From Halopseudomonas pelagia (GTDB taxonomy: Bacteria; Pseudomonadota; Gammaproteobacteria; Pseudomonadales; Pseudomonadaceae), in NCBI RefSeq assembly GCF_009497895.1, contig NZ_CP033116.1, positions 4,154,001 through 4,218,000 of the forward strand: a stretch of DNA of 64,000 nucleotides, in the 5' to 3' direction. Below the pieces are notes generated by a model, which made no database searches, was not told the origin of the DNA, and saw only the letters and a program-made list of their open reading frames with translations. The position numbers and the translations under genes are program-made. Position 1 is the first letter of the stretch. Each line of letters begins with the position of its first letter. This document shows positions 1 through 64,000 of this stretch, piece by piece.

Positions 1-36
1 CAGACTTACGGCAGCAACAGAACGGATAAAGGACAT
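1..36 (-). CDS. start of an exported protein gene (partial, runs off the left edge)
   Basis: Only the first 12 codons are inside the window; they read M-S-F-I-R-S-V-A-A-V-S-L, which looks like the beginning of a Sec signal peptide (one basic residue, then a hydrophobic run). A GAGG ribosome binding site lies seven bases upstream of the ATG. The gene is on the same strand as the ubiquinone hydroxylase gene that ends about 65 bases upstream, so it may be the next gene of that unit. Nothing further can be said about its product. Confidence 0.5.
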   Translation of the reverse strand, partial: MSFIRSVAAVSL

Positions 37-101
37 GGGCACGCCTCAGATTATGAAAATCGAAACAAGATGGTAATGATTCATATTTAGTTTATCAACT
101 G

Positions 102-1355
102 TTACTCTGTGTGGGCATGTTCCTCCGCATGCCGAGCCAACGGGGGCAAGCGGCCGGTCAATCCCATCGCGCGCCGAATAATGATGGATTTCAGCGTGCC
201 CTGCTGATCCAGCCATTGCATACCCGCGTTGCGAAGCCAGCGCAAAGACAGCGCATCGGCATCAAACAGCCGCTCAAAGCCTTCCATTGCTGCCATCACG
301 CCCAGGTTGGCGCCCATACGCCGGCGCTCGTAACGCTGCAATACCGCCAGATCGGAGAGCCTTTCGCCGCGCCCCAACGCTGCCTTCAATACATCGGTCA
401 ATTCAGCCGCATCGAGCAACCCCAGATTGACGCCCTGCCCTGCCAGCGGGTGGATGCTGTGGGCCGCATCGCCGACCAACACCAGCCCGTCCATCACGTA
501 GTCTTTTGCGTGGCGCTGGCGCAGCGCAATGCAGTGCCGAGCATCTACCGCAAACACCTGGCCCATCCGCTGCTCAATGGCTTCGGCAATGTCAGCGGCA
601 AAGAGGTCATCAGACAGCGCCATCACCCGCTGAGCCTGATCCGGCACCAGCGACCAGACAATCGAACAGTAATGCCGCCCGTCCACATCCGGCAGTGGCA
701 GATAAGCCAGCGGCCCACTGGGCAGAAACCGCTGCCAGGCAGTGTCCTGATGCGACTGACTAACCTGCACTGTGGTCACAACCGCGCTATGCAGATAATC
801 CCACTCCCGCATGGCGAAACCCGCCAGCTCACGCAGCTTCGAGTTGCCCCCATCCGCGGCAACGATCAGCGGCGCATACAAACGTTCGCCGCCCACCAGG
901 CCCAGGCGCCAGCCATCTTCTTCGCGGACCAGAGCCTCGACTTGCCGGCCGCCCAACAGGGTGACCCGGGAAGCGCGCAATGTATCCAGCAAGGCCTGTT
1001 GAATGCGATGATTCTCGACGATATGCCCCAGGCGTGGCTCGTCCAGACTGTGGGCGTCAAAGTGAATTTCCCCAGTGCCCTCCGCATCCCACACGTGCAT
1101 ATGGCGATATGCGCAACGCGCCTCGGCAGGGATGAGGGGCCACACGCCCAACTGAGTAAAAATACGCTCGGAGGCGGCGCTGAGCGCGCTGACTCGCGGA
1201 TCGTAGCCAGAGGCCGTTGGCTGGCCGCTCAATGGCTGGTCGAGCGCCACCGCGTCCAGCACCGCGATACGCAAAGGCGTCTCGGCGAGCGCTGCGGCCA
1301 ATGTCGCGCCGACCATACCCGCCCCGACGATTATCAGATCATATTGCTGGGCCAA
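102..1355 (-). CDS. ubiI: UbiH/UbiF/VisC-family FAD-dependent hydroxylase, probably UbiI
   Basis: A 417-residue flavoprotein monooxygenase of the class that hydroxylates the aromatic ring during ubiquinone synthesis. Visible landmarks are the N-terminal dinucleotide-binding GAGMVGA (about residues 11-17), the mid-protein ADGGNS (DG motif) and the C-terminal VGDAAHSIHPLAGQG (GD/ribityl-binding motif). It is the last recognised member of a ygfB-pepP-ubiH-ubiI run. The start is TTG, with a GAGGAGAAGG purine tract just upstream. In this gene order the enzyme usually corresponds to VisC/UbiI (C5 hydroxylation). UbiF-type activity cannot be excluded from sequence, so the family is sure and the exact position of hydroxylation is not. 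Confidence 0.88.
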   Translation of the reverse strand: MAQQYDLIIVGAGMVGATLAAALAETPLRIAVLDAVALDQPLSGQPTASGYDPRVSALSAASERIFTQLGVWPLIPAEARCAYRHMHVWDAEGTGEIHFDAHSLDEPRLGHIVENHRIQQALLDTLRASRVTLLGGRQVEALVREEDGWRLGLVGGERLYAPLIVAADGGNSKLRELAGFAMREWDYLHSAVVTTVQVSQSHQDTAWQRFLPSGPLAYLPLPDVDGRHYCSIVWSLVPDQAQRVMALSDDLFAADIAEAIEQRMGQVFAVDARHCIALRQRHAKDYVMDGLVLVGDAAHSIHPLAGQGVNLGLLDAAELTDVLKAALGRGERLSDLAVLQRYERRRMGANLGVMAAMEGFERLFDADALSLRWLRNAGMQWLDQQGTLKSIIIRRAMGLTGRLPPLARHAEEHAHTE

Positions 1356-1378
1356 GACCTTCTCCTCAAGATGCCTAG

Positions 1379-2569
1379 TCAGGCTTTCAAGCCCATAGCC
1401 CGCCGGGCAAAAAGGCGCCGCGCCGGTGGGAGCATGTCCAGACCCAACAAGCCGAGATTGCGCCCCATGGTCAGTAATGGCTGCGAATTGCTGAACAGCC
1501 GGGTCAGATAATCACTGAAAGCGACCGTCTGCCGCTGGTCTTGCTGCTGGCGCTGCAGGTACTGCTGCAACGTCGCCAACTCACCAGGCAAACGCTGCTG
1601 GCGGCCTGCGGCAATCAAGGTATCAGCCAGTGCCAGGGTATCGCGCAACGACAGGTTAAAACCCTGCCCGGCAATCGGATGCAGGCTGTGCGCCGCGTTA
1701 CCCAGCACCACCAGATGCGGACGCACCTGCTCCTGCGCTTCTATCAGTTTAAGTGGGTAGCATGCGCGACTACCGACCTGGGTCAGCGCCCCCATACGGT
1801 AGCCAAATGCGTCCTGCAAGCGCGCCAAAAAGGCTTGATCAGGAAGAGACGCGACGCCGGCAGCCTCTTCTTCCGGCAAAGTCCAAACCAATGCACAGCG
1901 CTTGCCCGACAGCGGCAGCAGGGCTAGCGGGCCCGACTGGGTGAAGCGTTCGTACGCGACCGAATCATGCCCTTCGGACGAACTGACATTCGCGATAATG
2001 GCCATCTGACCGTAGGGTTTAACGTCGCGATGCACGCCAAGTTGTTCGAGCAAGCCTGAACGCCCCCCATCAGCCAGGACCAGCAAGTCGGTTCGCAGCT
2101 GCTGCGTTACGCCGTTCTGCTCGACATCCAACGTGTAACCACCCACCTGCGGCTGCACCCGGGAGACCCGAGCCGGCGCCAGCCACTCCACTACGTCATG
2201 ATCCAGCGCGCCGAGCAACACCTTGCCCAGCAACGCGTTTTCTACCACATAACCCAGCGCGGGCACGCCTTCCTGTTGTGCCTCCAGCCGGGTGACGCCA
2301 GGATGACCACGATCGGACACGTGGATTCGCCGAATCGGCTCGGCACCCTTGGACAGTTCGGCCCATACACCGAGGCGCTCCAGCAGCAGGCGGCTACCAT
2401 GGGATAGTGCCGTGGCGCGCGCGTCGTAGCTGGTCTGATGGCCTTCGCCAGGCGGATGCGCTTCAACCAATCTGATCCGCCAGCCAGCTTGCTTGGCGAA
2501 AGCTTGCAAGGCGAGCGCCAGGCAAGCGCCGACCATGCCGCCGCCGACAATGCTCAGCTGGCTGCTCAC
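1379..2569 (-). CDS. ubiH: 2-octaprenyl-6-methoxyphenol hydroxylase UbiH
   Basis: A 396-residue FAD monooxygenase of ubiquinone biosynthesis, paralogous to the gene downstream. It carries the N-terminal FAD fingerprint GGGMVGA, the DG motif LADGGRSG and the C-terminal VLGNAAHSLHPIAGQGFN. The GNAAH form, rather than GDAAH, is what UbiH proteins usually show. The start is GTG, and GTGA overlaps the pepP stop by four bases, so translation is probably coupled. The small gap to ubiI (23 bases) supports one transcript. Confidence 0.92.
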   Translation of the reverse strand: MSSQLSIVGGGMVGACLALALQAFAKQAGWRIRLVEAHPPGEGHQTSYDARATALSHGSRLLLERLGVWAELSKGAEPIRRIHVSDRGHPGVTRLEAQQEGVPALGYVVENALLGKVLLGALDHDVVEWLAPARVSRVQPQVGGYTLDVEQNGVTQQLRTDLLVLADGGRSGLLEQLGVHRDVKPYGQMAIIANVSSSEGHDSVAYERFTQSGPLALLPLSGKRCALVWTLPEEEAAGVASLPDQAFLARLQDAFGYRMGALTQVGSRACYPLKLIEAQEQVRPHLVVLGNAAHSLHPIAGQGFNLSLRDTLALADTLIAAGRQQRLPGELATLQQYLQRQQQDQRQTVAFSDYLTRLFSNSQPLLTMGRNLGLLGLDMLPPARRLFARRAMGLKA

Positions 2570-3906
2570 GCAGGCACTCCGGCACCCTGACGGGCTTCAG
2601 CCATCAGCGCTTCAATTTCATCCGGATCCTTGGGGACGCTGCCGCTGAGAATCTCGCAGCCGGACTTGGTCACGACCACATCATCTTCGATACGCACACC
2701 AATGCCGCGCCATTTACGCGGCACGCTGTCGTCGTTCGGGGCAATATAGATACCCGGCTCCACGGTCATGACCATACCCGCTTCCAGCTCGCGCCATTCG
2801 CCGCCGACCCGGTAGTCACCGACATCATGTACATCCATGCCCAACCAGTGGCCAGCGCGGTGCATGTAGAAACGCTTGTAGGTTTCGTTGGCAATCAGCT
2901 CTTCCAGATCGCCCTTGAGCAGGCCCAATTCCAGCAAGCCTGCAGTAATGACCCGCACAGTAGCTTCATGCGACTCATTCCAGTGGCGACCGGGGGCGAT
3001 CACTTCGAATGCCGCGTGCTGGGCAGCCAGTACTATGTCGTAGATCGCCCGCTGCTCAGTGCTGAATCGACCGTTGGCGGGAAAGGTACGGGTAATGTCG
3101 CTGGCGTAGCAATCCAGTTCACAGCCGGCGTCGATCAGGATCAGGTCACCGTCGCGGATCTGGCTGGTATTCTCGGTGTAATGCAGGATGCAGCCATTAC
3201 GCCCGGCAGCGACAATCGAGGAGTAGGCCGGCGAGCGGCTGCCATGGCGCATAAAGGTGTGCTGCAATTCGGCTTCCAGCTGATACTCGTAGGCGCCGGG
3301 CCGGCACACTTGCATCGCGCGGACATGCGCCTGCGCCGAGATTTCTGCGGCAGCCTGCATTACCTTGATTTCCGCCGCACTCTTGTACAGCCGCATGTCA
3401 TGCAGCAGGTGATCCAGTGCGACGAATTCGTTGGGCGGCGACGCGCCGAGGCGCGCCTTGCTGCGGATCACATTGATCCAGTTGGTCAGCCGCCGATCAA
3501 AATCCTGGTTGGCGCCCATCGCGTAGTAGACGCGCTCGCGGCCTTCGATAAGGCCCGGCAGAATATCGTCGACATCGCTGATCGGGAACGCATCATCTGC
3601 GCCGTACTCACTGACAGCGCCCTCCTGCCCCGCCCGGTAGCCATCCCAGAGCTCGCGCTCCTTGTCTTTCTCGCGACAGAACAGTACATATTCGCCATGT
3701 TCACGTCCGGGAATCAACACCGCCACCGCTTCGGGTTCGGGAAAGCCGGTCAGGTACTGAAAATCGCTATCCTGGCGATACTGGTGCTCCACATCACGAT
3801 TGCGCACATAGACTTGCGCAGCCGGCAGCACGGCAATGCTGTTGGGCTCCATTTGCGCCATCAGCGCCTTGCGTCGGCGCGCGTACTCTTGCCTGGATAT
3901 ATGCAT
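2566..3906 (-). CDS. pepP: Xaa-Pro aminopeptidase PepP (M24B metallopeptidase)
   Basis: A 446-residue cytoplasmic aminopeptidase P that removes N-terminal residues preceding proline. An N-terminal creatinase-like domain is followed by the pita-bread catalytic domain. Metal ligands are recognisable in DAGCELDCYASDITRTFP, HRAGHWLGMDVHDVG, TVEPGIYI and GVRIEDDV. A longer reading frame continues 39 codons upstream, but the ATG at 3906 (M-H-I-S-R) gives the usual family length and has an ACGAGGT ribosome binding site. The gene sits between ygfB and ubiH, the standard order in Pseudomonas and enterics. Confidence 0.94.
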   Translation of the reverse strand: MHISRQEYARRRKALMAQMEPNSIAVLPAAQVYVRNRDVEHQYRQDSDFQYLTGFPEPEAVAVLIPGREHGEYVLFCREKDKERELWDGYRAGQEGAVSEYGADDAFPISDVDDILPGLIEGRERVYYAMGANQDFDRRLTNWINVIRSKARLGASPPNEFVALDHLLHDMRLYKSAAEIKVMQAAAEISAQAHVRAMQVCRPGAYEYQLEAELQHTFMRHGSRSPAYSSIVAAGRNGCILHYTENTSQIRDGDLILIDAGCELDCYASDITRTFPANGRFSTEQRAIYDIVLAAQHAAFEVIAPGRHWNESHEATVRVITAGLLELGLLKGDLEELIANETYKRFYMHRAGHWLGMDVHDVGDYRVGGEWRELEAGMVMTVEPGIYIAPNDDSVPRKWRGIGVRIEDDVVVTKSGCEILSGSVPKDPDEIEALMAEARQGAGVPA

Positions 3907-3967
3907 GCTTACCTCGTGACGGGCTTTTATTAGCCGGAGTGTTCGGTACTCAACGTTCAGCGATAAA

Positions 3968-4540
3968 TCAATGCAGCGCCGCTGGCGGCTTGGCCTGCTT
4001 GTCCGCCTCGGGCTGGCATTCACTGAAGATCATCAGCACTGCCATGCGCACGTACTCCATGACTTCCATGAAATCGACCTCATTGGCCTCGGACTCTTCC
4101 AGATCCGTTTGCACCTGAGCAATCGCGGCAAAATCATGCAGCGCGCTATCGGCCTCCTCGCTCAGCTCGCCCTCACGCTCGACCAGCCCGAAACCACCTA
4201 GAAAGCCTTCACACCACTGGCCCAACGCTTGAGTGCGGTGATCTACCGTGGCGCTGTCGTCCGGCAATAGCAAGGTTACATCGAAGCCGCCGCCGGACAG
4301 CTCTGCCAGGCTGGCGTCATATAGCTGAATCAGTTGCACCTTGCCAGCTTCGGGCACAGTGCCGCGGGCGTCCAGCAACTCACTGGCGACATTCAACCAG
4401 GTACCATGGTCGTAACGTGCACCAGCGGACAACCGCCCAACCAGGTGCCCGTGCATCTCGGCAGGGAAACCCGCCGCACCCAGATCGTTGAACAATTGCG
4501 TGTAGCGGTCGAAGTCAAAAACGGAAGGCATCAAAGCCAT
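3968..4540 (-). CDS. YgfB/YecA-family (UPF0149) protein
   Basis: A 190-residue helical protein of the UPF0149 family, whose members are conserved upstream of pepP-ubiH. The ATG at 4540 (M-A-L-M-P-S) gives the family's usual length; a 46-codon upstream extension in the same frame has no family character. The acidic C-terminal half (EESEANEVDFMEVMEYVR) is typical. In P. aeruginosa a YgfB protein affects expression of ampDH3 and beta-lactam resistance; whether this copy does so is not shown by the sequence. It is the first gene of the pepP-ubi unit and is divergent from the zapA block. Confidence 0.88.
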   Translation of the reverse strand: MALMPSVFDFDRYTQLFNDLGAAGFPAEMHGHLVGRLSAGARYDHGTWLNVASELLDARGTVPEAGKVQLIQLYDASLAELSGGGFDVTLLLPDDSATVDHRTQALGQWCEGFLGGFGLVEREGELSEEADSALHDFAAIAQVQTDLEESEANEVDFMEVMEYVRMAVLMIFSECQPEADKQAKPPAALH

Positions 4541-4743
4541 AATATCGGGGCCTCTCGGGGGGCATAAGCAGGGTAAGCAGATAACTTTGCAGGAAATGTT
4601 TCCATTGTTGTGTAATCTACTGCGCAACAGCATCAGGGTCCAGTCTACCAGCCAGCACCAGGCCGGCACACACGCCAAGCAGGAACCGTTGTTTGACCGC
4701 CTTGAACAGCCCCACTATAGTTGGCCAAAACCGGGATGACAGA

Positions 4744-4962
4744 ATGGCGCAAATGGAAGAACCCGATATCAACACGCTGACCCTCAAAGTGGGCCAGTTG
4801 ATCGAGCTGTGCGATAGGCTCCAGGCACAGAACCAGCATCTGCATGTCCAGGAAAAAGCTTGGCGTGAAGAACGATTGCAGTTAATTGAAAAGAACGATT
4901 TGGCCCGTCAGAAGGTCGAAGCCATGATATCGCGTCTCAAATCCCTGGAGCATGATTCATGA
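4744..4962 (+). CDS. TIGR02449-type small coiled-coil protein (ZapB-like)
   Basis: A 72-residue protein that is almost entirely heptad-repeating coiled coil (LTLKVGQLIELCDRLQAQNQ... and onward). It matches the small family found directly in front of zapA in pseudomonads. Its length and coiled-coil nature resemble ZapB, the ZapA partner that connects the Z-ring to the chromosome, but orthology is inference. The stop overlaps the zapA start (ATGA), implying translational coupling. The start could also be the next ATG, nine bases downstream. Confidence 0.8.
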   Translation: MAQMEEPDINTLTLKVGQLIELCDRLQAQNQHLHVQEKAWREERLQLIEKNDLARQKVEAMISRLKSLEHDS

Positions 4963-5261
4963 GCACCGCCCTGACTGTCACTTTGCACATCCTTGACAAG
5001 GAATATCGCGTCAGCTGCCCGCCGGAAGAGCGCAGCAATCTGGAACAGGCTGCGCGCCATCTGGATACCACCATGCGCGACATCCGCAACAGCGGGAAAG
5101 TGATTGGCATCGAGCGCATCGCAGTCATGGCCGCGTTGAATATTAGCCACGACATGCTTACCGGTACGCGCCAGCAGGACAGCACGCTGGACAGCCAGCA
5201 AAAGCACATCAATGACCTGGTTAGCCGCCTTGATCAGGCCCTGGCCCGCCATCAGCCCTGA
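4959..5261 (+). CDS. zapA: cell division protein ZapA
   Basis: A 100-residue ZapA, the FtsZ-associated protein that cross-links protofilaments at the Z-ring. The N-terminal beta-rich head (VTLHILDKEYRVSCPPEE) and the C-terminal coiled coil (SQQKHINDLVSRLDQAL) are both present at the usual length. It overlaps the upstream coiled-coil gene by ATGA and lies directly before 6S RNA and ygfA, the conserved gamma-proteobacterial arrangement. Confidence 0.93.
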   Translation: MSTALTVTLHILDKEYRVSCPPEERSNLEQAARHLDTTMRDIRNSGKVIGIERIAVMAALNISHDMLTGTRQQDSTLDSQQKHINDLVSRLDQALARHQP

Positions 5262-5315
5262 GCAGTCAGACCCAATCGGTCATGAAAGTGCGGGGAGAAA
5301 CCTGTATAGTGGCTT

Positions 5316-5493
5316 CTGTCCCTGGGGTGTTTGCCAGTCGGTGATGTCCCTGAGCCGATACTCCTGTAGAAGGAGGCCACGCGTTGCTGCCAGTGTGCAT
5401 GTCCGCATGACGGAAAGCCTGAGGAAGTGCCGTGTCCCCCACCTTGAACTTTCGGGTTCAAGGGCTAACCCGACAGCGGCATTTCCGGGGACT
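5316..5493 (+). ncRNA. ssrS: 6S RNA
   Basis: This roughly 178-nt stretch between zapA and ygfA has the Pseudomonas 6S signature: conserved blocks TGTCCCTGAGCCGATACTC, GTGTGCATGTCCGCATGACG and CCACCTTGAACTTTCGGGTT. The 5' GTCCC pairs with the 3' GGGGAC to close the long rod. 6S RNA mimics an open promoter and binds sigma70-RNA polymerase in stationary phase. A -10 box TATAGT (5305-5310) sits about seven bases before the proposed 5' end. Ends are approximate; identity is firm from position and sequence. Confidence 0.9.
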
Positions 5494-5498
5494 CTACC

Positions 5499-6095
5499 TT
5501 GAATACAGCATCAAGAAGCGCGCTACGCAGTCAGTTGCGCGCAGCCCGTCGGGCGCTCCCCCCTAGTCAACAACGTCACGCCAGCCGCCAGCTGTTTCGT
5601 CGCCTGGCCCAGCATCCGCTGTTCCGACGTAGCCAACATATTGCTTTCTATCTGGCAAATGACGGCGAAATCGATCCCGCACCACTGTTCAAGCACGCCC
5701 GCCAGTTGGGCAAGATTTGCTATGTGCCGGTGCTGCGACGCTGGCCGTCAACGAAAATGGCCTTTCAACGCCTTACCCCTGACCAACGCTGGCATAAGAA
5801 TCGTTTTGGTATCAGCGAGCCGGTGGCCAATGCGCGATTGCAAACCCCCGCCTGGCGGCTGGATTTGGTGATGATGCCGTTGGTAGGGTTCGATCCTCAG
5901 GGTAACCGCCTGGGAATGGGCGGTGGATTCTATGACCGCGCGCTAGCCTACCGCCAGCGCCGCCGCACCTGGGCCGCCCCACACCTGCTGGGCCTGGCCC
6001 ACGATTGCCAGAAAGTTGCTGTTCTGCCGGTGGCCTCCTGGGACATCCCACTGGACGCCATTATGACCGACCAGGAGTTCATCTCGCTGCGCTGA
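5499..6095 (+). CDS. ygfA: 5-formyltetrahydrofolate cyclo-ligase
   Basis: A 198-residue protein of the 5-FTHF cyclo-ligase family, which converts 5-formyl-THF to 5,10-methenyl-THF with ATP. The C-terminal active-site motif GMGGGFYDRALAY is present, as is the N-terminal basic helix RSQLRAARRAL. The start appears to be TTG at 5499, with the GGGGAC at the 3' end of 6S RNA as its only nearby purine-rich Shine-Dalgarno candidate. This suggests that ygfA is translated from the 6S read-through transcript, as in E. coli, where ssrS and ygfA are co-transcribed. Confidence 0.9.
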   Translation: MNTASRSALRSQLRAARRALPPSQQRHASRQLFRRLAQHPLFRRSQHIAFYLANDGEIDPAPLFKHARQLGKICYVPVLRRWPSTKMAFQRLTPDQRWHKNRFGISEPVANARLQTPAWRLDLVMMPLVGFDPQGNRLGMGGGFYDRALAYRQRRRTWAAPHLLGLAHDCQKVAVLPVASWDIPLDAIMTDQEFISLR

Positions 6096-6110
6096 GTCAG
6101 GCCTCTCGGT

Positions 6111-6233
6111 TCAAGGTAAGTGCAGCTGCGTCGGCTCTGATTGCTCAAGATAACCATGGGTGTACCCGGTAGCGACCACACCGACACAAAAAACCATTAT
6201 CAACACCCACAACAGATCAGGTTTGCGACGCAC
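6111..6233 (-). CDS. 40-residue single-pass membrane protein
   Basis: Found by translating the gap after ygfA. A perfect AAGGAGG ribosome binding site (6239-6245) stands five bases before a GTG codon that opens 40 codons: a short basic start (M-R-R-K-P-D), one hydrophobic helix (LLWVLIMVFCVGVVATGY) and a polar tail. An ATG seven codons upstream in frame is an alternative start, but the ribosome binding site lies inside that extension. It is convergent with ygfA, with a 15-base gap. Small membrane proteins of this type are common in pseudomonads; no function is claimed. Confidence 0.68.
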   Translation of the reverse strand: MRRKPDLLWVLIMVFCVGVVATGYTHGYLEQSEPTQLHLP

Positions 6234-6515
6234 CTCAGCCTCCTTGGCAGGCATACTGCGAACTAATTAATTGGTCTGGTTGTTGAACCTTTGCCCCTGA
6301 TGTCTGCCAGATTCTATGCACCGGCATCTATCAACCAGCGATTTTGACTCAGCAATGCACGTCACTGCATGGACATGTTTTCTAGACCAGCGGTAAGCGC
6401 CTGTCAAATCGAGCCATAACCTTGCAAACTGACCTATATCCTCTGAAACGCCCTATCTACTGGCTTAAGAGCAGGCAATATGCTATCAGTAATGCTAGTT
6501 TTTCAGGATTAAACC

Positions 6516-8369
6516 ATGCTGGCCCAGCGCGCCTCCCGCCATCCCCAAGTTACACATGCGATCATCTCGCTGCTGTTCGTAACCTTGATCGCCGGGATTC
6601 TGAGCGGATGGCAGGCCATGCTGAATGCGGAGCAGGAGCAATCCAAGGCCCGTCTGCAGCTTGAAACTGACGCGATAGCCGAACAGCTGCAGATTCGCTT
6701 CGAAATGCAGGCGCAGGCACTGCAAAGGCTTGGCGACCGCTGGCCACTGCATCACGAAAACCGGCATTTCTGGGAGCAGGATGTCCGTGCCCTGCTGACA
6801 GGATTCAATAACTTCCAGGCAATCGAATGGCTGGACAGCCAATATCGGCTACAGTGGATTGAACCGCTGGCCGGCAATGAAGAAGCGGTGGACTTCGTCT
6901 ATACCCCCGCCCATTCAAACTACTCGGTACTCAAGCAGGCACAAAACACCCAAACTCCGCTGCTGAGCAATAGCTTCACGTTGCTTCAGGGTGGCCACGG
7001 GCTGGCCTATTTCGTACCGCTATACCGCACAACCAATGAGCCAACCAGCTTCGATGGCTTTCTGATCGGCGTTTTCCGTGTCGAAGTCCTGCTTGGCGAT
7101 CTGCTGCGCGAAGAGCGCAATTACCAGTTGAGTATAGATTTTCGCGACGAGGAACAGCTGCTGTTCAGTCACCGAACAGAAGATACTCTGCAAAAAAGCT
7201 GGAGTGTCAGTAGCCCGGTATTACTGGGTCGCAACTCCGGCTTTCACATCACCGCGATGCCCACTGCCAGCCTGATGGCCAGTAGCACCACCCACTTGCC
7301 GCTGCTGATTCTGATCAGTGGGCTGCTGGCTTGCGTCTCGCTGTGCTACGCACTATGGCTGGCGCTACTGAGCGCGCAGCGACTGCAAGCCCTGAGTGCC
7401 AGCAATCACCAACTGCAACAGGAAATCGTGCGCAGGCAAAGTGTCGAGCAGAGTCTGCATCAGAACCAGGCCCAGTATAAGCTGCTGCTGGACATGACCA
7501 ACTACAGCCATGATGCGCTGTTCATCATTGGCATGAATCCGCAGGAACTGGTCTATCTCAACCGTACCTGCTGGATAAGTCTGGGTTACACCGAGGAAGA
7601 ATTGCGTCAGATCATCGCCATTGCCCCCGCGGATATCATGCCGGACGCCCTACGCTGGTCTCTGGAACTGCGCGAGCTGGCAGAGCGCGGCGGAAACTCG
7701 ATTTATCAGCAACACGTGACCACCCGGCAAGGCAAGAACATCCCCTTGGAAATCAGTGTTCAGCACCTGAATCGCTATGGGCGCGCCTATCTGATCTGTG
7801 TGGGCCGCAATAATAGTGAGCAGTTGGAGGTCGCCGCGCGCCTGCAGCAGCTGTCGCAACAGGATGGGCTGACCGGGCTGTATAACCGCCGCTACTTTGA
7901 CGAAGCACTCGATAGAGAGTGGCGCAGAGCCCGCAGGCAATCCGGCCCCCTAGGGCTACTGATGCTGGATGTTGACCACTTCAAGGCGTTCAACGACAGC
8001 CTGGGTCATCAAGCGGGCGATGATGCACTCAAGCAACTGGCGAAGGCCATGAGCGAAAACCTGCTACGCGAAGGCGAAGCGGTATGCCGCTACGGTGGGG
8101 AAGAATTCGCCGTGATTCTGCCTGGCGCCGATATCAGCCAATGCGCCGAGGTCGCACGCCACCTGCATGCAGCGGTCAAGGAACTGCAGATCGCCCATCC
8201 TTCCAGCCGACAGAGCTGGCTGACCGTGAGCATCGGCGCCGCCAGCCTGCCAGCCGTTGAAGGGGAACACCCGGAAAGCCTGATCAGTCTGGCTGACAAG
8301 GCGCTGTATCAAGCCAAGGCGGCCGGCCGTAATCAGACCTTCCTCTACGGGGCGGACGATCCGGGCTGA
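6516..8369 (+). CDS. membrane diguanylate cyclase with CHASE-like sensor, PAS and GGDEF domains
   Basis: A 617-residue protein. TM helix 1 is near residues 15-30. A periplasmic domain of about 220 residues follows (LETDAIAEQLQIRFEMQAQALQ..., CHASE-like), then TM helix 2 near 265-285, a short coiled coil, a PAS domain (about 315-430) and a GGDEF domain (about 450-610) with active-site GGEEF. The allosteric I-site reads R-E-G-E instead of R-x-x-D, so product inhibition may be altered. It should make c-di-GMP in response to an external signal. The 282 bases upstream, to the small membrane gene, hold no gene I can support. Confidence 0.88.
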   Translation: MLAQRASRHPQVTHAIISLLFVTLIAGILSGWQAMLNAEQEQSKARLQLETDAIAEQLQIRFEMQAQALQRLGDRWPLHHENRHFWEQDVRALLTGFNNFQAIEWLDSQYRLQWIEPLAGNEEAVDFVYTPAHSNYSVLKQAQNTQTPLLSNSFTLLQGGHGLAYFVPLYRTTNEPTSFDGFLIGVFRVEVLLGDLLREERNYQLSIDFRDEEQLLFSHRTEDTLQKSWSVSSPVLLGRNSGFHITAMPTASLMASSTTHLPLLILISGLLACVSLCYALWLALLSAQRLQALSASNHQLQQEIVRRQSVEQSLHQNQAQYKLLLDMTNYSHDALFIIGMNPQELVYLNRTCWISLGYTEEELRQIIAIAPADIMPDALRWSLELRELAERGGNSIYQQHVTTRQGKNIPLEISVQHLNRYGRAYLICVGRNNSEQLEVAARLQQLSQQDGLTGLYNRRYFDEALDREWRRARRQSGPLGLLMLDVDHFKAFNDSLGHQAGDDALKQLAKAMSENLLREGEAVCRYGGEEFAVILPGADISQCAEVARHLHAAVKELQIAHPSSRQSWLTVSIGAASLPAVEGEHPESLISLADKALYQAKAAGRNQTFLYGADDPG

Positions 8370-9884
8370 TCAGCCAAGATACAGCTGATAAGCCGGATTA
8401 TGGGTCTCGTCCCAATATTGATAGCCTATTTCATCCAGCGCCAGCGGCACCTTGTCGCGCTCAGCCAGAGGCACCTGCAGACCCACTACTACCCGGCCAT
8501 AGGCCGCGCCGTGGTTGCGGTAATGGAACATGGAAATATTCCAGCGCCCACCCAGTTTGTTAAGGAAGTTGAACAAGGCGCCAGGCCGCTCCGGAAACTC
8601 GAAGCGATAAACCATCTCGTCGCTGATCTGATCGCAATGCCCGCCAACCATATGCCGAATGTGCAGCTTGGCCAGCTCGTTATCGGTCAGATCCATCACC
8701 GGGAAGCCCTGCTCACCCAACATTGCCACCAACTCGCTACGCGGATCCTGCTCGGGATGGGTTTGCACACCGACAAAAATGTGCGCCTCACTGGCGTCAT
8801 GATATCGGTAGTTGAATTCGGTAATCGCCCGCTTGCCAATCGCCTGGCAGAAGGCTTTGAAACTGCCGGGGCGCTCCGGAATAGTCACCGCCAGCAGGGC
8901 TTCTCGCTGTTCGCCGATTTCCGCGCGCTCGGCCACGTGACGCAGGCGATCAAAGTTCACATTGGCGCCGGAGTCGATTGCGATAAACACCTTGCCGCTG
9001 CAGCCTTCACGCTCCACATACTTCTTGATGCCCGCCACGCCCAGGCAACCTGCTGGTTCGCAGATCGAGCGCGTATCGTCGTAGATGTCCTTGATCGCCG
9101 CGCACATTTCATCAGTCGAGACGGTGATGACCTCATCCACGTAATGCCGGCATACCTCGAAGGTATGCTCACCAATCTGCGCCACAGCCACGCCATCGGC
9201 AAACAGCCCGACCTGGCTAAGCACCACCCGGCTACCGGCATCCATGGCTGCCTTCAGGCAGGCCGATTCGGTCGGCTCGACCCCAATCACTTTGATGTCT
9301 GGGCGCAGATATTTGACGTAGGCTGCGATCCCCGCAATCAAGCCGCCGCCACCGACCGGAACGAAGATCGCATCAAGCCGGCCCTGGTGCTGACGCAGGA
9401 TTTCCATAGCAATGGTGCCCTGGCCAGCAATGGTGTCCGGGTCATCATAGGGATGGATATATACCAGCCCCTTTTCCTTGATCAGCTTCTGCGAGTAAGC
9501 CAGCGCCTCGTCAAAAGCATCCCCATGCAAGACCACCTTGGCGCCCCGCGCGCGCACCGCGCGCACCTTGATTTCCGGCGTGGTGCGCGGCATCACGATG
9601 GTCGCCTTCACGCCCATATGCCGCGCGGCGTAAGCCAAGCCCTGGGCATGATTGCCGGCTGAGGCGGTGACCACACCACAGGCCCGCTGCTCATCACTGA
9701 GCAGCGCCAACTTGTTATAGGCCCCGCGAATCTTGAAGGAAAAAACCGGCTGCAGATCTTCACGTTTGAGCAACACGGTATTGTCCAGACGTTCAGACAA
9801 AAAGGGCGCTGCATGAATGGGCGTTTCCACGGCGACGTCATAGACGCGGGAACTGAGGATCTTCTTGACGTAGGTTTCCAGCAT
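8370..9884 (-). CDS. ilvA: threonine ammonia-lyase (threonine dehydratase), biosynthetic
   Basis: A 504-residue PLP enzyme converting threonine to 2-oxobutanoate, the first step of isoleucine synthesis. The PLP lysine lies in SFKIRGAYN (K51), and the phosphate-binding glycine loop is VGGGGLIAG. Two C-terminal ACT-like regulatory domains (about residues 330-500) mark the isoleucine-inhibited biosynthetic form rather than the short catabolic TdcB type. The stop abuts the diguanylate cyclase stop tail to tail. rpiA is divergent, 138 bases away, as in Pseudomonas. Confidence 0.95.
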   Translation of the reverse strand: MLETYVKKILSSRVYDVAVETPIHAAPFLSERLDNTVLLKREDLQPVFSFKIRGAYNKLALLSDEQRACGVVTASAGNHAQGLAYAARHMGVKATIVMPRTTPEIKVRAVRARGAKVVLHGDAFDEALAYSQKLIKEKGLVYIHPYDDPDTIAGQGTIAMEILRQHQGRLDAIFVPVGGGGLIAGIAAYVKYLRPDIKVIGVEPTESACLKAAMDAGSRVVLSQVGLFADGVAVAQIGEHTFEVCRHYVDEVITVSTDEMCAAIKDIYDDTRSICEPAGCLGVAGIKKYVEREGCSGKVFIAIDSGANVNFDRLRHVAERAEIGEQREALLAVTIPERPGSFKAFCQAIGKRAITEFNYRYHDASEAHIFVGVQTHPEQDPRSELVAMLGEQGFPVMDLTDNELAKLHIRHMVGGHCDQISDEMVYRFEFPERPGALFNFLNKLGGRWNISMFHYRNHGAAYGRVVVGLQVPLAERDKVPLALDEIGYQYWDETHNPAYQLYLG

Positions 9885-10022
9885 GGGGGCTTCTATTTGT
9901 ATGGGCTAAAACCGCCAGTCTAGCGAATCAACTGTCCGCCGACTACACGCGCGGCAGCCGCAGTGCGTATAATCTGCGACTTCATATTGGCAATAACTCA
10001 ATGGCACTAAAGGTACCGGTCC

Positions 10023-10700
10023 ATGACTCAAGATGAACTCAAACAGGCCGTTGGCCAGGCAGCGGTGGACATTTTGCTGCCCACTCTGGAAGACAAGAGC
10101 ATCATCGGTGTCGGCACTGGCTCGACCGCCAACTGTTTTATCGACGCATTGGCAAAGCACAAGGGTTTTTTCGATGGTGCCGTGGCCAGCTCCCAGGCCA
10201 CCGCCGATCGACTCAAGGGTCACGGCATTCCGGTCTATGATCTGAACAGCGTGCACCAACTTGACTACTACGTGGATGGCGCCGATGAGGCGAACAAACA
10301 TCTGGAGTTGATCAAGGGCGGTGGTGCAGCGTTAACGCGGGAAAAAATCGTCGCCGCGGTGGCCAATACTTTTATCTGCATCGCCGATGAAAGCAAGCTG
10401 GTGAGCACTCTCGGAGCGTTTCCGCTGCCAGTCGAGGTGATCCCCATGGCCCGCAGCCACGTCGCGCGCGAGATCGTCAAGTTAGGTGGAGACCCGGTTT
10501 ACCGCGACGGCTGTGTGACGGATAACGGCAACGTCATCCTCGATGTACACAATATGCAGATTCACGATCCGCGCAAACTCGAAGAGCAGCTCAACGCCAT
10601 CGTCGGTGTGGTCTGCAACGGCCTGTTCGCCACCCGGCCTGCGGACATACTGCTATTGGGGACCGCCAATGGCGTGCAGACGTTGAAACGCGAGCGCTAA
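10023..10700 (+). CDS. rpiA: ribose-5-phosphate isomerase A
   Basis: A 225-residue enzyme interconverting ribose-5-phosphate and ribulose-5-phosphate in the non-oxidative pentose phosphate pathway. Family landmarks are [13 protein letters not shown] near residue 30, [10 protein letters not shown], the [11 protein letters not shown] active-site loop and the C-terminal [14 protein letters not shown]. Length is normal. It is divergent from ilvA, an arrangement common in pseudomonads. Confidence 0.95.
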
Positions 10701-10727
10701 GCTAGCGCCAACCTGCCGGGTCAGGCA

Positions 10728-11624
10728 TCACTTGGCAGGCACAAAGCGATAGAACAGATTAGGTTCACTCACCACATACACCCGCCCGGCATCATCCACC
10801 GCCAGGCCTTCAGCTTGTGGCACGGTTTGTTTCAGGCCGCTCATGCCGCGCCAGAGCCCGAGCAGACTCAGAGGCTCGCCACTGGCATCGTATTCAACCA
10901 CCATGTGCGACTCGTCACTGAGCAACAACATATGTCCGGTCGGGCTGTGCATCGTCAGTGACGACAGATCATTCATAAATAGCGCGGGTGAGTCGGCCAT
11001 GCCGGTTTCACGAATGGCAATATTCATCCGCTGCCCCGCCAGGGCGTCGACAAAACCTTCCACTGTCAACAAGCGCAGCGGATCGCGCTCCTTGACCACC
11101 AGCAGGCGCCGCCCTTCGTCATCCCATGACAAGCCCTCAAAACCCTTGTTGCCGCCCGAGTCCAGGCCAATGGTCAAGCTCGGAGCCTCGCTCAAGTCGA
11201 GTGTCTGCTGATCGTCCGCAAGCCGCGTCAGGATGAGGCGCTGAGTGCGCTCTTCAGCGACCACATACAGATCCCCGGCGACATGGGTAAAACCCTCCAT
11301 GTCGCTGACCCCTTCGACCAGGATCTGCCGAATCAGCTCACCCTCCAGCGACAGTTCTATCAGCAGCGGGCGGCCATTGAGCACAGCGAACAGCGTATTG
11401 CTTTCCGGGTTATAGGTCAGCGCAGAGAGATCATCATCGATGCCGTCGACCGCCAGCCCTTCAATATCCGCGCGGTAGCGACCAAGATTGAACGCCTGCT
11501 CAGGCATGACCTGACGGTTGAGCTTCCAGTTCTGCCAGAACAACACATCCAGGTGTAGCGCATGCAGCGTCATCAACCCGGCCAACAGCGCAGCGAGGCA
11601 AACGAACAGAAGCTTGGTTTTCAT
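10728..11624 (-). CDS. SdiA-regulated-type beta-propeller protein
   Basis: A 298-residue protein with an N-terminal signal-anchor (KTKLLFVCLAALLAGLMTLHAL) followed by a repetitive domain of the SdiA-regulated family, a six-bladed propeller-like fold (GLAVDGIDDDLSALTYN, GFEGLSWDDEGRRLLVVKE, EGLAVDDAGRVYVVSEPN). The ATG at 11624 is chosen over one eight codons upstream because the signal peptide begins there and TGGAG precedes it. It is probably periplasmic. Substrate and role are unknown; the name reflects family assignment only. It is convergent with rpiA. Confidence 0.8.
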   Translation of the reverse strand: MKTKLLFVCLAALLAGLMTLHALHLDVLFWQNWKLNRQVMPEQAFNLGRYRADIEGLAVDGIDDDLSALTYNPESNTLFAVLNGRPLLIELSLEGELIRQILVEGVSDMEGFTHVAGDLYVVAEERTQRLILTRLADDQQTLDLSEAPSLTIGLDSGGNKGFEGLSWDDEGRRLLVVKERDPLRLLTVEGFVDALAGQRMNIAIRETGMADSPALFMNDLSSLTMHSPTGHMLLLSDESHMVVEYDASGEPLSLLGLWRGMSGLKQTVPQAEGLAVDDAGRVYVVSEPNLFYRFVPAK

Positions 11625-11682
11625 GGCGCAGACTCCAGAACAGGCCAATTAAACAGCGGGGTAATGCCAAACCTGGAAGGGT

Positions 11683-12351
11683 TTAATGCGTTACGCTGGT
11701 CGCAACCTGTAACTGTCCAGCGAGATCCAGCTCCAACCGATCACCTGCGTTAAGTACGCCCACACCAGCAGGTGTACCGGTGATCACCACATCTCCGGGC
11801 AGCAAGGTAAATACCGCTGCAATCTGCTGCAGCAAGGAAATGATCGGCGTAATCATGTCGGCGCTGGAGCCCTGCTGGCGTATTTCACCATTGATCTTCA
11901 ATTCCAGCGTCAAGGCATCCAGTGCGGGGGTCTTGTCAGGCGTGACAAATGCCGACAGCGGGCAAGCGCCGTCGAAGGCCTTGGCGCGCTCCCATGGATG
12001 CGCCTTGGCTTTGAGCTGATCCTGTAACTCGCGCAGTGTCAGGTCCAGCGCCAGTCCGATGCCGGCTATGGCGGCCTGCGCCTGCTCGGCACCCACCTCG
12101 CCAGTTAACGGCTGGCCGATCAGCAGCGCGATTTCCGTTTCGTAATGCACCGGCCCGCGCGTGGCCGACAGCACCAGTGGCTCACTCAAGGGCACCACTG
12201 AAGTGGAGGGTTTGAGGAACAGCAGCGGCTCAGCAGGCACCGGGTTATTCAGTTCACGGGCGTGTTCCGCGTAATTGCGGCCCACGCAAACGACCTTACC
12301 CATTGGCAAATCCGCAAGCGAACCGTCTGAGAACTGGTGCTGATAAGGCAT
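11683..12351 (-). CDS. fumarylacetoacetate hydrolase family protein
   Basis: A 222-residue FAH-fold enzyme. Typical motifs are KVVCVGRNYAEHARE near the N terminus, metal-ligand HYETEIALLIG and GTPAGVG near the C terminus. Such proteins act as acylpyruvate hydrolases or oxaloacetate decarboxylases/tautomerases; the exact substrate cannot be read from sequence. The second ATG is preferred (GGAG six bases upstream; M-P-Y-Q-H matches the family). The ATG at 12363 overlaps the stop of the upstream dehydrogenase, so the two are co-transcribed. Confidence 0.87.
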   Translation of the reverse strand: MPYQHQFSDGSLADLPMGKVVCVGRNYAEHARELNNPVPAEPLLFLKPSTSVVPLSEPLVLSATRGPVHYETEIALLIGQPLTGEVGAEQAQAAIAGIGLALDLTLRELQDQLKAKAHPWERAKAFDGACPLSAFVTPDKTPALDALTLELKINGEIRQQGSSADMITPIISLLQQIAAVFTLLPGDVVITGTPAGVGVLNAGDRLELDLAGQLQVATSVTH

Positions 12352-12362
12352 GCTCTGCTCCA

Positions 12363-13769
12363 TTAGTGAGTACTCTCCAACGCGAAAATCTTGCCGGGGT
12401 TCATCACGCCGTTGGGGTCGAAAACCGCCTTGATCGATTTCATCACGGCAATCTCCGCCGCACTGCGGCTGTAGGTCAGGTAATCGCGCTTGGTCATGCC
12501 TACACCGTGTTCGGCGGAAATCGAGCCGTTGTATTTCTGTACGATTTCAAACACCCACTTGTTCACCGTGGCGCATTTGGCAAAGAACTCGTCCTTGGCC
12601 ATGGTTTCGGGCTTGAGGATATTCAGGTGCAGGTTGCCGTCGCCGATATGCCCGAACCAGACGATCTCAAAGTCCGGGTAATGCTCGCCGACAATCGCAT
12701 CAATATCGTGCAGGAAGGCCGGGACCTTGCCGACGGTGACCGAGATATCGTTCTTGTACGGCGTCCAGTGCGAGATCGTCTCGGAGATGAACTCGCGCAG
12801 TTTCCACAGGTTCTGCAACTGCTGGTCGCTCTGACTCATGACGCCGTCGACTACCCAGCCCTGCTCGACGCAGTGTTCGAAAGTCGCCAGCGCTTCGTTG
12901 GCGATATCCTCGTTCAGCGCCTCAAACTCCAGCAGCGCATAGAACGGGCAGTCGGTCTCGAACGGCGCCGGCACGTCGCCGCGCTCCATGATCTTGGCCA
13001 TCGCCTTGTCCGAGAAGAACTCGAAGGCAGTCAGATCCAGCTTGCCCTGAAAGGCATGCAACACCGGCATGATCGAATCAAAATCCGGGGTACCCAACAC
13101 CATGGCCGTCAGATTCTTCGGTGCCCGCTCCAGGCGCATGGTCGCTTCGACAACAAAGCCCAGCGTGCCCTCGGCACCGATAAACAACTGCCGCAAGTCA
13201 TAACCTGTGGCGTTCTTGATCAGATCCTTGTTCAGCTCAAGCAGCTCGCCAGTGCCGGTGACCACCTTCATGCCGGCGACCCAGTTGCGCGTCATGCCAT
13301 AGCGGATGACCTTGATGCCGCCTGCGTTGGTGCCGATATTGCCGCCGATATTGCTTGAGCCTGCCGAGGCAAAATCCACTGGGTAATACAGCCCCTGCTC
13401 TTCAGCAAACTGCTGCAGCTGCGCGGTGATGACACCCGGCTGGCATACCACGGTACGATCGAATTCGTTGAACTCGACAATCTTGTTCATATAGTCGAAG
13501 GACACCACGATCTCGCCATTGGCTGCCACCGCGGCGGCAGACAGCCCAGTGCGACCACCGGACGGCACCAGCGCTAGCTTCTGCTCGTTGGCAAAGCGGA
13601 CTATCGCCTGCACCTGCTCGATGTCTTTCGGAAACACGATAGCCAGCGGCGCCGGCTCGAAGTGTTTGGTCCAGTCCTTGCCCCAGGTATTCAGCGACTC
13701 AGGGTCGGTACGCACCTTGTCCGGCTCGACCAGGGTCTTGAGGGTTTCAATCACGGCTTCTGGGGTCAT
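12363..13769 (-). CDS. FAD-binding D-2-hydroxyglutarate dehydrogenase (GlcD-like)
   Basis: A 468-residue FAD-linked oxidase of the PCMH/GlcD class. The pyrophosphate loop PSGGRTGLSAAA and the covalent-type flavin region FDRTVVCQPGV are present. The C-terminal metal/substrate site is seen in WFGHIGDGNLHLN and SAEHGVGMTKRDYL. Its divergent placement against serA fits the Pseudomonas scheme in which SerA reduces 2-oxoglutarate to D-2-hydroxyglutarate and this enzyme re-oxidises it, pulling serine synthesis forward. It would pass electrons to ETF or quinone. D-lactate dehydrogenase activity is a weaker alternative. Confidence 0.87.
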   Translation of the reverse strand: MTPEAVIETLKTLVEPDKVRTDPESLNTWGKDWTKHFEPAPLAIVFPKDIEQVQAIVRFANEQKLALVPSGGRTGLSAAAVAANGEIVVSFDYMNKIVEFNEFDRTVVCQPGVITAQLQQFAEEQGLYYPVDFASAGSSNIGGNIGTNAGGIKVIRYGMTRNWVAGMKVVTGTGELLELNKDLIKNATGYDLRQLFIGAEGTLGFVVEATMRLERAPKNLTAMVLGTPDFDSIMPVLHAFQGKLDLTAFEFFSDKAMAKIMERGDVPAPFETDCPFYALLEFEALNEDIANEALATFEHCVEQGWVVDGVMSQSDQQLQNLWKLREFISETISHWTPYKNDISVTVGKVPAFLHDIDAIVGEHYPDFEIVWFGHIGDGNLHLNILKPETMAKDEFFAKCATVNKWVFEIVQKYNGSISAEHGVGMTKRDYLTYSRSAAEIAVMKSIKAVFDPNGVMNPGKIFALESTH

Positions 13770-13843
13770 GGGCGGCTCTCAAACAGGATTCATGCTGTAC
13801 CTGAAGACTTTTCATGCAGGGACAGGCATCAAAAAAGGGAGAT

Positions 13844-13855
13844 TATGCTAGCATA
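13844..13855. promoter_or_regulatory. perfect 12-bp palindrome in the divergent D2HGDH/serA region
   Basis: TATGCTAGCATA is a perfect palindrome located 103 bases before the serA ATG and 75 bases before the D-2-hydroxyglutarate dehydrogenase ATG. Each half resembles a -10 hexamer (TATGCT), so it could be a shared or back-to-back promoter element or an operator. No convincing -35 box was identified; the assignment is a candidate only. Confidence 0.35.
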
Positions 13856-13946
13856 CGCGGCTTCCGAAACAGGACTCTTGCTGCGACAAATAAAGTCACA
13901 GATTCCTGCCGGCTCATCCTAATCAGCATTGCGGATACCAGACACC

Positions 13947-15176
13947 ATGATTAAAACCTCGCTGGACAAAAGCAAGATCAAGTTTCTGCTCCTCGAGGGC
14001 GTACACCAGACCGCCGTCGATACCCTGAAGGCAGCCGGTTACACCAATATCGAGTATCACACTGGCTCGCTGCCGGAAGAACAGCTGAAAGAAGCCATTG
14101 CCGACGCGCACTTCATCGGCATTCGCTCGCGCACCCAGCTGACTGCCGAGGTTTTCAGCCACGCGCAGAAGCTGGTCGCAGTAGGTTGCTTCTGCATCGG
14201 TACCAACCAGGTCGATCTGGACGCTGCCATGCAGATGGGTATCGCGGTATTCAACGCACCCTATTCCAATACTCGCTCGGTAGCGGAGCTGGTACTGGCA
14301 GAATCGATTCTGCTGTTGCGCGGCATCCCCGAGAAAAACGCCTCCTGCCACCGTGGCGGCTGGATCAAGAGCGCAGACAACTCCTACGAAATCCGCGGCA
14401 AGAAGCTCGGCATCGTCGGTTATGGCTCTATTGGTACCCAGCTGTCCGTGTTGGCCGAAGGGCTGGGCATGCAGGTACTGTTTTATGACGTAGTTACCAA
14501 GTTGCCGCTGGGTAACGCGGTACAGGTCGGCTCGCTGACTGAATTGCTCGGCATGGCCGACATTGTCACCCTGCACGTACCCGAGACCGCCGCGACCAAA
14601 TGGATGATGGGCGAGAAGGAGATCCGCGCGATGAAGCCCGGCGGCATCCTGATCAACGCCGCCCGCGGCACCGTGGTAGATATCGACGCGCTGGCTGGCG
14701 CGCTGCGTGACAAGCACCTGAATGGGGCGGCGATTGACGTATTCCCGGTCGAGCCGCGCTCCAACAAGGAAGAGTTCGTCAGCCCGCTGCGCGAGTTCGA
14801 CAACTGCATCCTGACTCCGCACGTAGGTGGCTCGACCCTGGAAGCGCAAGCCAACATCGGTCTGGAAGTGGCAGAGAAGCTGGTGCGCTACAGCGATAAC
14901 GGCACCTCGATCACCTCGGTCAACTTCCCGGAAGTGGCGCTGCCCTCGCATCCCGGCAAGCACCGCCTGCTGCACATCCACCAGAACATTCCGGGCGTGC
15001 TCAGCGAGATCAACCATCTGTTCGCCGAGAACGAGATGAATATCTGCAGTCAGTTCCTGCAGACCAATGACAAGGTCGGTTATGTGGTCATGGATGTGGA
15101 TGCCGAGGATTCCGACATGGCGCTGGAGAAGCTGCAGCACGTGAAGGGCACTATTCGTTGCCGCGTACTGTTCTAA
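13947..15176 (+). CDS. serA: D-3-phosphoglycerate dehydrogenase
   Basis: A 409-residue NAD-dependent enzyme, the first step of L-serine synthesis. The Rossmann motif is GYGSIGTQ, with catalytic-domain segments RSRTQLTAEV, INAARGTVVDIDAL and LTPHVGGSTLEAQ, and a C-terminal ACT domain (about 335-409) that usually binds serine for feedback inhibition. The ATG before I-K-T-S-L gives the normal length; a TTG six codons upstream is in frame but unsupported. It is divergent from its likely metabolic partner, D-2-hydroxyglutarate dehydrogenase. Confidence 0.96.
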   Translation: MIKTSLDKSKIKFLLLEGVHQTAVDTLKAAGYTNIEYHTGSLPEEQLKEAIADAHFIGIRSRTQLTAEVFSHAQKLVAVGCFCIGTNQVDLDAAMQMGIAVFNAPYSNTRSVAELVLAESILLLRGIPEKNASCHRGGWIKSADNSYEIRGKKLGIVGYGSIGTQLSVLAEGLGMQVLFYDVVTKLPLGNAVQVGSLTELLGMADIVTLHVPETAATKWMMGEKEIRAMKPGGILINAARGTVVDIDALAGALRDKHLNGAAIDVFPVEPRSNKEEFVSPLREFDNCILTPHVGGSTLEAQANIGLEVAEKLVRYSDNGTSITSVNFPEVALPSHPGKHRLLHIHQNIPGVLSEINHLFAENEMNICSQFLQTNDKVGYVVMDVDAEDSDMALEKLQHVKGTIRCRVLF

Positions 15177-15204
15177 ACCGCACGCCAGCCAGACGCCGGC
15201 CAAC

Positions 15205-15840
15205 CTAGCGCAGTAGCGGGTTGTCCGGCCGACGGCGAAACCAGCCGACCAGGCTGGCGCGCTCCTTGTTTGCGGCCAGCACCTCATGCAGGATACGGTC
15301 GCTCATGAATACCGCCAGGCTGCCACCCAATGGCGCCACGTCATTCGGTCCTTCCGGCAGATGCAAGCGCAACTCCCCACCATCTCCCGGCTGCCATTGC
15401 TGATTCAGATAAGCCACCACTGACACTGTGCGCAATGGATTGCCTTTGAAGCGATCCAGATGCTTGCGATAACCCGCGCCCGGCGGATACAGCGCGTAAT
15501 GGGTTTCAAAGCTGTCCAGCCCGAGAAACAGACTGCGGTTCAACCACACGCGCAGGACTTCCATAGTTTCCAGAAACAGACTATTTGCTGCGCTGGACGG
15601 GCACTGATCGAGCCAACGGGTATAATCACCGCGCACCGAGGGCAGCAACAGCTCCTCGCCCAGGGGTCCTACCGCTGCGGGCCTCAGCACATCGTTGTGC
15701 CAGAGCATGCGGCATTGGGCAGCGAGATCACTGACCAGCTCAACCGGCAAAGCCTGTTCCTGCACCGACCAGCCTTGCGCCGCCAGATCATCAGACACGC
15801 GCACAAAGCAGGCGTTTTGCGGCTCAGGGAACTCGGACAT
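15205..15840 (-). CDS. 2-oxoglutarate/Fe(II)-dependent oxygenase (prolyl-4-hydroxylase type)
   Basis: A 211-residue protein with the double-stranded beta-helix oxygenase signature. The HxD iron motif is in YRKHLDRFKG, the distal histidine in ILHEVLAANKERASLVGWF, and the 2OG-binding arginine follows in the same segment. It fits SM-20/prolyl hydroxylase-like bacterial enzymes; the substrate is unknown. The ATG at 15840 is preferred over a frame extension of 17 codons that lacks homologous character. It is convergent with serA, with a 28-base gap. Confidence 0.83.
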   Translation of the reverse strand: MSEFPEPQNACFVRVSDDLAAQGWSVQEQALPVELVSDLAAQCRMLWHNDVLRPAAVGPLGEELLLPSVRGDYTRWLDQCPSSAANSLFLETMEVLRVWLNRSLFLGLDSFETHYALYPPGAGYRKHLDRFKGNPLRTVSVVAYLNQQWQPGDGGELRLHLPEGPNDVAPLGGSLAVFMSDRILHEVLAANKERASLVGWFRRRPDNPLLR

Positions 15841-15980
15841 GGCAAATGACTCAAAAGGAGGGCTGGAGATCAACCCGGACACCACTGACACAGCCCGTTG
15901 AAACAGTCACGAACCTGCGCGCATTGTATCCACTGCACGCAACCCGGCAAGCCCCCTTTTAGCTCTTAATGCGAGACTCT

Positions 15981-16727
15981 ATGCGCCTGAAACCCCTGCA
16001 CCTGTTAATCATGGCATTACTCGCCGCGCTGGCGCTGACAACCATGAGCGTACGCGCCAATACCGACCAGCTGTACCAGCTGTCTGGTATGGCCACCCAT
16101 CAGACCCACTTTCAGCATGCGTTGACCGCAGCCCAGCAGCGTTATGCCCAGCAATTGCCACGCAATGTTTATGAAAGCCTGGTACGTCAGAGCAATCAGC
16201 GCTTCGCCCCCCAGGCAATGACCGACCGCGCACAGGCGCGTCTGGCGTTGTCACTGGATGAAGCCAGTCACCGCCAGGCAGTGAATTTCTACCAAAGCGA
16301 ACTGGGTCGGCGGATCGTCGATATTGAAACCCAGGCGACGTCTGCCGCCTCGGTAGCAACCATGCAACGCGGCATACCGCAAATGGACGTCAGCACCGAA
16401 CGCCTGACCACCCTGCGTCAACTCAGTGTCAGCCTACCGGCCCTGGAGCTCGGGGTAGAGGTATCGATGTCATTGGCCAACCTCGCTACCCAGAGCGCCA
16501 ATGATTTGCTTGGCGGGCTGTTTGAGGTCCCCGGCAACATGGTCGACAATCGTCGCGACACCTTGCGCGGACAGATGCAGCCTGATCTGCCCAACACCCT
16601 GGCTTACGTGTATCGCGACCTGACGGATGCGCAGCTGCAACAATACCTGGAGTGGGTTCAGTCCGACGCCGGGAAAAATACCAGCCGGGCGATGGAACTG
16701 GCAGCGAAGGACGCGTTGAATCCCTGA
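15981..16727 (+). CDS. DUF2059-type exported protein
   Basis: A 248-residue protein with a signal peptide (MRLKPLHLLIMALLAALALTT, cleaved near VRA-NTD). Two repeated helical segments follow, of the kind ending in YLEFYRSPEGR-like text: here VNFYQSELGRRIVDIE and YLEWVQSDAGKNTSRAM, the DUF2059 pattern. Function of the family is unknown; the protein is predicted to be periplasmic. An ATG four codons upstream is an alternative start. It is convergent with the downstream hydrolase, with a 20-base gap. Confidence 0.72.
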   Translation: MRLKPLHLLIMALLAALALTTMSVRANTDQLYQLSGMATHQTHFQHALTAAQQRYAQQLPRNVYESLVRQSNQRFAPQAMTDRAQARLALSLDEASHRQAVNFYQSELGRRIVDIETQATSAASVATMQRGIPQMDVSTERLTTLRQLSVSLPALELGVEVSMSLANLATQSANDLLGGLFEVPGNMVDNRRDTLRGQMQPDLPNTLAYVYRDLTDAQLQQYLEWVQSDAGKNTSRAMELAAKDALNP

Positions 16728-16747
16728 GGGTTGGGTGGTTCGGAGGC

Positions 16748-17689
16748 TCAGGCCTCCACTTCATCCAGTTGTTCGCCCAGCCAGGCAAGATATTCACGGC
16801 GAATGGATTCGCCCTCGTTGGCCAGGTGATGCCGGGCTTTGGGCAGAAAGAAGACTTCCGGGCTGCTGAACTTGTCTTCCAACACCCGCAGGTTGTGTTG
16901 CCAGTCCACCGTCTTGTCCATTCTCCCCTGAATGATCAGCGGCGAGTGCGTACTGCTCTGCGCCGACTCGATCCGCGGGATCCACTTTTCCAAGGCTTGA
17001 ACCCAGGCCACGGGCAGCACCTGTGGCTGCAAGGGATCACGCTCGCGAATAAAATCCAGAAAGGCCTGATCGTTGGAGTTGTCGGTAAACTTGCGCCCCA
17101 GCTGCTGCACGAAGCCACCGAGCAGACGCAGGCTCATCTGCGACATGCCCCATTGCCGCGGACGCACCAGGGGAGCCATCAGCACGGTACGGCCCAGCTC
17201 GCTAGGCAGCGGGCCATGCAATAGCTTGTCAATCAGAATGGCGCCGCCGGTACTTTGCCCGAGCAGGTGCCAGGGCGCAGGCAGCTCCCACTGCGCGGCA
17301 TGATCCAGCACCGCATCCAGCACCTTCTGATAACGCAGAAAGCAATCAATGCTGGCACGCTCACCACTGGACAACCCGTGACCGGGCAGATCGAAGGCGA
17401 GCACCGCAAGCCCCCGCTGCAGCGCCCAGCTGATCAAGTGTTTGTACAGGCCCATATGGTCGTAATAACCATGCAGGATGATCAACGTGCCATGGGCTTG
17501 GGCCGGACGCCATACCTGCACGGCCACGGCAAATTCATCCACCTGAATACGCCCCAGGTGCTGAGGTGAGTGGTCGCTGAAGTCGATGCCGTAGTACCCG
17601 GCGTAGCGCCGCGCCGGATCATCCAGCGGACGGCCCGGCTCCAGTAACGGCAGCCGCTCGACGAGCAAATCCAAAAAAGCCTGATCCAT
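16748..17689 (-). CDS. alpha/beta hydrolase, monoacylglycerol lipase-like
   Basis: A 313-residue serine hydrolase of the S33/Hydrolase_4 family. The nucleophile elbow is GQSTGG, the oxyanion strand LIILHGYYDHMGLY is in place, an aspartate follows in GRMDKTVD, and the catalytic histidine is in ARHHLANEG. AFDLPGHGLSSGERA is a standard lid-proximal motif of lysophospholipase/monoglyceride lipases. No signal peptide, so cytoplasmic. It is divergent from glcB. Substrate (lipid ester) is family-level inference. Confidence 0.86.
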   Translation of the reverse strand: MDQAFLDLLVERLPLLEPGRPLDDPARRYAGYYGIDFSDHSPQHLGRIQVDEFAVAVQVWRPAQAHGTLIILHGYYDHMGLYKHLISWALQRGLAVLAFDLPGHGLSSGERASIDCFLRYQKVLDAVLDHAAQWELPAPWHLLGQSTGGAILIDKLLHGPLPSELGRTVLMAPLVRPRQWGMSQMSLRLLGGFVQQLGRKFTDNSNDQAFLDFIRERDPLQPQVLPVAWVQALEKWIPRIESAQSSTHSPLIIQGRMDKTVDWQHNLRVLEDKFSSPEVFFLPKARHHLANEGESIRREYLAWLGEQLDEVEA

Positions 17690-17822
17690 TCACATACCCA
17701 TTGGGCGAAAGAGCGGTGACCCGGATTTGCCGAGCCGACTACGCAGCGCGACAGAATTCCACGCCTCGAACATGATTTGCAACCCATCATCGTGTAACAT
17801 GCTGCCTCTCCAAATTCCACGT

Positions 17823-17840
17823 CCTGCGCGATCGCGCAGG
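17823..17840. promoter_or_regulatory. 18-bp perfect palindrome in the glcB leader
   Basis: CCTGCGCGATCGCGCAGG reads identically on both strands and lies 24 bases upstream of the glcB ATG, on the leader side of the GTGAGGG ribosome binding site. As DNA it could be an operator; as RNA it would form a short GC hairpin next to the ribosome binding site. There is no direct evidence for either. Confidence 0.4.
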
Positions 17841-17864
17841 TTGTCTGCAGAGTGAGGGTATTCC

Positions 17865-20042
17865 ATGACTGAACGCGTCCAAGTCGGCAGCCTGCAAGTT
17901 GCCAAGGTTCTCCACGACTTTATCAACCAACAAGCCATCCCCGGCTCTGGCGTCGATGCCGCCGCCTTCTGGGCCGGCTTTGAAACGCTGATTAATGACC
18001 TGGCACCTAAAAACAAGGCCCTTCTCGCCAAGCGCGACGCGTTGCAAGCAAAAATCGATGCCTGGCATCAGGGCCGCAACGGTCAGCCGCACAATGCCGC
18101 TGAGTACAAGGCCTTCCTGCTTGAAATCGGTTACCTGCTGCCCGAACCCGATGACTTCCAAGCGACTACCGCCAACGTCGACGAAGAGATCGCACGCATG
18201 GCCGGCCCGCAGTTGGTGGTACCGGTCATGAATGCACGCTTTGCGCTGAATGCTGCCAACGCTCGCTGGGGTTCGCTGTATGACGCTCTGTATGGCACCG
18301 ACGCGATTTCCGAAGCCGATGGCGCCAGCAAAGGTCCGGGCTACAATGAAATCCGCGGCAACAAGGTGATCGCCTTCGCCCGTGCCTTCCTCGATGAGGC
18401 AGCACCGCTGGCCAAAGGTTCCCACGTCGACTCCAGCGTCTATGTGATCAAGAACGGCCAACTGGCCGTGACCCTGCAGGACGGCAGCGAAACCGGCCTG
18501 AAGGACAGCGCGCAGTTTATCGGCTTTGTCGGCCAGGCTGATCAGCCGCAGGGCGTATTGCTCAAGCACAATGGCCTGCATTTCGAAATCCAGATCGACC
18601 CCACCAGCAATGTCGGCCAGACCGATGCAGCCGGCGTCAAGGACGTGCTCATGGAGTCCGCCCTGACCACCATCATGGATTGCGAAGACTCCATCGCTGC
18701 AGTCGATGCCGACGACAAGACCGTGGTTTACAGCAACTGGCTGGGCCTGATGAAGGGCGACCTGGCGGAAAGCGTCGCCAAAGGTGGCAGCAGTTTCACC
18801 CGGACCATGAACCCGGATCGCGAGTACACCCAGGCAGACGGCTCCACGCTGACACTGCATGGCCGCTCGCTGCTGTTCATCCGTAACGTTGGCCACCTGA
18901 TGACCAACAACGCGATCCTCGACAAGGATGGCAACGAAGTGCCGGAAGGCATCATGGACGGTGCGTTCACCAGCCTGATCGCGCTGCACAACCTGAATGG
19001 CAACACCAGCCGCAAGAACACCCGCACCGGCTCGGTCTATATCGTCAAGCCGAAGATGCACGGCCCGGAAGAAGTGGCTTTTACCACCGAGCTGTTCGGC
19101 CGTATCGAAGACATCCTCGGCATGCAGCGCAACACGCTGAAAGTCGGCATCATGGATGAAGAGCGTCGCACCACCATCAACCTCAAGGCCTGCATCAAAG
19201 CAGCCAGCGAGCGCGTGGCCTTCATCAACACCGGCTTCCTCGACCGCACTGGTGACGAGATTCATACCTCCATGGAAGCCGGCCCCTTCATCCGCAAGGG
19301 TGATATCAAGGGCGCCGTGTGGATAAGTGCTTACGAGAACAACAACGTCGATATCGGCCTGGCAACCGGCCTCAAGGGCCGCGCGCAGATCGGTAAAGGC
19401 ATGTGGGCCATGCCCGATCTGATGGCGGCGATGCTCGAGCAGAAAATCGGCCACCCGATGGCCGGAGCCAATACTGCCTGGGTGCCCTCGCCCACTGCCG
19501 CGACCTTGCATGCACTGCACTACCACAAGGTCAATGTTGCCGAGCGCCAGGCCGAACTGGCCAAGCGCACCCCGGCATCAGTCGATGACATCCTGACCAT
19601 CCCGCTGGCACCCGATACCAACTGGTCTGCCGCCGAGATTCAGCAGGAGCTGGACAACAATGCCCAGGGCATCCTCGGTTACGTCGTACGCTGGATCGAC
19701 CAGGGTGTGGGTTGCTCGAAAGTGCCGGATATCAATGATGTCGGCCTGATGGAAGACCGCGCCACCCTGCGTATTTCCAGCCAGCATATCGCCAACTGGT
19801 TGCGTCATGGGGTGTGCAGCAAGGAGCAGGTGATGGAAACCCTGCAGCGCATGGCTGCCGTGGTGGACCGTCAGAACGCCAATGATCCGGCCTACAAGCC
19901 GATGGCGCCGAACTTCGACGACAGCATCGCCTTCCAGGCCGCGGTTGAGCTGTGCGTTGAAGGCACCGTGCAGCCGAACGGCTACACCGAACCGGTTCTG
20001 CACCGCCGCCGTCGCGAGTTCAAGGCGCGCTTCGGTCTCTAA
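17865..20042 (+). CDS. glcB: malate synthase G
   Basis: A 725-residue monomeric malate synthase of the G class, condensing glyoxylate with acetyl-CoA. The class-defining metal/active-site stretch [15 protein letters not shown] lies near residue 270, followed by NRVGHL-like [23 protein letters not shown] and [23 protein letters not shown] ribosome binding site precedes the ATG, and a strong terminator follows. It would serve the glyoxylate bypass during growth on acetate, fatty acids or alkanes, which fits the alkB gene elsewhere in the window. Confidence 0.96.
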
Positions 20043-20067
20043 GATCTGAGCGGCTGAGACCCTCGAT

Positions 20068-20095
20068 AAAACCCCCGGCTGGTCCGGGGGTTTTT
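20068..20095 (+). terminator. Rho-independent terminator of glcB
   Basis: An 11-bp perfect stem (AAAACCCCCGG / CCGGGGGTTTT) with a five-base loop is followed by a T-run, 25 bases after the glcB stop. Confidence 0.9.
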
Positions 20096-20207
20096 ATTTG
20101 CGCGATATTAATCAAAAACCACGACTTGGCGCACACTTCCCGCGCTTGAACAGGCTAACGACAAAAGCGCATCATTCGGGCAATCATATAGTTTTGAGGA
20201 AGCACCT

Positions 20208-20615
20208 ATGGGTCTGGCTTGGTATATCGCCGCGGAACAGGAAATAGCCGGTCTGGAAATATTCGTTAACGGCAAATCCATTGCGCACACCGATGAGGAA
20301 CGCCTCGAACAGCTTTGTCTAAAGCTGGGCGTCAGTCCATTAATGGATTTTTTCAGTGTCGATGCACAGGAGACAGAAGCGCTTCTGGAAGCTTATCTGG
20401 ACGGTGACGAAGAACCGCTCAGCACACCGGAAGAAGAATGGTTTGCAGCGGCCGATGGCCTGATAACCGTGCGCGCGCTGGCTGATTATCTTGGCTCACA
20501 TCCAGATGTGCTGGAAAAGCAGCAGGACATCATGGAGGACCTGAGCGAATACCAGCAGATACTTGAAACGCTAAATCAGCATCAAGTCCGCTGGCATCTG
20601 GCCATAGATATCTGA
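20208..20615 (+). CDS. hypothetical acidic cytoplasmic protein (135 aa)
   Basis: I do not recognise this gene. It encodes 135 residues with no signal peptide or membrane helix and is strongly acidic (YLDGDEEPLSTPEEEWF in the middle). It opens with a hydrophobic M-G-L-A-W-Y segment, and a C-terminal amphipathic helix region (VLEKQQDIMEDLSEYQQILETLNQ) follows. TTGAGGAAG lies upstream of the ATG as a ribosome binding site. It stands alone between the glcB terminator and the YqaE gene. The shape suggests a small globular, perhaps protein-binding, factor; no function is assigned. Confidence 0.75.
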   Translation: MGLAWYIAAEQEIAGLEIFVNGKSIAHTDEERLEQLCLKLGVSPLMDFFSVDAQETEALLEAYLDGDEEPLSTPEEEWFAAADGLITVRALADYLGSHPDVLEKQQDIMEDLSEYQQILETLNQHQVRWHLAIDI

Positions 20616-20674
20616 TGGAGAAGCAGGAACGGATCGGTCCCGCTGCGCTCGATACCTGTCCGGCTTGGCCTTTT

Positions 20675-20848
20675 TTAGTGCTTCAGGATCACATACAACG
20701 CGTGAATGATGCCCGGAATAAAGCCGAACAACGTCAACAGAATATTCAGCCAGAAGTGACCCTTGAAGCCCACCTCCATAAATACGCCGAGCGGGGGTAA
20801 CAGGATCGCGAAGATAATCTTGATTGGATCAGTCGCTGTAACAGCCAT
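20675..20848 (-). CDS. YqaE/Pmp3-family small membrane protein
   Basis: Found by direct translation of the gap. It has 57 residues with the Pmp3 (UPF0057) signature: ILLPPLGVFMEVG, then HFWLNILLTLFGFIPGIIHALYVIL. Two hydrophobic helices make a hairpin in the inner membrane. An AAGGAGCC ribosome binding site precedes the ATG. Family members are induced by salt, cold or membrane stress in bacteria, plants and yeast and are thought to influence membrane potential. The family call is firm; the role here is inferred. Confidence 0.93.
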   Translation of the reverse strand: MAVTATDPIKIIFAILLPPLGVFMEVGFKGHFWLNILLTLFGFIPGIIHALYVILKH

Positions 20849-21099
20849 GATGGCTCCTTATAATATGTAGGACGAACACTAGCTCAGACACCCGCATTGC
20901 CCCAGAAGTTCTGAGCGTCTGTTATTAAGCCAATGGTTCTACAGGCCGAATCATGCGTTTGCGAATCGAACTCCACCGTAAACCCGGAAACAACGTGTCG
21001 CACGCGGGCGATATTCTTGAAAGGGCATTTCAGATCAGCCGGCTGATCCCGGCACGGCTATCGAAGGATGTGGCCCAACTGCTCGGCGGGCATGGGACC

Positions 21100-21957
21100 T
21101 TAGCTCGGCACGCGCTGTCGACCCCAGACCACCAACGCGATGCCGCCTAGAGTCATAACAGCGACCAGTACCAGGCGGACCGTAATGCTCTCATTCAGCA
21201 GCAAGGCTCCTGCCAGCGCCGCGATGATCGGCACACTCAGCTGCACACTGGCACCCTGAATTGCGGTTAATCCCTTCAGTGCGCTATACCAGAGGGCGTA
21301 TCCGACACCAGAGGTCAGCGCGCCCGAAAGCAGCGCGTAAATCAGACCAGGCGCATCCACGCTGAGGCTGCCGAAAAAGGGCACCAATAACAGCAACGCA
21401 AAGGGCGTCGCGCGTAGAAAATTTCCCGCGGTGGCCGCTAACGGGTCGCCTGCGCCGCGCCCGATCAATGAATAAATTCCCCAGGCCAGGCCAGATACCA
21501 GCATCAGACTGCCACCTAGCAGAGGTGGCGCATCGGCGCCGGGCAGCAACAAGATAAGCAGGCCGGCCACTGCCAGTATCAATCCGAGCGTTTGCACGGT
21601 TCTAAGCCGCTCACCACGTACCAGACCCCATCCGGTCATCGTCAGCTGCACGGCGCCAAACAGCAGGAGTGCACCGGCCCCTGCCTGAAGATGAACATAG
21701 GCCAATGAAAATGCCGCCGCGTAAACAAATAGCGCGAGCGCGGAACGCCAATTCCCCGCCATGGCCTCGCTTCTGGTTCGGACATACAGCAGCACCAGCA
21801 GCGTGAGTGCTCCGGAGACGATGCGAATGGCAGTAAAACTGGCAGGGTCTATGTCCGTATCGCGCAGGGCCAGTCGGCATAAAAGCGAATTGCCGGCGAA
21901 AGCCAGCATAGCCAGGCAGGTGAGCAAAACGAAGCGTAGAGGTACGGCGTGAGTCAT
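21100..21957 (-). CDS. EamA/DMT-superfamily transporter
   Basis: A 285-residue protein with about ten transmembrane helices in two EamA repeats. The N-terminal repeat begins LLTCLAMLAFAGNSLLCRLAL; the C-terminal repeat contains SGALTSGVGYALWYSALKGLTAIQGASVQLSVPIIAAL, a characteristic EamA passage. These are inner-membrane exporters or importers of amino acids and other metabolites; the substrate cannot be told. The ATG at 21957 opens the first membrane helix, although an in-frame TTG ten codons upstream is possible. Confidence 0.86.
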   Translation of the reverse strand: MTHAVPLRFVLLTCLAMLAFAGNSLLCRLALRDTDIDPASFTAIRIVSGALTLLVLLYVRTRSEAMAGNWRSALALFVYAAAFSLAYVHLQAGAGALLLFGAVQLTMTGWGLVRGERLRTVQTLGLILAVAGLLILLLPGADAPPLLGGSLMLVSGLAWGIYSLIGRGAGDPLAATAGNFLRATPFALLLLVPFFGSLSVDAPGLIYALLSGALTSGVGYALWYSALKGLTAIQGASVQLSVPIIAALAGALLLNESITVRLVLVAVMTLGGIALVVWGRQRVPS

Positions 21958-22071
21958 GGCGACGGTCCGGTCGTCAACAATCGACAACCCTAGACTCTGG
22001 ACAACAGGCTTTCAATTAGTCTTTAGACGCATCCAGGCTACCAGCCACCGCAATGGCTGGTAGCCCCCAGC

Positions 22072-22221
22072 TCACAGACGGAAGTTCAGGCCTCCGCCAA
22101 ACAGGCCAACCAAACCAATAATGATCAGATAAATAGCGACGATGTAATTCAGCAACCGCGGCATGATCAAGATCAGGATACCGGCAATCAGAGATATCAG
22201 GGGCGTCAAAGCGATGTTCAT
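22072..22221 (-). CDS. DUF3096-type small membrane protein
   Basis: Found by direct translation. It has 49 residues that are almost wholly hydrophobic: PLISLIAGILILIMPRLLNYIVAIYLIIIGLVGL, ending in GGGLNFRL. This two-helix pattern with a central PRLLNYIVAIYL is the DUF3096 signature. AAGGAA seven bases upstream acts as ribosome binding site. Function is unknown; the neighbours (YqaE, a DksA-like protein) suggest a stress-related set, which is inference. Confidence 0.88.
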   Translation of the reverse strand: MNIALTPLISLIAGILILIMPRLLNYIVAIYLIIIGLVGLFGGGLNFRL

Positions 22222-22342
22222 TGCATATTCCTTGCGAAGTGATTGCGAATTGTTGTGGCGTTTTGCTGTCTATCCTCTGTGAGGATTCATCTTGGACCGG
22301 CCGCCACGGCAGCAAGTTCATAACGGTCAATCGGAGGATTTC

Positions 22343-22609
22343 ATGGCTACAGGCTGGGCGCAAGATGGCGCCGTACAGGATCAGATTGATGATACCGTCG
22401 ATGAGGCGGTACAGCGCGCGCGCAGCCAGTTGCCCAAAGGCGAAAGCTTGCACCACTGCGAAGAATGCGACGCAGCCATACCGGAGGCAAGGCGCAAGGC
22501 CCTGCCAGGGGTGCGATTGTGCGTCAATTGCCAGGCCGCAGAGGATCATGCCCAGGCCCAGCACGGCGGCTATAACCGTCGCGGCAGCAAGGATAGCCAG
22601 CTGCGCTGA
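22343..22609 (+). CDS. DksA/TraR-type C4 zinc-finger protein (YbiI-like)
   Basis: An 88-residue protein with a C4 zinc finger, CEEC...CVNC, in the HHCEECDAAIPEARRKALPGV context that defines the DksA/TraR C-terminal domain. It lacks the long coiled coil of true DksA, so it corresponds to the short YbiI class. A clean GGAGG ribosome binding site eight bases upstream fixes the ATG. RNA polymerase interaction is possible by family but not demonstrated. It is divergent from the DUF3096 gene, with a 121-base shared promoter region. Confidence 0.88.
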   Translation: MATGWAQDGAVQDQIDDTVDEAVQRARSQLPKGESLHHCEECDAAIPEARRKALPGVRLCVNCQAAEDHAQAQHGGYNRRGSKDSQLR

Positions 22610-22657
22610 TTCAGTTCAGCGATATGCAATTCACTTTTCAAGGGATATCAGAACTGC

Positions 22658-23677
22658 ATGACACAACCTAGCAATGTCAGCGAAGACAACATTGAAATTG
22701 AAGAAGAACAAGCGCGTGAACCCATGCCGGAATTGACCGGTAACGAGCCTTTTTTCATGGTCATGAATACTGGATCCGGCAGCCAGAAGGCGCAGGATAT
22801 CCAGGACACCATTGCCCGCGTCATGCAGGAATCCAACCGTCGATATGAGCTGATGGCAGTTGATGATGGAGCAGAGCTCATACCCACCGCTAAAAAAGCA
22901 GTGGCATTAGCCAGGGAGCAGGGTGGGATTGTGGTCGCGGTAGGCGGCGACGGCACCCTCAACGCCGTCAGCCAGGTGGTACTGGGCTCAGGTGTGCCCT
23001 TCGGCATTCTGCCGCAGGGCACATTTAATTATTTTGGCCGGGCCTACGGCATTTCCCAGGAAACCGAGATCGCCGCTCGCTGTCTAGTCGATGCCCGAAT
23101 CCAGCCGGTCAATGTCGGGCTGTTGAACGATAAGGTATTTCTGGTCAACGCTAGCCTGGGACTGTACCCGCAGCTGCTTGAGGACCGCGAGGCTTACAAG
23201 CAGCGCTTTGGTCGCAGCAGGCTGGTTGCACTCTGGTCGGCCCTGGCGACCCTCTTCAGGGCGCACCGCCAGCTCAAGGTACAGATAGATCATGAAGGCA
23301 AGCGCGAGGTCTTACGCACGCCAACCATCGTCGTCGACAATAACGCGCTGCAGCTCAAGCACATGGGGCTGGACCGGAAACCCGAGGTGCAACATAGCAA
23401 CAGTCATTTGGTCGCAATCACTTCCAAACCACTCAGTACCCTCAACCTGTATGGCATCCTGTTACGCGGTCTGCTGAGTCGCCTGGGAGAGGATGAACAC
23501 GTGATCAGCTTCGGCTTCAATACCATGACCGTGCGCCTGGGTGCGGGACGCAAACGCACCAAAGTGGCCATGGATGGCGAAATTTCCTATATGCGCTCCC
23601 CTCTGATATTCAAGGTGGCAGAACATCAACTGCCTTTACTGGTCGCCCGCGATCCTGAACTGCGGGAGATTGCATGA
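22658..23677 (+). CDS. diacylglycerol/sphingosine kinase-family lipid kinase (YegS-like)
   Basis: A 339-residue protein with the DAGK catalytic domain: ATP-binding VVAVGGDGTLNAV, then GVPFGILPQGTFNYFGR, where family members have LPLGTANDFAR-like text. A C-terminal YegS-like lobe ends in KVAMDGEISYMRSPL. The first 30 residues are an acidic leader unlike the family. It likely phosphorylates a membrane lipid at the cytoplasmic face. The stop overlaps the start of the phosphoesterase gene (ATGA), so the two products are probably functionally paired. Confidence 0.88.
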   Translation: MTQPSNVSEDNIEIEEEQAREPMPELTGNEPFFMVMNTGSGSQKAQDIQDTIARVMQESNRRYELMAVDDGAELIPTAKKAVALAREQGGIVVAVGGDGTLNAVSQVVLGSGVPFGILPQGTFNYFGRAYGISQETEIAARCLVDARIQPVNVGLLNDKVFLVNASLGLYPQLLEDREAYKQRFGRSRLVALWSALATLFRAHRQLKVQIDHEGKREVLRTPTIVVDNNALQLKHMGLDRKPEVQHSNSHLVAITSKPLSTLNLYGILLRGLLSRLGEDEHVISFGFNTMTVRLGAGRKRTKVAMDGEISYMRSPLIFKVAEHQLPLLVARDPELREIA

Positions 23678-24489
23678 TCCGGCTGCTGCAAATATCCGAT
23701 ACGCATTTTGGCACCGAACGACCAGAGGTTATGGCAGCAATCAGGCAACTGTGCCGAGAGCACACGCCCGAGCTGGTGATCCTCAGCGGCGATATCACCC
23801 AGCGTGCTCGGCGCGTACAGTTCGCGGCGGCCAAAGATTTCACTGATCAGCTAAATGCGCCGCTGCTCAGCGTGCCAGGCAACCACGATTTACCGCTATT
23901 CAATCTACTGGCGCGCCTGTTCAGCCCTTACCGCAACTATCGCCGGTACTTTGGTGATGAACTTGAACCTGAATTCGAGACCGATCGCATGCTGGTGATC
24001 GGAGTAAACAGCACTCGTCCTGGCCGACACAAGAATGGCGAACTGACTGACGAGCAGATCGAGCGGGTCGCCGGGCGGTTGCGCCAGGCGGATCCAGACC
24101 AGCTGCGGGTGGTGGTCCAGCATCACCCAGTACGCGCGGTGGAAGCCACCGATACCGCCAACCTGATGATAAACCGTGAAAAAGCTGTACCGGCCTGGGT
24201 CGACGCTGGCATGGACCTGGTTCTCGGCGGGCACATTCACTTGCCTTATGTACTGCCCTTATACGGCAAAGAGGGCAAAGAAGGACGGCAAGCCTGGACG
24301 GTTCAGGCCGGCACTGCCGTGTCCGAGCGGGTACGCGGCAATATTTCCAACTCGGTGAATCTGATCAGTTACCAGCACGTTCAGGGTAAACCCCAGTGCG
24401 TAGTTGAACGCTGGGATTACTCACAGACCTCACAACGCTTTGAATCGGCACGCAGTACCGCCGTAGCCATCAGCCGTAACCCAGCCTGA
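23674..24489 (+). CDS. calcineurin-like metallophosphoesterase
   Basis: A 271-residue phosphoesterase with the full set of dinuclear metal motifs: SDTHFG, LSGDITQRA, VPGNHDLPLF, VVQHHPVRA and LGGHIHLPYV. It begins inside the stop of the lipid kinase gene (four-base overlap). The family includes cAMP phosphodiesterases, UDP-diacylglucosamine hydrolases and lipid phosphatases. Coupling to a lipid kinase makes a phospholipid or phosphoester substrate plausible, but this is inference. Confidence 0.88.
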   Translation: MIRLLQISDTHFGTERPEVMAAIRQLCREHTPELVILSGDITQRARRVQFAAAKDFTDQLNAPLLSVPGNHDLPLFNLLARLFSPYRNYRRYFGDELEPEFETDRMLVIGVNSTRPGRHKNGELTDEQIERVAGRLRQADPDQLRVVVQHHPVRAVEATDTANLMINREKAVPAWVDAGMDLVLGGHIHLPYVLPLYGKEGKEGRQAWTVQAGTAVSERVRGNISNSVNLISYQHVQGKPQCVVERWDYSQTSQRFESARSTAVAISRNPA

Positions 24490-24523
24490 AAACATAGCCA
24501 GAGAGGCATTAGCCAGAGCACCC

Positions 24524-24763
24524 ATGTCCGAGTTCATCACCAAAAAGCCCTGCATCGATATTTGCGAATTCAACAAGCATGATATTTGCAAAGCATGCGG
24601 GCGCACCCATGAGGAAAAGAAGGCCTGGAAACGACTCTCGGACAAAGACAAGCACGCGATCTGGACCCGCGTGCTCGCCTCTCACGGTAGCGGCCCCACC
24701 AAGCCGGCGAAGGCCTTGCGGGCGCTCTACCGCAAAGCTCAGGAGCGAGCCGGGCGACGCTGA
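24524..24763 (+). CDS. DUF1289 (YdhL-like) cysteine-rich small protein
   Basis: A 79-residue protein with the DUF1289 pattern: P-C-I-x-I-C near the start, then ICKACGRTHEEKKAWKRLSDKDKHAIW. Three or four cysteines suggest a small metal-binding site. It follows the phosphoesterase by 34 bases on the same strand and may belong to its transcript. Function of the family is unknown. Confidence 0.86.
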   Translation: MSEFITKKPCIDICEFNKHDICKACGRTHEEKKAWKRLSDKDKHAIWTRVLASHGSGPTKPAKALRALYRKAQERAGRR

Positions 24764-24885
24764 GCGGGCACTCAACTTTCCTACCCCAGCTGGCTGGCAA
24801 CGCCCAAAGGCGGATAGCCACACCAGCGCACATCGACTATCCTTGGATCATGGCGAGTTGCCTTACCGTCAACAGGGCACACGCG

Positions 24886-26295
24886 ATGCCAATACGTGAT
24901 TCAGTTGCTGCAAAGGGTCCTGACTTGTATTCCCCCTCTCCCAAAGTGATGGACCTGTTACTCGACGCCATCTGCGTGGTAGATCCCCAGGGACACTTCG
25001 TTTACATCAGTGGTGCCTGCGAGCGCATTTTCGGCTATACGTGCGAAGAGTTGGTCGGCACATCAATGATGGATCTGGTGTATCCAGATGATCGTGAAAA
25101 GACCTTGGCCACCGCCAGGGAAGTCATGCTCGGCCAGCAGAAAAATCATTTCGAGAATCGCTATGTCCGCAAGGATGGGCAGATTGTGCACATCATGTGG
25201 TCAGCCAGTTGGTCTGAAGAGGAGCAGTTGCGCGTCGCCGTCGCTCATGATGTGACTGAGCAGAAAAAAACCGAAGCGCTGCAGGCTGCGGTTTACGCGA
25301 TTTCCGAGGCGGCCAATAGCGCTGAGGATCTGGCCGCTCTGTTCCTGCTGATTCACCAGATCGTCGCCCGACTACTACCGTTGAATCTGTTCTGTGTCGC
25401 CCTGCGCGAGGAAGACACTGGCTCGCTGAACTTCCCTTATTACGCCGATCAGCATAACTCACCGGACGCCCGAGAATCGGTCGACGCCAGAACACTTGGT
25501 GCAGAAATCATTGCCTCAAGTGCCCCTTTGCTACTCACCGCCGACACCCCAGCAGATGACATAGCCCTGCATGCGCTGAGCGACACCAGCTCGCTGAACT
25601 GGCTCGGGGTACCCCTGATCACTACCCGCGGCACCTTCGGCGCCCTGCTCCTGCACAGCAGCTCCACTACCCAGCGCTACACCAGCAGGGATCTGGAGCT
25701 GTTGCATTATGTCTCTACACAGATCGCCTCTGCGGTACAGCGCATGCAGATGCAGTCGCGACTGCAATTCCTCTCGCATTACGATCATCTGACCGAACTG
25801 CCCAACCGGACCCTGCTCTTCGATCGCATGGAGCAGGCGCTGGCCAGAGCGCGACGTGACAACGGTAAGGTGTCACTGTTATATCTGGATTTGGACAAAT
25901 TCAAACAGGTCAACGACACCTACGGCCATGGCATCGGCGACCAATTGCTGCGAGCCGTGGCGGATCGCCTGCGCCAGTGTGTCCGTGAAGTCGACACAGT
26001 CTCACGGGTAGGCGGGGATGAATTCGTTATTCTGCTCGAGAACATCAGCCAGCCCGAACATGCGCTGCTGGTGGCAGAAAAAATTCGCGAACAGTTGAAC
26101 ATGCCCTTTCATCTTGCCGAGCACAGCCTGACGATTATTCCGAGTATCGGTATTGCGCTCTACCCTGAACACGCGGACGAGCAAAACGAATTGCTGAATC
26201 TCGCAGACCGCGCGATGTACTACGCCAAGCAAAGTGGCGGCAACCGCTTTGAAATCGCGCTGAAGAAAGATCGGTCGGATAACATGGGTCACTGA
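24886..26295 (+). CDS. cytoplasmic diguanylate cyclase with PAS, GAF and GGDEF domains
   Basis: A 469-residue soluble signalling protein with no membrane segment. A PAS domain spans about residues 20-130 (AICVVDPQGHFVYISGACERIFGYT...), a GAF domain about 140-295 and a GGDEF domain about 300-460. The active site is GGDEF in the context RVGGDEFVILL, and the I-site is intact (R-E-V-D five residues before). The ATG at 24886 gives M-P-I-R-D; an ATG 12 codons upstream is in frame. It should be an active, product-inhibited c-di-GMP synthase sensing a cytoplasmic ligand or redox state. Confidence 0.9.
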   Translation: MPIRDSVAAKGPDLYSPSPKVMDLLLDAICVVDPQGHFVYISGACERIFGYTCEELVGTSMMDLVYPDDREKTLATAREVMLGQQKNHFENRYVRKDGQIVHIMWSASWSEEEQLRVAVAHDVTEQKKTEALQAAVYAISEAANSAEDLAALFLLIHQIVARLLPLNLFCVALREEDTGSLNFPYYADQHNSPDARESVDARTLGAEIIASSAPLLLTADTPADDIALHALSDTSSLNWLGVPLITTRGTFGALLLHSSSTTQRYTSRDLELLHYVSTQIASAVQRMQMQSRLQFLSHYDHLTELPNRTLLFDRMEQALARARRDNGKVSLLYLDLDKFKQVNDTYGHGIGDQLLRAVADRLRQCVREVDTVSRVGGDEFVILLENISQPEHALLVAEKIREQLNMPFHLAEHSLTIIPSIGIALYPEHADEQNELLNLADRAMYYAKQSGGNRFEIALKKDRSDNMGH

Positions 26296-26335
26296 GCAAT
26301 TAGAATTGTCGCACAGGCCAGGCTGAGGCTCAGGC

Positions 26336-26557
26336 TTAGCAACGCAGCGTGTACAGGTACAGCGCTTCGACTTTTTCCCGCGCCCAAGGCGTCTTGCGCA
26401 AGAATTTCAGGCTGGAATTAATGCTTGGGTCGGTGGTGAAGCACTTGATATTAATCCGCTGCCCAAGCTCTTCCCAGCCATAGCGTTCGACCAAGGTGCT
26501 GACGATCACCTTCAAGGTAACGCCGTGCAGCGGGTCAGCATGTTGCTGCTCAGCCAC
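26336..26557 (-). CDS. VF530-family DNA-binding protein
   Basis: A 73-residue protein matching the VF530 (DUF2132) family: [21 protein letters not shown], then [30 protein letters not shown]. The structural prototype from Vibrio fischeri suggested DNA binding; cellular role is unknown. GTG at 26557 is chosen because it lies eight bases inside the end of the upstream RRM gene and gives the family length; the 11-codon ATG extension runs through the RRM gene's tail. It is very likely co-translated with that gene. Confidence 0.83.
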
Positions 26558-26819
26558 GCGGGGCGCCCTGCGCTGCCTCGGCGGATTCATCCTTTTTCAC
26601 CCGAATGCGACTGCCGCCCACTTCCAGATTATTCAATGCCTTGATCGCAGCCTTGGCGTCATCATGCTTGGGCATTTCGACAAAACCGAAGCCCTTGGAA
26701 CCGCCGGTGACCTTGTCCAGCACCAGCGTGCATTCGGTCACCAGGCCATGCCCTTCAAACAGGTTGCGCAGCTCGGTTTCAGTGGTGGTACGGGCAAGAT
26801 TGCGAATCAGCAGTTTCAT
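26550..26819 (-). CDS. RRM-domain RNA-binding protein
   Basis: An 89-residue protein made of a single RNA recognition motif: RNP2 is LLIRNL at the N terminus and RNP1 is KGFGFVEM in the middle, followed by an acidic tail. Bacterial stand-alone RRM proteins of this sort bind single-stranded RNA and are often cold-responsive. The ATG at 26819 starts directly at the domain (M-K-L-L-I). Its 3' end overlaps the VF530 gene by eight bases, pairing an RNA binder with a putative DNA binder. Confidence 0.9.
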
Positions 26820-26936
26820 GGGCGGTCCGTGGTAGAATGCGATCCGCACACTATACGCCTATCCGGCCCGGGCTTCACGGGCAAGCGCTGCTGACCCCAT
26901 CAACTCAGCGGCCAGCACCCAACACACGAGCCCTGC

Positions 26937-27458
26937 ATGCCAGCATCTTTTGTCATTATCGGCCTGATCGATCCCAAGAGCCCGAGCAATGTCGGCGCGG
27001 TTATGCGCGCCGCCGGCTGTTATCAGGTGAATGAGGTGCGCTATACCGGCGGGCGCTATGACCGCGCCGCACGCTTTCATACCGACACCAAGAACGTCAG
27101 CCTGAGCATTCCGCTCACAGGCGTGACTGAACTGCTCGGCGATCTGCCGGATGGCACCAGCGTGGTTTGTGTAGAGCTGGTCGAAGGCGCTACCGCCCTC
27201 CCGCTTTTCGTGCATCCCGACAACGCGCTCTATGTATTCGGCCCCGAAGACGGCAGCCTGGATCAAGCGCTGGTCGATCGTGCCGATGCGGTGGTTTACG
27301 TGCCAACTGTGGGCTGCATGAATCTCGCGGCGAGCGTCAATGTAGTGCTCTACGATCGGCTGGCAAAATCGGTGCGGGCGCAGGGCAGTGATGCGTTGAT
27401 TCGCAGCAGCCGCGATACCAATAACAGTGTGCGAGTCAAACAACCCGCCCCTCAGTAA
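26937..27458 (+). CDS. TrmH/SpoU-family RNA 2'-O-methyltransferase
   Basis: A 173-residue SPOUT enzyme. The three knot motifs are visible: NVGAVMRAAGCY (motif 1), YVFGPEDGSLDQAL (motif 2) and VYVPTVGCMNLAASVNVVLYDR (motif 3). There is no N-terminal substrate-binding domain, so it resembles the short TrmL/TrmH-like class. The target RNA (tRNA or rRNA) cannot be determined. It is divergent from the RRM gene. Confidence 0.88.
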   Translation: MPASFVIIGLIDPKSPSNVGAVMRAAGCYQVNEVRYTGGRYDRAARFHTDTKNVSLSIPLTGVTELLGDLPDGTSVVCVELVEGATALPLFVHPDNALYVFGPEDGSLDQALVDRADAVVYVPTVGCMNLAASVNVVLYDRLAKSVRAQGSDALIRSSRDTNNSVRVKQPAPQ

Positions 27459-27488
27459 ACCTCTCTCTGCATTCAGGAATAAACCACC

Positions 27489-28709
27489 GTGCCACCCGCT
27501 TGCGAATACCATGACGTCATCATTCTCGGCGCCGGTGCCTCCGGTCTGTTGTGCGGCTTTACCGCAGCCCAGCGCGGGCGCAGCGTACTGATCCTCGAGC
27601 GGGCCAACAAGGTCGGAAAGAAGATCCTCATGTCCGGCGGCGGGCGCTGCAACTTCACCAACCACTTTGTCGAAGCGGACAATTTTCTCTCCGCCAACCC
27701 GCATTTTTGCAAATCCGCACTCAAGGGCTACACCCAGTGGGACTTTATCGCGCTGGTGGAAAAGCACGGTATCGCCTACGAAGAGCGCAAGCACAGCCAG
27801 TTGTTCTGCAAGGAATCAGCCAAGGATATCGTCGCCATGCTGCTGGATGAATGCGCCGAGGCTGGCGCTCAGGTTCGCAGCCATTGCGAACTGGACAGCA
27901 TCAGTGCGCTGGACGGCGACAATCGCCGCTATCAACTTGAGCTGCACCACGACGGCCGTCCACAGACGCTGCAATGCCAGTCATTGGTGGTCGCCACTGG
28001 CGCGTTGTCGGTGCCGACCCTGGGCGGCAGCGGTGTAGGCTACGAGATTGCTCGCCAGTTCGGATTGTCAGTGACTGAAAGGCGTGCCGGGCTGGTACCC
28101 TTCATGTTCAGTGACAACATCAAGAGCCTGTGTGAACGCCTGAGCGGCACCGCGCTGGAGGTCAGTGTCAGTTGCAATGGCACCACCTTCGCCGAAGCCA
28201 TGCTTTTCACCCATCGCGGTCTCAGCGGTCCGGCGATGCTGCAGATATCCAACTACTGGTACCCGGGCGACGCCATCAGCATTGACCTGTTGCCCGAGCA
28301 GGATGCCACGCAGTGGCTATTGCAACACAAGCAGGAGCAGGGCCGCGGAAGACTGAAAACGCTCCTGTCGCAGCTGCTGCCCAAAGCCCTGGTAAGCGAG
28401 TTACAGACACTATGGTGGCCCGGCAAAGAAGAATCCCCTTTAGCCGAATTCAGCGACCGAGACCTGCAGCGCGTCGGCCAGTTGCTCAATGCCTGGCAGC
28501 TCAAGCCTTCGGCCACCGAAGGCTATCGCACCGCCGAAGTCACCCTCGGCGGTGTCGACACCGCTGGCATCAGCTCCAAGACCATGGAAGCCAAGCAACA
28601 GCCAGGTCTGTATTTTATTGGCGAAGTGCTGGATGTCACCGGGCACTTGGGCGGCTTCAACTTCCAATGGGCCTGGTCATCCGGCTACAGCGCAGGGCAG
28701 GTGGTTTGA
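27489..28709 (+). CDS. HI0933/YhiN-family FAD-dependent oxidoreductase
   Basis: A 406-residue flavoprotein. The FAD site is GAGASGLLCGFTAAQRG, followed by the family-specific KVGKKILMSGGGRCNFTN. The C terminus (GLYFIGEVLDVTGHLGGFNFQWAWSSG) is the HI0933 hallmark. The start appears to be GTG with AGGAA upstream. Physiological substrate is unknown; the BaiN/YhiN name is family-level. It lies 30 bases after the methyltransferase on the same strand. Confidence 0.9.
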   Translation: MPPACEYHDVIILGAGASGLLCGFTAAQRGRSVLILERANKVGKKILMSGGGRCNFTNHFVEADNFLSANPHFCKSALKGYTQWDFIALVEKHGIAYEERKHSQLFCKESAKDIVAMLLDECAEAGAQVRSHCELDSISALDGDNRRYQLELHHDGRPQTLQCQSLVVATGALSVPTLGGSGVGYEIARQFGLSVTERRAGLVPFMFSDNIKSLCERLSGTALEVSVSCNGTTFAEAMLFTHRGLSGPAMLQISNYWYPGDAISIDLLPEQDATQWLLQHKQEQGRGRLKTLLSQLLPKALVSELQTLWWPGKEESPLAEFSDRDLQRVGQLLNAWQLKPSATEGYRTAEVTLGGVDTAGISSKTMEAKQQPGLYFIGEVLDVTGHLGGFNFQWAWSSGYSAGQVV

Positions 28710-28787
28710 GCGCACGCTGACATAACAACGGAACCCTCGCCAAGACGCTCCGGTCGAATGCAACAGCTATTGCAACGGAGAATTGCC

Positions 28788-29537
28788 ATGCACCTTGTTT
28801 GTCTATCCCGTGACCCTCTATGCACGTGGAGCGGCCTGCTACTGTGCCTCTTTCTCGTTGCTGGCTGCGAACCCCTCGCTGGCGACTTCCCTCGCGACCC
28901 CCACCACAGCCTGGAACGGATTTTGGAACGTGGCACCATGCGCGTCGGTGTGGTTGCCAATCCACCCTGGATAGCCGAGGTGGAATCGCTACCAGTCGGG
29001 CCTGAAGCCGAGTTGCTCACGGATTTTGCCGAACAGTTAGGCGTGGACATAGAGTGGCATTGGGGCAGCGAAGAGGAATTGTTTGAGGCTCTTAAACAAT
29101 ATTCACTTGATGTAGTAGCTGGCGGCCTGACTAGTAGCACTCCCTGGCAGAAAGAGATCGGCCTCACTCTACCCTATTATAAGAACACGGCCGTGGTCGG
29201 GACGCGGGAAGAAGCGGACCAGTTGGATCCGCTGGATGGGCGTGAAGTGACCATACGGCCAACCAGCGGACTTAAACGCTTGCTTCAGAACCGCGATGCC
29301 CGGGTGAACGAAAACGACAATCTGTCTGGCAGTGACGACGCTATCGCCGCGCAAATGTGGGAGGTACGGGGGATGGGTTGGCACGCCAGCGACGTGGTTT
29401 TGCGCGAGCTCCAACAGGTATTGGCAGTTCCGTCCGGGGAGAATGCGTTATTGATGCGCCTGGAGCGCTTCGTGCTAGCTAACGTAGATGTCGGGCAGTT
29501 GGAAGCGGAGTTATGGCAGCACCGGAGCAGGCCATGA
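28788..29537 (+). CDS. periplasmic solute-binding-like lipoprotein (SBP family 3)
   Basis: A 249-residue protein with a lipoprotein signal peptide: the lipobox is LVAGC, about residue 26 of the chosen start. It is followed by a type-II periplasmic binding domain (GTMRVGVVANPPW..., LDVVAGGLTSSTPW, GLTLPYYKNTAVV), similar in layout to amino-acid-binding proteins and to the MltF sensor domain. It is set by a GGAG ribosome binding site. No ABC permease follows; instead the stop overlaps a CDF transporter start (ATGA). Ligand unknown. Confidence 0.82.
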   Translation: MHLVCLSRDPLCTWSGLLLCLFLVAGCEPLAGDFPRDPHHSLERILERGTMRVGVVANPPWIAEVESLPVGPEAELLTDFAEQLGVDIEWHWGSEEELFEALKQYSLDVVAGGLTSSTPWQKEIGLTLPYYKNTAVVGTREEADQLDPLDGREVTIRPTSGLKRLLQNRDARVNENDNLSGSDDAIAAQMWEVRGMGWHASDVVLRELQQVLAVPSGENALLMRLERFVLANVDVGQLEAELWQHRSRP

Positions 29538-30490
29538 AGCTGTACACCGATTACCAGTTGCCGGCGGACAAGGAAGCTGGCCTGGCCAAAGCCATACGTC
29601 TGGAGTGGTGGTCCATCGGCTTCATGCTCAGCATCGTTGCCGTCATGGCGCTGGCCATGGGCTCATCCCAGGCGATGAAAATGGCGTTAATAGAAGACGT
29701 TCTCAGCCTGACGCCACCCATCACCTTTCTGCTGGCCATGCAACTGCGCAGGAAAAGGCCCAATGCCAGCCATCCTTATGGATACAGCAGGGCATCACTT
29801 CTGGCGTTTCTTGCCGCGGCCGTGGCTATCCTGCTTTTCGGTCTGTTCATGCTCTACGACTCGGCCACAACGCTGATACAACAACATCATCCAACGCTCG
29901 GGCACTTTCATTTCGCCGGTAATAGCTGGGGTATCTGGTCAGGCTGGATAATGATCGCCGCGCTCATCTACAGCATGATTCCGCCCATGATCCTTGGGCG
30001 CATGAAATTGCGCTTGGCTCGGGATCTGCACGAGAGCACCCTGTATGCCGATGCCACCATGAACAAGGCTGACTGGCTGACTGCGGCTGCCGGTATCGGC
30101 GGAGTATTGGGGCTAGGCATGGGGTTCTGGTGGGCCGATGCGGTCGCTGCGGGCATTATCGCTCTGGATGTCCTCAAGGATGGTGTCGGCAACGTCCGAC
30201 ATGCCATGGGCAACCTGATGGACCGCCGCCCTACCGAGGTATCCAGCGGCAAACCGCTGCGTATTGAGGAGGCGATTCGAGAAACGCTAGTCCAGCACAC
30301 TGATGTGATTGATGCGAGAGCCAGACTCAGGGAAGAAGGTCACATTATTTCCGGCGAAATCCTTGTGGTGTTCCACGACCACACCATCACTGCCGGCCGT
30401 GCAGAACAATTGGTTCAACAAAGCGCCAAACTCGACTGGCGCCTGAAGAGCCTGGTGCTGATGCCGGTCGAAAGCATCGAACTGGACTGA
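29534..30490 (+). CDS. cation diffusion facilitator-family transporter
   Basis: A 318-residue membrane protein with about six helices: early helices around WWSIGFMLSIVAVMALAMG, later IAALIYSMIPPMILG and DWLTAAAGIGGVLGLGMGFWWADAVAAG. A C-terminal cytoplasmic domain of about 80 residues follows. The CDF D-rich positions appear as ALIEDVLSL and YADATMNKADW; the usual HxxxD metal pair is altered, so the ion is uncertain. Translation is coupled to the upstream solute-binding lipoprotein. It presumably exports a divalent metal or other cation from the cytoplasm. Confidence 0.84.
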   Translation: MKLYTDYQLPADKEAGLAKAIRLEWWSIGFMLSIVAVMALAMGSSQAMKMALIEDVLSLTPPITFLLAMQLRRKRPNASHPYGYSRASLLAFLAAAVAILLFGLFMLYDSATTLIQQHHPTLGHFHFAGNSWGIWSGWIMIAALIYSMIPPMILGRMKLRLARDLHESTLYADATMNKADWLTAAAGIGGVLGLGMGFWWADAVAAGIIALDVLKDGVGNVRHAMGNLMDRRPTEVSSGKPLRIEEAIRETLVQHTDVIDARARLREEGHIISGEILVVFHDHTITAGRAEQLVQQSAKLDWRLKSLVLMPVESIELD

Positions 30491-30499
30491 CCGCTCGCG

Positions 30500-32104
30500 C
30501 TAGAGGCTTGGTCGGCGCCAGAGTGCCAGAAATATCAACATTGCCAAGCTTGTGTACAGCACGATTGGCAGCAATTGCGGATAGCGGCTGTAAAAACTTC
30601 CGCCGGCAGAAACAGAATGGGGCATTGCAGCAAGCAATTCAGCGGGCGCAAATGCATCTGTCTCAGCAATGATGCGGCCGTTCGGCGCGGCCACCACCGA
30701 TGGCCCATTGTTGATCAAGTGAATCATTGGAACGCGATTTTCCACCCCTCGCACGACAGACATGGCGCTGTGCTGAAACGGCTGAGTGGTCTCGCCGAAC
30801 CAGTTATCCTGGGAGACGAACAGCAGCACCTTACCCGCAGCGTCTTGCCCAATCGAGTTGGCGATAAATGCTGGGAACGCCGTCTCGTAACAGATTTTCG
30901 GTACGATGCGCATGCCGTTGACATTGAAAATCTCGTGACGCTGCCCAGGTTCCAGCGGGGTTAAAAACTCACCGAAGAACGTCCTGGTCAACCAGCCGAT
31001 GCCCGGCAGATGGAAAAAGGTCGGCAGGTATTCGCCGAAGGGCATCAGCCGCATTTTTCGGTAAACCCCACGCTGTCTGCCCTCCCCGTCCAGGTAGGCC
31101 AATGCATTGAAATGCAGTTTCTGGCTGCCCTCCCATGCTCGTTCGGCGTCATGCAAAATCAGTGAAACGCCGCTCGCCCGCAGTTTTTCGGCATAGCTCA
31201 GTCGCACGCTATAGTGATCAAAATAGCCCTTGTACCGGGCCTCAGGCCAGACCACCAACTCGGCGCCCGCCTGCGCCAGCCGCTCAACGGCAGCCATTTC
31301 CGGCGGGTACTCGCGGCTAAAGCCCGTTGGCGGTTCAGGTACCGCCAGGGTTACTGCGTCATCAGGTTGCACCAGGCCGACACGGCGAACGTCCCAGCCG
31401 CCCATAAGATCATCCCAGTGATGCAAGCTGATCAATCCATAGGTGAACCATGCTGCCAACAAGGCCAAAGCCAGCAACTGCCCCAAGCGCTGGCCGCGCC
31501 CCTGGCCAGTGATGAATTGAAAGACCAGCACACCAGTCATCAATATCAACATATCCAGCGCCTGCACACCGAACAGCGAAACGCCCTGCAATGCCATTAG
31601 GAACTGCGCCTGCGGCTCGGCGTAGTAGGCGCCAAAAAGCAGCGGGTAGACACTCATTATCAATACCATGCACAGGGGAAAGCTCAACAAGTCCCAGGTC
31701 GGCAAGCGTGTCGAAAGCCAGCGGAGAAGCGCACAGGAAAGGCCTATGGAGAAGCCGGCAAAACACCAGAAAACCGAGCTGAGAAGCGCGGCGATCGGCC
31801 AACTGAAATCTCGCAGGTTGATCAGAAACTGGATAATCCAATAACTGGCAATGGAGAAATAAGCCACACCCGCCAGCGATCCCAGCAGCAGCGCGGAAGA
31901 CCAGCGCACACCCTGCAAGGCAAATAGCAGAGGAACGCTGCCGAACCAAGCGGTCCAGTACATGGCCTGATCCAACCAGGGAAGGCCCATCAATAATCCA
32001 CCGGCCAGCGCCAGCAATACGCGCGGCAACCACCCCAGAGTGGCCGGCTCAGATCGGCTCAGCGGAATATCCATAGCTGAAGAAGCGGGATCAAGCCGGG
32101 GCAT
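30500..32104 (-). CDS. Lnt-like carbon-nitrogen hydrolase-family membrane protein
   Basis: A 534-residue protein built like apolipoprotein N-acyltransferase: six or more N-terminal membrane helices, then a nitrilase domain. The E-K-C catalytic triad is visible in WPEARYKG, YRKMRLMPFGEY and KICYETAFP. SQDNWFGETTQPFQHSAMSVVRGVENR is also Lnt-like. Spacing and flanks are divergent, and the housekeeping lnt of pseudomonads usually sits by corC/ybeX, so this looks like a paralogue. GGAG seven bases upstream supports the ATG at 32104. Activity (lipid N-acylation or another amide chemistry) is open. Confidence 0.82.
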   Translation of the reverse strand: MPRLDPASSAMDIPLSRSEPATLGWLPRVLLALAGGLLMGLPWLDQAMYWTAWFGSVPLLFALQGVRWSSALLLGSLAGVAYFSIASYWIIQFLINLRDFSWPIAALLSSVFWCFAGFSIGLSCALLRWLSTRLPTWDLLSFPLCMVLIMSVYPLLFGAYYAEPQAQFLMALQGVSLFGVQALDMLILMTGVLVFQFITGQGRGQRLGQLLALALLAAWFTYGLISLHHWDDLMGGWDVRRVGLVQPDDAVTLAVPEPPTGFSREYPPEMAAVERLAQAGAELVVWPEARYKGYFDHYSVRLSYAEKLRASGVSLILHDAERAWEGSQKLHFNALAYLDGEGRQRGVYRKMRLMPFGEYLPTFFHLPGIGWLTRTFFGEFLTPLEPGQRHEIFNVNGMRIVPKICYETAFPAFIANSIGQDAAGKVLLFVSQDNWFGETTQPFQHSAMSVVRGVENRVPMIHLINNGPSVVAAPNGRIIAETDAFAPAELLAAMPHSVSAGGSFYSRYPQLLPIVLYTSLAMLIFLALWRRPSL

Positions 32105-32297
32105 CTCTTGTCTCCAAACAGGCCAGTGTCTGCTAACGAAGGGAAGCGCCGATAGCCAGAACGTCAAAACCTTAGTCAGCGGGGCGGCTGGGAGCAATAG
32201 CCTGTTCGGGTGAAAAGAACGGCCGCGTTTTTAGCGTCAGCCTGTCAAGCCAGCGAAAAATCGGTATTCTTGAATAGTATCAATGGGAAGAGAACCT

Positions 32298-33224
32298 ATG
32301 CCGCCATGGTTAACCGGCACTCTGACGTGCCTGATGATTCTGCTGTTCACCCTGATAGGCATTGGCCCGATGCTGATATTCGCGCTGATCAAAGTCCTCA
32401 TCCCCCTTCCCGTTTGGCGTCGTGCCTCCTCCAAAGCGGTGATGTGGGTTGCCGAAAGCTGGGCCGAAAGTGTCAAATGGGCGTTCAACAGGATGACCCC
32501 GACCATCTGGGATATTCGCTGCGACGTACCGCTTAATCCACAGCATTCTTACCTGGTGGTCAGTAACCACCAGTCCTGGGTGGATATTCCGGCCCTGCTG
32601 CAGGCATTCAATCGCAAGACACCTTATTTCAAGTTCTTCCTGAAGAAGGAACTGATCTGGATCCCGTTTCTCGGCCTGGCATTCTGGGCTCTGGACTACC
32701 CCTTCATGAAACGGTACAGCAAAGCGCATCTGGCGCGCTTTCCCGAGGACCAGGGCAAGGATCTGGAGATCACCCGCCAGGCCTGCGAGAAATTTCAGGA
32801 CTTGCCTGTCACGGTAGTCAATTTTATCGAAGGGACGCGTTACACAGATACGAAACACCGCCAGCAACGCTCGCCCTTTGCCAACTTGCTCAAACCCAAG
32901 TCCGGCGGTATCGCGTTCGTTATGGCCGCGCTGGGCGAACAGATGAAATCCCTGCTGGATGTCAGCATTCTCTACCCCGAAGGCAAACCACCCGGCTTCT
33001 GGGCTTTACTGTGCGGCCGAGTAGAGCGGGTCATCGTCGATATCCGCGGCATGGAACTGTCATCTAACATATTCGAAGGCGACTACAGCAATGACCCGCA
33101 CTTTCGCGCGCATGTCCAGGACTGGGTTAACCAGTTATGGCTCGACAAGGACCGGCGGCTCACCGCGTTACGTGCCGAAATTCACCTTCAAGACAACGCC
33201 GCCAATGCGTCTGCCAGAGGTTGA
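32298..33224 (+). CDS. lysophospholipid acyltransferase family protein (YihG-like)
   Basis: A 308-residue membrane acyltransferase. There are two N-terminal hydrophobic segments, then the PlsC motif block I as SNHQSWVDI and block III as VNFIEGTRYT (the EGTR box). Length and the KKELIWIPFLGLAFWALDYPFMKRY passage match the YihG/YcgK subgroup that modifies phosphatidic acid acyl chains. The ribosome binding site is GGAAGAG. Its last 37 bases overlap the alanine dehydrogenase gene on the other strand. Confidence 0.87.
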   Translation: MPPWLTGTLTCLMILLFTLIGIGPMLIFALIKVLIPLPVWRRASSKAVMWVAESWAESVKWAFNRMTPTIWDIRCDVPLNPQHSYLVVSNHQSWVDIPALLQAFNRKTPYFKFFLKKELIWIPFLGLAFWALDYPFMKRYSKAHLARFPEDQGKDLEITRQACEKFQDLPVTVVNFIEGTRYTDTKHRQQRSPFANLLKPKSGGIAFVMAALGEQMKSLLDVSILYPEGKPPGFWALLCGRVERVIVDIRGMELSSNIFEGDYSNDPHFRAHVQDWVNQLWLDKDRRLTALRAEIHLQDNAANASARG

Positions 33225-34309
33225 ACCGCAATATTCAAGGCGTCGCCGACACCCGCATTGGTCAGTTTGCCCTGGGCAATATTCAACCCGCTAAGCAAAT
33301 GAGGATCGTCTTCCAGCGCCTGCCTGACACCTTTGTTCGCTAACGCCAGTACGAATGGCAAGGTCGCATTGTTTAATGCCTGGGTGGCGGTACGGGCCAC
33401 GGCGCCGGGCATATTGGCAACGCAGTAATGCACCACCTGATCGACTACATAGGTCGGCTCGGCATGAGTGGTCGCCCGCGAGGTTTCCGCACAGCCGCCC
33501 TGATCAATGGCAACATCGACCAGTACCGCGCCGGGCTGCATCCGTGCGATCAGCTCGGCACTGATCAACTTCGGCGCAGCTGCACCTGGAATCAGCACCG
33601 CGCCTACCACCAGGTCAGCGGCAATGACTTCCTGCTCAAGCGTGGTGGCGGTGGAATACAGTGTCTGAATCCGGTTGCCGTATTCGGCATCCAGCCGGCG
33701 CAGTACATCCGGACTCTTGTCCAGCACCGTCACTTCCGCACCTACGCCTACCGCCATGGCCAGCGCGTTGCTGCCCACGACCCCACCGCCGAGGATCACC
33801 ACCTTGCCACGCGGCACGCCCGGTACGCCGCCGAGCAATACCCCACGCCCGCCCCGGGCCTTTTCCAGGCAGCCTGCACCTGCTTGAATTGCCATGCGCC
33901 CTGCGACCTCGGACATTGGCGCCAGCAGCGGCAGATGTCCGCGCGCATCGGTCACCGTCTCGTAGGCGATACCGGTCGCGCCGCTGGCAAGCAGGTCATT
34001 GGTTTGTTCCGGATCAGGTGCCAGATGCAGATAGGTAAACAGGATCTGGCCTTCGCGCAACCGTGCGCGCTCGGCGGCCTGCGGTTCCTTGACCTTGACG
34101 ATCAACTGGGCCTCGGCAAACAGCGTGTCCACGTCGGCCAACTGGGCGCCGGCCTGCTGGTAGTCCGCATCGCTAAAGCCGATGGCAGCGCCAGCATTAT
34201 GCTCAATGGACACTTGATGACCGTGCATCACCAGCTCAGCCACCGCCGCGGGTGTCAGGCCGACCCGATATTCATGATTCTTGATTTCCTTGGGGACACC
34301 GACGTGCAT
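33188..34309 (-). CDS. ald: alanine dehydrogenase
   Basis: A 373-residue NAD-dependent enzyme interconverting L-alanine and pyruvate plus ammonia. The N-terminal [20 protein letters not shown] is diagnostic; the Rossmann site is [13 protein letters not shown] and the active-site region is [15 protein letters not shown]. The second in-frame ATG (M-H-V-G-V) is selected because AGGAGG sits eight bases before it. It is convergent with and overlaps the acyltransferase gene. A perfect 7-5-7 inverted repeat lies 70 bases upstream. Confidence 0.95.
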
Positions 34310-34379
34310 GAACATCACCTCCTGAGTTAAGCCAACTAGCTCAGTATCAGTCTAGAAGGCTTAACCAGATATTCAATTA

Positions 34380-34398
34380 AATTTACACGTCGTAAATT
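34380..34398. promoter_or_regulatory. inverted repeat upstream of ald
   Basis: AATTTAC-ACGTC-GTAAATT is a perfect 7-bp inverted repeat with a five-base spacer in the AT-rich 123-base gap between the diguanylate cyclase stop and the ald ATG. Alanine dehydrogenase genes are commonly controlled by Lrp/AsnC-type regulators binding AT-rich dyads, so this is a candidate operator. No Lrp gene lies nearby. Confidence 0.45.
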
Positions 34399-34432
34399 AT
34401 TATCAACAGAAGGCGCTACCCATAAGCGCGCC

Positions 34433-35488
34433 TCAACGGCCCGAGGACATCGGTGCCAGATGGTACTGTTGGCCGGCGGCGACCACCTGGTTGCGCCCGC
34501 CGCCTTTGGCCTCATACATGCGTCGGTCGGCGATGACCATCAGGCTATCCAGGCTCTGTCCATCCTCCCCCAATGTCGCCACCCCGGCACTGAAGGTCAT
34601 CACCTGACTAGCCTCGGCAATCTGCGGCGGATGCTCGGCCAACAACTCGCGCAGCTTATTGGCCCGTTCCGCCGCCTGCGCAAGATCGGCGCCGGGCAAC
34701 AAAACGGCAAATTCTTCACCTCCCAGCCGGCAAAACAGATCAGTATCGCGCAGGCGTTGGGGCAACAGCTGCGCGATATGACGCAGGGCGCGGTCACCGC
34801 CCTCATGGCCGAACTGATCATTCACATGCTTGAAATGATCCAGGTCCAGAATAATCAGTGACAACGGATTGTTGTCACGCAGCGCATGGCTGCGCTCTCG
34901 CTGAAAAACCTCGGCAAGCTTCATACGGTTGGCCAGTCCGGTCAGCGTATCGGTACTGGCCAGCTCCAGCAGGCGCGCCTCATTAGCCACCCGGCTGCGT
35001 TCGTAAATGTGCGAGAACAGCAGGATGGCGGCGCTGCTCAAACCGACGTTAGCTGCCACCATAATATTCAGCCAGGAGTCATCGGTCATATAGCGGTAGT
35101 TAAAAGCCACCACCCCGAGGCTGAGAAACCCCAGTGACATCCACAAGCCACCGCGCAGCCCGAGTAGCAGATAACAGATGATCGGTACCGTCTGGATCCA
35201 GGCAAAAACGGTAAAGGAGGTGCGGGGCAGTACCAGCGCAAAGGTCATCAAAGCGAAAAAAGGGAAAAGATATATAAGCGTCCACATCCGCAAATGCGGC
35301 GTGGTATCGACGATACGCAGCAGACTCAGGGCGAATAAGGCGTAAATGATTTCCAGGCCGGCAAGCAGCCACATCTCCCTGCCGACATTCACCGCACCGA
35401 AGACCAATCCTCCGCCGACGGTGAGCCACAGCAAAGCCTTGAGCACCAGCCTGCGGTGCTGCTGACTGGTTTCCAGCGCTTCAGGCAT
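34433..35488 (-). CDS. membrane diguanylate cyclase (multi-helix sensor plus GGDEF)
   Basis: A 351-residue protein. About six transmembrane helices fill residues 15-180 (LVLKALLWLTVGGGLVFGAV, LLAGLEIIYALFALSLL, LIYLFPFFALMTFALVL and others). A GGDEF domain spans about 190-345, with active-site GGEEF in the context CRLGGEEFAVLL and an intact I-site R-D-T-D. It should synthesise c-di-GMP in response to a membrane-associated signal. The sensor type (MASE-like) is not identified. Confidence 0.87.
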   Translation of the reverse strand: MPEALETSQQHRRLVLKALLWLTVGGGLVFGAVNVGREMWLLAGLEIIYALFALSLLRIVDTTPHLRMWTLIYLFPFFALMTFALVLPRTSFTVFAWIQTVPIICYLLLGLRGGLWMSLGFLSLGVVAFNYRYMTDDSWLNIMVAANVGLSSAAILLFSHIYERSRVANEARLLELASTDTLTGLANRMKLAEVFQRERSHALRDNNPLSLIILDLDHFKHVNDQFGHEGGDRALRHIAQLLPQRLRDTDLFCRLGGEEFAVLLPGADLAQAAERANKLRELLAEHPPQIAEASQVMTFSAGVATLGEDGQSLDSLMVIADRRMYEAKGGGRNQVVAAGQQYHLAPMSSGR

Positions 35489-35618
35489 CCTAACCCCCTC
35501 GCCTTATTATCTATTATGCAACAGAGTGTCCCGGCAATCGTGGCTCGAATGATATTCGGCCTTTGTCCTGCGTCACAGTAAAAAAACTCGACATCTGCAC
35601 ATAATGACTTCTCAATAG

Positions 35619-35632
35619 GCCAATATATTGGC
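35619..35632. promoter_or_regulatory. 14-bp perfect palindrome between two c-di-GMP/signalling genes
   Basis: GCCAATATATTGGC is a perfect palindrome in the 267-base gap between two divergent signalling genes. It is near the middle, 131 bases from the diguanylate cyclase start and 124 bases from the receiver-CheC start. It is a candidate operator serving one or both genes. Confidence 0.4.
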
Positions 35633-35713
35633 ATGCTTGTGCAAAATATGGCCAAATGCCTTCTTTTTCAATTATCTCTTTAACCGACTCGAAACAAGAC
35701 ACTTAGTCTTCGT

Positions 35714-35742
35714 GTAACTTTTCACGTAACTTTTTACGTAAC
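35714..35742 (+). repeat. 12-nt tandem repeat in the leader of the receiver-CheC gene
   Basis: GTAACTTTTCAC is followed at once by GTAACTTTTTAC and then by GTAAC, i.e. about 2.4 copies of a 12-base unit, ending eight bases before the GATAGCGG preceding the GTG start. Just before it, AAGAC-ACTTA-GTCTT forms a short dyad. The unit is slightly longer than one helical turn, as in some direct-repeat operators. Confidence 0.55.
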
Positions 35743-35755
35743 AAGGATAGCGGAT

Positions 35756-36760
35756 GTGAGCACCATACCCCTGCTGGTGTGCGACGATTCCAATATGGCC
35801 CGCAAGCAGCTTATCCGTGCATTACCTTCCAATTGGCCATTTCGCATTTCCCAGGCTACCAATGGCCGGGAAGGTCTGGAGGCGATCAGGGAAGGCTTGG
35901 GACAGGTTGTGCTGCTGGACCTGACCATGCCCGAAATGGACGGCTTCGGCGTGCTGGCCAAACTGCGCGAAGAAGGCCTGCAGGTCGATGTCATCGTGGT
36001 CTCCGGCGATGTTCAGGAGGAAGCGGTACGCCGGGCCAAAGCCCTGGGTGCCAAGGCATTTATCAAAAAGCCGGCAGACCCGCTGCAGCTGGCCGAAGCC
36101 TTGAACGCGCTGGGTGTTGATATTCCGCTGACCAGAGCACCATCCGCTCCTGTGGAGGCATTTTCCGATTTGCCCAACGTGTCCTTCCGCGATGCTTTCC
36201 GCGAGGTCACCAACATCGCCATGGGCCGGGCAGCCGAATTGCTCGGGCGCGTGCTCGGCGTGTTTATCCAACTGCCTATTCCCAATGTCAATATTCTGGA
36301 AGTCGGCGAGTTGCACATGACCCTCGCCGACGCCCAGCGTGGCGAACGCCTGTCGGCAATCTGCCAGGGCTACATCGGCGGTGGTATTGCCGGTGAAGCA
36401 TTGCTGGTCTTCCATGATGCCGAAATCAACGATGTCGCCAAGCTGCTGAACACTCAGGAAGACGAGTCAGCAAAACTGGAAATGCTGCTGGATCTGGCCA
36501 GCATCATCATCGGCGCATGCCTGAACGGATTGTCTGAACAGCTCAATATCAATCTATCCCAGGGCCACCCATTGGTCCTCGGCCAACATTGCCCGATAGA
36601 AGATCTGATCCGCATCAACCAGCGCCGCTGGAAACGTACCCTGGCAGTGGAAATCAGCTACAGCCTGGAGGGTATGGACATCCATTTCGACCTGTTGCTG
36701 CTGTTTACCGAAGACTCCCTCCCTCGGCTGCGTGAAAAACTCGACTTCATGATCGATTGA
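35756..36760 (+). CDS. response regulator with CheC/CheX-like phosphatase domain
   Basis: A 334-residue protein. A receiver domain covers residues 1-120: acid pair D10-D11, phospho-acceptor D55 in LLDLTMPEMDG, lysine in FIKKPA. It is joined to a CheC-like domain (about 140-330). The CheC phosphatase signature E-x-x-N is present once (E150-V-T-N153, in FREVTNIAMGRAAELL). The second repeat reads D-L-A-S, so only one active site is apparent. It starts with GTG behind AAGGA. It overlaps the reading frame leading into a PAS-GGDEF gene and likely forms a signalling pair with it. Confidence 0.88.
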   Translation: MSTIPLLVCDDSNMARKQLIRALPSNWPFRISQATNGREGLEAIREGLGQVVLLDLTMPEMDGFGVLAKLREEGLQVDVIVVSGDVQEEAVRRAKALGAKAFIKKPADPLQLAEALNALGVDIPLTRAPSAPVEAFSDLPNVSFRDAFREVTNIAMGRAAELLGRVLGVFIQLPIPNVNILEVGELHMTLADAQRGERLSAICQGYIGGGIAGEALLVFHDAEINDVAKLLNTQEDESAKLEMLLDLASIIIGACLNGLSEQLNINLSQGHPLVLGQHCPIEDLIRINQRRWKRTLAVEISYSLEGMDIHFDLLLLFTEDSLPRLREKLDFMID

Positions 36761-36795
36761 CGCCCTTTCGATTGATTGCCCATAGGACTCCTGCC

Positions 36796-37755
36796 ATGCC
36801 TGCTCAATTTGACATCAATGAACTCCACTGGTTACTGGATATCGTCCAGAGCATTGATGTTGGAGTCGTGGTCATGGATCGAGACTACCGGATCGAAGTA
36901 TGGAACAGCTTCATGGAGAACCATTCCGGCATTGGCTCGGACGAAGCGGCGCGCAAGTCGCTGTTCGAGCTGTTCCCGGAGATTGAACCAAACTGGTTCA
37001 AGAAGAAGGTTGAAACTGCCGTCATGCTCGGCACACGCGCGTTCACCATCTGGGAGCAGCGGCCGAACCTGGTGCATTTCAAGAGCTACCAGCCGATCAC
37101 CGGGCTGGCTGACGAAATGTACCAGAACGTCACCATATTGCCGCTGCGCAGTACCAGCAGCATTACCGATCATGTGTGCCTGATCATTTATGACGTCACC
37201 GGCGTGGCGATCAACAAGCGGCAGCTGGAATCGGCCAATACCCAACTACGAGAACTGGCGCTGCGCGACGGCCTGACCGGGCTGCTCAATCGCCGCTACT
37301 GGGAAGAATGCCTGGAACGCGAGTTCGCCCGGCATATGCGCTATCAAAGCCCAGGCAGCCTGGTGATGTTCGATATCGACCACTTCAAACGCTTCAACGA
37401 TACCTATGGCCACCAATTGGGCGACGAAGTGATCCGTGAAGTAGCGCGGATTACCAAGCAGCTTGCCCGCGAAACCGATTTCGCCGGACGGTATGGTGGC
37501 GAGGAGTTTGTTGTGATGCTTCCGGATACCGCAATCGAGGGCGCAATGCAATTTGCCGAGCGCCTGCGTCACGCAGTAGAGCGGCTGAAGATCGAACATA
37601 TGGACGAGGTCCTTAAGGTCACCATCAGCCTCGGCGTCACCGAGCTGCATGAAGGGATGACCACCCATCAGGAACTGATTGAAGTAGCTGACAAGGCGCT
37701 TTACCAGTCCAAGGAAAAGGGTCGCAATTGCACCACTCAGGCGGAAGCGCCCTAA
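36796..37755 (+). CDS. PAS-GGDEF diguanylate cyclase
   Basis: A 319-residue soluble protein. An N-terminal PAS domain covers about residues 10-130 (IDVGVVVMDRDYRIEVWNSFMENHSG), then a short coiled coil (QLESANTQLRELALRDGLTGLLNRRYW) leads into GGDEF (about 155-315). GGEEF lies in GRYGGEEFVVML, and the I-site is intact (R-E-T-D). M-P-A-Q-F is chosen as start; the frame is open 13 codons further and would overlap the receiver-CheC stop. It probably acts with that upstream gene, which would modulate or de-phosphorylate the pathway. Confidence 0.88.
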   Translation: MPAQFDINELHWLLDIVQSIDVGVVVMDRDYRIEVWNSFMENHSGIGSDEAARKSLFELFPEIEPNWFKKKVETAVMLGTRAFTIWEQRPNLVHFKSYQPITGLADEMYQNVTILPLRSTSSITDHVCLIIYDVTGVAINKRQLESANTQLRELALRDGLTGLLNRRYWEECLEREFARHMRYQSPGSLVMFDIDHFKRFNDTYGHQLGDEVIREVARITKQLARETDFAGRYGGEEFVVMLPDTAIEGAMQFAERLRHAVERLKIEHMDEVLKVTISLGVTELHEGMTTHQELIEVADKALYQSKEKGRNCTTQAEAP

Positions 37756-37849
37756 CGGGGCAGACACTCCCGATCTGAAATGATATCGACACAGCCTGAT
37801 GGGGGCCGCTCTGTTACACTGAGCAACCGTTTTCCAAGGTATTGTTTGC

Positions 37850-39229
37850 GTGAATCCGACTTCCTTTTCCAGCCTCGCGTTGCCCCAGCCAATTCTAGAC
37901 ACCCTTGACCATCTGGGCTTCACCGAAATGACGCCGATCCAGGCGCAGGCATTGCCGGTGATCCTCGCGGGCAAGGATCTGATCGCCCAGTCACGAACCG
38001 GCAGCGGTAAAACTGCGGCCTTCGGCATTGGCTTGCTGACCCCGCTGAACCCGGCCTTTTTTGGTTGTCAGGCACTGGTGCTAAGCCCGACTCGTGAGCT
38101 TGCTGCGCAATCCGCCACGACTTTGCGCACATTGGCTCGGGGCCTGCCCAACATCAAAATCATCACCCTGTGCGGTGGCACGCCCTTTGGGCCCCAGGCG
38201 GCTTCCTTGGAACAGGGCGCGCACGTGATTGTCGGCACACCGGGGCGGATCAAGGATCACCTGGACCGCGGCACTCTTGAACTAAGCGGGCTTAATTGCC
38301 TGGTATTGGATGAAGCCGACCGTATGCTCGATATGGGTTTTTACGACGCGATCGCCGAGATTATCAGCCTGGCGCCCAAGCGCCGGCAAACGCTGCTGTT
38401 CTCCGCGACTTATCCGCCTTCGATAGACAGCCTGGCGGGACGCTTCCTGCAGTCGCCCGAGCGCGTCAGTATTGTCGAGGCTGAGCCGCTCAACCCGATC
38501 GAACAACGCTTTTATGAAATCAAACCAGCCGAGCGCTTGCAGGCAGTGGTACGCCTGCTCGCTTCCGAACGGCCGCAACCCTGCATTGCTTTCTGTCATA
38601 CCCGTCAGCAGTGCCAGGATCTGCTTCAACACCTGCAGGCCAACAAGATCAGCGCCCTGACCCTGCACGGCGACATGGAGCAGCGCGAACGCGACGAAGT
38701 GCTGGCCTTGTTTGCCAATCAGAGCTGCAGCGTGCTGGTGGCTACCGACGTAGCCGCCCGAGGTATTGACGTGGCCGGCGTAGCGGCAGTGATCAATGTT
38801 GAATTGTCCCCAGATCCCGCCTTGCATACGCACCGCATTGGCCGCAGTGGCCGCGCGGGTGAGCCGGGCTTGGCCTTGAGTCTGGTTGCACCTGCCGAGG
38901 GCGGCCGCGCCAGCAGTATTGAAGCAGCCCAGGGAACTCCGCTGGCCTGGCATGATCTGAGTGGCTTGCCGGCGGCACTGGAACAACCACTGGTGGCGCC
39001 CATGCGCACCCTGGCCATCGCAGGCGGTCGCAAGGACAAGGTGCGTCCTGGCGACCTGCTTGGCGCTCTGACCGGCGAAGCCGGCTTGCCGGCCGACGCT
39101 ATCGGTAAAATCAGTATCACGGATTATCAAGCACTGGTTGCCATCCGCCGCGACCTTGCGCCTGTCGCTCAGCAGAAGCTGGAGCAGGGCAAGATCAAAG
39201 GCCGGCGCTTCAAAATCCGCCTGCTCTGA
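37850..39229 (+). CDS. dbpA: DEAD-box RNA helicase DbpA
   Basis: A 459-residue ATP-dependent RNA helicase. Q-motif region FTEMTPIQAQALP, Walker A SRTGSGKT, PTRELA, DEAD in [15 protein letters not shown], and HRIGRSGRAG are all present. The C-terminal 75 residues (KDKVRPGDLLGALTGEAGL...GRRFKIRLL) form the DbpA RNA-binding domain that recognises 23S rRNA hairpin 92, which sets it apart from other DEAD proteins. It functions in 50S assembly. GTG start, with AAGGT nine bases upstream. Confidence 0.93.
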   Translation: MNPTSFSSLALPQPILDTLDHLGFTEMTPIQAQALPVILAGKDLIAQSRTGSGKTAAFGIGLLTPLNPAFFGCQALVLSPTRELAAQSATTLRTLARGLPNIKIITLCGGTPFGPQAASLEQGAHVIVGTPGRIKDHLDRGTLELSGLNCLVLDEADRMLDMGFYDAIAEIISLAPKRRQTLLFSATYPPSIDSLAGRFLQSPERVSIVEAEPLNPIEQRFYEIKPAERLQAVVRLLASERPQPCIAFCHTRQQCQDLLQHLQANKISALTLHGDMEQRERDEVLALFANQSCSVLVATDVAARGIDVAGVAAVINVELSPDPALHTHRIGRSGRAGEPGLALSLVAPAEGGRASSIEAAQGTPLAWHDLSGLPAALEQPLVAPMRTLAIAGGRKDKVRPGDLLGALTGEAGLPADAIGKISITDYQALVAIRRDLAPVAQQKLEQGKIKGRRFKIRLL

Positions 39230-39271
39230 CACCAGCTTTCCCTTTCTAGCCCCTTGCTCTGGAACTGCAAC

Positions 39272-41233
39272 ATGACCACGGATCAGGCACTGATCTTCAG
39301 TATTTTGGGGGCCACCGTTGGCCTATTCTTGTGGGGCCGACTACGGCATGACGTGGTCGCACTGATCGCACTGATGGCCTGCGTGCTCGCTGGGCTGGTC
39401 GGTAGCGATCAAGCGTTCAGTGGATTCGCACAGCCGGCGGTGATTACCGTGGCGGCGGTGTTGATTTTGAGCTACGGCTTGCAGACCACGGGCGCGGTGG
39501 AATCCATGGCACAGAAGGTCCTACCCAAGCGCGGCGGACCGTTACTGAGTATTGGCGTACTGACCCTGCTGGGCGCCTTCCTCTCTGCCTTCATGAACAA
39601 CGTCGGCGCGATGGCGCTGCTAATGCCGATTGCCATGCAGGTTGCGATACGCCAGGGCATTGCCCCCGGAAAGGCGCTGATGCCGTTGGCTTTCGGCACC
39701 ATTCTGGGCGGGATGACGACACTGATCGGTACGCCTCCCAACCTGATTGTCGCTGGCTTCCGAGCCACCGAAACCGGCACCGGATTCAGCATGTTCGATT
39801 TCACTCCCGTCGGTTTGGCGGTGGCGGCTATCGGCATTATTTTCTGCGTGCTCACCGGTCGCTGGCTGGTGCCAAACCGTAATAAACAGGACGCAGACAG
39901 TTTCGATACCGGGACCTATCTGACCGAAGTGCGGATTGAAGAGAATGCCAAGGTTGCTGGCAAGACTTTGCGTGAGATCGAGAAACTGCTGGATGACAGT
40001 GATGCGCAAATCGTCGGCATGGTGCGCAACGACTTCCGGGTGACTGCGCCCTTCCCCGGCAGAGTATTGAAGGCCGGCGACATCCTGGTCATCGAGGCCG
40101 ATCCTGAAGCCCTGGGCGGTACGCTGACGCGACTGGGTCTCAAGCTGGAAGAAGCGGTCCCGATGTCGCCTGCCAAGGAAGAAGAAGCGCAGAGCGAAAC
40201 CGAACCCTCGACTGAAAGTGAGATTCGGTCGGCCGAGGACACGCATGCAGAGAACGCCAGAGCAGAGTCTCCAAGCGATCGCAAAGCGCAGGAGTCCGAG
40301 GTCGCGGCCGCCGACAGCGAGGCACAGGAGCAGCAGGACAAGCCCAAAGAAGCGGACACCAGCAGCAGCGCCGACGAGGAAATCGTCATACAGGAACTCG
40401 CCGTTCAGCCCAGCTCATTATTAATCGGCCGCAGCGCTACCGACATTCAGATTCGTACGCGCTTCGGTATTAATCTGCTGGCGATTTCCCGTCAGGGTCA
40501 CCGCTCGATAAAACGCTTACGCTGGACCAACCTCGATGCCGGTGATGTGCTGCTGATGCAGGGCTCACCAGAGGCAATCAATAGCTTTGCTTCCGAGTAC
40601 CGCTGCGTGCCGCTGGCCCAGAGATCTATCCTGATTCCAGACAAGCGCAAGGCAATTACCGCCGTTGCCATCATGTTCGGCTCCATCTTGCTCGCGGCTA
40701 CCGGGTTATTGCCCGCCGCCCTGGCGTTTACGCTCGGGGTCATTGGTTACATGCTGACCAAGGTGATACCGCTGCGGCGTATCTATGAAGCGGTCGACTG
40801 GCCGATCATCGTGCTGCTTGGAGCGCTGATGCCGCTGGCGGCAGCGATGGCCGACACCGGAGCGGCCGACCTGCTGGCCAGGACGCTGCTGGAAAATGTC
40901 GCGCAGAGCAACGCGATCATTGGCCTGGCGCTGGTGCTGGTCATCACCATGACGCTATCCGATTTCATGAACAACGCTGCCACCGCCGCCGTCATGTGTC
41001 CGATCGCGCTGAGTATTTCCAGCCAACTGCAAGTGAACCCTGACAGCTTCCTGATGGCCGTAGCCATTGGCGCGTCCTGCGCATTCCTCACGCCGATCGG
41101 CCATCAGAACAATACACTGATCCTCGGTCCCGGCGGATTTCGCTTTGGTGACTACTGGCGGTTGGGGTTGCCACTGGAGCTGCTGGTAATCGCTGTGAGC
41201 ATTCCCATCCTGCTGGTGGTGTGGCCGCTTTAA
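39272..41233 (+). CDS. SLC13-family permease with two RCK_C domains and an acidic insert
   Basis: A 653-residue transporter. The first membrane half has the DASS features FMNNVGAMALLMPIA and GTPPNLIVAG. There are then two TrkA-C (RCK_C) regulatory domains (about 220-295 and 375-455), and the second membrane half has DFMNNAATAAVMCPIA and PIGHQNNTLILGPGG. Between the RCK_C domains lies an unusual low-complexity segment of about 75 residues, rich in Glu, Ser, Ala and Asp. The substrate is likely a dicarboxylate or sulfate-type anion. GGAA seven bases before the ATG supports this start. Its stop overlaps the rubredoxin stop from the other strand. Confidence 0.87.
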   Translation: MTTDQALIFSILGATVGLFLWGRLRHDVVALIALMACVLAGLVGSDQAFSGFAQPAVITVAAVLILSYGLQTTGAVESMAQKVLPKRGGPLLSIGVLTLLGAFLSAFMNNVGAMALLMPIAMQVAIRQGIAPGKALMPLAFGTILGGMTTLIGTPPNLIVAGFRATETGTGFSMFDFTPVGLAVAAIGIIFCVLTGRWLVPNRNKQDADSFDTGTYLTEVRIEENAKVAGKTLREIEKLLDDSDAQIVGMVRNDFRVTAPFPGRVLKAGDILVIEADPEALGGTLTRLGLKLEEAVPMSPAKEEEAQSETEPSTESEIRSAEDTHAENARAESPSDRKAQESEVAAADSEAQEQQDKPKEADTSSSADEEIVIQELAVQPSSLLIGRSATDIQIRTRFGINLLAISRQGHRSIKRLRWTNLDAGDVLLMQGSPEAINSFASEYRCVPLAQRSILIPDKRKAITAVAIMFGSILLAATGLLPAALAFTLGVIGYMLTKVIPLRRIYEAVDWPIIVLLGALMPLAAAMADTGAADLLARTLLENVAQSNAIIGLALVLVITMTLSDFMNNAATAAVMCPIALSISSQLQVNPDSFLMAVAIGASCAFLTPIGHQNNTLILGPGGFRFGDYWRLGLPLELLVIAVSIPILLVVWPL

Positions 41234-41406
41234 GCGGCCGCATCATCTCGGCAGCTAAAGTCCTCTTTGTAACTGATCGCACAATCCGGACAGACAAACC
41301 CCTCAGGCACCTGCTCCCAGCGCGTGCCTGGGGCAAAGCCCATGTGCGCATCGCCAGCTGCCTCGCTGTACTCGTAGCCGCACTCAGGGCACAGATACAC
41401 CTTCAT
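41230..41406 (-). CDS. rubredoxin (electron donor for AlkB)
   Basis: Found by direct translation. It has 58 residues with the canonical rubredoxin iron site: C6-x-x-C9-G-Y in LCPECGY and C39-x-x-C42 in VCPDCA. FAPGTRWEQVPEGFVCP is a standard rubredoxin loop. Its ATG lies in ATGA at the alkB stop (four-base overlap), so alkB and rubredoxin are translated together. It would shuttle electrons from a rubredoxin reductase to alkane hydroxylase. The reductase is not in the window. The three last bases overlap the SLC13 stop from the opposite strand. Confidence 0.95.
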   Translation of the reverse strand: MKVYLCPECGYEYSEAAGDAHMGFAPGTRWEQVPEGFVCPDCAISYKEDFSCRDDAAA

Positions 41407-42611
41407 GCCACTACCTCCGTATCCGGCTGAGCATGCCCGCCATTTCCCAGCGCGTATTGACGCATGAGCCTGTCACGTTTGGCTGGCTCGAAATTGATTC
41501 TGGCCGGGTCCCACCCCACGGCGGCCAACAGGCGCTTGTCCATGAGCTTGAACCAGAGCGGTGGGAAATAGGCGACCAGGTACATGCCAAAGTAACCATT
41601 GGGCAGGCGTGGCAGATCAGGGAAATCACGTAGTGACTGATAGCGCCGGGTAGGGTGCGCGTGATGGTCGGAGTGACGTTGCAAATGGAACAGCGCCCAG
41701 TTGGAGAACAGATGATTACTGTTCCAGGAATGCCAAGGCTGGCAGCGCTCGTAACGCCCATTAGGCAATTGCTGACGCAGCAGACCGTAGTGTTCGATAT
41801 AGTTGGCTTGCGTCAGTTGAAATGCACCCCAGAATGCAATCAGCAACAAAGCCGGAATGATATCCAGCCCCAGGATCGCGACCAGCGTTGCGTAGAGCAC
41901 GATGCTGATCAGCGCCGGCTGGATGATTTCATTGTCCAGGCTCCAGACTGATTTTCCACAGCGATCCAGACGCTCCGCTTCCAGATCCCAGGCGCGAAAA
42001 AAAGCGCCAGGCATTTCCCGAAAGACAAAGCGGTAGATACTTTCACCCATGCGCGCGGAGGCCGGGTCTGCAGGTGTTGCCACATCCCGATGATGGCCGC
42101 GGTTATGCTCGACGAAGAAATGTCCGTAGAACCCTAGGGCCAGCGTGATCTTCGCCAGCCAACGCTCAAGCGTGGTCTTCTTGTGGCCCATCTCATGCCC
42201 GAGATTCAGACCGTAACCCAAGGTACCGCCAGCGGCGAGAACCACCGCCAGTGTGCCATGCCAGGGCAGTTCGTGGGTGCCAAGAAAGATCACGCTGACC
42301 AGAAAGCTGAGCCACAGAATCGGCACCAGTGCATAGGTGACGTAACGGTAATAGCGATCAGCCTCCAGGGCGGGTACTGCTTCTTCCGGCGGGTTACTGC
42401 GATCCTCGCCAATCAGCGCATCCAGTAACGGAATGACCGTGTAGGAAAACAATGTCGGCATCCATAACCACAGCAGTTTGGGCGATACCAACATATACAT
42501 CAGCGGACCTATCAACGCGGTGCAAGGCACCAGCAGAGAGAACAGCCAGAGATGGCGTTTGCGGTCGACATAATCGCTAGCCGGCGGCGCGGCTTGGGCG
42601 GCACTGTTCAT
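41403..42611 (-). CDS. alkB: alkane 1-monooxygenase AlkB
   Basis: A 402-residue integral membrane di-iron hydroxylase that oxidises the terminal carbon of medium or long-chain n-alkanes. The histidine boxes are all present: LGHEMGHK, EHNRGHHRDVATP, the NYIEHYGLLR motif and LQRHSDHHAHPTRRYQ. About six helices are predicted (SLLVPCTALIGPLMYMLV, YVTYALVPILWLSFLVSVIFLG and others). M-N-S-A-A-Q gives the expected length; the frame continues upstream without homologous character. It forms a two-gene unit with rubredoxin and is divergent from an AraC-type regulator. Confidence 0.95.
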   Translation of the reverse strand: MNSAAQAAPPASDYVDRKRHLWLFSLLVPCTALIGPLMYMLVSPKLLWLWMPTLFSYTVIPLLDALIGEDRSNPPEEAVPALEADRYYRYVTYALVPILWLSFLVSVIFLGTHELPWHGTLAVVLAAGGTLGYGLNLGHEMGHKKTTLERWLAKITLALGFYGHFFVEHNRGHHRDVATPADPASARMGESIYRFVFREMPGAFFRAWDLEAERLDRCGKSVWSLDNEIIQPALISIVLYATLVAILGLDIIPALLLIAFWGAFQLTQANYIEHYGLLRQQLPNGRYERCQPWHSWNSNHLFSNWALFHLQRHSDHHAHPTRRYQSLRDFPDLPRLPNGYFGMYLVAYFPPLWFKLMDKRLLAAVGWDPARINFEPAKRDRLMRQYALGNGGHAQPDTEVVA

Positions 42612-42691
42612 GGGCGGGCACTCTTTTATTATTGTGATAAGACATCCACTAACCACTCGATATTGCTCCCGCCTCAAACTAAAACCTACCG

Positions 42692-42720
42692 TTGCAACGG
42701 GCAATAAATCGTCATAATGT
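42692..42720 (+). promoter_or_regulatory. sigma70-type promoter for the AraC-family gene
   Basis: TTGCAA (42692-42697) and TAATGT (42715-42720) are separated by exactly 17 bases and point towards the AraC-type gene, whose ATG is 29 bases beyond the -10. The element lies in the 138-base divergent gap with alkB and would also be the natural place for regulator binding. The reverse-direction alkB promoter was not resolved. Confidence 0.6.
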
Positions 42721-42749
42721 GACAACACATCCCGCGCAGACGGCCAAAC

Positions 42750-43811
42750 ATGCTCTCCCAACAATTATGGCTCAGCCCCTCTGTTCACCCCGTTTATGCC
42801 CGGCTGATATGCGCCGAGCTGCGCCGACGCGGCTTCACTACCGAACAGATCATCGCCGATACGCGCCTGAGCTGGGACACCCTTCATCACAACAACCGCT
42901 TTCTCAGCTTTGATCAGATGCATCGTCTCGCTCTGCATGCGCTGGAACTTAGCCAGTGCCCCTGGCTGGGTATTGAAGTGGGGCAGCATACCGATGTGTC
43001 TGCGCACGGTACCGCTGGCTACGCGAGCATTGCAGCGCCTAACGTGGGCCTGGCGATCGCCACACTGCACCGGTATTCCAGCCTGCGGCAGAATATTGCG
43101 GTGTTCGAGATCGAGTCCGGCACCACGAGCGCTCTGGTGCTCGATGAAAAGTTGATTCTGCCGGCGCTGCGTGAATATCTCTTGGGGCACTTCACCACGG
43201 CCATGCTGCGCCTGCTGGAAACCGCCACCGGGCTGCCCTTGTACGACCAGATCACTCTGCACTGGCCAATGCCGGAAACACCCTGGTCGCAGGCGTATAC
43301 GCACATTGCAGCCAGCGTCGTTTTCAACAGCCAGCAGTTGCGCATCGAATTACCCGACGATTATTTCCAAACGCCCTGCCTGGCCGCTGACCCTGATGCC
43401 GAGCGCCTGGCACTGCGCGATTGCGAGAACCAGCTGCAACGGCTGTTGCGCGGTGGATCGCTCAGTGAGCGGATCAAACAGCGTTTGCTGGCCTGCCAGG
43501 AAGGTTATCCAACCCTGGAGCAGATGGCCCGTGAAGAGCATATGGCACCGCGCACGCTGATACGCCACCTGAACGATGAAGGTGTGCGCTATCAAACTTT
43601 GCTCGATGACGTACGCTGCGATCTGGCCTGCTGGCTGCTGGCGCAAACCGAGATGAGCATCGAAGCAGTCGCAGAACGGCTCGGCTACCTTGATCCTACC
43701 AACTTCAGTCGCACCTTCCGCCGCTGGCTGGGCGTGACGCCACGCGGGTTCCGGCAGCAAGCACGGGTGCGCTCGGGAGAGTTTGACGCCACGCCCTTAC
43801 CCCACCTATAG
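42750..43811 (+). CDS. AraC-family regulator, probable alkane-responsive activator of alkB
   Basis: A 353-residue regulator with an Arabinose_bd-type N-terminal sensor (about 20-210; FLSFDQMHRLALHALELSQCPWLGIEVG) and a C-terminal double helix-turn-helix (about 240-340). In the latter, PTLEQMAREEHMAPRTLIRHLNDEG and SIEAVAERLGYLDPTNFSRTFRRWLGVTPRGFR are typical AraC text. It is divergent from alkB. The OruR/GbdR-like sensor domain is shared with AlkR/AlmR-type activators of alkane hydroxylase genes, so control of alkB is the most likely role; this is inferred from position. Confidence 0.88.
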   Translation: MLSQQLWLSPSVHPVYARLICAELRRRGFTTEQIIADTRLSWDTLHHNNRFLSFDQMHRLALHALELSQCPWLGIEVGQHTDVSAHGTAGYASIAAPNVGLAIATLHRYSSLRQNIAVFEIESGTTSALVLDEKLILPALREYLLGHFTTAMLRLLETATGLPLYDQITLHWPMPETPWSQAYTHIAASVVFNSQQLRIELPDDYFQTPCLAADPDAERLALRDCENQLQRLLRGGSLSERIKQRLLACQEGYPTLEQMAREEHMAPRTLIRHLNDEGVRYQTLLDDVRCDLACWLLAQTEMSIEAVAERLGYLDPTNFSRTFRRWLGVTPRGFRQQARVRSGEFDATPLPHL

Positions 43812-43919
43812 TTGCTCACTAATCTGAGAACAGTGTCACGGAATCAGCATAGATGATCGACTAACACCTTGACTTCAAGGCCGTCGAAAAACGCCAGGGA
43901 AGCAGGTCAGGCACCGAAA

Positions 43920-45857
43920 ATGGTCTTTTCAGCAACTAGCGCAGATAGTCTGCCCGGATCTCCAGCGTCCGTCCGCACCCGCCTTTCGGCCCGCATGCTC
44001 TGCCTGTACAGGCTGTTATCTGCGTTTTACCTGCTATGTCTGTCGACCCTTGCTCTGGGCCAACCCACCGTACTGACTCTCGACGGCTCTGAAGCCGGCA
44101 TCAGCCTGCAACAGCATGCCTATTACCTGCGCGACTCCCAAGGCATGTTCGGCATTGACGACGTGCGCGCACGCGCTGCCGATTTCCGTCCTGCCAGAGA
44201 ACGTCGCGATCTGAACTTCAGCTATACCCGTGATCATGTCTGGCTACGGATAGATATCCAGTCAGCCGCCGAAGAGCCGCGCACCTGGGTACTCGAAATG
44301 CGCTACGCCTCGCTGGACCGGGTCAGTCTGTTCAATATTGGCGCTGATGGCGTACTCCAACAGCACGCCGGCGACACCCTGCCCTACCAGCAACGCAGCA
44401 TCGGTCACCGCAATCCGGTGTTCACGATCGAACTGGCCCCCGGTGAAAAACGCAGTGTGTATCTGCTCGCTCATTCCGAGGGCAGCCTGACCCTGGACAA
44501 CCAGCTCTGGAATACTGCCGCCTTTCATGAGCAGAGCCAGATGACCTATGTATTGCTGGCTATCTATTTTGGCATGCTGCTGGCCCTGGCCAGCTACAAC
44601 CTGATGTTGTTTGCCGTGCTTGGCGAGCGTTCCTTCGTGCTCTACGTCTGTTTTGTGATCAGTTTTGGCATCGGCGTGCTGGCCATCAACGGCCTGGGCG
44701 CGCAATACCTCTGGCCCAACCTAGGCGAGATAGGCAACCGAATACTGCCGTTTTTCCTCAGCCTCTCGGCGACCATAGGCATTCTCTTTGCGCAGTCCTT
44801 TCTGGACACGGCGCGACGCGCAGAGGGACTGAATCGCTTCCTATCAATCTGGGCCTGGGTCGCCATGACGGCCACGCTGATTACCCTGGTAGCAGACGGA
44901 CAGCGCGCCCTGCAATTGATGTCGGTGATCGGCTTGTTTACCACGCTGGTACTGTTCGTCACCGGTATTCTCTGCGCCATGCGCAGGATTCCCGGCTCGC
45001 TGATTTTCGTCTGCGCATGGCTGATGCTGCTGACGGGCGGCATGCTGCTGGCACTGCGTAACTTCAGCGTGATTCCGTCGAATTTCTTCACGGTAAACGC
45101 CATGCAGATCGGCTCTGCGATGGAAATGCTGTTGCTGTCGCTCGGGCTGGCAGCACGCTTCAACGAACTAAAGCGCCTCAAGGAATCAGCCCAGCGCCAG
45201 GCACTGAAATCGCAGAAGCAGGTGCTGGTGTCGTTGCTGCAGCAGGAAAAGATTCTCGAACAACGCGTGACCGAACGCACCGAGGCCTTGGCGCAGGCCA
45301 ACGCGCGCCTGGAGCTGCTGGCGATGCAGGATCCGCTGACCGGTCTGGCCAATCGCACCGCCCTCACCCAACATCTGCAGCAAGCGATGCCGCGTACCGA
45401 GCGTCGCAATGAATTATTGGCCCTGGTACTCATCGACCTCGACAGCTTCAAGGCGATCAATGATGAGCTGGGCCACGATACGGGCGACCAGGTGCTCGAA
45501 CAGGTGGCCGCAAGATTAACGGCATGTGCGAGGGAAACCGACCTGGTTGCGCGCCTCGGCGGCGACGAGTTCATCCTGATCAGCGAGGGCATTCTTGATC
45601 AGGATGACGCGCTCAGGCTCGGTGAACGGCTGCTGGACGCGCTCAGCCTGCCCGTCAGCCTGAGCGACGGCAGCATCAGCATTGGCGCAAGCATTGGCAT
45701 CAGTCTGACCAACGGCGTGCAGCCGGATATTGAAACCTTGATGCGCCATGCGGACCAGGCCATGTACCAGCGTAAACGCAGCGGCCGTAACGGCGTAGTG
45801 CTCTACAACCCGCTAGCCGACTCGCCATTTTCCCCGGGCAAACTACGTGAGCGCTAG
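43920..45857 (+). CDS. 7TMR-DISM diguanylate cyclase, copy 1
   Basis: A 645-residue protein. A signal peptide or leader comes first (LYRLLSAFYLLCLSTLALGQ), then the 7TMR-DISM extracellular domain (about 50-180), seven transmembrane helices (about 195-400; YVLLAIYFGMLLALASYNLMLFAVL...), a coiled coil and GGDEF (about 480-640). The active site is RLGGDEFIL and the I-site is intact (R-E-T-D). The start is uncertain: ATG 43920 and ATG 43995 are both possible, the latter opening directly on the signal peptide. It overlaps a paralogue by 11 bases. Probable sensor of a periplasmic ligand driving c-di-GMP synthesis. Confidence 0.86.
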   Translation: MVFSATSADSLPGSPASVRTRLSARMLCLYRLLSAFYLLCLSTLALGQPTVLTLDGSEAGISLQQHAYYLRDSQGMFGIDDVRARAADFRPARERRDLNFSYTRDHVWLRIDIQSAAEEPRTWVLEMRYASLDRVSLFNIGADGVLQQHAGDTLPYQQRSIGHRNPVFTIELAPGEKRSVYLLAHSEGSLTLDNQLWNTAAFHEQSQMTYVLLAIYFGMLLALASYNLMLFAVLGERSFVLYVCFVISFGIGVLAINGLGAQYLWPNLGEIGNRILPFFLSLSATIGILFAQSFLDTARRAEGLNRFLSIWAWVAMTATLITLVADGQRALQLMSVIGLFTTLVLFVTGILCAMRRIPGSLIFVCAWLMLLTGGMLLALRNFSVIPSNFFTVNAMQIGSAMEMLLLSLGLAARFNELKRLKESAQRQALKSQKQVLVSLLQQEKILEQRVTERTEALAQANARLELLAMQDPLTGLANRTALTQHLQQAMPRTERRNELLALVLIDLDSFKAINDELGHDTGDQVLEQVAARLTACARETDLVARLGGDEFILISEGILDQDDALRLGERLLDALSLPVSLSDGSISIGASIGISLTNGVQPDIETLMRHADQAMYQRKRSGRNGVVLYNPLADSPFSPGKLRER

Positions 45858-47682
45858 ATTCGGAGTTTTCCTGAGTAACGCACTGAAACCATTGATTTTG
45901 CTGTGCCTGACCTGCATCAGCCCATCACTGTACGCGGCACCAGGTACGCTTTTCCTAACGGGGGCCGAGCAACATATTCCCCTTCAGCCATGGGTAGAAT
46001 ACCGGCAAACGCCGCGCGACCTGACTTATGAGCAACTGCTCGAAAGCCACGAAATATGGACGGCAGGCTCCAACCGCAGCGACATGAATTTCGGCTACAC
46101 CCAGGAGGCGGTCTGGCTCAAGCTGAGCATCAGTTCCAGCGCCCAGCGCGATACTCTCTGGCACTTGCACTTTCCCTATTCTTCATTGAACCGGGTCCAC
46201 ATTTATCAAGAGGGGACTGGCGTGAAAACCAGCGGCGCCGTCGTGCCGCTGAACCAGCGCGACCTGGCTCACCGCGATCCCGCTTTTTCCCTGCGCCTGG
46301 CGCCGGGCGAGCAGACCACGCTGTATATTCGCGCCGAATCCGAAGGTAGCCTGACGCTCACCAGCCAGATCTGGTCCAGCCCTGCGTTTGCCAGCTTCAG
46401 CGTCAACAGCAGCGCATTACTGGCGCTGTACTGCGGCATGCTACTGGCGCTGGCTAGCTATAACCTGTTGCTTTTCACTGTACTGCGTGAACGCAGCTAC
46501 CTGTATTACGTGTGCTTCGTTCTCAGCTTTGGCGTGGGCGTGCTGGCCTTTACTGGACTAGGCGCCCGGTATATCTGGAGCGACCTGGGCACCTGGAGCG
46601 GACGCCTGCTACCGCTCGGGCTGTGCCTGGCCGCCACCGTGGGTACGCTGTTTACCTGCAGCTTTCTGAATACCCGCCAACACATGCCCGCCGGGCACCG
46701 CCTGCTCAGCGGCCTGATATTGGCCAGCCTGCTGCTGACCCTGGCCAGCCTCGTACTGCCCGTGCACTGGGTGATTCTCAGCATGTCGGTATTGGGCATG
46801 ATAGGCGCGCCGCTAACCTTTGGCTGCATACTGCTGGCGGTGCGCTTTCGAGTGCCCGGCGCGCGTATATTCCTGGCCGCCTGGGCATGCATGATCGTCG
46901 GTGTGGTGCTGCTATCGCTGCGCAACTTTGGCGTCATTCCATCCAATCTGGTGACTACCTACGCCATGCACGTCGGTTCAGCTCTGGAAATGCTGTTGCT
47001 GTCGTTTGCACTGGCAGACCGCTTCAACACGCTGAAAAAGCAGAAAGAAGCAACGCAAGAAAGCCTGGTGAACGCGCTTAAGGCTCACGAGCTGGAACTG
47101 GAAGACAAGGTCCAGCAGCGCACTGCAGAATTGCAAATAGCCAATACACGACTTGCGGCTATGGCCATGCAGGACCCGTTGACCGGGCTGGCCAACCGCA
47201 GCGCTTTGGACACCCACATGAGTCAGGCATTACGCCGCTCACAGCGACGGCGCATACCGCTGGCCGTTATGCTTGTCGACCTGGATGGCTTCAAGCAGAT
47301 CAACGATCAATTAGGCCATGAAACCGGCGATCAGGTGCTCTGCACCATAGCCGATCGGCTACGCAGTATCGCCAGGGAAACGGACTTTATCGCACGTTTG
47401 GGAGGTGATGAGTTCGTGCTGGTGGCTGAGGACGTGGGCACACCAGAGCAGGCCCACACGCTGGCCGAACGCTTCCTCGATACACTGAGCATGACCATCG
47501 ACATGGGCGTGCAGAGCGTCGCAGTGGGGGCCAGCATTGGCGTCAGTATGACCCTTTCCGCCGAGCTGGATGTGGCGCAAATGCTGCGCCAGGCCGACAT
47601 GGCCATGTACAAGCGCAAGCGCAGTGGCCGCGGCGGTGTCAGCTTCTACACAGAGGGGGAAGGCATCGACCAGTTGGCCTGA
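45847..47682 (+). CDS. 7TMR-DISM diguanylate cyclase, copy 2
   Basis: A 611-residue paralogue of the preceding gene with the same order: signal peptide (LILLCLTCISPSLYA), DISM domain, seven helices, GGDEF with RLGGDEFVL and I-site R-E-T-D. Stretches such as LALASYNLLLF, YVCFVLSFGVGVLA and the coiled coil plus AMQDPLTGLANR are shared nearly word for word with copy 1, whereas the ligand-binding domains diverge more. It starts with GTG 11 bases inside copy 1, implying coupled translation. A tandem duplication with divergent sensing is the straightforward reading. Confidence 0.88.
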   Translation: MSARFGVFLSNALKPLILLCLTCISPSLYAAPGTLFLTGAEQHIPLQPWVEYRQTPRDLTYEQLLESHEIWTAGSNRSDMNFGYTQEAVWLKLSISSSAQRDTLWHLHFPYSSLNRVHIYQEGTGVKTSGAVVPLNQRDLAHRDPAFSLRLAPGEQTTLYIRAESEGSLTLTSQIWSSPAFASFSVNSSALLALYCGMLLALASYNLLLFTVLRERSYLYYVCFVLSFGVGVLAFTGLGARYIWSDLGTWSGRLLPLGLCLAATVGTLFTCSFLNTRQHMPAGHRLLSGLILASLLLTLASLVLPVHWVILSMSVLGMIGAPLTFGCILLAVRFRVPGARIFLAAWACMIVGVVLLSLRNFGVIPSNLVTTYAMHVGSALEMLLLSFALADRFNTLKKQKEATQESLVNALKAHELELEDKVQQRTAELQIANTRLAAMAMQDPLTGLANRSALDTHMSQALRRSQRRRIPLAVMLVDLDGFKQINDQLGHETGDQVLCTIADRLRSIARETDFIARLGGDEFVLVAEDVGTPEQAHTLAERFLDTLSMTIDMGVQSVAVGASIGVSMTLSAELDVAQMLRQADMAMYKRKRSGRGGVSFYTEGEGIDQLA

Positions 47683-47722
47683 TCAATGCCCGAGCTTCAG
47701 AACAACTGCTGACAATACGTAC

Positions 47723-48823
47723 TCAGTTCGCTGGCACTACTTTAAGAAGTTTGCCATCAGCGCCGTCGGTCAACAGATAGAGAGCGCCATCGGGACCGCT
47801 ACGGACATCGCGGAACCGGCTCTCAAGCTCCTTGAACAGGCTTTCCTGCCCAACCACTTCATTGCCATTGAGTTCCACCCGGCGCACCTCCATACCCGCC
47901 AGCGCGGCAACCATCAGACTCCCATCCCATTCGGGGAAAAGGTCACCCCGGTATAGCGCAAAGCCCGCCGGGGCGATTGACGGGGTCCAGTGCAGCAGCG
48001 GCTGCTCCAGCCCCGGCAACTCAGTATGCGGGCTGATCACCGCGCCACTGTAATCCACACCATGGGTGATCTTCGGCCAGCCATAGTTGTTACCCGGCTC
48101 GATCAGATTGATCTCGTCACCACCGCGCGCGCCATGTTCATGAGCCAGCACGCGCTCGCCCTCGGCATCATAGATAAGCCCCTGCACGTTGCGATGGCCG
48201 ATGCTGTACAGCTCAGGCAGCGCATCATTCTGGCCGACGTAAGGATTGTCCTCGGGCACAGAACCGTCACGGTTCAGACGCACAATCGAGCCTATATGGC
48301 TGCCGGTCTTCTGTGCCTCTTCCCGGTAGTTGAAGCCGTCGCCCAGACCCAGCAACAAGGTATTATCCGGCAAGAACGCGATCCGTCCGCCATAATGCGC
48401 AGAGCCTGCTTTGGCCGGCGTAACGCGGAATATCTCGTCGACCTCCGTCAGCGCTTGGCCATTGAACGTAGCGCTAGCCAAGCAGGCATGATTGGCCTTG
48501 GCCGTGCCACAGGCGTAACTCAAGAACACGCGCTTGTTCTGCGCGAATTCGGGATCCAGCGCGATTTCGAACAGGCCGGCTTGGCCTGATACATACACTT
48601 GAGGCACACCGCTAACCGGTTCTGCTTGCAACTCGCCTGCGGCATTTATGTACCGAAGCTGACCCGTGCGCTCGGTGATCAACATGCCACCGTCCGGCAG
48701 AAAGGCCAATGACCAGGGATTTTCAAGGCCTTCGGCGAGCGTCTCGACACGGTAATCAGCAGCCTGAACACTCCAGGCAGAGGCCATTGTCACGGCAGCC
48801 AGCAAGGCACTTTTTTTCCACAT
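47723..48823 (-). CDS. PQQ-dependent soluble aldose sugar dehydrogenase (YliI-like)
   Basis: A 366-residue periplasmic protein. A signal peptide (WKKSALLAAVTMASAWSVQA) is cleaved before ADYRVETLAEG. The mature part has the soluble glucose dehydrogenase propeller signature: ENPWSLAFLPDGGMLITERTG, GGRIAFLPDNTLLLGLGD, SIGHRNVQGLIYD and HGARGGDEINLIEPGNNYGWP. It oxidises aldose sugars with PQQ and calcium; electron acceptor and true substrate are unknown. Confidence 0.88.
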   Translation of the reverse strand: MWKKSALLAAVTMASAWSVQAADYRVETLAEGLENPWSLAFLPDGGMLITERTGQLRYINAAGELQAEPVSGVPQVYVSGQAGLFEIALDPEFAQNKRVFLSYACGTAKANHACLASATFNGQALTEVDEIFRVTPAKAGSAHYGGRIAFLPDNTLLLGLGDGFNYREEAQKTGSHIGSIVRLNRDGSVPEDNPYVGQNDALPELYSIGHRNVQGLIYDAEGERVLAHEHGARGGDEINLIEPGNNYGWPKITHGVDYSGAVISPHTELPGLEQPLLHWTPSIAPAGFALYRGDLFPEWDGSLMVAALAGMEVRRVELNGNEVVGQESLFKELESRFRDVRSGPDGALYLLTDGADGKLLKVVPAN

Positions 48824-48862
48824 GTCATAACTCTCCAGTTCAATCGGTGCAATTAAGAAAGA

Positions 48863-49333
48863 TCAGCCCAGAACCCGCAGACCACGCTTGACCACCGGGC
48901 GCGTCAGGCGACCGAATAACCAGCTACCCACCGCGACTGCCGTCATCATCAACAGCAAGCCTGGTGTTTCACGGGTGGCCGCGATAAAGGTCGGCATTGG
49001 CAGGAAATGGTCCGCCACTCGGAACGCCACCCAAATGCCAACGCCGCCTGCGAGCGCGAACAACAGACCACGCCAGGGCTTGAAAATACGGGCCATACCA
49101 GCGGCCAGGGGCAGTGCACAGATGAATGTGACCGTCACCATTAACGCAAAGATAGGGGTAAAGCCGGTGAGATCCCGCAGGCTGGTGAGCATGCGTTGCT
49201 CCAGCGAAATCGGGGTACCCAATTGTTGCAGCTCATAGAGGTTCAACTGGCTCTGCATCAGCGTACCCAGAACCGTAGCCACCAGCACACTGAGAAGGAA
49301 GAAAAACAACACGCGCAGAACGGTTATCAACAT
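48863..49333 (-). CDS. hypothetical four-helix inner-membrane protein
   Basis: A 156-residue protein with four hydrophobic segments (VLFFFLLSVLVATVLGTLM, FALMVTVTFICALPLAAGMA, LLFALAGGVGIWVAFRVA, LLLMMTAVAVGSWLFGRL) and a periplasmic loop of about 30 residues after the first. No recognised domain. It lies upstream of and on the same strand as the PQQ sugar dehydrogenase, with a 39-base gap, so they may be co-transcribed; a functional link is not shown. Confidence 0.75.
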   Translation of the reverse strand: MLITVLRVLFFFLLSVLVATVLGTLMQSQLNLYELQQLGTPISLEQRMLTSLRDLTGFTPIFALMVTVTFICALPLAAGMARIFKPWRGLLFALAGGVGIWVAFRVADHFLPMPTFIAATRETPGLLLMMTAVAVGSWLFGRLTRPVVKRGLRVLG

Positions 49334-49420
49334 CGCGAGGACATCCTGTTTATTGTTGAAAGTGTGGCACTCAAAAGACCTGCAGACACGCCAGGCCTGT
49401 AACCTGATATGTACGTTGGC

Positions 49421-49714
49421 TCAGCTGGCGGAGGGCAACTCGGGCAGATTGCGCAGTCCTGCTTCGTATGCGGTTATATCAAACGGCTGATCAGTGTCCA
49501 GCATCACGCCGATGCAATGGGCCAGGACCGCAGCCATCAAGTCCAGGCTGTCCTCACGGCTGTAGCCTACCAATGTGAGCTTGTTCAGCGTCGCCTGGGC
49601 GAACGCCGGCTCGTTGCTGGCCAACTGATTTTCAATCGCCTCAAACAAACGCTCATGGGCAAAGATCTCATCGGCCTGATCGTCATTGGCAGCGTTGTCT
49701 TGGGGTGGTTGCAT
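49421..49714 (-). CDS. conserved hypothetical acidic protein (97 aa)
   Basis: A 97-residue cytoplasmic protein with no membrane segment, acidic at the N terminus (NDDQADEIFAHERLFEAIENQL) and with a helical body (KLTLVGYSREDSLDLMAAVLAHCIGVML). I do not recognise a named domain. It sits downstream of fba on the same strand. Homologues in this genomic position occur in pseudomonads. Function unknown. Confidence 0.7.
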   Translation of the reverse strand: MQPPQDNAANDDQADEIFAHERLFEAIENQLASNEPAFAQATLNKLTLVGYSREDSLDLMAAVLAHCIGVMLDTDQPFDITAYEAGLRNLPELPSAS

Positions 49715-49739
49715 TATGTGTATCTCGGGCGGGGCGGAT

Positions 49740-49757
49740 AAGGGGGAGAACTCCCCC
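49740..49757 (-). terminator. probable terminator of the fba transcript
   Basis: On the transcribed strand an 8-bp near-perfect GC stem (AGGGGGAG/CTCCCCCT with a two-base apex) starts nine bases after the fba stop and is followed by a short T-containing tail (TTAT). The T-run is weak, so this may be a pause or partial terminator. Confidence 0.45.
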
Positions 49758-49765
49758 TCTCCTAC

Positions 49766-50830
49766 TTAGTTGATCTTGGGGTCCAGTTCACCGCTGGCGT
49801 AACGGGCGAACATCGCTTCGAGGTTAACCGGCTTGATTTTCGAGGCATGGCCAGCAGTGCCAAAGGCTTCGTAGCGAGCGATGCAGACATCGCGCATGGC
49901 TTTGACGGTTTCGCCGAAGAATTTGCGCGGGTCGAATTCGCTCGGGTATTTGGCCATATGACGGCGCATTGCACCGGTCGAGGCCAGACGCAGATCGGTG
50001 TCGATATTGACCTTGCGCACGCCGAACTTGATGCCTTCAACGATTTCTTCCACCGGCACACCGTAGGTTTCCTTGATGTCACCACCGTACTCGTTGATGA
50101 TCGCCAGCCACTCCTGCGGCACCGAGGACGAGCCATGCATCACCAGGTGGGTATCGGGGATGCGTGCGTGGATCGCCTTGATGCGGTCGATGGCCAGAAT
50201 ATCGCCCGTCGGTGGCTTGGTGAACTTGTAGGCGCCGTGGCTGGTGCCGATGGCGATGGCCAAGGCATCGACATGAGTCTGTTTGACGAAGTCGGCAGCT
50301 TCTTCCGGGTCCGTCAGCATCTGGCTATGGTCCAGCACACCTTCGGCGCCCACGCCGTCTTCTTCGCCGGCCATGCCGGTCTCCAGGCTGCCCAGGCAAC
50401 CGAGTTCACCTTCCACGGACACGCCGCAGGCGTGGGCGAAAGCGACAGTCTGCCGGGTTACGGCGACGTTGTAATCGTAGTCGGCCGGGGTCTTGCCGTC
50501 TTCTTTGAGCGAGCCGTCCATCATCACCGAGCTGAAACCCAGTTGGATCGAGCGCTGACAGACGTCCGGGCTGGTGCCGTGGTCCTGGTGCATGCACACC
50601 GGAATATGCGGAAACTCTTCAATCGCGGCCAGAATCAGGTGGCGCAGAAAGGGCGCACCGGCGTACTTGCGTGCACCTGCCGAGGCCTGGACGATGACAG
50701 GCGAATCGGTCTTGTCAGCCGCTTCCATGATGGCGCGCATCTGTTCCAGATTGTTGACGTTGAACGCGGGTACGCCGTAACCGAATTCGGCAGCGTGATC
50801 GAGCATCTGACGCATGCTGATAAGAGCCAT
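49766..50830 (-). CDS. fba: fructose-1,6-bisphosphate aldolase, class II
   Basis: A 354-residue zinc-dependent aldolase cleaving or forming fructose-1,6-bisphosphate. Class II landmarks are [15 protein letters not shown], the metal-ligand segment [14 protein letters not shown], the [11 protein letters not shown] loop and [12 protein letters not shown]. Length is typical of the Calvin/glycolysis IIB subtype found in pseudomonads. It follows pgk on the same strand; GGAG precedes the ATG. Confidence 0.96.
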
Positions 50831-50867
50831 TTGATATTCTCCAGTAATCAGTAATAAAACCGTGTTT

Positions 50868-50894
50868 CAGCCTGCCGCAGCGGGCGGCAGGCTG
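50868..50894 (-). other. intercistronic hairpin between pgk and fba
   Basis: CAGCCTGCCGC / GCGGCAGGCTG forms a perfect 11-bp stem with a five-base loop, beginning four bases after the pgk stop. No T-run follows immediately on the transcribed strand, so it is more likely a stabilising or processing hairpin that sets the relative levels of pgk and fba message. Confidence 0.55.
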
Positions 50895-50898
50895 CAAG

Positions 50899-52065
50899 TT
50901 ATTCGCAGGACTTGCGCTCTTCCAGCACTGCGACGGCGGGCAGCACCTTGCCTTCGACAAATTCCAGAAAAGCGCCGCCGCCTGTAGAAATATAGGAAAT
51001 CTGTTCGGCCACGCCATATTTGTCGATCGCCGCCAGGGTGTCACCGCCACCGGCGATCGAAAACGCCGGGCTCTCGGCAATCGCCAACGCCAGCGCTTTG
51101 GTGCCATTGCCAAACTGGTCGAACTCAAACACACCCACGGGTCCATTCCACAAAATGGTACCGGCGGACTTGAGCAACTCGGCAAAATGCGCAGCGGTCT
51201 GTGGCCCGATATCCAGAATCATGTCATCCGCTGTGACTTCGGCTACCAGCTTGACGGTTGCCTTGGCGCTCTCGGCGAACTCGCTGGCGACCACAACATC
51301 GATAGGCAAAGGCACGCTGACCTTATCGGCAATCGAACGCGCCGTTTCCAGCAGATCTGCCTCATACAAGGATTTACCCACCGGGTAACCGGCTGCGGCG
51401 AGGAAGGTGTTGGCGATACCGCCACCGACAATCAGCTGATCGCATTTTTCAGACAGTGCGTTAAGCACATCCAATTTGGTAGAGACCTTGGAACCCGCAA
51501 CGATGGCAGTCATCGGCCGAGTCGGCTTGAGCAGTGCCTTGGCCAGCGCATCAAGCTCGGCGGCCAGCAGCGGGCCGGCACAGGCGACCCTGGCGAATTT
51601 CGCCACCCCATGGGTAGAGCCCTGGGCTCGATGCGCGGTACCGAAGGCATCCATCACGAACACATCACAGAGCGCTGCGTACTGCTGCGCCAGCTCGTCG
51701 GTGTTCTTCTTTTCGCCCTTGTTGAAGCGCACATTTTCCAGAAGAACCACATCGCCCGGCTGCACCTCAACGCCGGCCAGGTAGTCCTTCACCAAGGGCA
51801 CATCACGGCCCAAAGCCTTGGATAGATACGCGGCTACCGGCGCCAGGCTATCTTCTTCGCTGAATACGCCCTCTTCCGGCCGACCGAGATGCGAGCAGAT
51901 CATCACCGCCGCACCTTTTTCCAGCGCCAGCTTGATGGTGGGCAGGGCAGCAAGAATGCGCGCATCGCTCTTAACCTTGCCATCCTTGACGGGTACATTC
52001 AGATCCTCGCGGATCAACACGCGCTGGTTCTTCAGCTCCAGCTCGTTCATGGTCAATACGCTCAT
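50899..52065 (-). CDS. pgk: phosphoglycerate kinase
   Basis: A 388-residue monomeric glycolytic kinase transferring phosphate between 1,3-bisphosphoglycerate and ADP. The N-terminal substrate site is [14 protein letters not shown], the hinge region [13 protein letters not shown], and the C-terminal nucleotide loop GGGDTLAA. It is in the conserved tkt-epd-pgk-fba order. The ATG opening M-S-V-L-T-M gives the Pseudomonas form of the N terminus. Confidence 0.96.
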
Positions 52066-52145
52066 GTCCTGCTCCTAGTAAAACCAATCAATTTTGTTTG
52101 TTTCAGCGCTGAGGGCGTAACAAGCGCACTCAGATCGTGAGTTCT

Positions 52146-53201
52146 TCAGTCCCGGCTGGCGATCTGTAGCCAGTAGTCAGCAACATCCAGCATACGATTG
52201 GCGAATCCCCACTCGTTATCAAACCAGACCAGCAAATTCACCATGCGCGGTCCGGATACGCGAGTCTGGCTGCCATCCACCACCGCCGAATGCGGGTCGT
52301 GATTAAAATCACAGCTGGCGTGCGGCAATTCAGTGTAATCCACCAGGCCCTTGAAAGCGCCTTGGGACGCCGTCTGCAGCAGGCGATTGACCTCCTCGGC
52401 GCTGGTATCGCGCCGGGTCTGCAAGGTAATGTCCAGCGCAGACACGTTCAATGTCGGCACGCGAATCGCCTTGGCCTGAACTCGCCCTGCCAGCTCGGGC
52501 ATCAAACGCTCGATACCTCGCGCCAAGCCAGTGGAGACCGGGATCATCGACTGGAAGGCCGACCGTGTGCGGCGCAGATCCGTATGATGATAAGCATCAA
52601 TCACCGGTTGATCATTCATTGCCGAATGGATCGTGGTAATTGAGACATATTCCAGGCCGATCTGTTCATTCAACAGCTTCAATAGCGGTACGCTGCAATT
52701 GGTCGTGCAGGAGGCATTGGAAACCAGCCGCGCCTGGGGATCGAGCTGCTGGTGGTTGGCGCCAAATACCACAGTGGCGTCCACAGCAGACTCATTGGCC
52801 ATCGGTTGAGAAAACAGCACCCGGGGCACGCCAGCGTGAGTAAAACGCGAAGCTTCCTCACGCGTGGTGTATTGCCCTGAGCATTCCAGCAGCAGATCGA
52901 TATTCAGCGATTTCCAGTCGATCGTCTCGGGTTGCGGCTGGCTGAGTACCTGTACCGGCTGACCGTCAATCATCAGACAATCACCCTCAACCCTCACCTC
53001 TCCGGGAAAACGCCCGTGGGTGGAATCAAATCGAGTCAGGTATTCGATGCTGGCCTGGTCGGCCAGATCGTTCAGCGCGACGATCTGCATGCCGGCGCCC
53101 TGAATACCGGCCCCGGCGCGCTCGTGTAGCGCACGCAACACGCAACGGCCAATACGGCCGTAGCCGTTGAGCGCAATGCGGTAAGGACCGGGGGAAGGCA
53201 T
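52146..53201 (-). CDS. epd: erythrose-4-phosphate dehydrogenase (GAPDH family)
   Basis: A 351-residue NAD-dependent dehydrogenase of the GAPDH family. It has the N-terminal NGYGRIGR, the catalytic cysteine in SNASCTTNCSVP and the C-terminal WFDNEWGFANRM. Features of the erythrose-4-phosphate branch and its placement between tkt and pgk indicate Epd, which supplies 4-phosphoerythronate for pyridoxal phosphate synthesis. A plain GAPDH role cannot be excluded. AAGGAG eight bases upstream supports ATG 53201. Confidence 0.9.
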   Translation of the reverse strand: MPSPGPYRIALNGYGRIGRCVLRALHERAGAGIQGAGMQIVALNDLADQASIEYLTRFDSTHGRFPGEVRVEGDCLMIDGQPVQVLSQPQPETIDWKSLNIDLLLECSGQYTTREEASRFTHAGVPRVLFSQPMANESAVDATVVFGANHQQLDPQARLVSNASCTTNCSVPLLKLLNEQIGLEYVSITTIHSAMNDQPVIDAYHHTDLRRTRSAFQSMIPVSTGLARGIERLMPELAGRVQAKAIRVPTLNVSALDITLQTRRDTSAEEVNRLLQTASQGAFKGLVDYTELPHASCDFNHDPHSAVVDGSQTRVSGPRMVNLLVWFDNEWGFANRMLDVADYWLQIASRD

Positions 53202-53276
53202 GCAGCAACTCCTTTGACAGCAGGTTTCCAGCGTCAAGCTACTTCCGGCTGCTTGCCGCTGGGACCTTGTGGCGGG

Positions 53277-55274
53277 CTAGTCTTCCAACAGTTCTTCGGC
53301 CGCAGCCAGAATGTTGTCGACAGTGAAGCCGAACTCTTCGAACAGCGCCGACGCGGGGGCCGACTCGCCGAAGGTATTCATGCCGATAACGCGACCATCC
53401 AGACCTACATATTTGTACCAGAAGTCGCCGTGTGCAGCTTCGATGGCAATCCGCGCTCCGACTTCCAGCGGCAGAACGGCTTGCTTGTACTCGGCATCCT
53501 GCTGGTCGAATACGCTGGTGCACGGCATGGACACTACCCGTACACGGTAGCCCTGCTCGGTCAGCTTCTCGCAGGCCTGCATAGCCAGGCCCACTTCCGA
53601 GCCGGTCGCGATCAGAATCAGCTGCGGCTCGCCGGCGCAGTTCTTCAGCACGTAACCGCCACGGGCAATCGCCGTTTCGGTTTCAGTATCACGAATCTGA
53701 TAAGGCAGATTCTGGCGCGAGAAGATCAGCGCGCTGGGGCCATCCTTGCGTTCTATCGCGTACTTCCAGGCAACAGCCGACTCGACCGTGTCTGCCGGGC
53801 GCCAGGTATCCAGGTTCGGCGTGCTGCGCAAACTGGACAGTTGCTCGACCGGCTGGTGCGTAGGGCCGTCTTCACCCAAGCCGATGGAGTCGTGGGTGAA
53901 AACATAGAGCACCCGCACCTTCATCAACGCGGACATACGCACCGCGTTGCGTGCGTATTCCATGAACATCAGGAAGGTCGCGCCGTAAGGAATCAGACCG
54001 CCGTGCAACGCCACGCCGTTCATGATCGCGCTCATGCCGAACTCGCGCACGCCGTAATACATGTAGTTGCCGGAAGCGTCTTCCTGGGTCACCGGCTTGC
54101 AGCCATTCCACAGGGTCAGGTTGGAGCCAGCCAGATCAGCCGAGCCGCCGAGCAGTTCCGGCAGCAAGGGGCCAAAAGCATGCAGGCAGTTCTGGCTGGC
54201 CTTGCGGCTGGCGATGGTTTCGCCCTTGTCCGCCACGTCGCGAATAAAGGCTGAGGCCTTCTCGGAAAAATCGGCAGGCAGTTCACCGGCCATACGCCGC
54301 TTGAACTCGCTGGCCAGTTCCGGGAAGGCAGCCTGATAAGCAGCAAAGCGCTCATCCCAGGCGGCTTCAGCTTTGCCACCTGCCTGACGGGCATCCCACT
54401 CGGCATAAATATCCTGCGGAATCTCGAAAGGCGCGTGCTTCCAGCCGAGCTTTTCACGCGTCAGGGCGATTTCTGCATCGCCCAGCGCGGCGCCGTGACT
54501 GTCTTCCTTGCCCTGCTTGTTCGGCGAACCAAAGCCGATGATGGTCTTGCAGCAGATCAATGTCGGCTTGTCGCTCTTGCGCGCGGTCTCGATTGCGGTC
54601 TTGATCTCGTCCGAATCGTGGCCATTGACGTTGCGAATCACCTGCCAACCGTAGGACTCGAAACGCTTGGGCGTGTCATCGGTAAACCAGCCGTGCACTT
54701 CGCCATCAATGGAGATGCCATTGTCATCATAAAAGCCGATCAGCTTGCTCAGACCCAGAGTGCCTGCCAGTGAACAGACCTCGTGGGAAATACCCTCCAT
54801 CAGACAGCCATCACCCATGAAGACGTAGGTGTGATGGTCAACAATGTCATGCCCGGGCTTGTTGAACTGCGCTGCCATGATCTTTTCTGCCAGCGCAAAG
54901 CCGACCGCATTGGCCAGACCCTGGCCCAGCGGGCCCGTGGTGGTTTCCACGCCTGGGGTGTAGCCGTACTCGGGGTGACCCGGGGTCTTGCTGTGCAGTT
55001 GACGAAAGTTCTTCAACTCGTCAATCGACAGGTCATAGCCGGTCAGGTGCAACAGCGAATAGATCAACATCGAGCCGTGCCCGTTCGAGAGCACAAAACG
55101 ATCACGATCAGCCCAGTTCGGGTTCACCGGGTTGTGCTTCATATAGTCACGCCAGAGCACCTCGGCGATATCCGCCATGCCCATGGGCGCGCCGGGATGG
55201 CCGCTATTGGCTTTCTGCACGGCATCCATGCTGAGGGCACGGATGGCATTGGCACGGTCACGACGGCTGGGCAT
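53277..55274 (-). CDS. tkt: transketolase
   Basis: A 665-residue thiamine-diphosphate enzyme of the non-oxidative pentose phosphate pathway. The TPP signature [32 protein letters not shown], the N-terminal [26 protein letters not shown] and the pyrimidine-domain [20 protein letters not shown] are diagnostic. AGGAG seven bases upstream fixes the ATG (M-P-S-R-R-D). It is first in the tkt-epd-pgk-fba series and divergent from the ArsR/methyltransferase gene. Confidence 0.96.
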
Positions 55275-55446
55275 GGGTAACTCCTGTGGCTGACAAGACA
55301 GATGAACCGGGCGCCGTTTCGGGCCGCAGTCCAATTACAAGGCCGGGCATTTTCGCGCAAACAGCGCCCATGGGCAATGAAAACCCCGAGAAACCCCGCA
55401 GCGGCTGCACCAGCACCTGAAAATGCCCACGCACGTCGATCACACC

Positions 55447-55476
55447 GATCTATATCAATTAATTTTGATATAGATC
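55447..55476. promoter_or_regulatory. 12-6-12 perfect inverted repeat, likely SahR-type operator
   Basis: GATCTATATCAA and TTGATATAGATC are perfectly complementary 12-base arms separated by TTAATT. The dyad lies 35 bases before the ArsR/methyltransferase start, between it and the divergent tkt gene. AT-rich dyads with ATATCAA...TTGATAT-like halves fit ArsR-family binding sites of the SahR regulon, which controls the SAM cycle. Binding by the adjacent regulator is inferred; no other copy was noticed in the window. Confidence 0.75.
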
Positions 55477-55511
55477 TTGCAGCCCTCCCCTTACCCACCT
55501 ACACTGCCTGC

Positions 55512-56530
55512 ATGAACCAGATAGCGCACATAGCGCCGCCCCCCTCCAGCGCCACTGAACAGCTCGCCACCTTCTGCAAGGCCACGGGCGACGTTCTGCG
55601 CCTGGATATTCTGCGGGTGCTGCGCAATGACTCCTTCGGCGTACTGGAGCTGGCAAGAATTTTCGCCATGCGCCAGTCAGGCATGAGCCACCACCTGAAG
55701 GTCCTGGCCAATGCCGGACTGGTCAGTACCCGGCGCGAAGGCAATTCGATCTTCTATCGCCGCAGCCTGCCCGATACCAACCAGCCCTGGTTCGGCGTGC
55801 ATAGCCAACTGTTGGGCGGTATAGATGCGCTGCCACTGGAAACGGCACTGGCCGAGGCGATAGCCGAAGTCCACAGCCAGCGCGCCGACCTGTCACGGCA
55901 GTTTTTCGCGCGCTTTACCGATGGCACCCCAGCCCAGCAGGATCTGATTGCCCATTTCGGCCTGTACCGCGAACCGCTACTGGGCCTGATTGATAGCCTG
56001 AACCTGCCGACCAATGCCCTCGCGCTGGAAGTCGGCCCCGGCGAAGGCGGCTTTCTACCCGACCTGGCCAGCCGCTTTGAAAAAGTCGTGGGGCTGGATA
56101 ACGCGCCCTCGATGCTGGACCGCGCTCGCCAGCAATGTGCCGACGCCGGTCTGAACAATGTCGAATGCCTGCTCGCCGATGCGCTGCAGCCGCTGCCGTT
56201 AGCGCCGGCCGATTGTCTGGTATGCAATATGGTGCTGCACCATATGCCCGCGCCGGCGGAAGCGTTGAAGCGTTTTGCCGGTCTGATCAAACCCGGTGGC
56301 AGCCTGATCCTCACCGAGCTATGCAGCCATAACCAGAGCTGGGTGCGCGATACCTGTGGCGACCTGTGGCTCGGCTTTGATCAGCTTGACCTGAGTTATT
56401 GGGCCGGCGAAGCCGGACTGGTGCCCGGCAACAGCTTGTATATCGGCCTGCGAAACGGCTTCCAGATTCAGCTTCAGCAGTTCAGCAAACCACTTATTGA
56501 ACACGTTTTCCCAACAGAAGGGACCGCAGC

Positions 56531-56534
<4 letters not shown>
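55512..56534 (+). CDS. ArsR-family regulator fused to SAM-dependent methyltransferase (SahR-like)
   Basis: A 340-residue two-domain protein. An N-terminal winged helix-turn-helix of the ArsR type covers about residues 15-100 ([37 protein letters not shown]). A class I methyltransferase fold covers about 150-320 (motif [31 protein letters not shown]). Such fusions in Proteobacteria are reported or predicted to sense SAH/SAM and repress methionine-cycle genes. M-N-Q-I-A is chosen over a 70-codon upstream extension that runs through the operator. The stop overlaps metK (ATGA). Confidence 0.87.
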
Positions 56535-57715
<1,181 letters not shown>

Positions 57716-57724
57716 GGCTAAAGC

Positions 57725-58192
57725 CTAACGGCGATAGCCGTCATGGCATGCTTTGCAGGCCTGCTGTACCGCCTGCATAGCACTGGTTACTTGCTCGGGA
57801 CTGTCGAGGCCCTTGACAGTAATGAGGTTCAGGTCCGTTACGGCCGCCTGATACTGACCGATGCGCTCGGCGAAGCCGTCAGCGTCGGACCAGACTTCGG
57901 GCATCGCAGCATTGGGCTGAGGATTGTTCTGGTCAGGTTCAGAAAAATGTTTCCAGGGCGCGTCGGCCAATCCGGCCAACTGCTCCGCATGGCCGGCGAA
58001 AGCTTCGCCATCAAAGGCCAGACGTCCTGCGAGCATGCCGCCCATGGGTTCGCTGTGCTGCAGAAATTGCTGGAACACGGCCTGGCGCTGGCCTTCGGGC
58101 GAAGCCGGGTCGGCTTGCTGATTGCCACAGGCCGTCAGCAATAGCGACAAAGACAGGCAAGACAGAATTTTCAGGGTGGGGACTGGCTGCAT
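57725..58192 (-). CDS. cytochrome c'/c556-like lipoprotein
   Basis: A 155-residue exported protein with a lipobox (LLLTACGNQ) and a single C-terminal heme motif C-K-A-C-H in QQACKACHDGYRR, the pattern of the cytochrome c-prime/c556 four-helix family. It should be lipid-anchored in the periplasm. It lies convergently behind metK and divergently from ahcY. The gene order is odd for its role, and no link to the SAM cycle is evident. ATG 58192 is chosen because the signal peptide starts there. Confidence 0.82.
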   Translation of the reverse strand: MQPVPTLKILSCLSLSLLLTACGNQQADPASPEGQRQAVFQQFLQHSEPMGGMLAGRLAFDGEAFAGHAEQLAGLADAPWKHFSEPDQNNPQPNAAMPEVWSDADGFAERIGQYQAAVTDLNLITVKGLDSPEQVTSAMQAVQQACKACHDGYRR

Positions 58193-58298
58193 GGTTTCTT
58201 CCCGAGGTGAGACCAAAAGCGGGGGACAGTATCACGGCTCCCGTTAAGCCGGCCAAGTACGTGCTGTTGCAGCATGTGCCTGACCTAACAATTTTGAC

Positions 58299-58543
58299 CC
58301 CGCTCGAGGGGCGCTGCAGCGACCGAAGGCTTTTCCGCTAGCACTGAGTGCTTGCGTGGAGACTTGGGGTCGGACCGTCGATGGCAAGGATGCCATCGAT
58401 GAGCCTACAGGGATGTATTCACGGCGAGTCCGGCCCCGAGTCTCCACGCGTGCACGCTGCCAGCAGAAGGCCAAAAGAGGTCGTCAGGCTCGAGCGTTGT
58501 CGTTAAAGAAACAACCGCGCCCATTCGCTAACTACGAATGGAG
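58299..58543 (+). promoter_or_regulatory. S-adenosylhomocysteine (SAH) riboswitch in the ahcY leader
   Basis: The leader has the SAH aptamer architecture. P1 is CGCTCGAG (58301-58308) with CTCGAGCG (58489-58496). The core GGGCGCTGCA and the CAGGCTCG strand match the conserved nucleotides. The lower variable arm is GCGACC (58319-58324) with GGTCGT (58479-58484). Pseudoknot P4 is GGGCGC (58309-58314) with GCGCCC (58517-58522). The expression platform is a CCATTCG/CGAATGG hairpin (58521-58541) covering part of the GGAG ribosome binding site and sharing two bases with P4. By family knowledge SAH binding switches ahcY on. The variable arm is unusually long (see the repeat). Confidence 0.88.
58348..58455 (+). 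repeat. long-stem hairpin (probable inserted repeat) inside the SAH aptamer
   Basis: 58348-58375 and 58428-58455 are nearly perfectly complementary over 28 positions, with one mismatch and a few G-U pairs. The apex holds a second perfect 7-bp hairpin (CGATGGC 58379-58385 / GCCATCG 58392-58398) followed by GAGCCTACAGGGATGTATTC. This layout, and the motif AGCCTACAGGGATGTATTCAC, resembles dispersed intergenic hairpin repeats seen in pseudomonad genomes. That resemblance is from memory and needs a genome search. Only this copy was noticed in the window. Confidence 0.65.
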
Positions 58544-58550
58544 TAATCGC

Positions 58551-59960
58551 ATGAGTGCTGTAATGAAAGACAAGAACTTTACTGACTACAAGGTTGCCGA
58601 TATCAGCCTGGCCGACTACGGTCGCCGTGAAATCATCATCGCCGAATCGGAAATGCCCGCGCTGATGGCCATGCGCAACAAGTACAACGCCGAGCAGCCA
58701 CTCAAGGGCGCGAAGATTCTTGGCTGTATTCACATGACCATCCAGACCGCCGTACTGATCGAAACGCTGGTTTCTCTGGGTGCTGAAGTGCGCTGGTCCT
58801 CGTGCAATATCTTCTCCACACAGGATCACGCCGCAGCCGCCATCGCTGCCGCCGGCGTTCCGGTCTTTGCCTGGAAAGGCGAAACCGAAGAAGAGTACGA
58901 ATGGTGTATCGAGCAGACCATCCTCAAGAATGGCCAGCCCTGGGACGCCAATATGGTCCTGGATGACGGCGGCGATCTGACCGAAATCCTGCACAACAAA
59001 TACCCGGCGATTCTCGACCACGTGCACGGCGTGACCGAAGAAACCACCACCGGCGTACACCGCCTGCTGGACATGCTGAAAAAAGGCACGCTCAAGGTGC
59101 CGGCCATCAACGTTAACGATTCCGTGACCAAGAGCAAGAACGACAACAAATACGGTTGCCGTCACAGCCTGAACGATGCCATCAAGCGCGCCACCGATCA
59201 CCTGTTGTCCGGCAAGCAGGCGCTGGTCATCGGTTACGGCGACGTGGGCAAGGGCTCGGCACAATCGCTGCGCCAGGAAGGCATGATCGTCAAGGTCAGC
59301 GAAGTCGACCCGATCTGCGCGATGCAGGCCTGCATGGACGGTTTCGAGCTGGTTTCCCCGTTCAACGACGGCATCAACGACGGCACTGCCGAGTGCATCA
59401 ACACCAACGTACTCGGCCGCATCGACCTGCTGGTGACCACCACCGGTAACGTCAACGTCTGCGACGCCAATATGCTCAAGGCATTGAAGAAGCGCGCCAT
59501 CGTCTGCAACATCGGGCACTTCGACAACGAGATCGATACGGCTTACACCCGCGCCAACTGGCATTGGGAAGAAGTCAAACCGCAGGTTCACAAGCTGCAC
59601 CGCACCGGCAAGGACAACTTCGACGCCAGCAATGACGACTATCTGATCCTGCTGGCCGAAGGCCGACTGGTTAACCTGGGTAACGCCACCGGGCACCCCA
59701 GCCGCATCATGGACGGCTCTTTTGCCAACCAGGTACTGGCGCAGATCCACCTGTTCGGTCAGGGCTATGCCAAGCTGTCAGCCGAGAAGAAAGCTGAGCT
59801 GCTGCGTGTCGAAGTACTGCCGAAGAAGCTCGACGAAGAAGTCGCATTGGAAATGGTCAAGGGCTTTGGTGGCGTGATCACCAAGCTGACCAGCAAGCAG
59901 GCCGACTATATCGGTGTCAGCGTCGACGGTCCGTTCAAGCCGGAAGACTACCGCTACTAA
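58551..59960 (+). CDS. ahcY: adenosylhomocysteinase
   Basis: A 469-residue NAD-containing enzyme hydrolysing SAH to homocysteine and adenosine. The NAD-binding motif [14 protein letters not shown] is near residue 225. [26 protein letters not shown] and the C-terminal KPEDYRY are diagnostic; length is the proteobacterial type. The frame is open 65 codons further upstream, but that stretch is the riboswitch, so ATG 58551 with GGAG seven bases before is the start. It is controlled, by sequence, through the SAH riboswitch. Confidence 0.97.
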
Positions 59961-59969
59961 AATCAGCGA

Positions 59970-60015
59970 CAGGCCAGGGCATCAAACTTCACACGAAGTC
60001 TGATGCCCTGGCCTG
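59970..60015 (+). other. 46-nt hairpin between ahcY and metF
   Basis: CAGGCCAGGGCATCA and TGATGCCCTGGCCTG form a perfect 15-bp stem. Inside, ACTTC-ACAC-GAAGT adds a further five pairs, giving an almost unbroken 20-bp rod. It starts nine bases after the ahcY stop and ends 20 bases before the metF ATG. There is no T-run, so it is not a canonical terminator. It may protect or cleave the message, act as a Rho/processing site, or be a repeat element. Confidence 0.75.
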
Positions 60016-60035
60016 AAGCTCGCGTGAGACAGAGC

Positions 60036-60884
60036 ATGAGTATAGAAACAAAGAAACCGGTGAGTTTTGAGTTCTTTCCAACCAAAACCGAAGCCGGACA
60101 CGAAAAATTGATAGCTACCGGCAAGGCGCTGGCGGCAGAAAACCCCGAATTTTTTTCGGTCACCTATGGCGCTGGCGGGTCTACCCGAGACGGCACGTTG
60201 AAGACCGTATTGCAACTGGACCAGGAAGTGCAGGTGCCTACGGCCCCGCATCTGTCCTGTGTTGGCGACAGCAAGGAAGACCTGCGCAGCCTGCTGACCT
60301 TGTACCGCGAATCTGGCATCAAGCGTATCGTTGCCCTGCGTGGCGACCTGCCCTCCGGCATGGGTCAGGCCTCCGGTGAATTGCGCTACGCCAACGAGTT
60401 GGTCGAATTTATCCGTGCCGAGACCGGTGATCACTTTCATATCGAAGTGGCTGCCTACCCCGAAGCCCATCCCCAGGCCCGGCATTTTGAAGCGGATTTG
60501 GAGAACTTCATTCGCAAGGCGAAATCCGGCGCAGATAGCGCCATCACCCAGTACTTTTTTACCGCCGACTGCTATTTCTATTTTGTCGATCGGGTGCGCA
60601 AGGCTGGCGTGGACATCCCTATTGTGCCGGGCATCATGCCGATCACCAATTACAGCAAACTGGCGCGCTTTTCTGACGCCTGCGGCGCTGAAATTCCGCG
60701 CTGGATTCGCAAGCAGCTTGAGTCCTACGGCGACGATAGCGAAAGCATCGCCGCATTTGGTACACAAGTAATTACCGAATTATGCCAACGTCTGATTGAC
60801 GGCGGCGCGCCGAGCCTGCATTTTTATACCCTGAACCAGGCAGAACCGAGCCTGGCCGTATGGCGCAATCTGCACGGCAAGTAG
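60036..60884 (+). CDS. metF: 5,10-methylenetetrahydrofolate reductase
   Basis: A 282-residue FAD enzyme making 5-methyl-THF for methionine synthase. The N-terminal VSFEFFPTKTEAG, FFSVTYGAGGSTRDGT and the catalytic LRGDLPSG are standard, as is SGADSAITQYFF. M-S-I-E-T is chosen (an upstream ATG at 60003 lies inside the hairpin). It follows ahcY in the same direction, so methyl-group supply and SAH removal share a locus. The ribosome binding site is weak (GAGACAGAGC). Confidence 0.95.
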   Translation: MSIETKKPVSFEFFPTKTEAGHEKLIATGKALAAENPEFFSVTYGAGGSTRDGTLKTVLQLDQEVQVPTAPHLSCVGDSKEDLRSLLTLYRESGIKRIVALRGDLPSGMGQASGELRYANELVEFIRAETGDHFHIEVAAYPEAHPQARHFEADLENFIRKAKSGADSAITQYFFTADCYFYFVDRVRKAGVDIPIVPGIMPITNYSKLARFSDACGAEIPRWIRKQLESYGDDSESIAAFGTQVITELCQRLIDGGAPSLHFYTLNQAEPSLAVWRNLHGK

Positions 60885-60927
60885 TACGGTTCAAGCGTTC
60901 CATCAAGCATGAGTGCAAAACGACCGT

Positions 60928-61695
60928 ATGAAGCTGTTCTCTCTGACGATACTGCTCTGGCTGATGGCTTGCATGAATGTGCAAGCCGGATCAGTGCATA
61001 TTGTCAGTGAGGATTGGCCACCCTTTATTTACGCAGAAGACGGCGAGATAAAAGGGGCCGACAAAGACATTACCGAGCAGGTGCTCAACCAACTTGGCTA
61101 CCAGGTAACCTGGCAACTGATGCCATGGAGACGGGTATTGCACGATGTAGCGACCGGCGCTGCCGATGCGATTCTTGACATAGCTCCGCACGAGGAACAT
61201 CAGGACACATATCTGTTCACTGGCGAGCCGTTATCCAGCCACGAAACCGTGCTGTTCCATGACCTGCGGCGTCCTTTTGCCTTCAATGATCTCGGCGACC
61301 TGAACGGCCTGGTGATCGGCGTCTCCCCAGGCTACCTGTACAACAATTCCGAATTCATCGGGTCAGACGCCTTCTTCCGCGAGCCCGCGCCCAGCTTCGA
61401 AGCCAACTTCCAGAAACTCCTGCGCGGCCGTGTCGACCTGGTAGCGATGAGTCGCCCGGTCGGCATTTACACCAGTCGCACGCTAGGCATCGAAAATCAG
61501 ATCAGTTTCCATCCGCAACCATTGAGTAGCAGCGATTTTTATCTGGCGTTTCATCGTGCGGAAAAATGGCAGGACCCCACCGAAGAGTTTTCCCGAGCAT
61601 TACGGGAGTTCAAGAAAACCAAGCAGTACCACGAAATACTTCAGGAATACGGCCTTCAGTCCGACGACGGTTTCTTGAGCCTGGCTGCCCCCTAA
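60928..61695 (+). CDS. periplasmic solute-binding protein, family 3
   Basis: A 255-residue exported protein: signal peptide (KLFSLTILLWLMACMNVQA) and a type-II binding fold (SVHIVSEDWPPFIYAEDGEIKGADKDITEQVLNQLGY, VLHDVATGAADAILDIAP, FKKTKQYHEILQEYG). No permease or ATPase is adjacent, so it is an orphan binding protein or sensor-type receptor like many in Pseudomonas. Ligand unknown. The start codon is set by the signal peptide; a GTG five codons upstream is possible. Confidence 0.85.
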   Translation: MKLFSLTILLWLMACMNVQAGSVHIVSEDWPPFIYAEDGEIKGADKDITEQVLNQLGYQVTWQLMPWRRVLHDVATGAADAILDIAPHEEHQDTYLFTGEPLSSHETVLFHDLRRPFAFNDLGDLNGLVIGVSPGYLYNNSEFIGSDAFFREPAPSFEANFQKLLRGRVDLVAMSRPVGIYTSRTLGIENQISFHPQPLSSSDFYLAFHRAEKWQDPTEEFSRALREFKKTKQYHEILQEYGLQSDDGFLSLAAP

Positions 61696-61735
61696 CCGCC
61701 GGGCAGACCGCACTGCGCTGTAGCGCGCTTTCTGT

Positions 61736-61741
61736 TATACT
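61736..61741 (+). promoter_or_regulatory. candidate -10 box of rhlE
   Basis: TATACT lies 66 bases upstream of the rhlE ATG, in an otherwise gene-free gap of 112 bases. A good -35 box was not found at the expected distance, so the assignment rests on the -10 match alone. Confidence 0.4.
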
Positions 61742-61807
61742 CCGCGCTCTTCATTATCGGCCGCACGGACAACCCCTGTTCGCAACGGCCATCACAGGGT
61801 TATCTGA

Positions 61808-63310
61808 ATGTCCTTTGCTACTCTCGGTCTCTCCGACGTGCTCGTGCGCGCCGTTGCTGCCACTGGTTATACCTCTCCTACTCCCGTCCAGGCCCAAGCC
61901 ATCCCCGCCGTACTTGAAGGTCGCGACCTGATGGTCGCCGCTCAAACCGGTACCGGCAAGACGGCAGGCTTTGCTCTGCCGATTATCGAAAAGCTGTTCC
62001 CTGGCGGACACCCCGATTCTACCCACCGCCGCGCGCCAAAACAGGTTCGCGTACTGGTGCTGACACCGACGCGCGAACTGGCTGCCCAGGTGCATGAAAG
62101 CTTTGTTACTTACGGCGGCGAGCTGCCAATGAAAACCGCCTGCATTTTCGGCGGTGTGGGCGCTAACCCACAAATGAAAGCCATTGCTCCCGGCCTGGAT
62201 GTGCTGGTTGCCTGCCCCGGTCGCCTGCTGGATCTGGTCGGCCAACGCGCTGTGGACCTGTCCAAGGTAGAAATCCTGGTACTCGACGAAGCTGACCGCA
62301 TGCTCGACATGGGCTTTGTGCATGACGTCAAGAAAGTCATCGCCAAACTACCCAGTCAGCGTCAGAGCCTGCTGTTCTCGGCAACTTTCTCGAAAGAGAT
62401 CACCGAGCTGGCCAACAAGCTGCTGGACAATCCGGCGCGGATTCAGGTTACCCCGCCTAACACCACGGTCGAACGCATTTCACAGACGGTTTATCGTGTC
62501 CCTGCCGGCCACAAACGCGCGCTGGTTGCTCACTTGATTACCATGGGCGCCTGGGAACAGGTACTGGTCTTCACGCGTACCAAGCATGGCGCCAACCGCC
62601 TCGCCGAGTACCTGGACAAGAACGGCCTGCCCGCTGCAGCGATTCATGGCAACAAGAGCCAGAGCGCTCGCACCAAAGCCTTGGCCGACTTCAAGGCCAA
62701 CAAGCTGCGTATTCTGGTCGCTACCGATATCGCCGCACGCGGTCTGGATATCGATCAGTTGCCACACGTGGTCAACTTTGAGCTTCCCAATGTTTCCGAA
62801 GACTACGTGCACCGCATCGGCCGTACCGGTCGTGCCGGTCGCAGCGGCGGCGCCGTGTCGCTGGTCAGCCCGGACGAGGAGAAACTGCTCAAGGCCATCG
62901 AACGCATGACCAAGCAGCAGATTGACGAAGGCACGCTGGAAGGCTTTGAGCCACCGGCGCAGGGCGAACTGAACAGTGATCGTCCCGAACGTGCGCGCGG
63001 TGCGCCCAGTGCCGGCCGAGGCCAACGCCCCGCCGGTAACGGTGCAGGTGCCGGTCGTGGCCAAGGCCGTAGCGACAAGCCACGCTCGGAAAAGCCACGC
63101 AGCGACAAGCCGCGTAGTGATCGCCCACGCAGCAACCAGCCACCGCGTGCTGCTCGCCCCAATAGCGAGCCACAGGACAGCGTGAGTGAAGAGCGCCGGC
63201 ATCAGGCACACGGCAACAAGGCTGCGCCAAGCACGCCGCGTACTGATAGCCCGCGCAAGCCAGCCGGCAATCGACCACAGCGTGAAAAACCTGCACTGTT
63301 TGGCCGTTAA
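61808..63310 (+). CDS. rhlE: DEAD-box RNA helicase RhlE
   Basis: A 500-residue RNA helicase. The Q-motif [13 protein letters not shown], Walker [23 protein letters not shown] in [15 protein letters not shown], and [11 protein letters not shown] are complete. The last 120 residues are a basic, low-complexity tail with repeated K/R-P-R-S-D-K units, the RhlE feature that promotes RNA binding and protein contacts. It acts in ribosome maturation and cold adaptation or RNA decay. It is followed by a strong bidirectional terminator. Confidence 0.93.
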
Positions 63311-63324
63311 GCCAATCTAGCTGC

Positions 63325-63358
63325 AAAAAAAAACGGGCCTTGAATGGCCCGTTTTTTT
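63325..63358. terminator. bidirectional Rho-independent terminator between rhlE and pgaD
   Basis: A run of A, then ACGGGCC-TTGAAT-GGCCCGT, then a run of T. Because both flanks are homopolymeric it can end the rhlE transcript and the converging pgaD transcript. Confidence 0.93.
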
Positions 63359-63425
63359 ATCTTCCAGTTCTCAAGCAACCAGCCCAGGTACCTGTCGATT
63401 CGGCTGGCGCGCCCTTGCTATTGCA

Positions 63426-63911
63426 TCAGGTACGCTCGCCTACCAACTCCGGCTTTGCCTGCTGCTTGCGAGCGGCATAGTGTTTGTTCAGGTCCGGCAT
63501 CTCCACCGATAACAAGTGCCCGTCTTCATCATTATGGACGGTCAGCACCTGCTGCTCCTGAAGCAGCTTGGTCAAGCGCGGGTCCACCCCGAAACTGCTC
63601 GACAGGGTTGCATCACTCATAATTGGCACGCGCTTACGGCGCTCGAAGCCGGCTGCCTGCTTCCTGCGATAAGTCGCCCAGATACTGAGAATACAAGCCA
63701 CCAACAGGCTCAGGACCAGATACAACAGCAAGCTGTCCAGCCCCGATAGAAGCTGGGTACCCATCTCGATTCGCGGCCCCTGCTTTTGATCGTCGATCAA
63801 GTCGATGATGCCGTTGTACATCAACCAGATGAACACCACCCAGGCAATAACCGTCAGGATGATATCAACCAGGCGGGGCAACCAGTGCCGCGGCGTATGT
63901 ATCAGATTCAT
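63426..63911 (-). CDS. pgaD: PgaD, poly-N-acetylglucosamine synthase accessory subunit
   Basis: A 161-residue inner-membrane protein with two helices ([25 protein letters not shown] and [21 protein letters not shown]), a basic linker and a cytoplasmic C-terminal tail, the PgaD layout. In E. coli PgaD partners PgaC and c-di-GMP binding at their interface activates PNAG synthesis. Its ATG overlaps the upstream pgaC stop (ATGA), which confirms the assignment. GAGGAGCG precedes the ATG. Confidence 0.88.
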
Positions 63912-64000
63912 TTTTCGCTCCTCGCAATACCACGGTCCGGGCTAATCCAGCGCGCACGTTCCTGCCGCGGTCTGAGCATGACCCTCGGAAAGCTCGCCAG
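63908..64000 (-). CDS. pgaC: PgaC, PNAG synthase, 3' end (partial)
   Basis: The last 31 sense-strand positions (30 codons plus stop) of an upstream gene on the minus strand read ...F-P-R-V-M-L...[11 protein letters not shown], which matches the C terminus of the PgaC glycosyltransferase family (RARWxSPDRG). The stop TGA overlaps pgaD by four bases (ATGA). The remainder, and presumably pgaA and pgaB, lie to the right of the window. Confidence 0.8.

Follow-up and report, generated by a model that had tools for sequence, protein, structure and literature searches.

A dispersed YPAL/RU-2-type repeat within the P2 loop of the SAH riboswitch upstream of ahcY in Halopseudomonas pelagia

The leader of ahcY in Halopseudomonas pelagia raises the question of what an S-adenosylhomocysteine (SAH) riboswitch is doing with a P2 arm far longer than usual, and where that arm came from. 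SAH binding is expected to switch ahcY on. The locus was analysed within a window of 64,000 nucleotides, positions 4154001-4218000 of a 4.55-Mb genome labelled G000 here. The closest named ahcY is that of Halopseudomonas pelagia with 95% identity, a comparison from which the own genome was possibly left out, and the Pfam-identified neighbors, metK (56531-57715) and methylenetetrahydrofolate reductase (at 60003), are consistent with the assignment of the gene. An earlier reading, made from the sequence alone, had proposed an SAH riboswitch before ahcY with a P2-side arm about 150 nt longer than usual, and both proposals were borne out by cmscan: the RF01057 model matched with 43.8 bits against a gathering threshold of 37 (E 8e-05), P1, P2 and the pseudoknot being recovered, and 152 nt were counted between the P2 strands. 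The locus thus shares P1, P2, the ligand core, the pseudoknot and the place upstream of ahcY with the typical SAH riboswitch, and differs from it in that the P2 loop consists of 152 nt from a dispersed repeat. Riboswitch and insert are co-directional with the gene, and the leader folds with a minimum free energy of -133.1 kcal/mol, where shuffled sequences average -96 (z -7.29) and none of 200 folds as well.

Table 1. Features of the ahcY leader, with positions counted in the window.
Feature	Position	Strand	Basis
SAH riboswitch aptamer (RF01057), enlarged P2 arm	58300..58529	+	cmscan
P1 5' strand, partner 58490-58496	58301..58307	+	fold; 7-carrier alignment
Pseudoknot strand GGGCGC, partner 58517-58522	58309..58314	+	located by eye in sequence
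P2 5' strand, partner 58479-58484	58319..58324	+	fold; 7-carrier alignment
Inserted segment, missing from short-P2 relatives	58325..58478	+	19/35 ahcY genomes of genus short-P2
Repeat hairpin 5' arm	58348..58375	+	inverted-repeat search
Dispersed YPAL-type repeat, model R1 match	58358..58444	+	98.5 bits, E 1.6e-19; copy in R1 training set
Repeat hairpin 1	58376..58401	+	hexaloop AAGGAT 58386-58391, closing pair C58385-G58392
Repeat hairpin 2	58403..58425	+	hexaloop AGGGAT 58409-58414, closing pair C58408-G58415
Repeat hairpin 3' arm	58428..58455	+	inverted-repeat search
P2 3' strand, partner 58319-58324	58479..58484	+	fold; 7-carrier alignment
P1 3' strand, partner 58301-58307	58490..58496	+	fold; 7-carrier alignment
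Pseudoknot strand GCGCCC, partner 58309-58314	58517..58522	+	located by eye in sequence
ahcY, S-adenosylhomocysteine hydrolase	58551..59960	+	Pfam PF05221 + PF00670 (AdoHcyase)

The extent and the regularity of the extra segment had been drawn too narrowly and too strictly, respectively. The hairpin arms do lie at 58348-58455, where the extra length had been placed, but everything between the P2 strands is extra relative to the short-P2 relatives (Table 1), and the arms of 28 nt, separated by a 52 nt spacer and once described as an almost perfect 28-bp inverted repeat, are 86% complementary and near-perfect only when G-U pairs are counted. Across the seven genomes that carry the insert before ahcY, 93.9% of the alignment cells of P1 and 95.2% of those of P2 are paired, with both-side changes at three of the six P2 pairs, while the six pseudoknot pairs are 100% paired and all invariant, so that the pseudoknot offers no covariation evidence of its own. 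The pairing of P1 and P2 together with the invariant pseudoknot indicates that the aptamer is retained and that the repeat is kept as a hairpin above P2 in the carriers, as far as the aligned leaders tell. Within the same seven leaders 91.2% of the cells pair, 54 cells carry changes in both partners, a number that none of 500 shuffles attains, and the covariation is 0.312 where slid structures do not exceed 0.068, values to be read with the structure having been drawn from the own genome's fold, which favors that structure. Four of the five covariation measures beat all 500 shuffles, and the fifth, the count of further pair types (44), was matched by 78 of the 500 and is unremarkable. The inserted stem that adjoins the repeat core is paired in 98.3% of cells with both-side changes at 11 of 17 pairs, and the portion that adjoins P2 is weakly conserved (helix 5, 53.8% paired). 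An insert common to seven carriers and showing compensatory changes is not a recent one.

All 35 ahcY leaders of the genus (37 genomes searched, ahcY in 35 at E <= 1e-100) were read. Seven carry the insert (G000, G006, G013, G024, G009, G032 and G035), one (G034) holds what looks like a shortened remnant of it, 19 have the short P2, which agrees with the expectation that sister leaders would lack the long arm, and eight are without an SAH leader, as defined by absence of the core motif (at most two mismatches) from the 330 nt before the start together with no over-threshold RF01057 match. A genus-wide RF01057 search placed 24 of the 37 genomes above the cut-off and missed the riboswitches of four genomes (G000, G024, G032 and G035), presumably in the initial screening step, and its negatives were therefore not used alone. 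The eight genomes without a recognizable SAH riboswitch before ahcY (G003, G005, G007, G014, G021, G025, G028 and G033) form one clade of the ahcY tree, neighboring the main insert-carrying clade, in which the riboswitch has apparently been lost. A long arm with covarying substitutions in all relatives had been named as the sign of an ancient aptamer part; such an arm was found among the carriers, but not across the relatives.

The ahcY tree, which is that of the gene and not of species or leader, and whose groups were named after the tree had been seen, places G000, G006, G013 and G024 in one supported clade (100/99), and a second group, consisting of G009, G034, G032 and G035, is interspersed with short-P2 genomes. 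A single clade of all eight insert or remnant leaders was rejected (p-AU 1.1e-54), and the second group alone as a clade was also disfavored (p 0.017), so P2 has probably been hit by insertion more than once; since the gene tree need not equal the tree of the leaders, transfer or repeated loss could mimic this pattern. Between the two carrier groups the arms show only weak similarity, which is compatible with two insertions or one old one. Among 80 named ahcY loci, 77 show the motif, and the two matched motifs lie at most 28 nt apart in 72 of the 77 and at least 66 nt apart in five, one of which is H. pelagia with 164 nt. The other four (L071, L083, L084 and L087, from Pseudomonas or Stutzerimonas) have different long P2 arms, with 66-84 nt between the motifs and TGTTT[CT]G[AG]ATC in common. 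The possibility that such an arm is itself a repeat was dropped: the L083 arm, the sole query in this search, had one match in its own genome, one in that of L087 and none in the other two, and it was treated as a different, non-repeat growth of P2.

The extra segment of H. pelagia had been suspected to be a dispersed repeat, and this was upheld by BLAST of 58340-58460, which found 12 places in the genome, the query site included. Seventeen copies went into a covariance model (R1): 12 of the own genome, the window copy among them, and five from ahcY leaders of relatives. All 17 had been selected for GGA[CT]G in each loop, so that these letters are circular for them. R1 matched at least 35 copies in the own genome at E <= 0.1, the one in the ahcY leader included, 34 of them above 45 bits; the count is a lower bound, as 150 of 1552 candidates were scored and 120 had given 34. 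A pattern search gave 10 matches against none for its reversed control. The training alignment holds 131 cells changed on both sides, with a covariation of 0.655 against at most 0.138 for slid structures and 0 of 500 shuffles reaching any of the five measures. Matches to R1 were observed in 28 of the 37 genus genomes, in 54 of 274 genomes and 49 of 222 genera of the class sample, and in 17 of 299 genomes of the phylum sample, all 17 belonging to the class of the window.

In the own genome, 34 of the 35 copies lie outside called ORFs, and the remaining one, 1384195, shares 40 nt with the end of an ORF, according to our own ORF calling. Twenty of the 35 form 10 inverted pairs, 57-181 bp apart, of which eight run minus then plus; examples are 1384195/1384462 and 4519250/4519428, where each member has locus-specific arms. 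With respect to genes, in contexts assigned by hand from the ORF calls, 12 copies are antisense and 10 sense to co-directional neighbors, 11 are convergent and two divergent, and the 15 singletons comprise four sense and six antisense copies between co-directional genes, three convergent and two divergent. A family-wide function in neighboring mRNAs was dropped as the singletons show no sense bias, and the 12 antisense against 10 sense copies indicate that the family is not positioned for action in mRNAs. Some copies hold a nested, hairpin-like second insert of about 50 nt within the loop of hairpin 1 (L264, L265 and L268 in the own genome; L275, L290, L300, L314, L317 and L318; and L150, the ahcY leader of G032); at one locus it is filled in G000 and empty in G006 (L268/L295), and at another it is filled in G006 and G013 and empty in G000 (L314 and L318 vs L254).

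The repeat is recognizably of a described kind. Its core aligned locally to the published RU-2 of Yersinia, printed as RU-2/YPAL in Table 1b of PMC2759123, with a score of 53, the best of 2000 shuffles reaching 29. By the descriptions in PMC2759123 and PMC2229807, in both a CGTC precedes a hairpin containing CAAGGATG, which is followed by GAGCCTACANGGATGTATTNACGGCG, and both are dispersed and mostly intergenic; the published element is about 168 bp and belongs to Yersinia (and Erwinia carotovora), whereas the repeat described here has locus-specific arms and hosts across the class. TwoAYGGAY RNA (RF01731), predicted to bind CsrA according to PMC4333381, likewise has two GGA-loop hairpins and a poorly conserved outer stem and may work like the window repeat, but does not show as a relative: RF01731 matched neither the 281 nt of the insert region in the window at E <= 10 nor any of 14 loci at E <= 1. 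The CGTC-tagged REPs, as described in PMC3733652, resemble the repeat in having CGTC before a short hairpin, in often forming inverted pairs and in lying at times within long palindromes, and differ in being 20-40 bp long and mainly alphaproteobacterial, a comparison made by description and not letter by letter. Ysr224 (RF02770), a Yersinia sRNA in Rfam, holds the same core but on the opposite strand, and its matches stay below the gathering threshold of 70, with 25.7 bits at the window and up to 51.3 in L198. Among the open-licence literature matches listed, no report was found of the repeat outside Yersinia/Erwinia, of a CsrA link of the repeat or of a riboswitch with such an insert. The SAH riboswitch and the YPAL-type repeat are known kinds, and their combination, the breadth of the family, the strand-specific wobble bias and the double Csr/Rsm-type loops described below were not met in those matches.

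The repeat follows a plan of two hairpins within an outer stem, whose arms vary in sequence from locus to locus and pair with themselves, extending from the core junction by a median of 26 nt (range 19-29; 40 in the window copy) in 34 of the 35 copies, one degenerate copy being excluded. On the GGA strand, G·T accounts for 42 arm mismatches of these 34 copies, A·C for 4 and other kinds for 17, and the ratio of G·T to A·C is 11:1 for antisense, 13:0 for sense, 13:1 for convergent and 5:2 for divergent copies. Outside the modelled positions, and hence free of selection by the model, it is 66:6 (with 32 others) in 91 copies of four genomes, among which orthologues are not independent, and 23:3 in G000 alone. 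The G·T excess in every gene orientation shows that the constraint acts on one strand, so that the constrained molecule is single-stranded and has a defined polarity, whether RNA or ssDNA.

Divergence between orthologous copies follows the same architecture. Located by both flanks, 44 orthologue pairs were found and 36 used (no nested inserts, enough flank); against the nearest genome, G006, 20 copies differ at 28 of 1143 core positions (2.4%), 123 of 1077 arm positions (11.4%) and 680 of 3292 positions of the adjacent flanks (20.7%). Against G013 (10 copies) the core, arms and flanks differ by 2.5%, 11.3% and 23.7%, and against G024 (six copies) the contrast is weaker, with 14.0%, 25.5% and 30.5%. 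Hypervariable arms, which had seemed to evolve faster when set against partly coding flanks of 400 nt, were rejected, the arms being slower than the immediate flanks (11.4% vs 20.7%). Among 524 arm pairs followed from G000 to G006, 33 carry double changes that still pair, 20 single changes that still pair and 20 are broken, and slid controls gave at most two double changes.

In the window copy, each of the two loops is a C-ANGGAN-G hexaloop sitting directly on its stem, a form that corresponds to the high-affinity consensus for RsmE/CsrA in PMC4005645, where an ANGGAX hexaloop is carried by a stem without intervening nucleotides. Counted over 94 distinct copies, with gapped copies excluded position by position, loop 2 shows C in 92/93, A in 93/93, a variable position, G in 93/93, G in 93/93, A in 93/93, T/C/A in 47/42/1 and G in 91/91; loop 1 shows C in 91/93, A in 73/93 (otherwise C), a variable position, G in 89/91, G in 87/87, A in 83/83, T/C in 63/20 and G in 89/93. 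Of the 94 copies, 69 hold two C-ANGGAN-G motifs, 23 hold one, one holds three and one holds none; in other genomes of the class, two are present in 27 of 30 copies (27 best-hit loci), one in two and three in one. Six of the seven ahcY carriers keep both motifs, and G032 has an insert in loop 1. In sequence and stem form the loops thus strongly resemble Csr/Rsm sites, and the two hairpins are candidate docking sites for CsrA/RsmA on the leader. The own genome has one csrA match; in the class sample, csrA presence does not separate repeat-bearing genomes (50/54) from the others (185/220), and the four repeat-bearing genomes outside the csrA positives are G044, G105 and G136, which are 67-88% complete, and G232, which is 98% complete.

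Taken over this evidence, it is considered likely that a copy of a dispersed YPAL/RU-2-type repeat inserted into the P2 loop of the SAH riboswitch and has been retained there. The sequence-only reading had already suggested a mobile element in this loop, and dispersal and empty sites now speak for it, mobility itself being deduced from those two. The copy would have arrived by mobility with a hairpin as its target, as reported for YPAL; PMC2229807 describes YPAL targets as spanning or adjoining dyad symmetry, with target duplications of 3-26 bp, and insertion at the apex of P2, which is a hairpin too, agrees with this preference. With the insert stacked on P2 as one long hairpin, formation of P1, the ligand core and the pseudoknot would not be impeded, and ahcY would be expected to stay under SAH control. 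That P2 was instead enlarged anciently in the genus and reduced in most lineages, no insertion having taken place, is very improbable: the carriers do fall into two separated parts of the ahcY tree, the arms covary in situ and long P2 arms of another kind (66-84 nt) exist in four Pseudomonas/Stutzerimonas leaders, yet the core of the insert is a genome-wide repeat, whereas the arm of L083 matches its own genome once, and each short-P2 lineage would need a clean loss.

What the inserted repeat does at present is a separate matter. It is rather doubtful that the insert is a neutral relic whose arms owe their complementarity to template switching at a palindrome and not to selection; template-switch correction would yield paired changes such as the 33 double changes in the 524 arm pairs, and dispersed repeats are often neutral, but this would leave unexplained why G-T mismatches outnumber A-C ones 42:4 on the core strand whichever way the genes run, and why the core diverges about eight times less than the adjacent flanks. 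Co-option, in which RsmA/CsrA binds the two hairpins and alters the stability or translation of ahcY mRNA to give a two-input leader, is compatible with the insertion reading and is judged unlikely. It would draw on the published high-affinity form of both window loops, on the constancy of A, GG and A in loop 2 (93/93 copies) while N and the last position vary, on the csrA match of the genome, and on the sense orientation of the window copy in a leader where both motifs are kept in 6/7 carriers; it is weakened by the same loops being kept in copies antisense to genes, which makes their conservation not specific to ahcY, by the distance of the sites from the ahcY start codon (137-165 nt upstream), by a csrA distribution that does not discriminate and leaves four repeat-bearing genomes outside, and by Ysr224 having the core on the opposite strand. 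The broader idea that the repeat is a widespread gammaproteobacterial family of dispersed structured RNAs, each copy a double CsrA/RsmA docking site whose insertion into leaders writes genes into the Csr/Rsm network, with ahcY reading both SAH and the Gac/Rsm state, is put forward tentatively and is held to be more doubtful than not. With the insertion reading, the repeat is at present most likely a passenger that the leader tolerates and whose Rsm input is weak or latent, and a strong regulatory role is possible. The locus would then exemplify a natural route of domain gain in riboswitches, in which a peripheral loop takes up a dispersed repeat without loss of the aptamer and the added arm then evolves under pairing constraint; and if the C-ANGGAN-G loops bind RsmA, they would offer a testable route by which repeats spread the sites of a global regulator through genomes, and a possible reason for the conservation of YPAL-type repeats.

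Other features were also observed in the window. Directly upstream of metK, 55302-56534 on the plus strand encodes a fusion of an ArsR-type HTH with a methyltransferase domain; the ArsR-family SahR is an SAH regulator elsewhere, according to PMC4239095, and by this analogy the fusion might add another sensor, for SAH or SAM, to the cluster. A 6S RNA (RF00013) was detected at 5316-5495 on the plus strand of the window with 110 bits.
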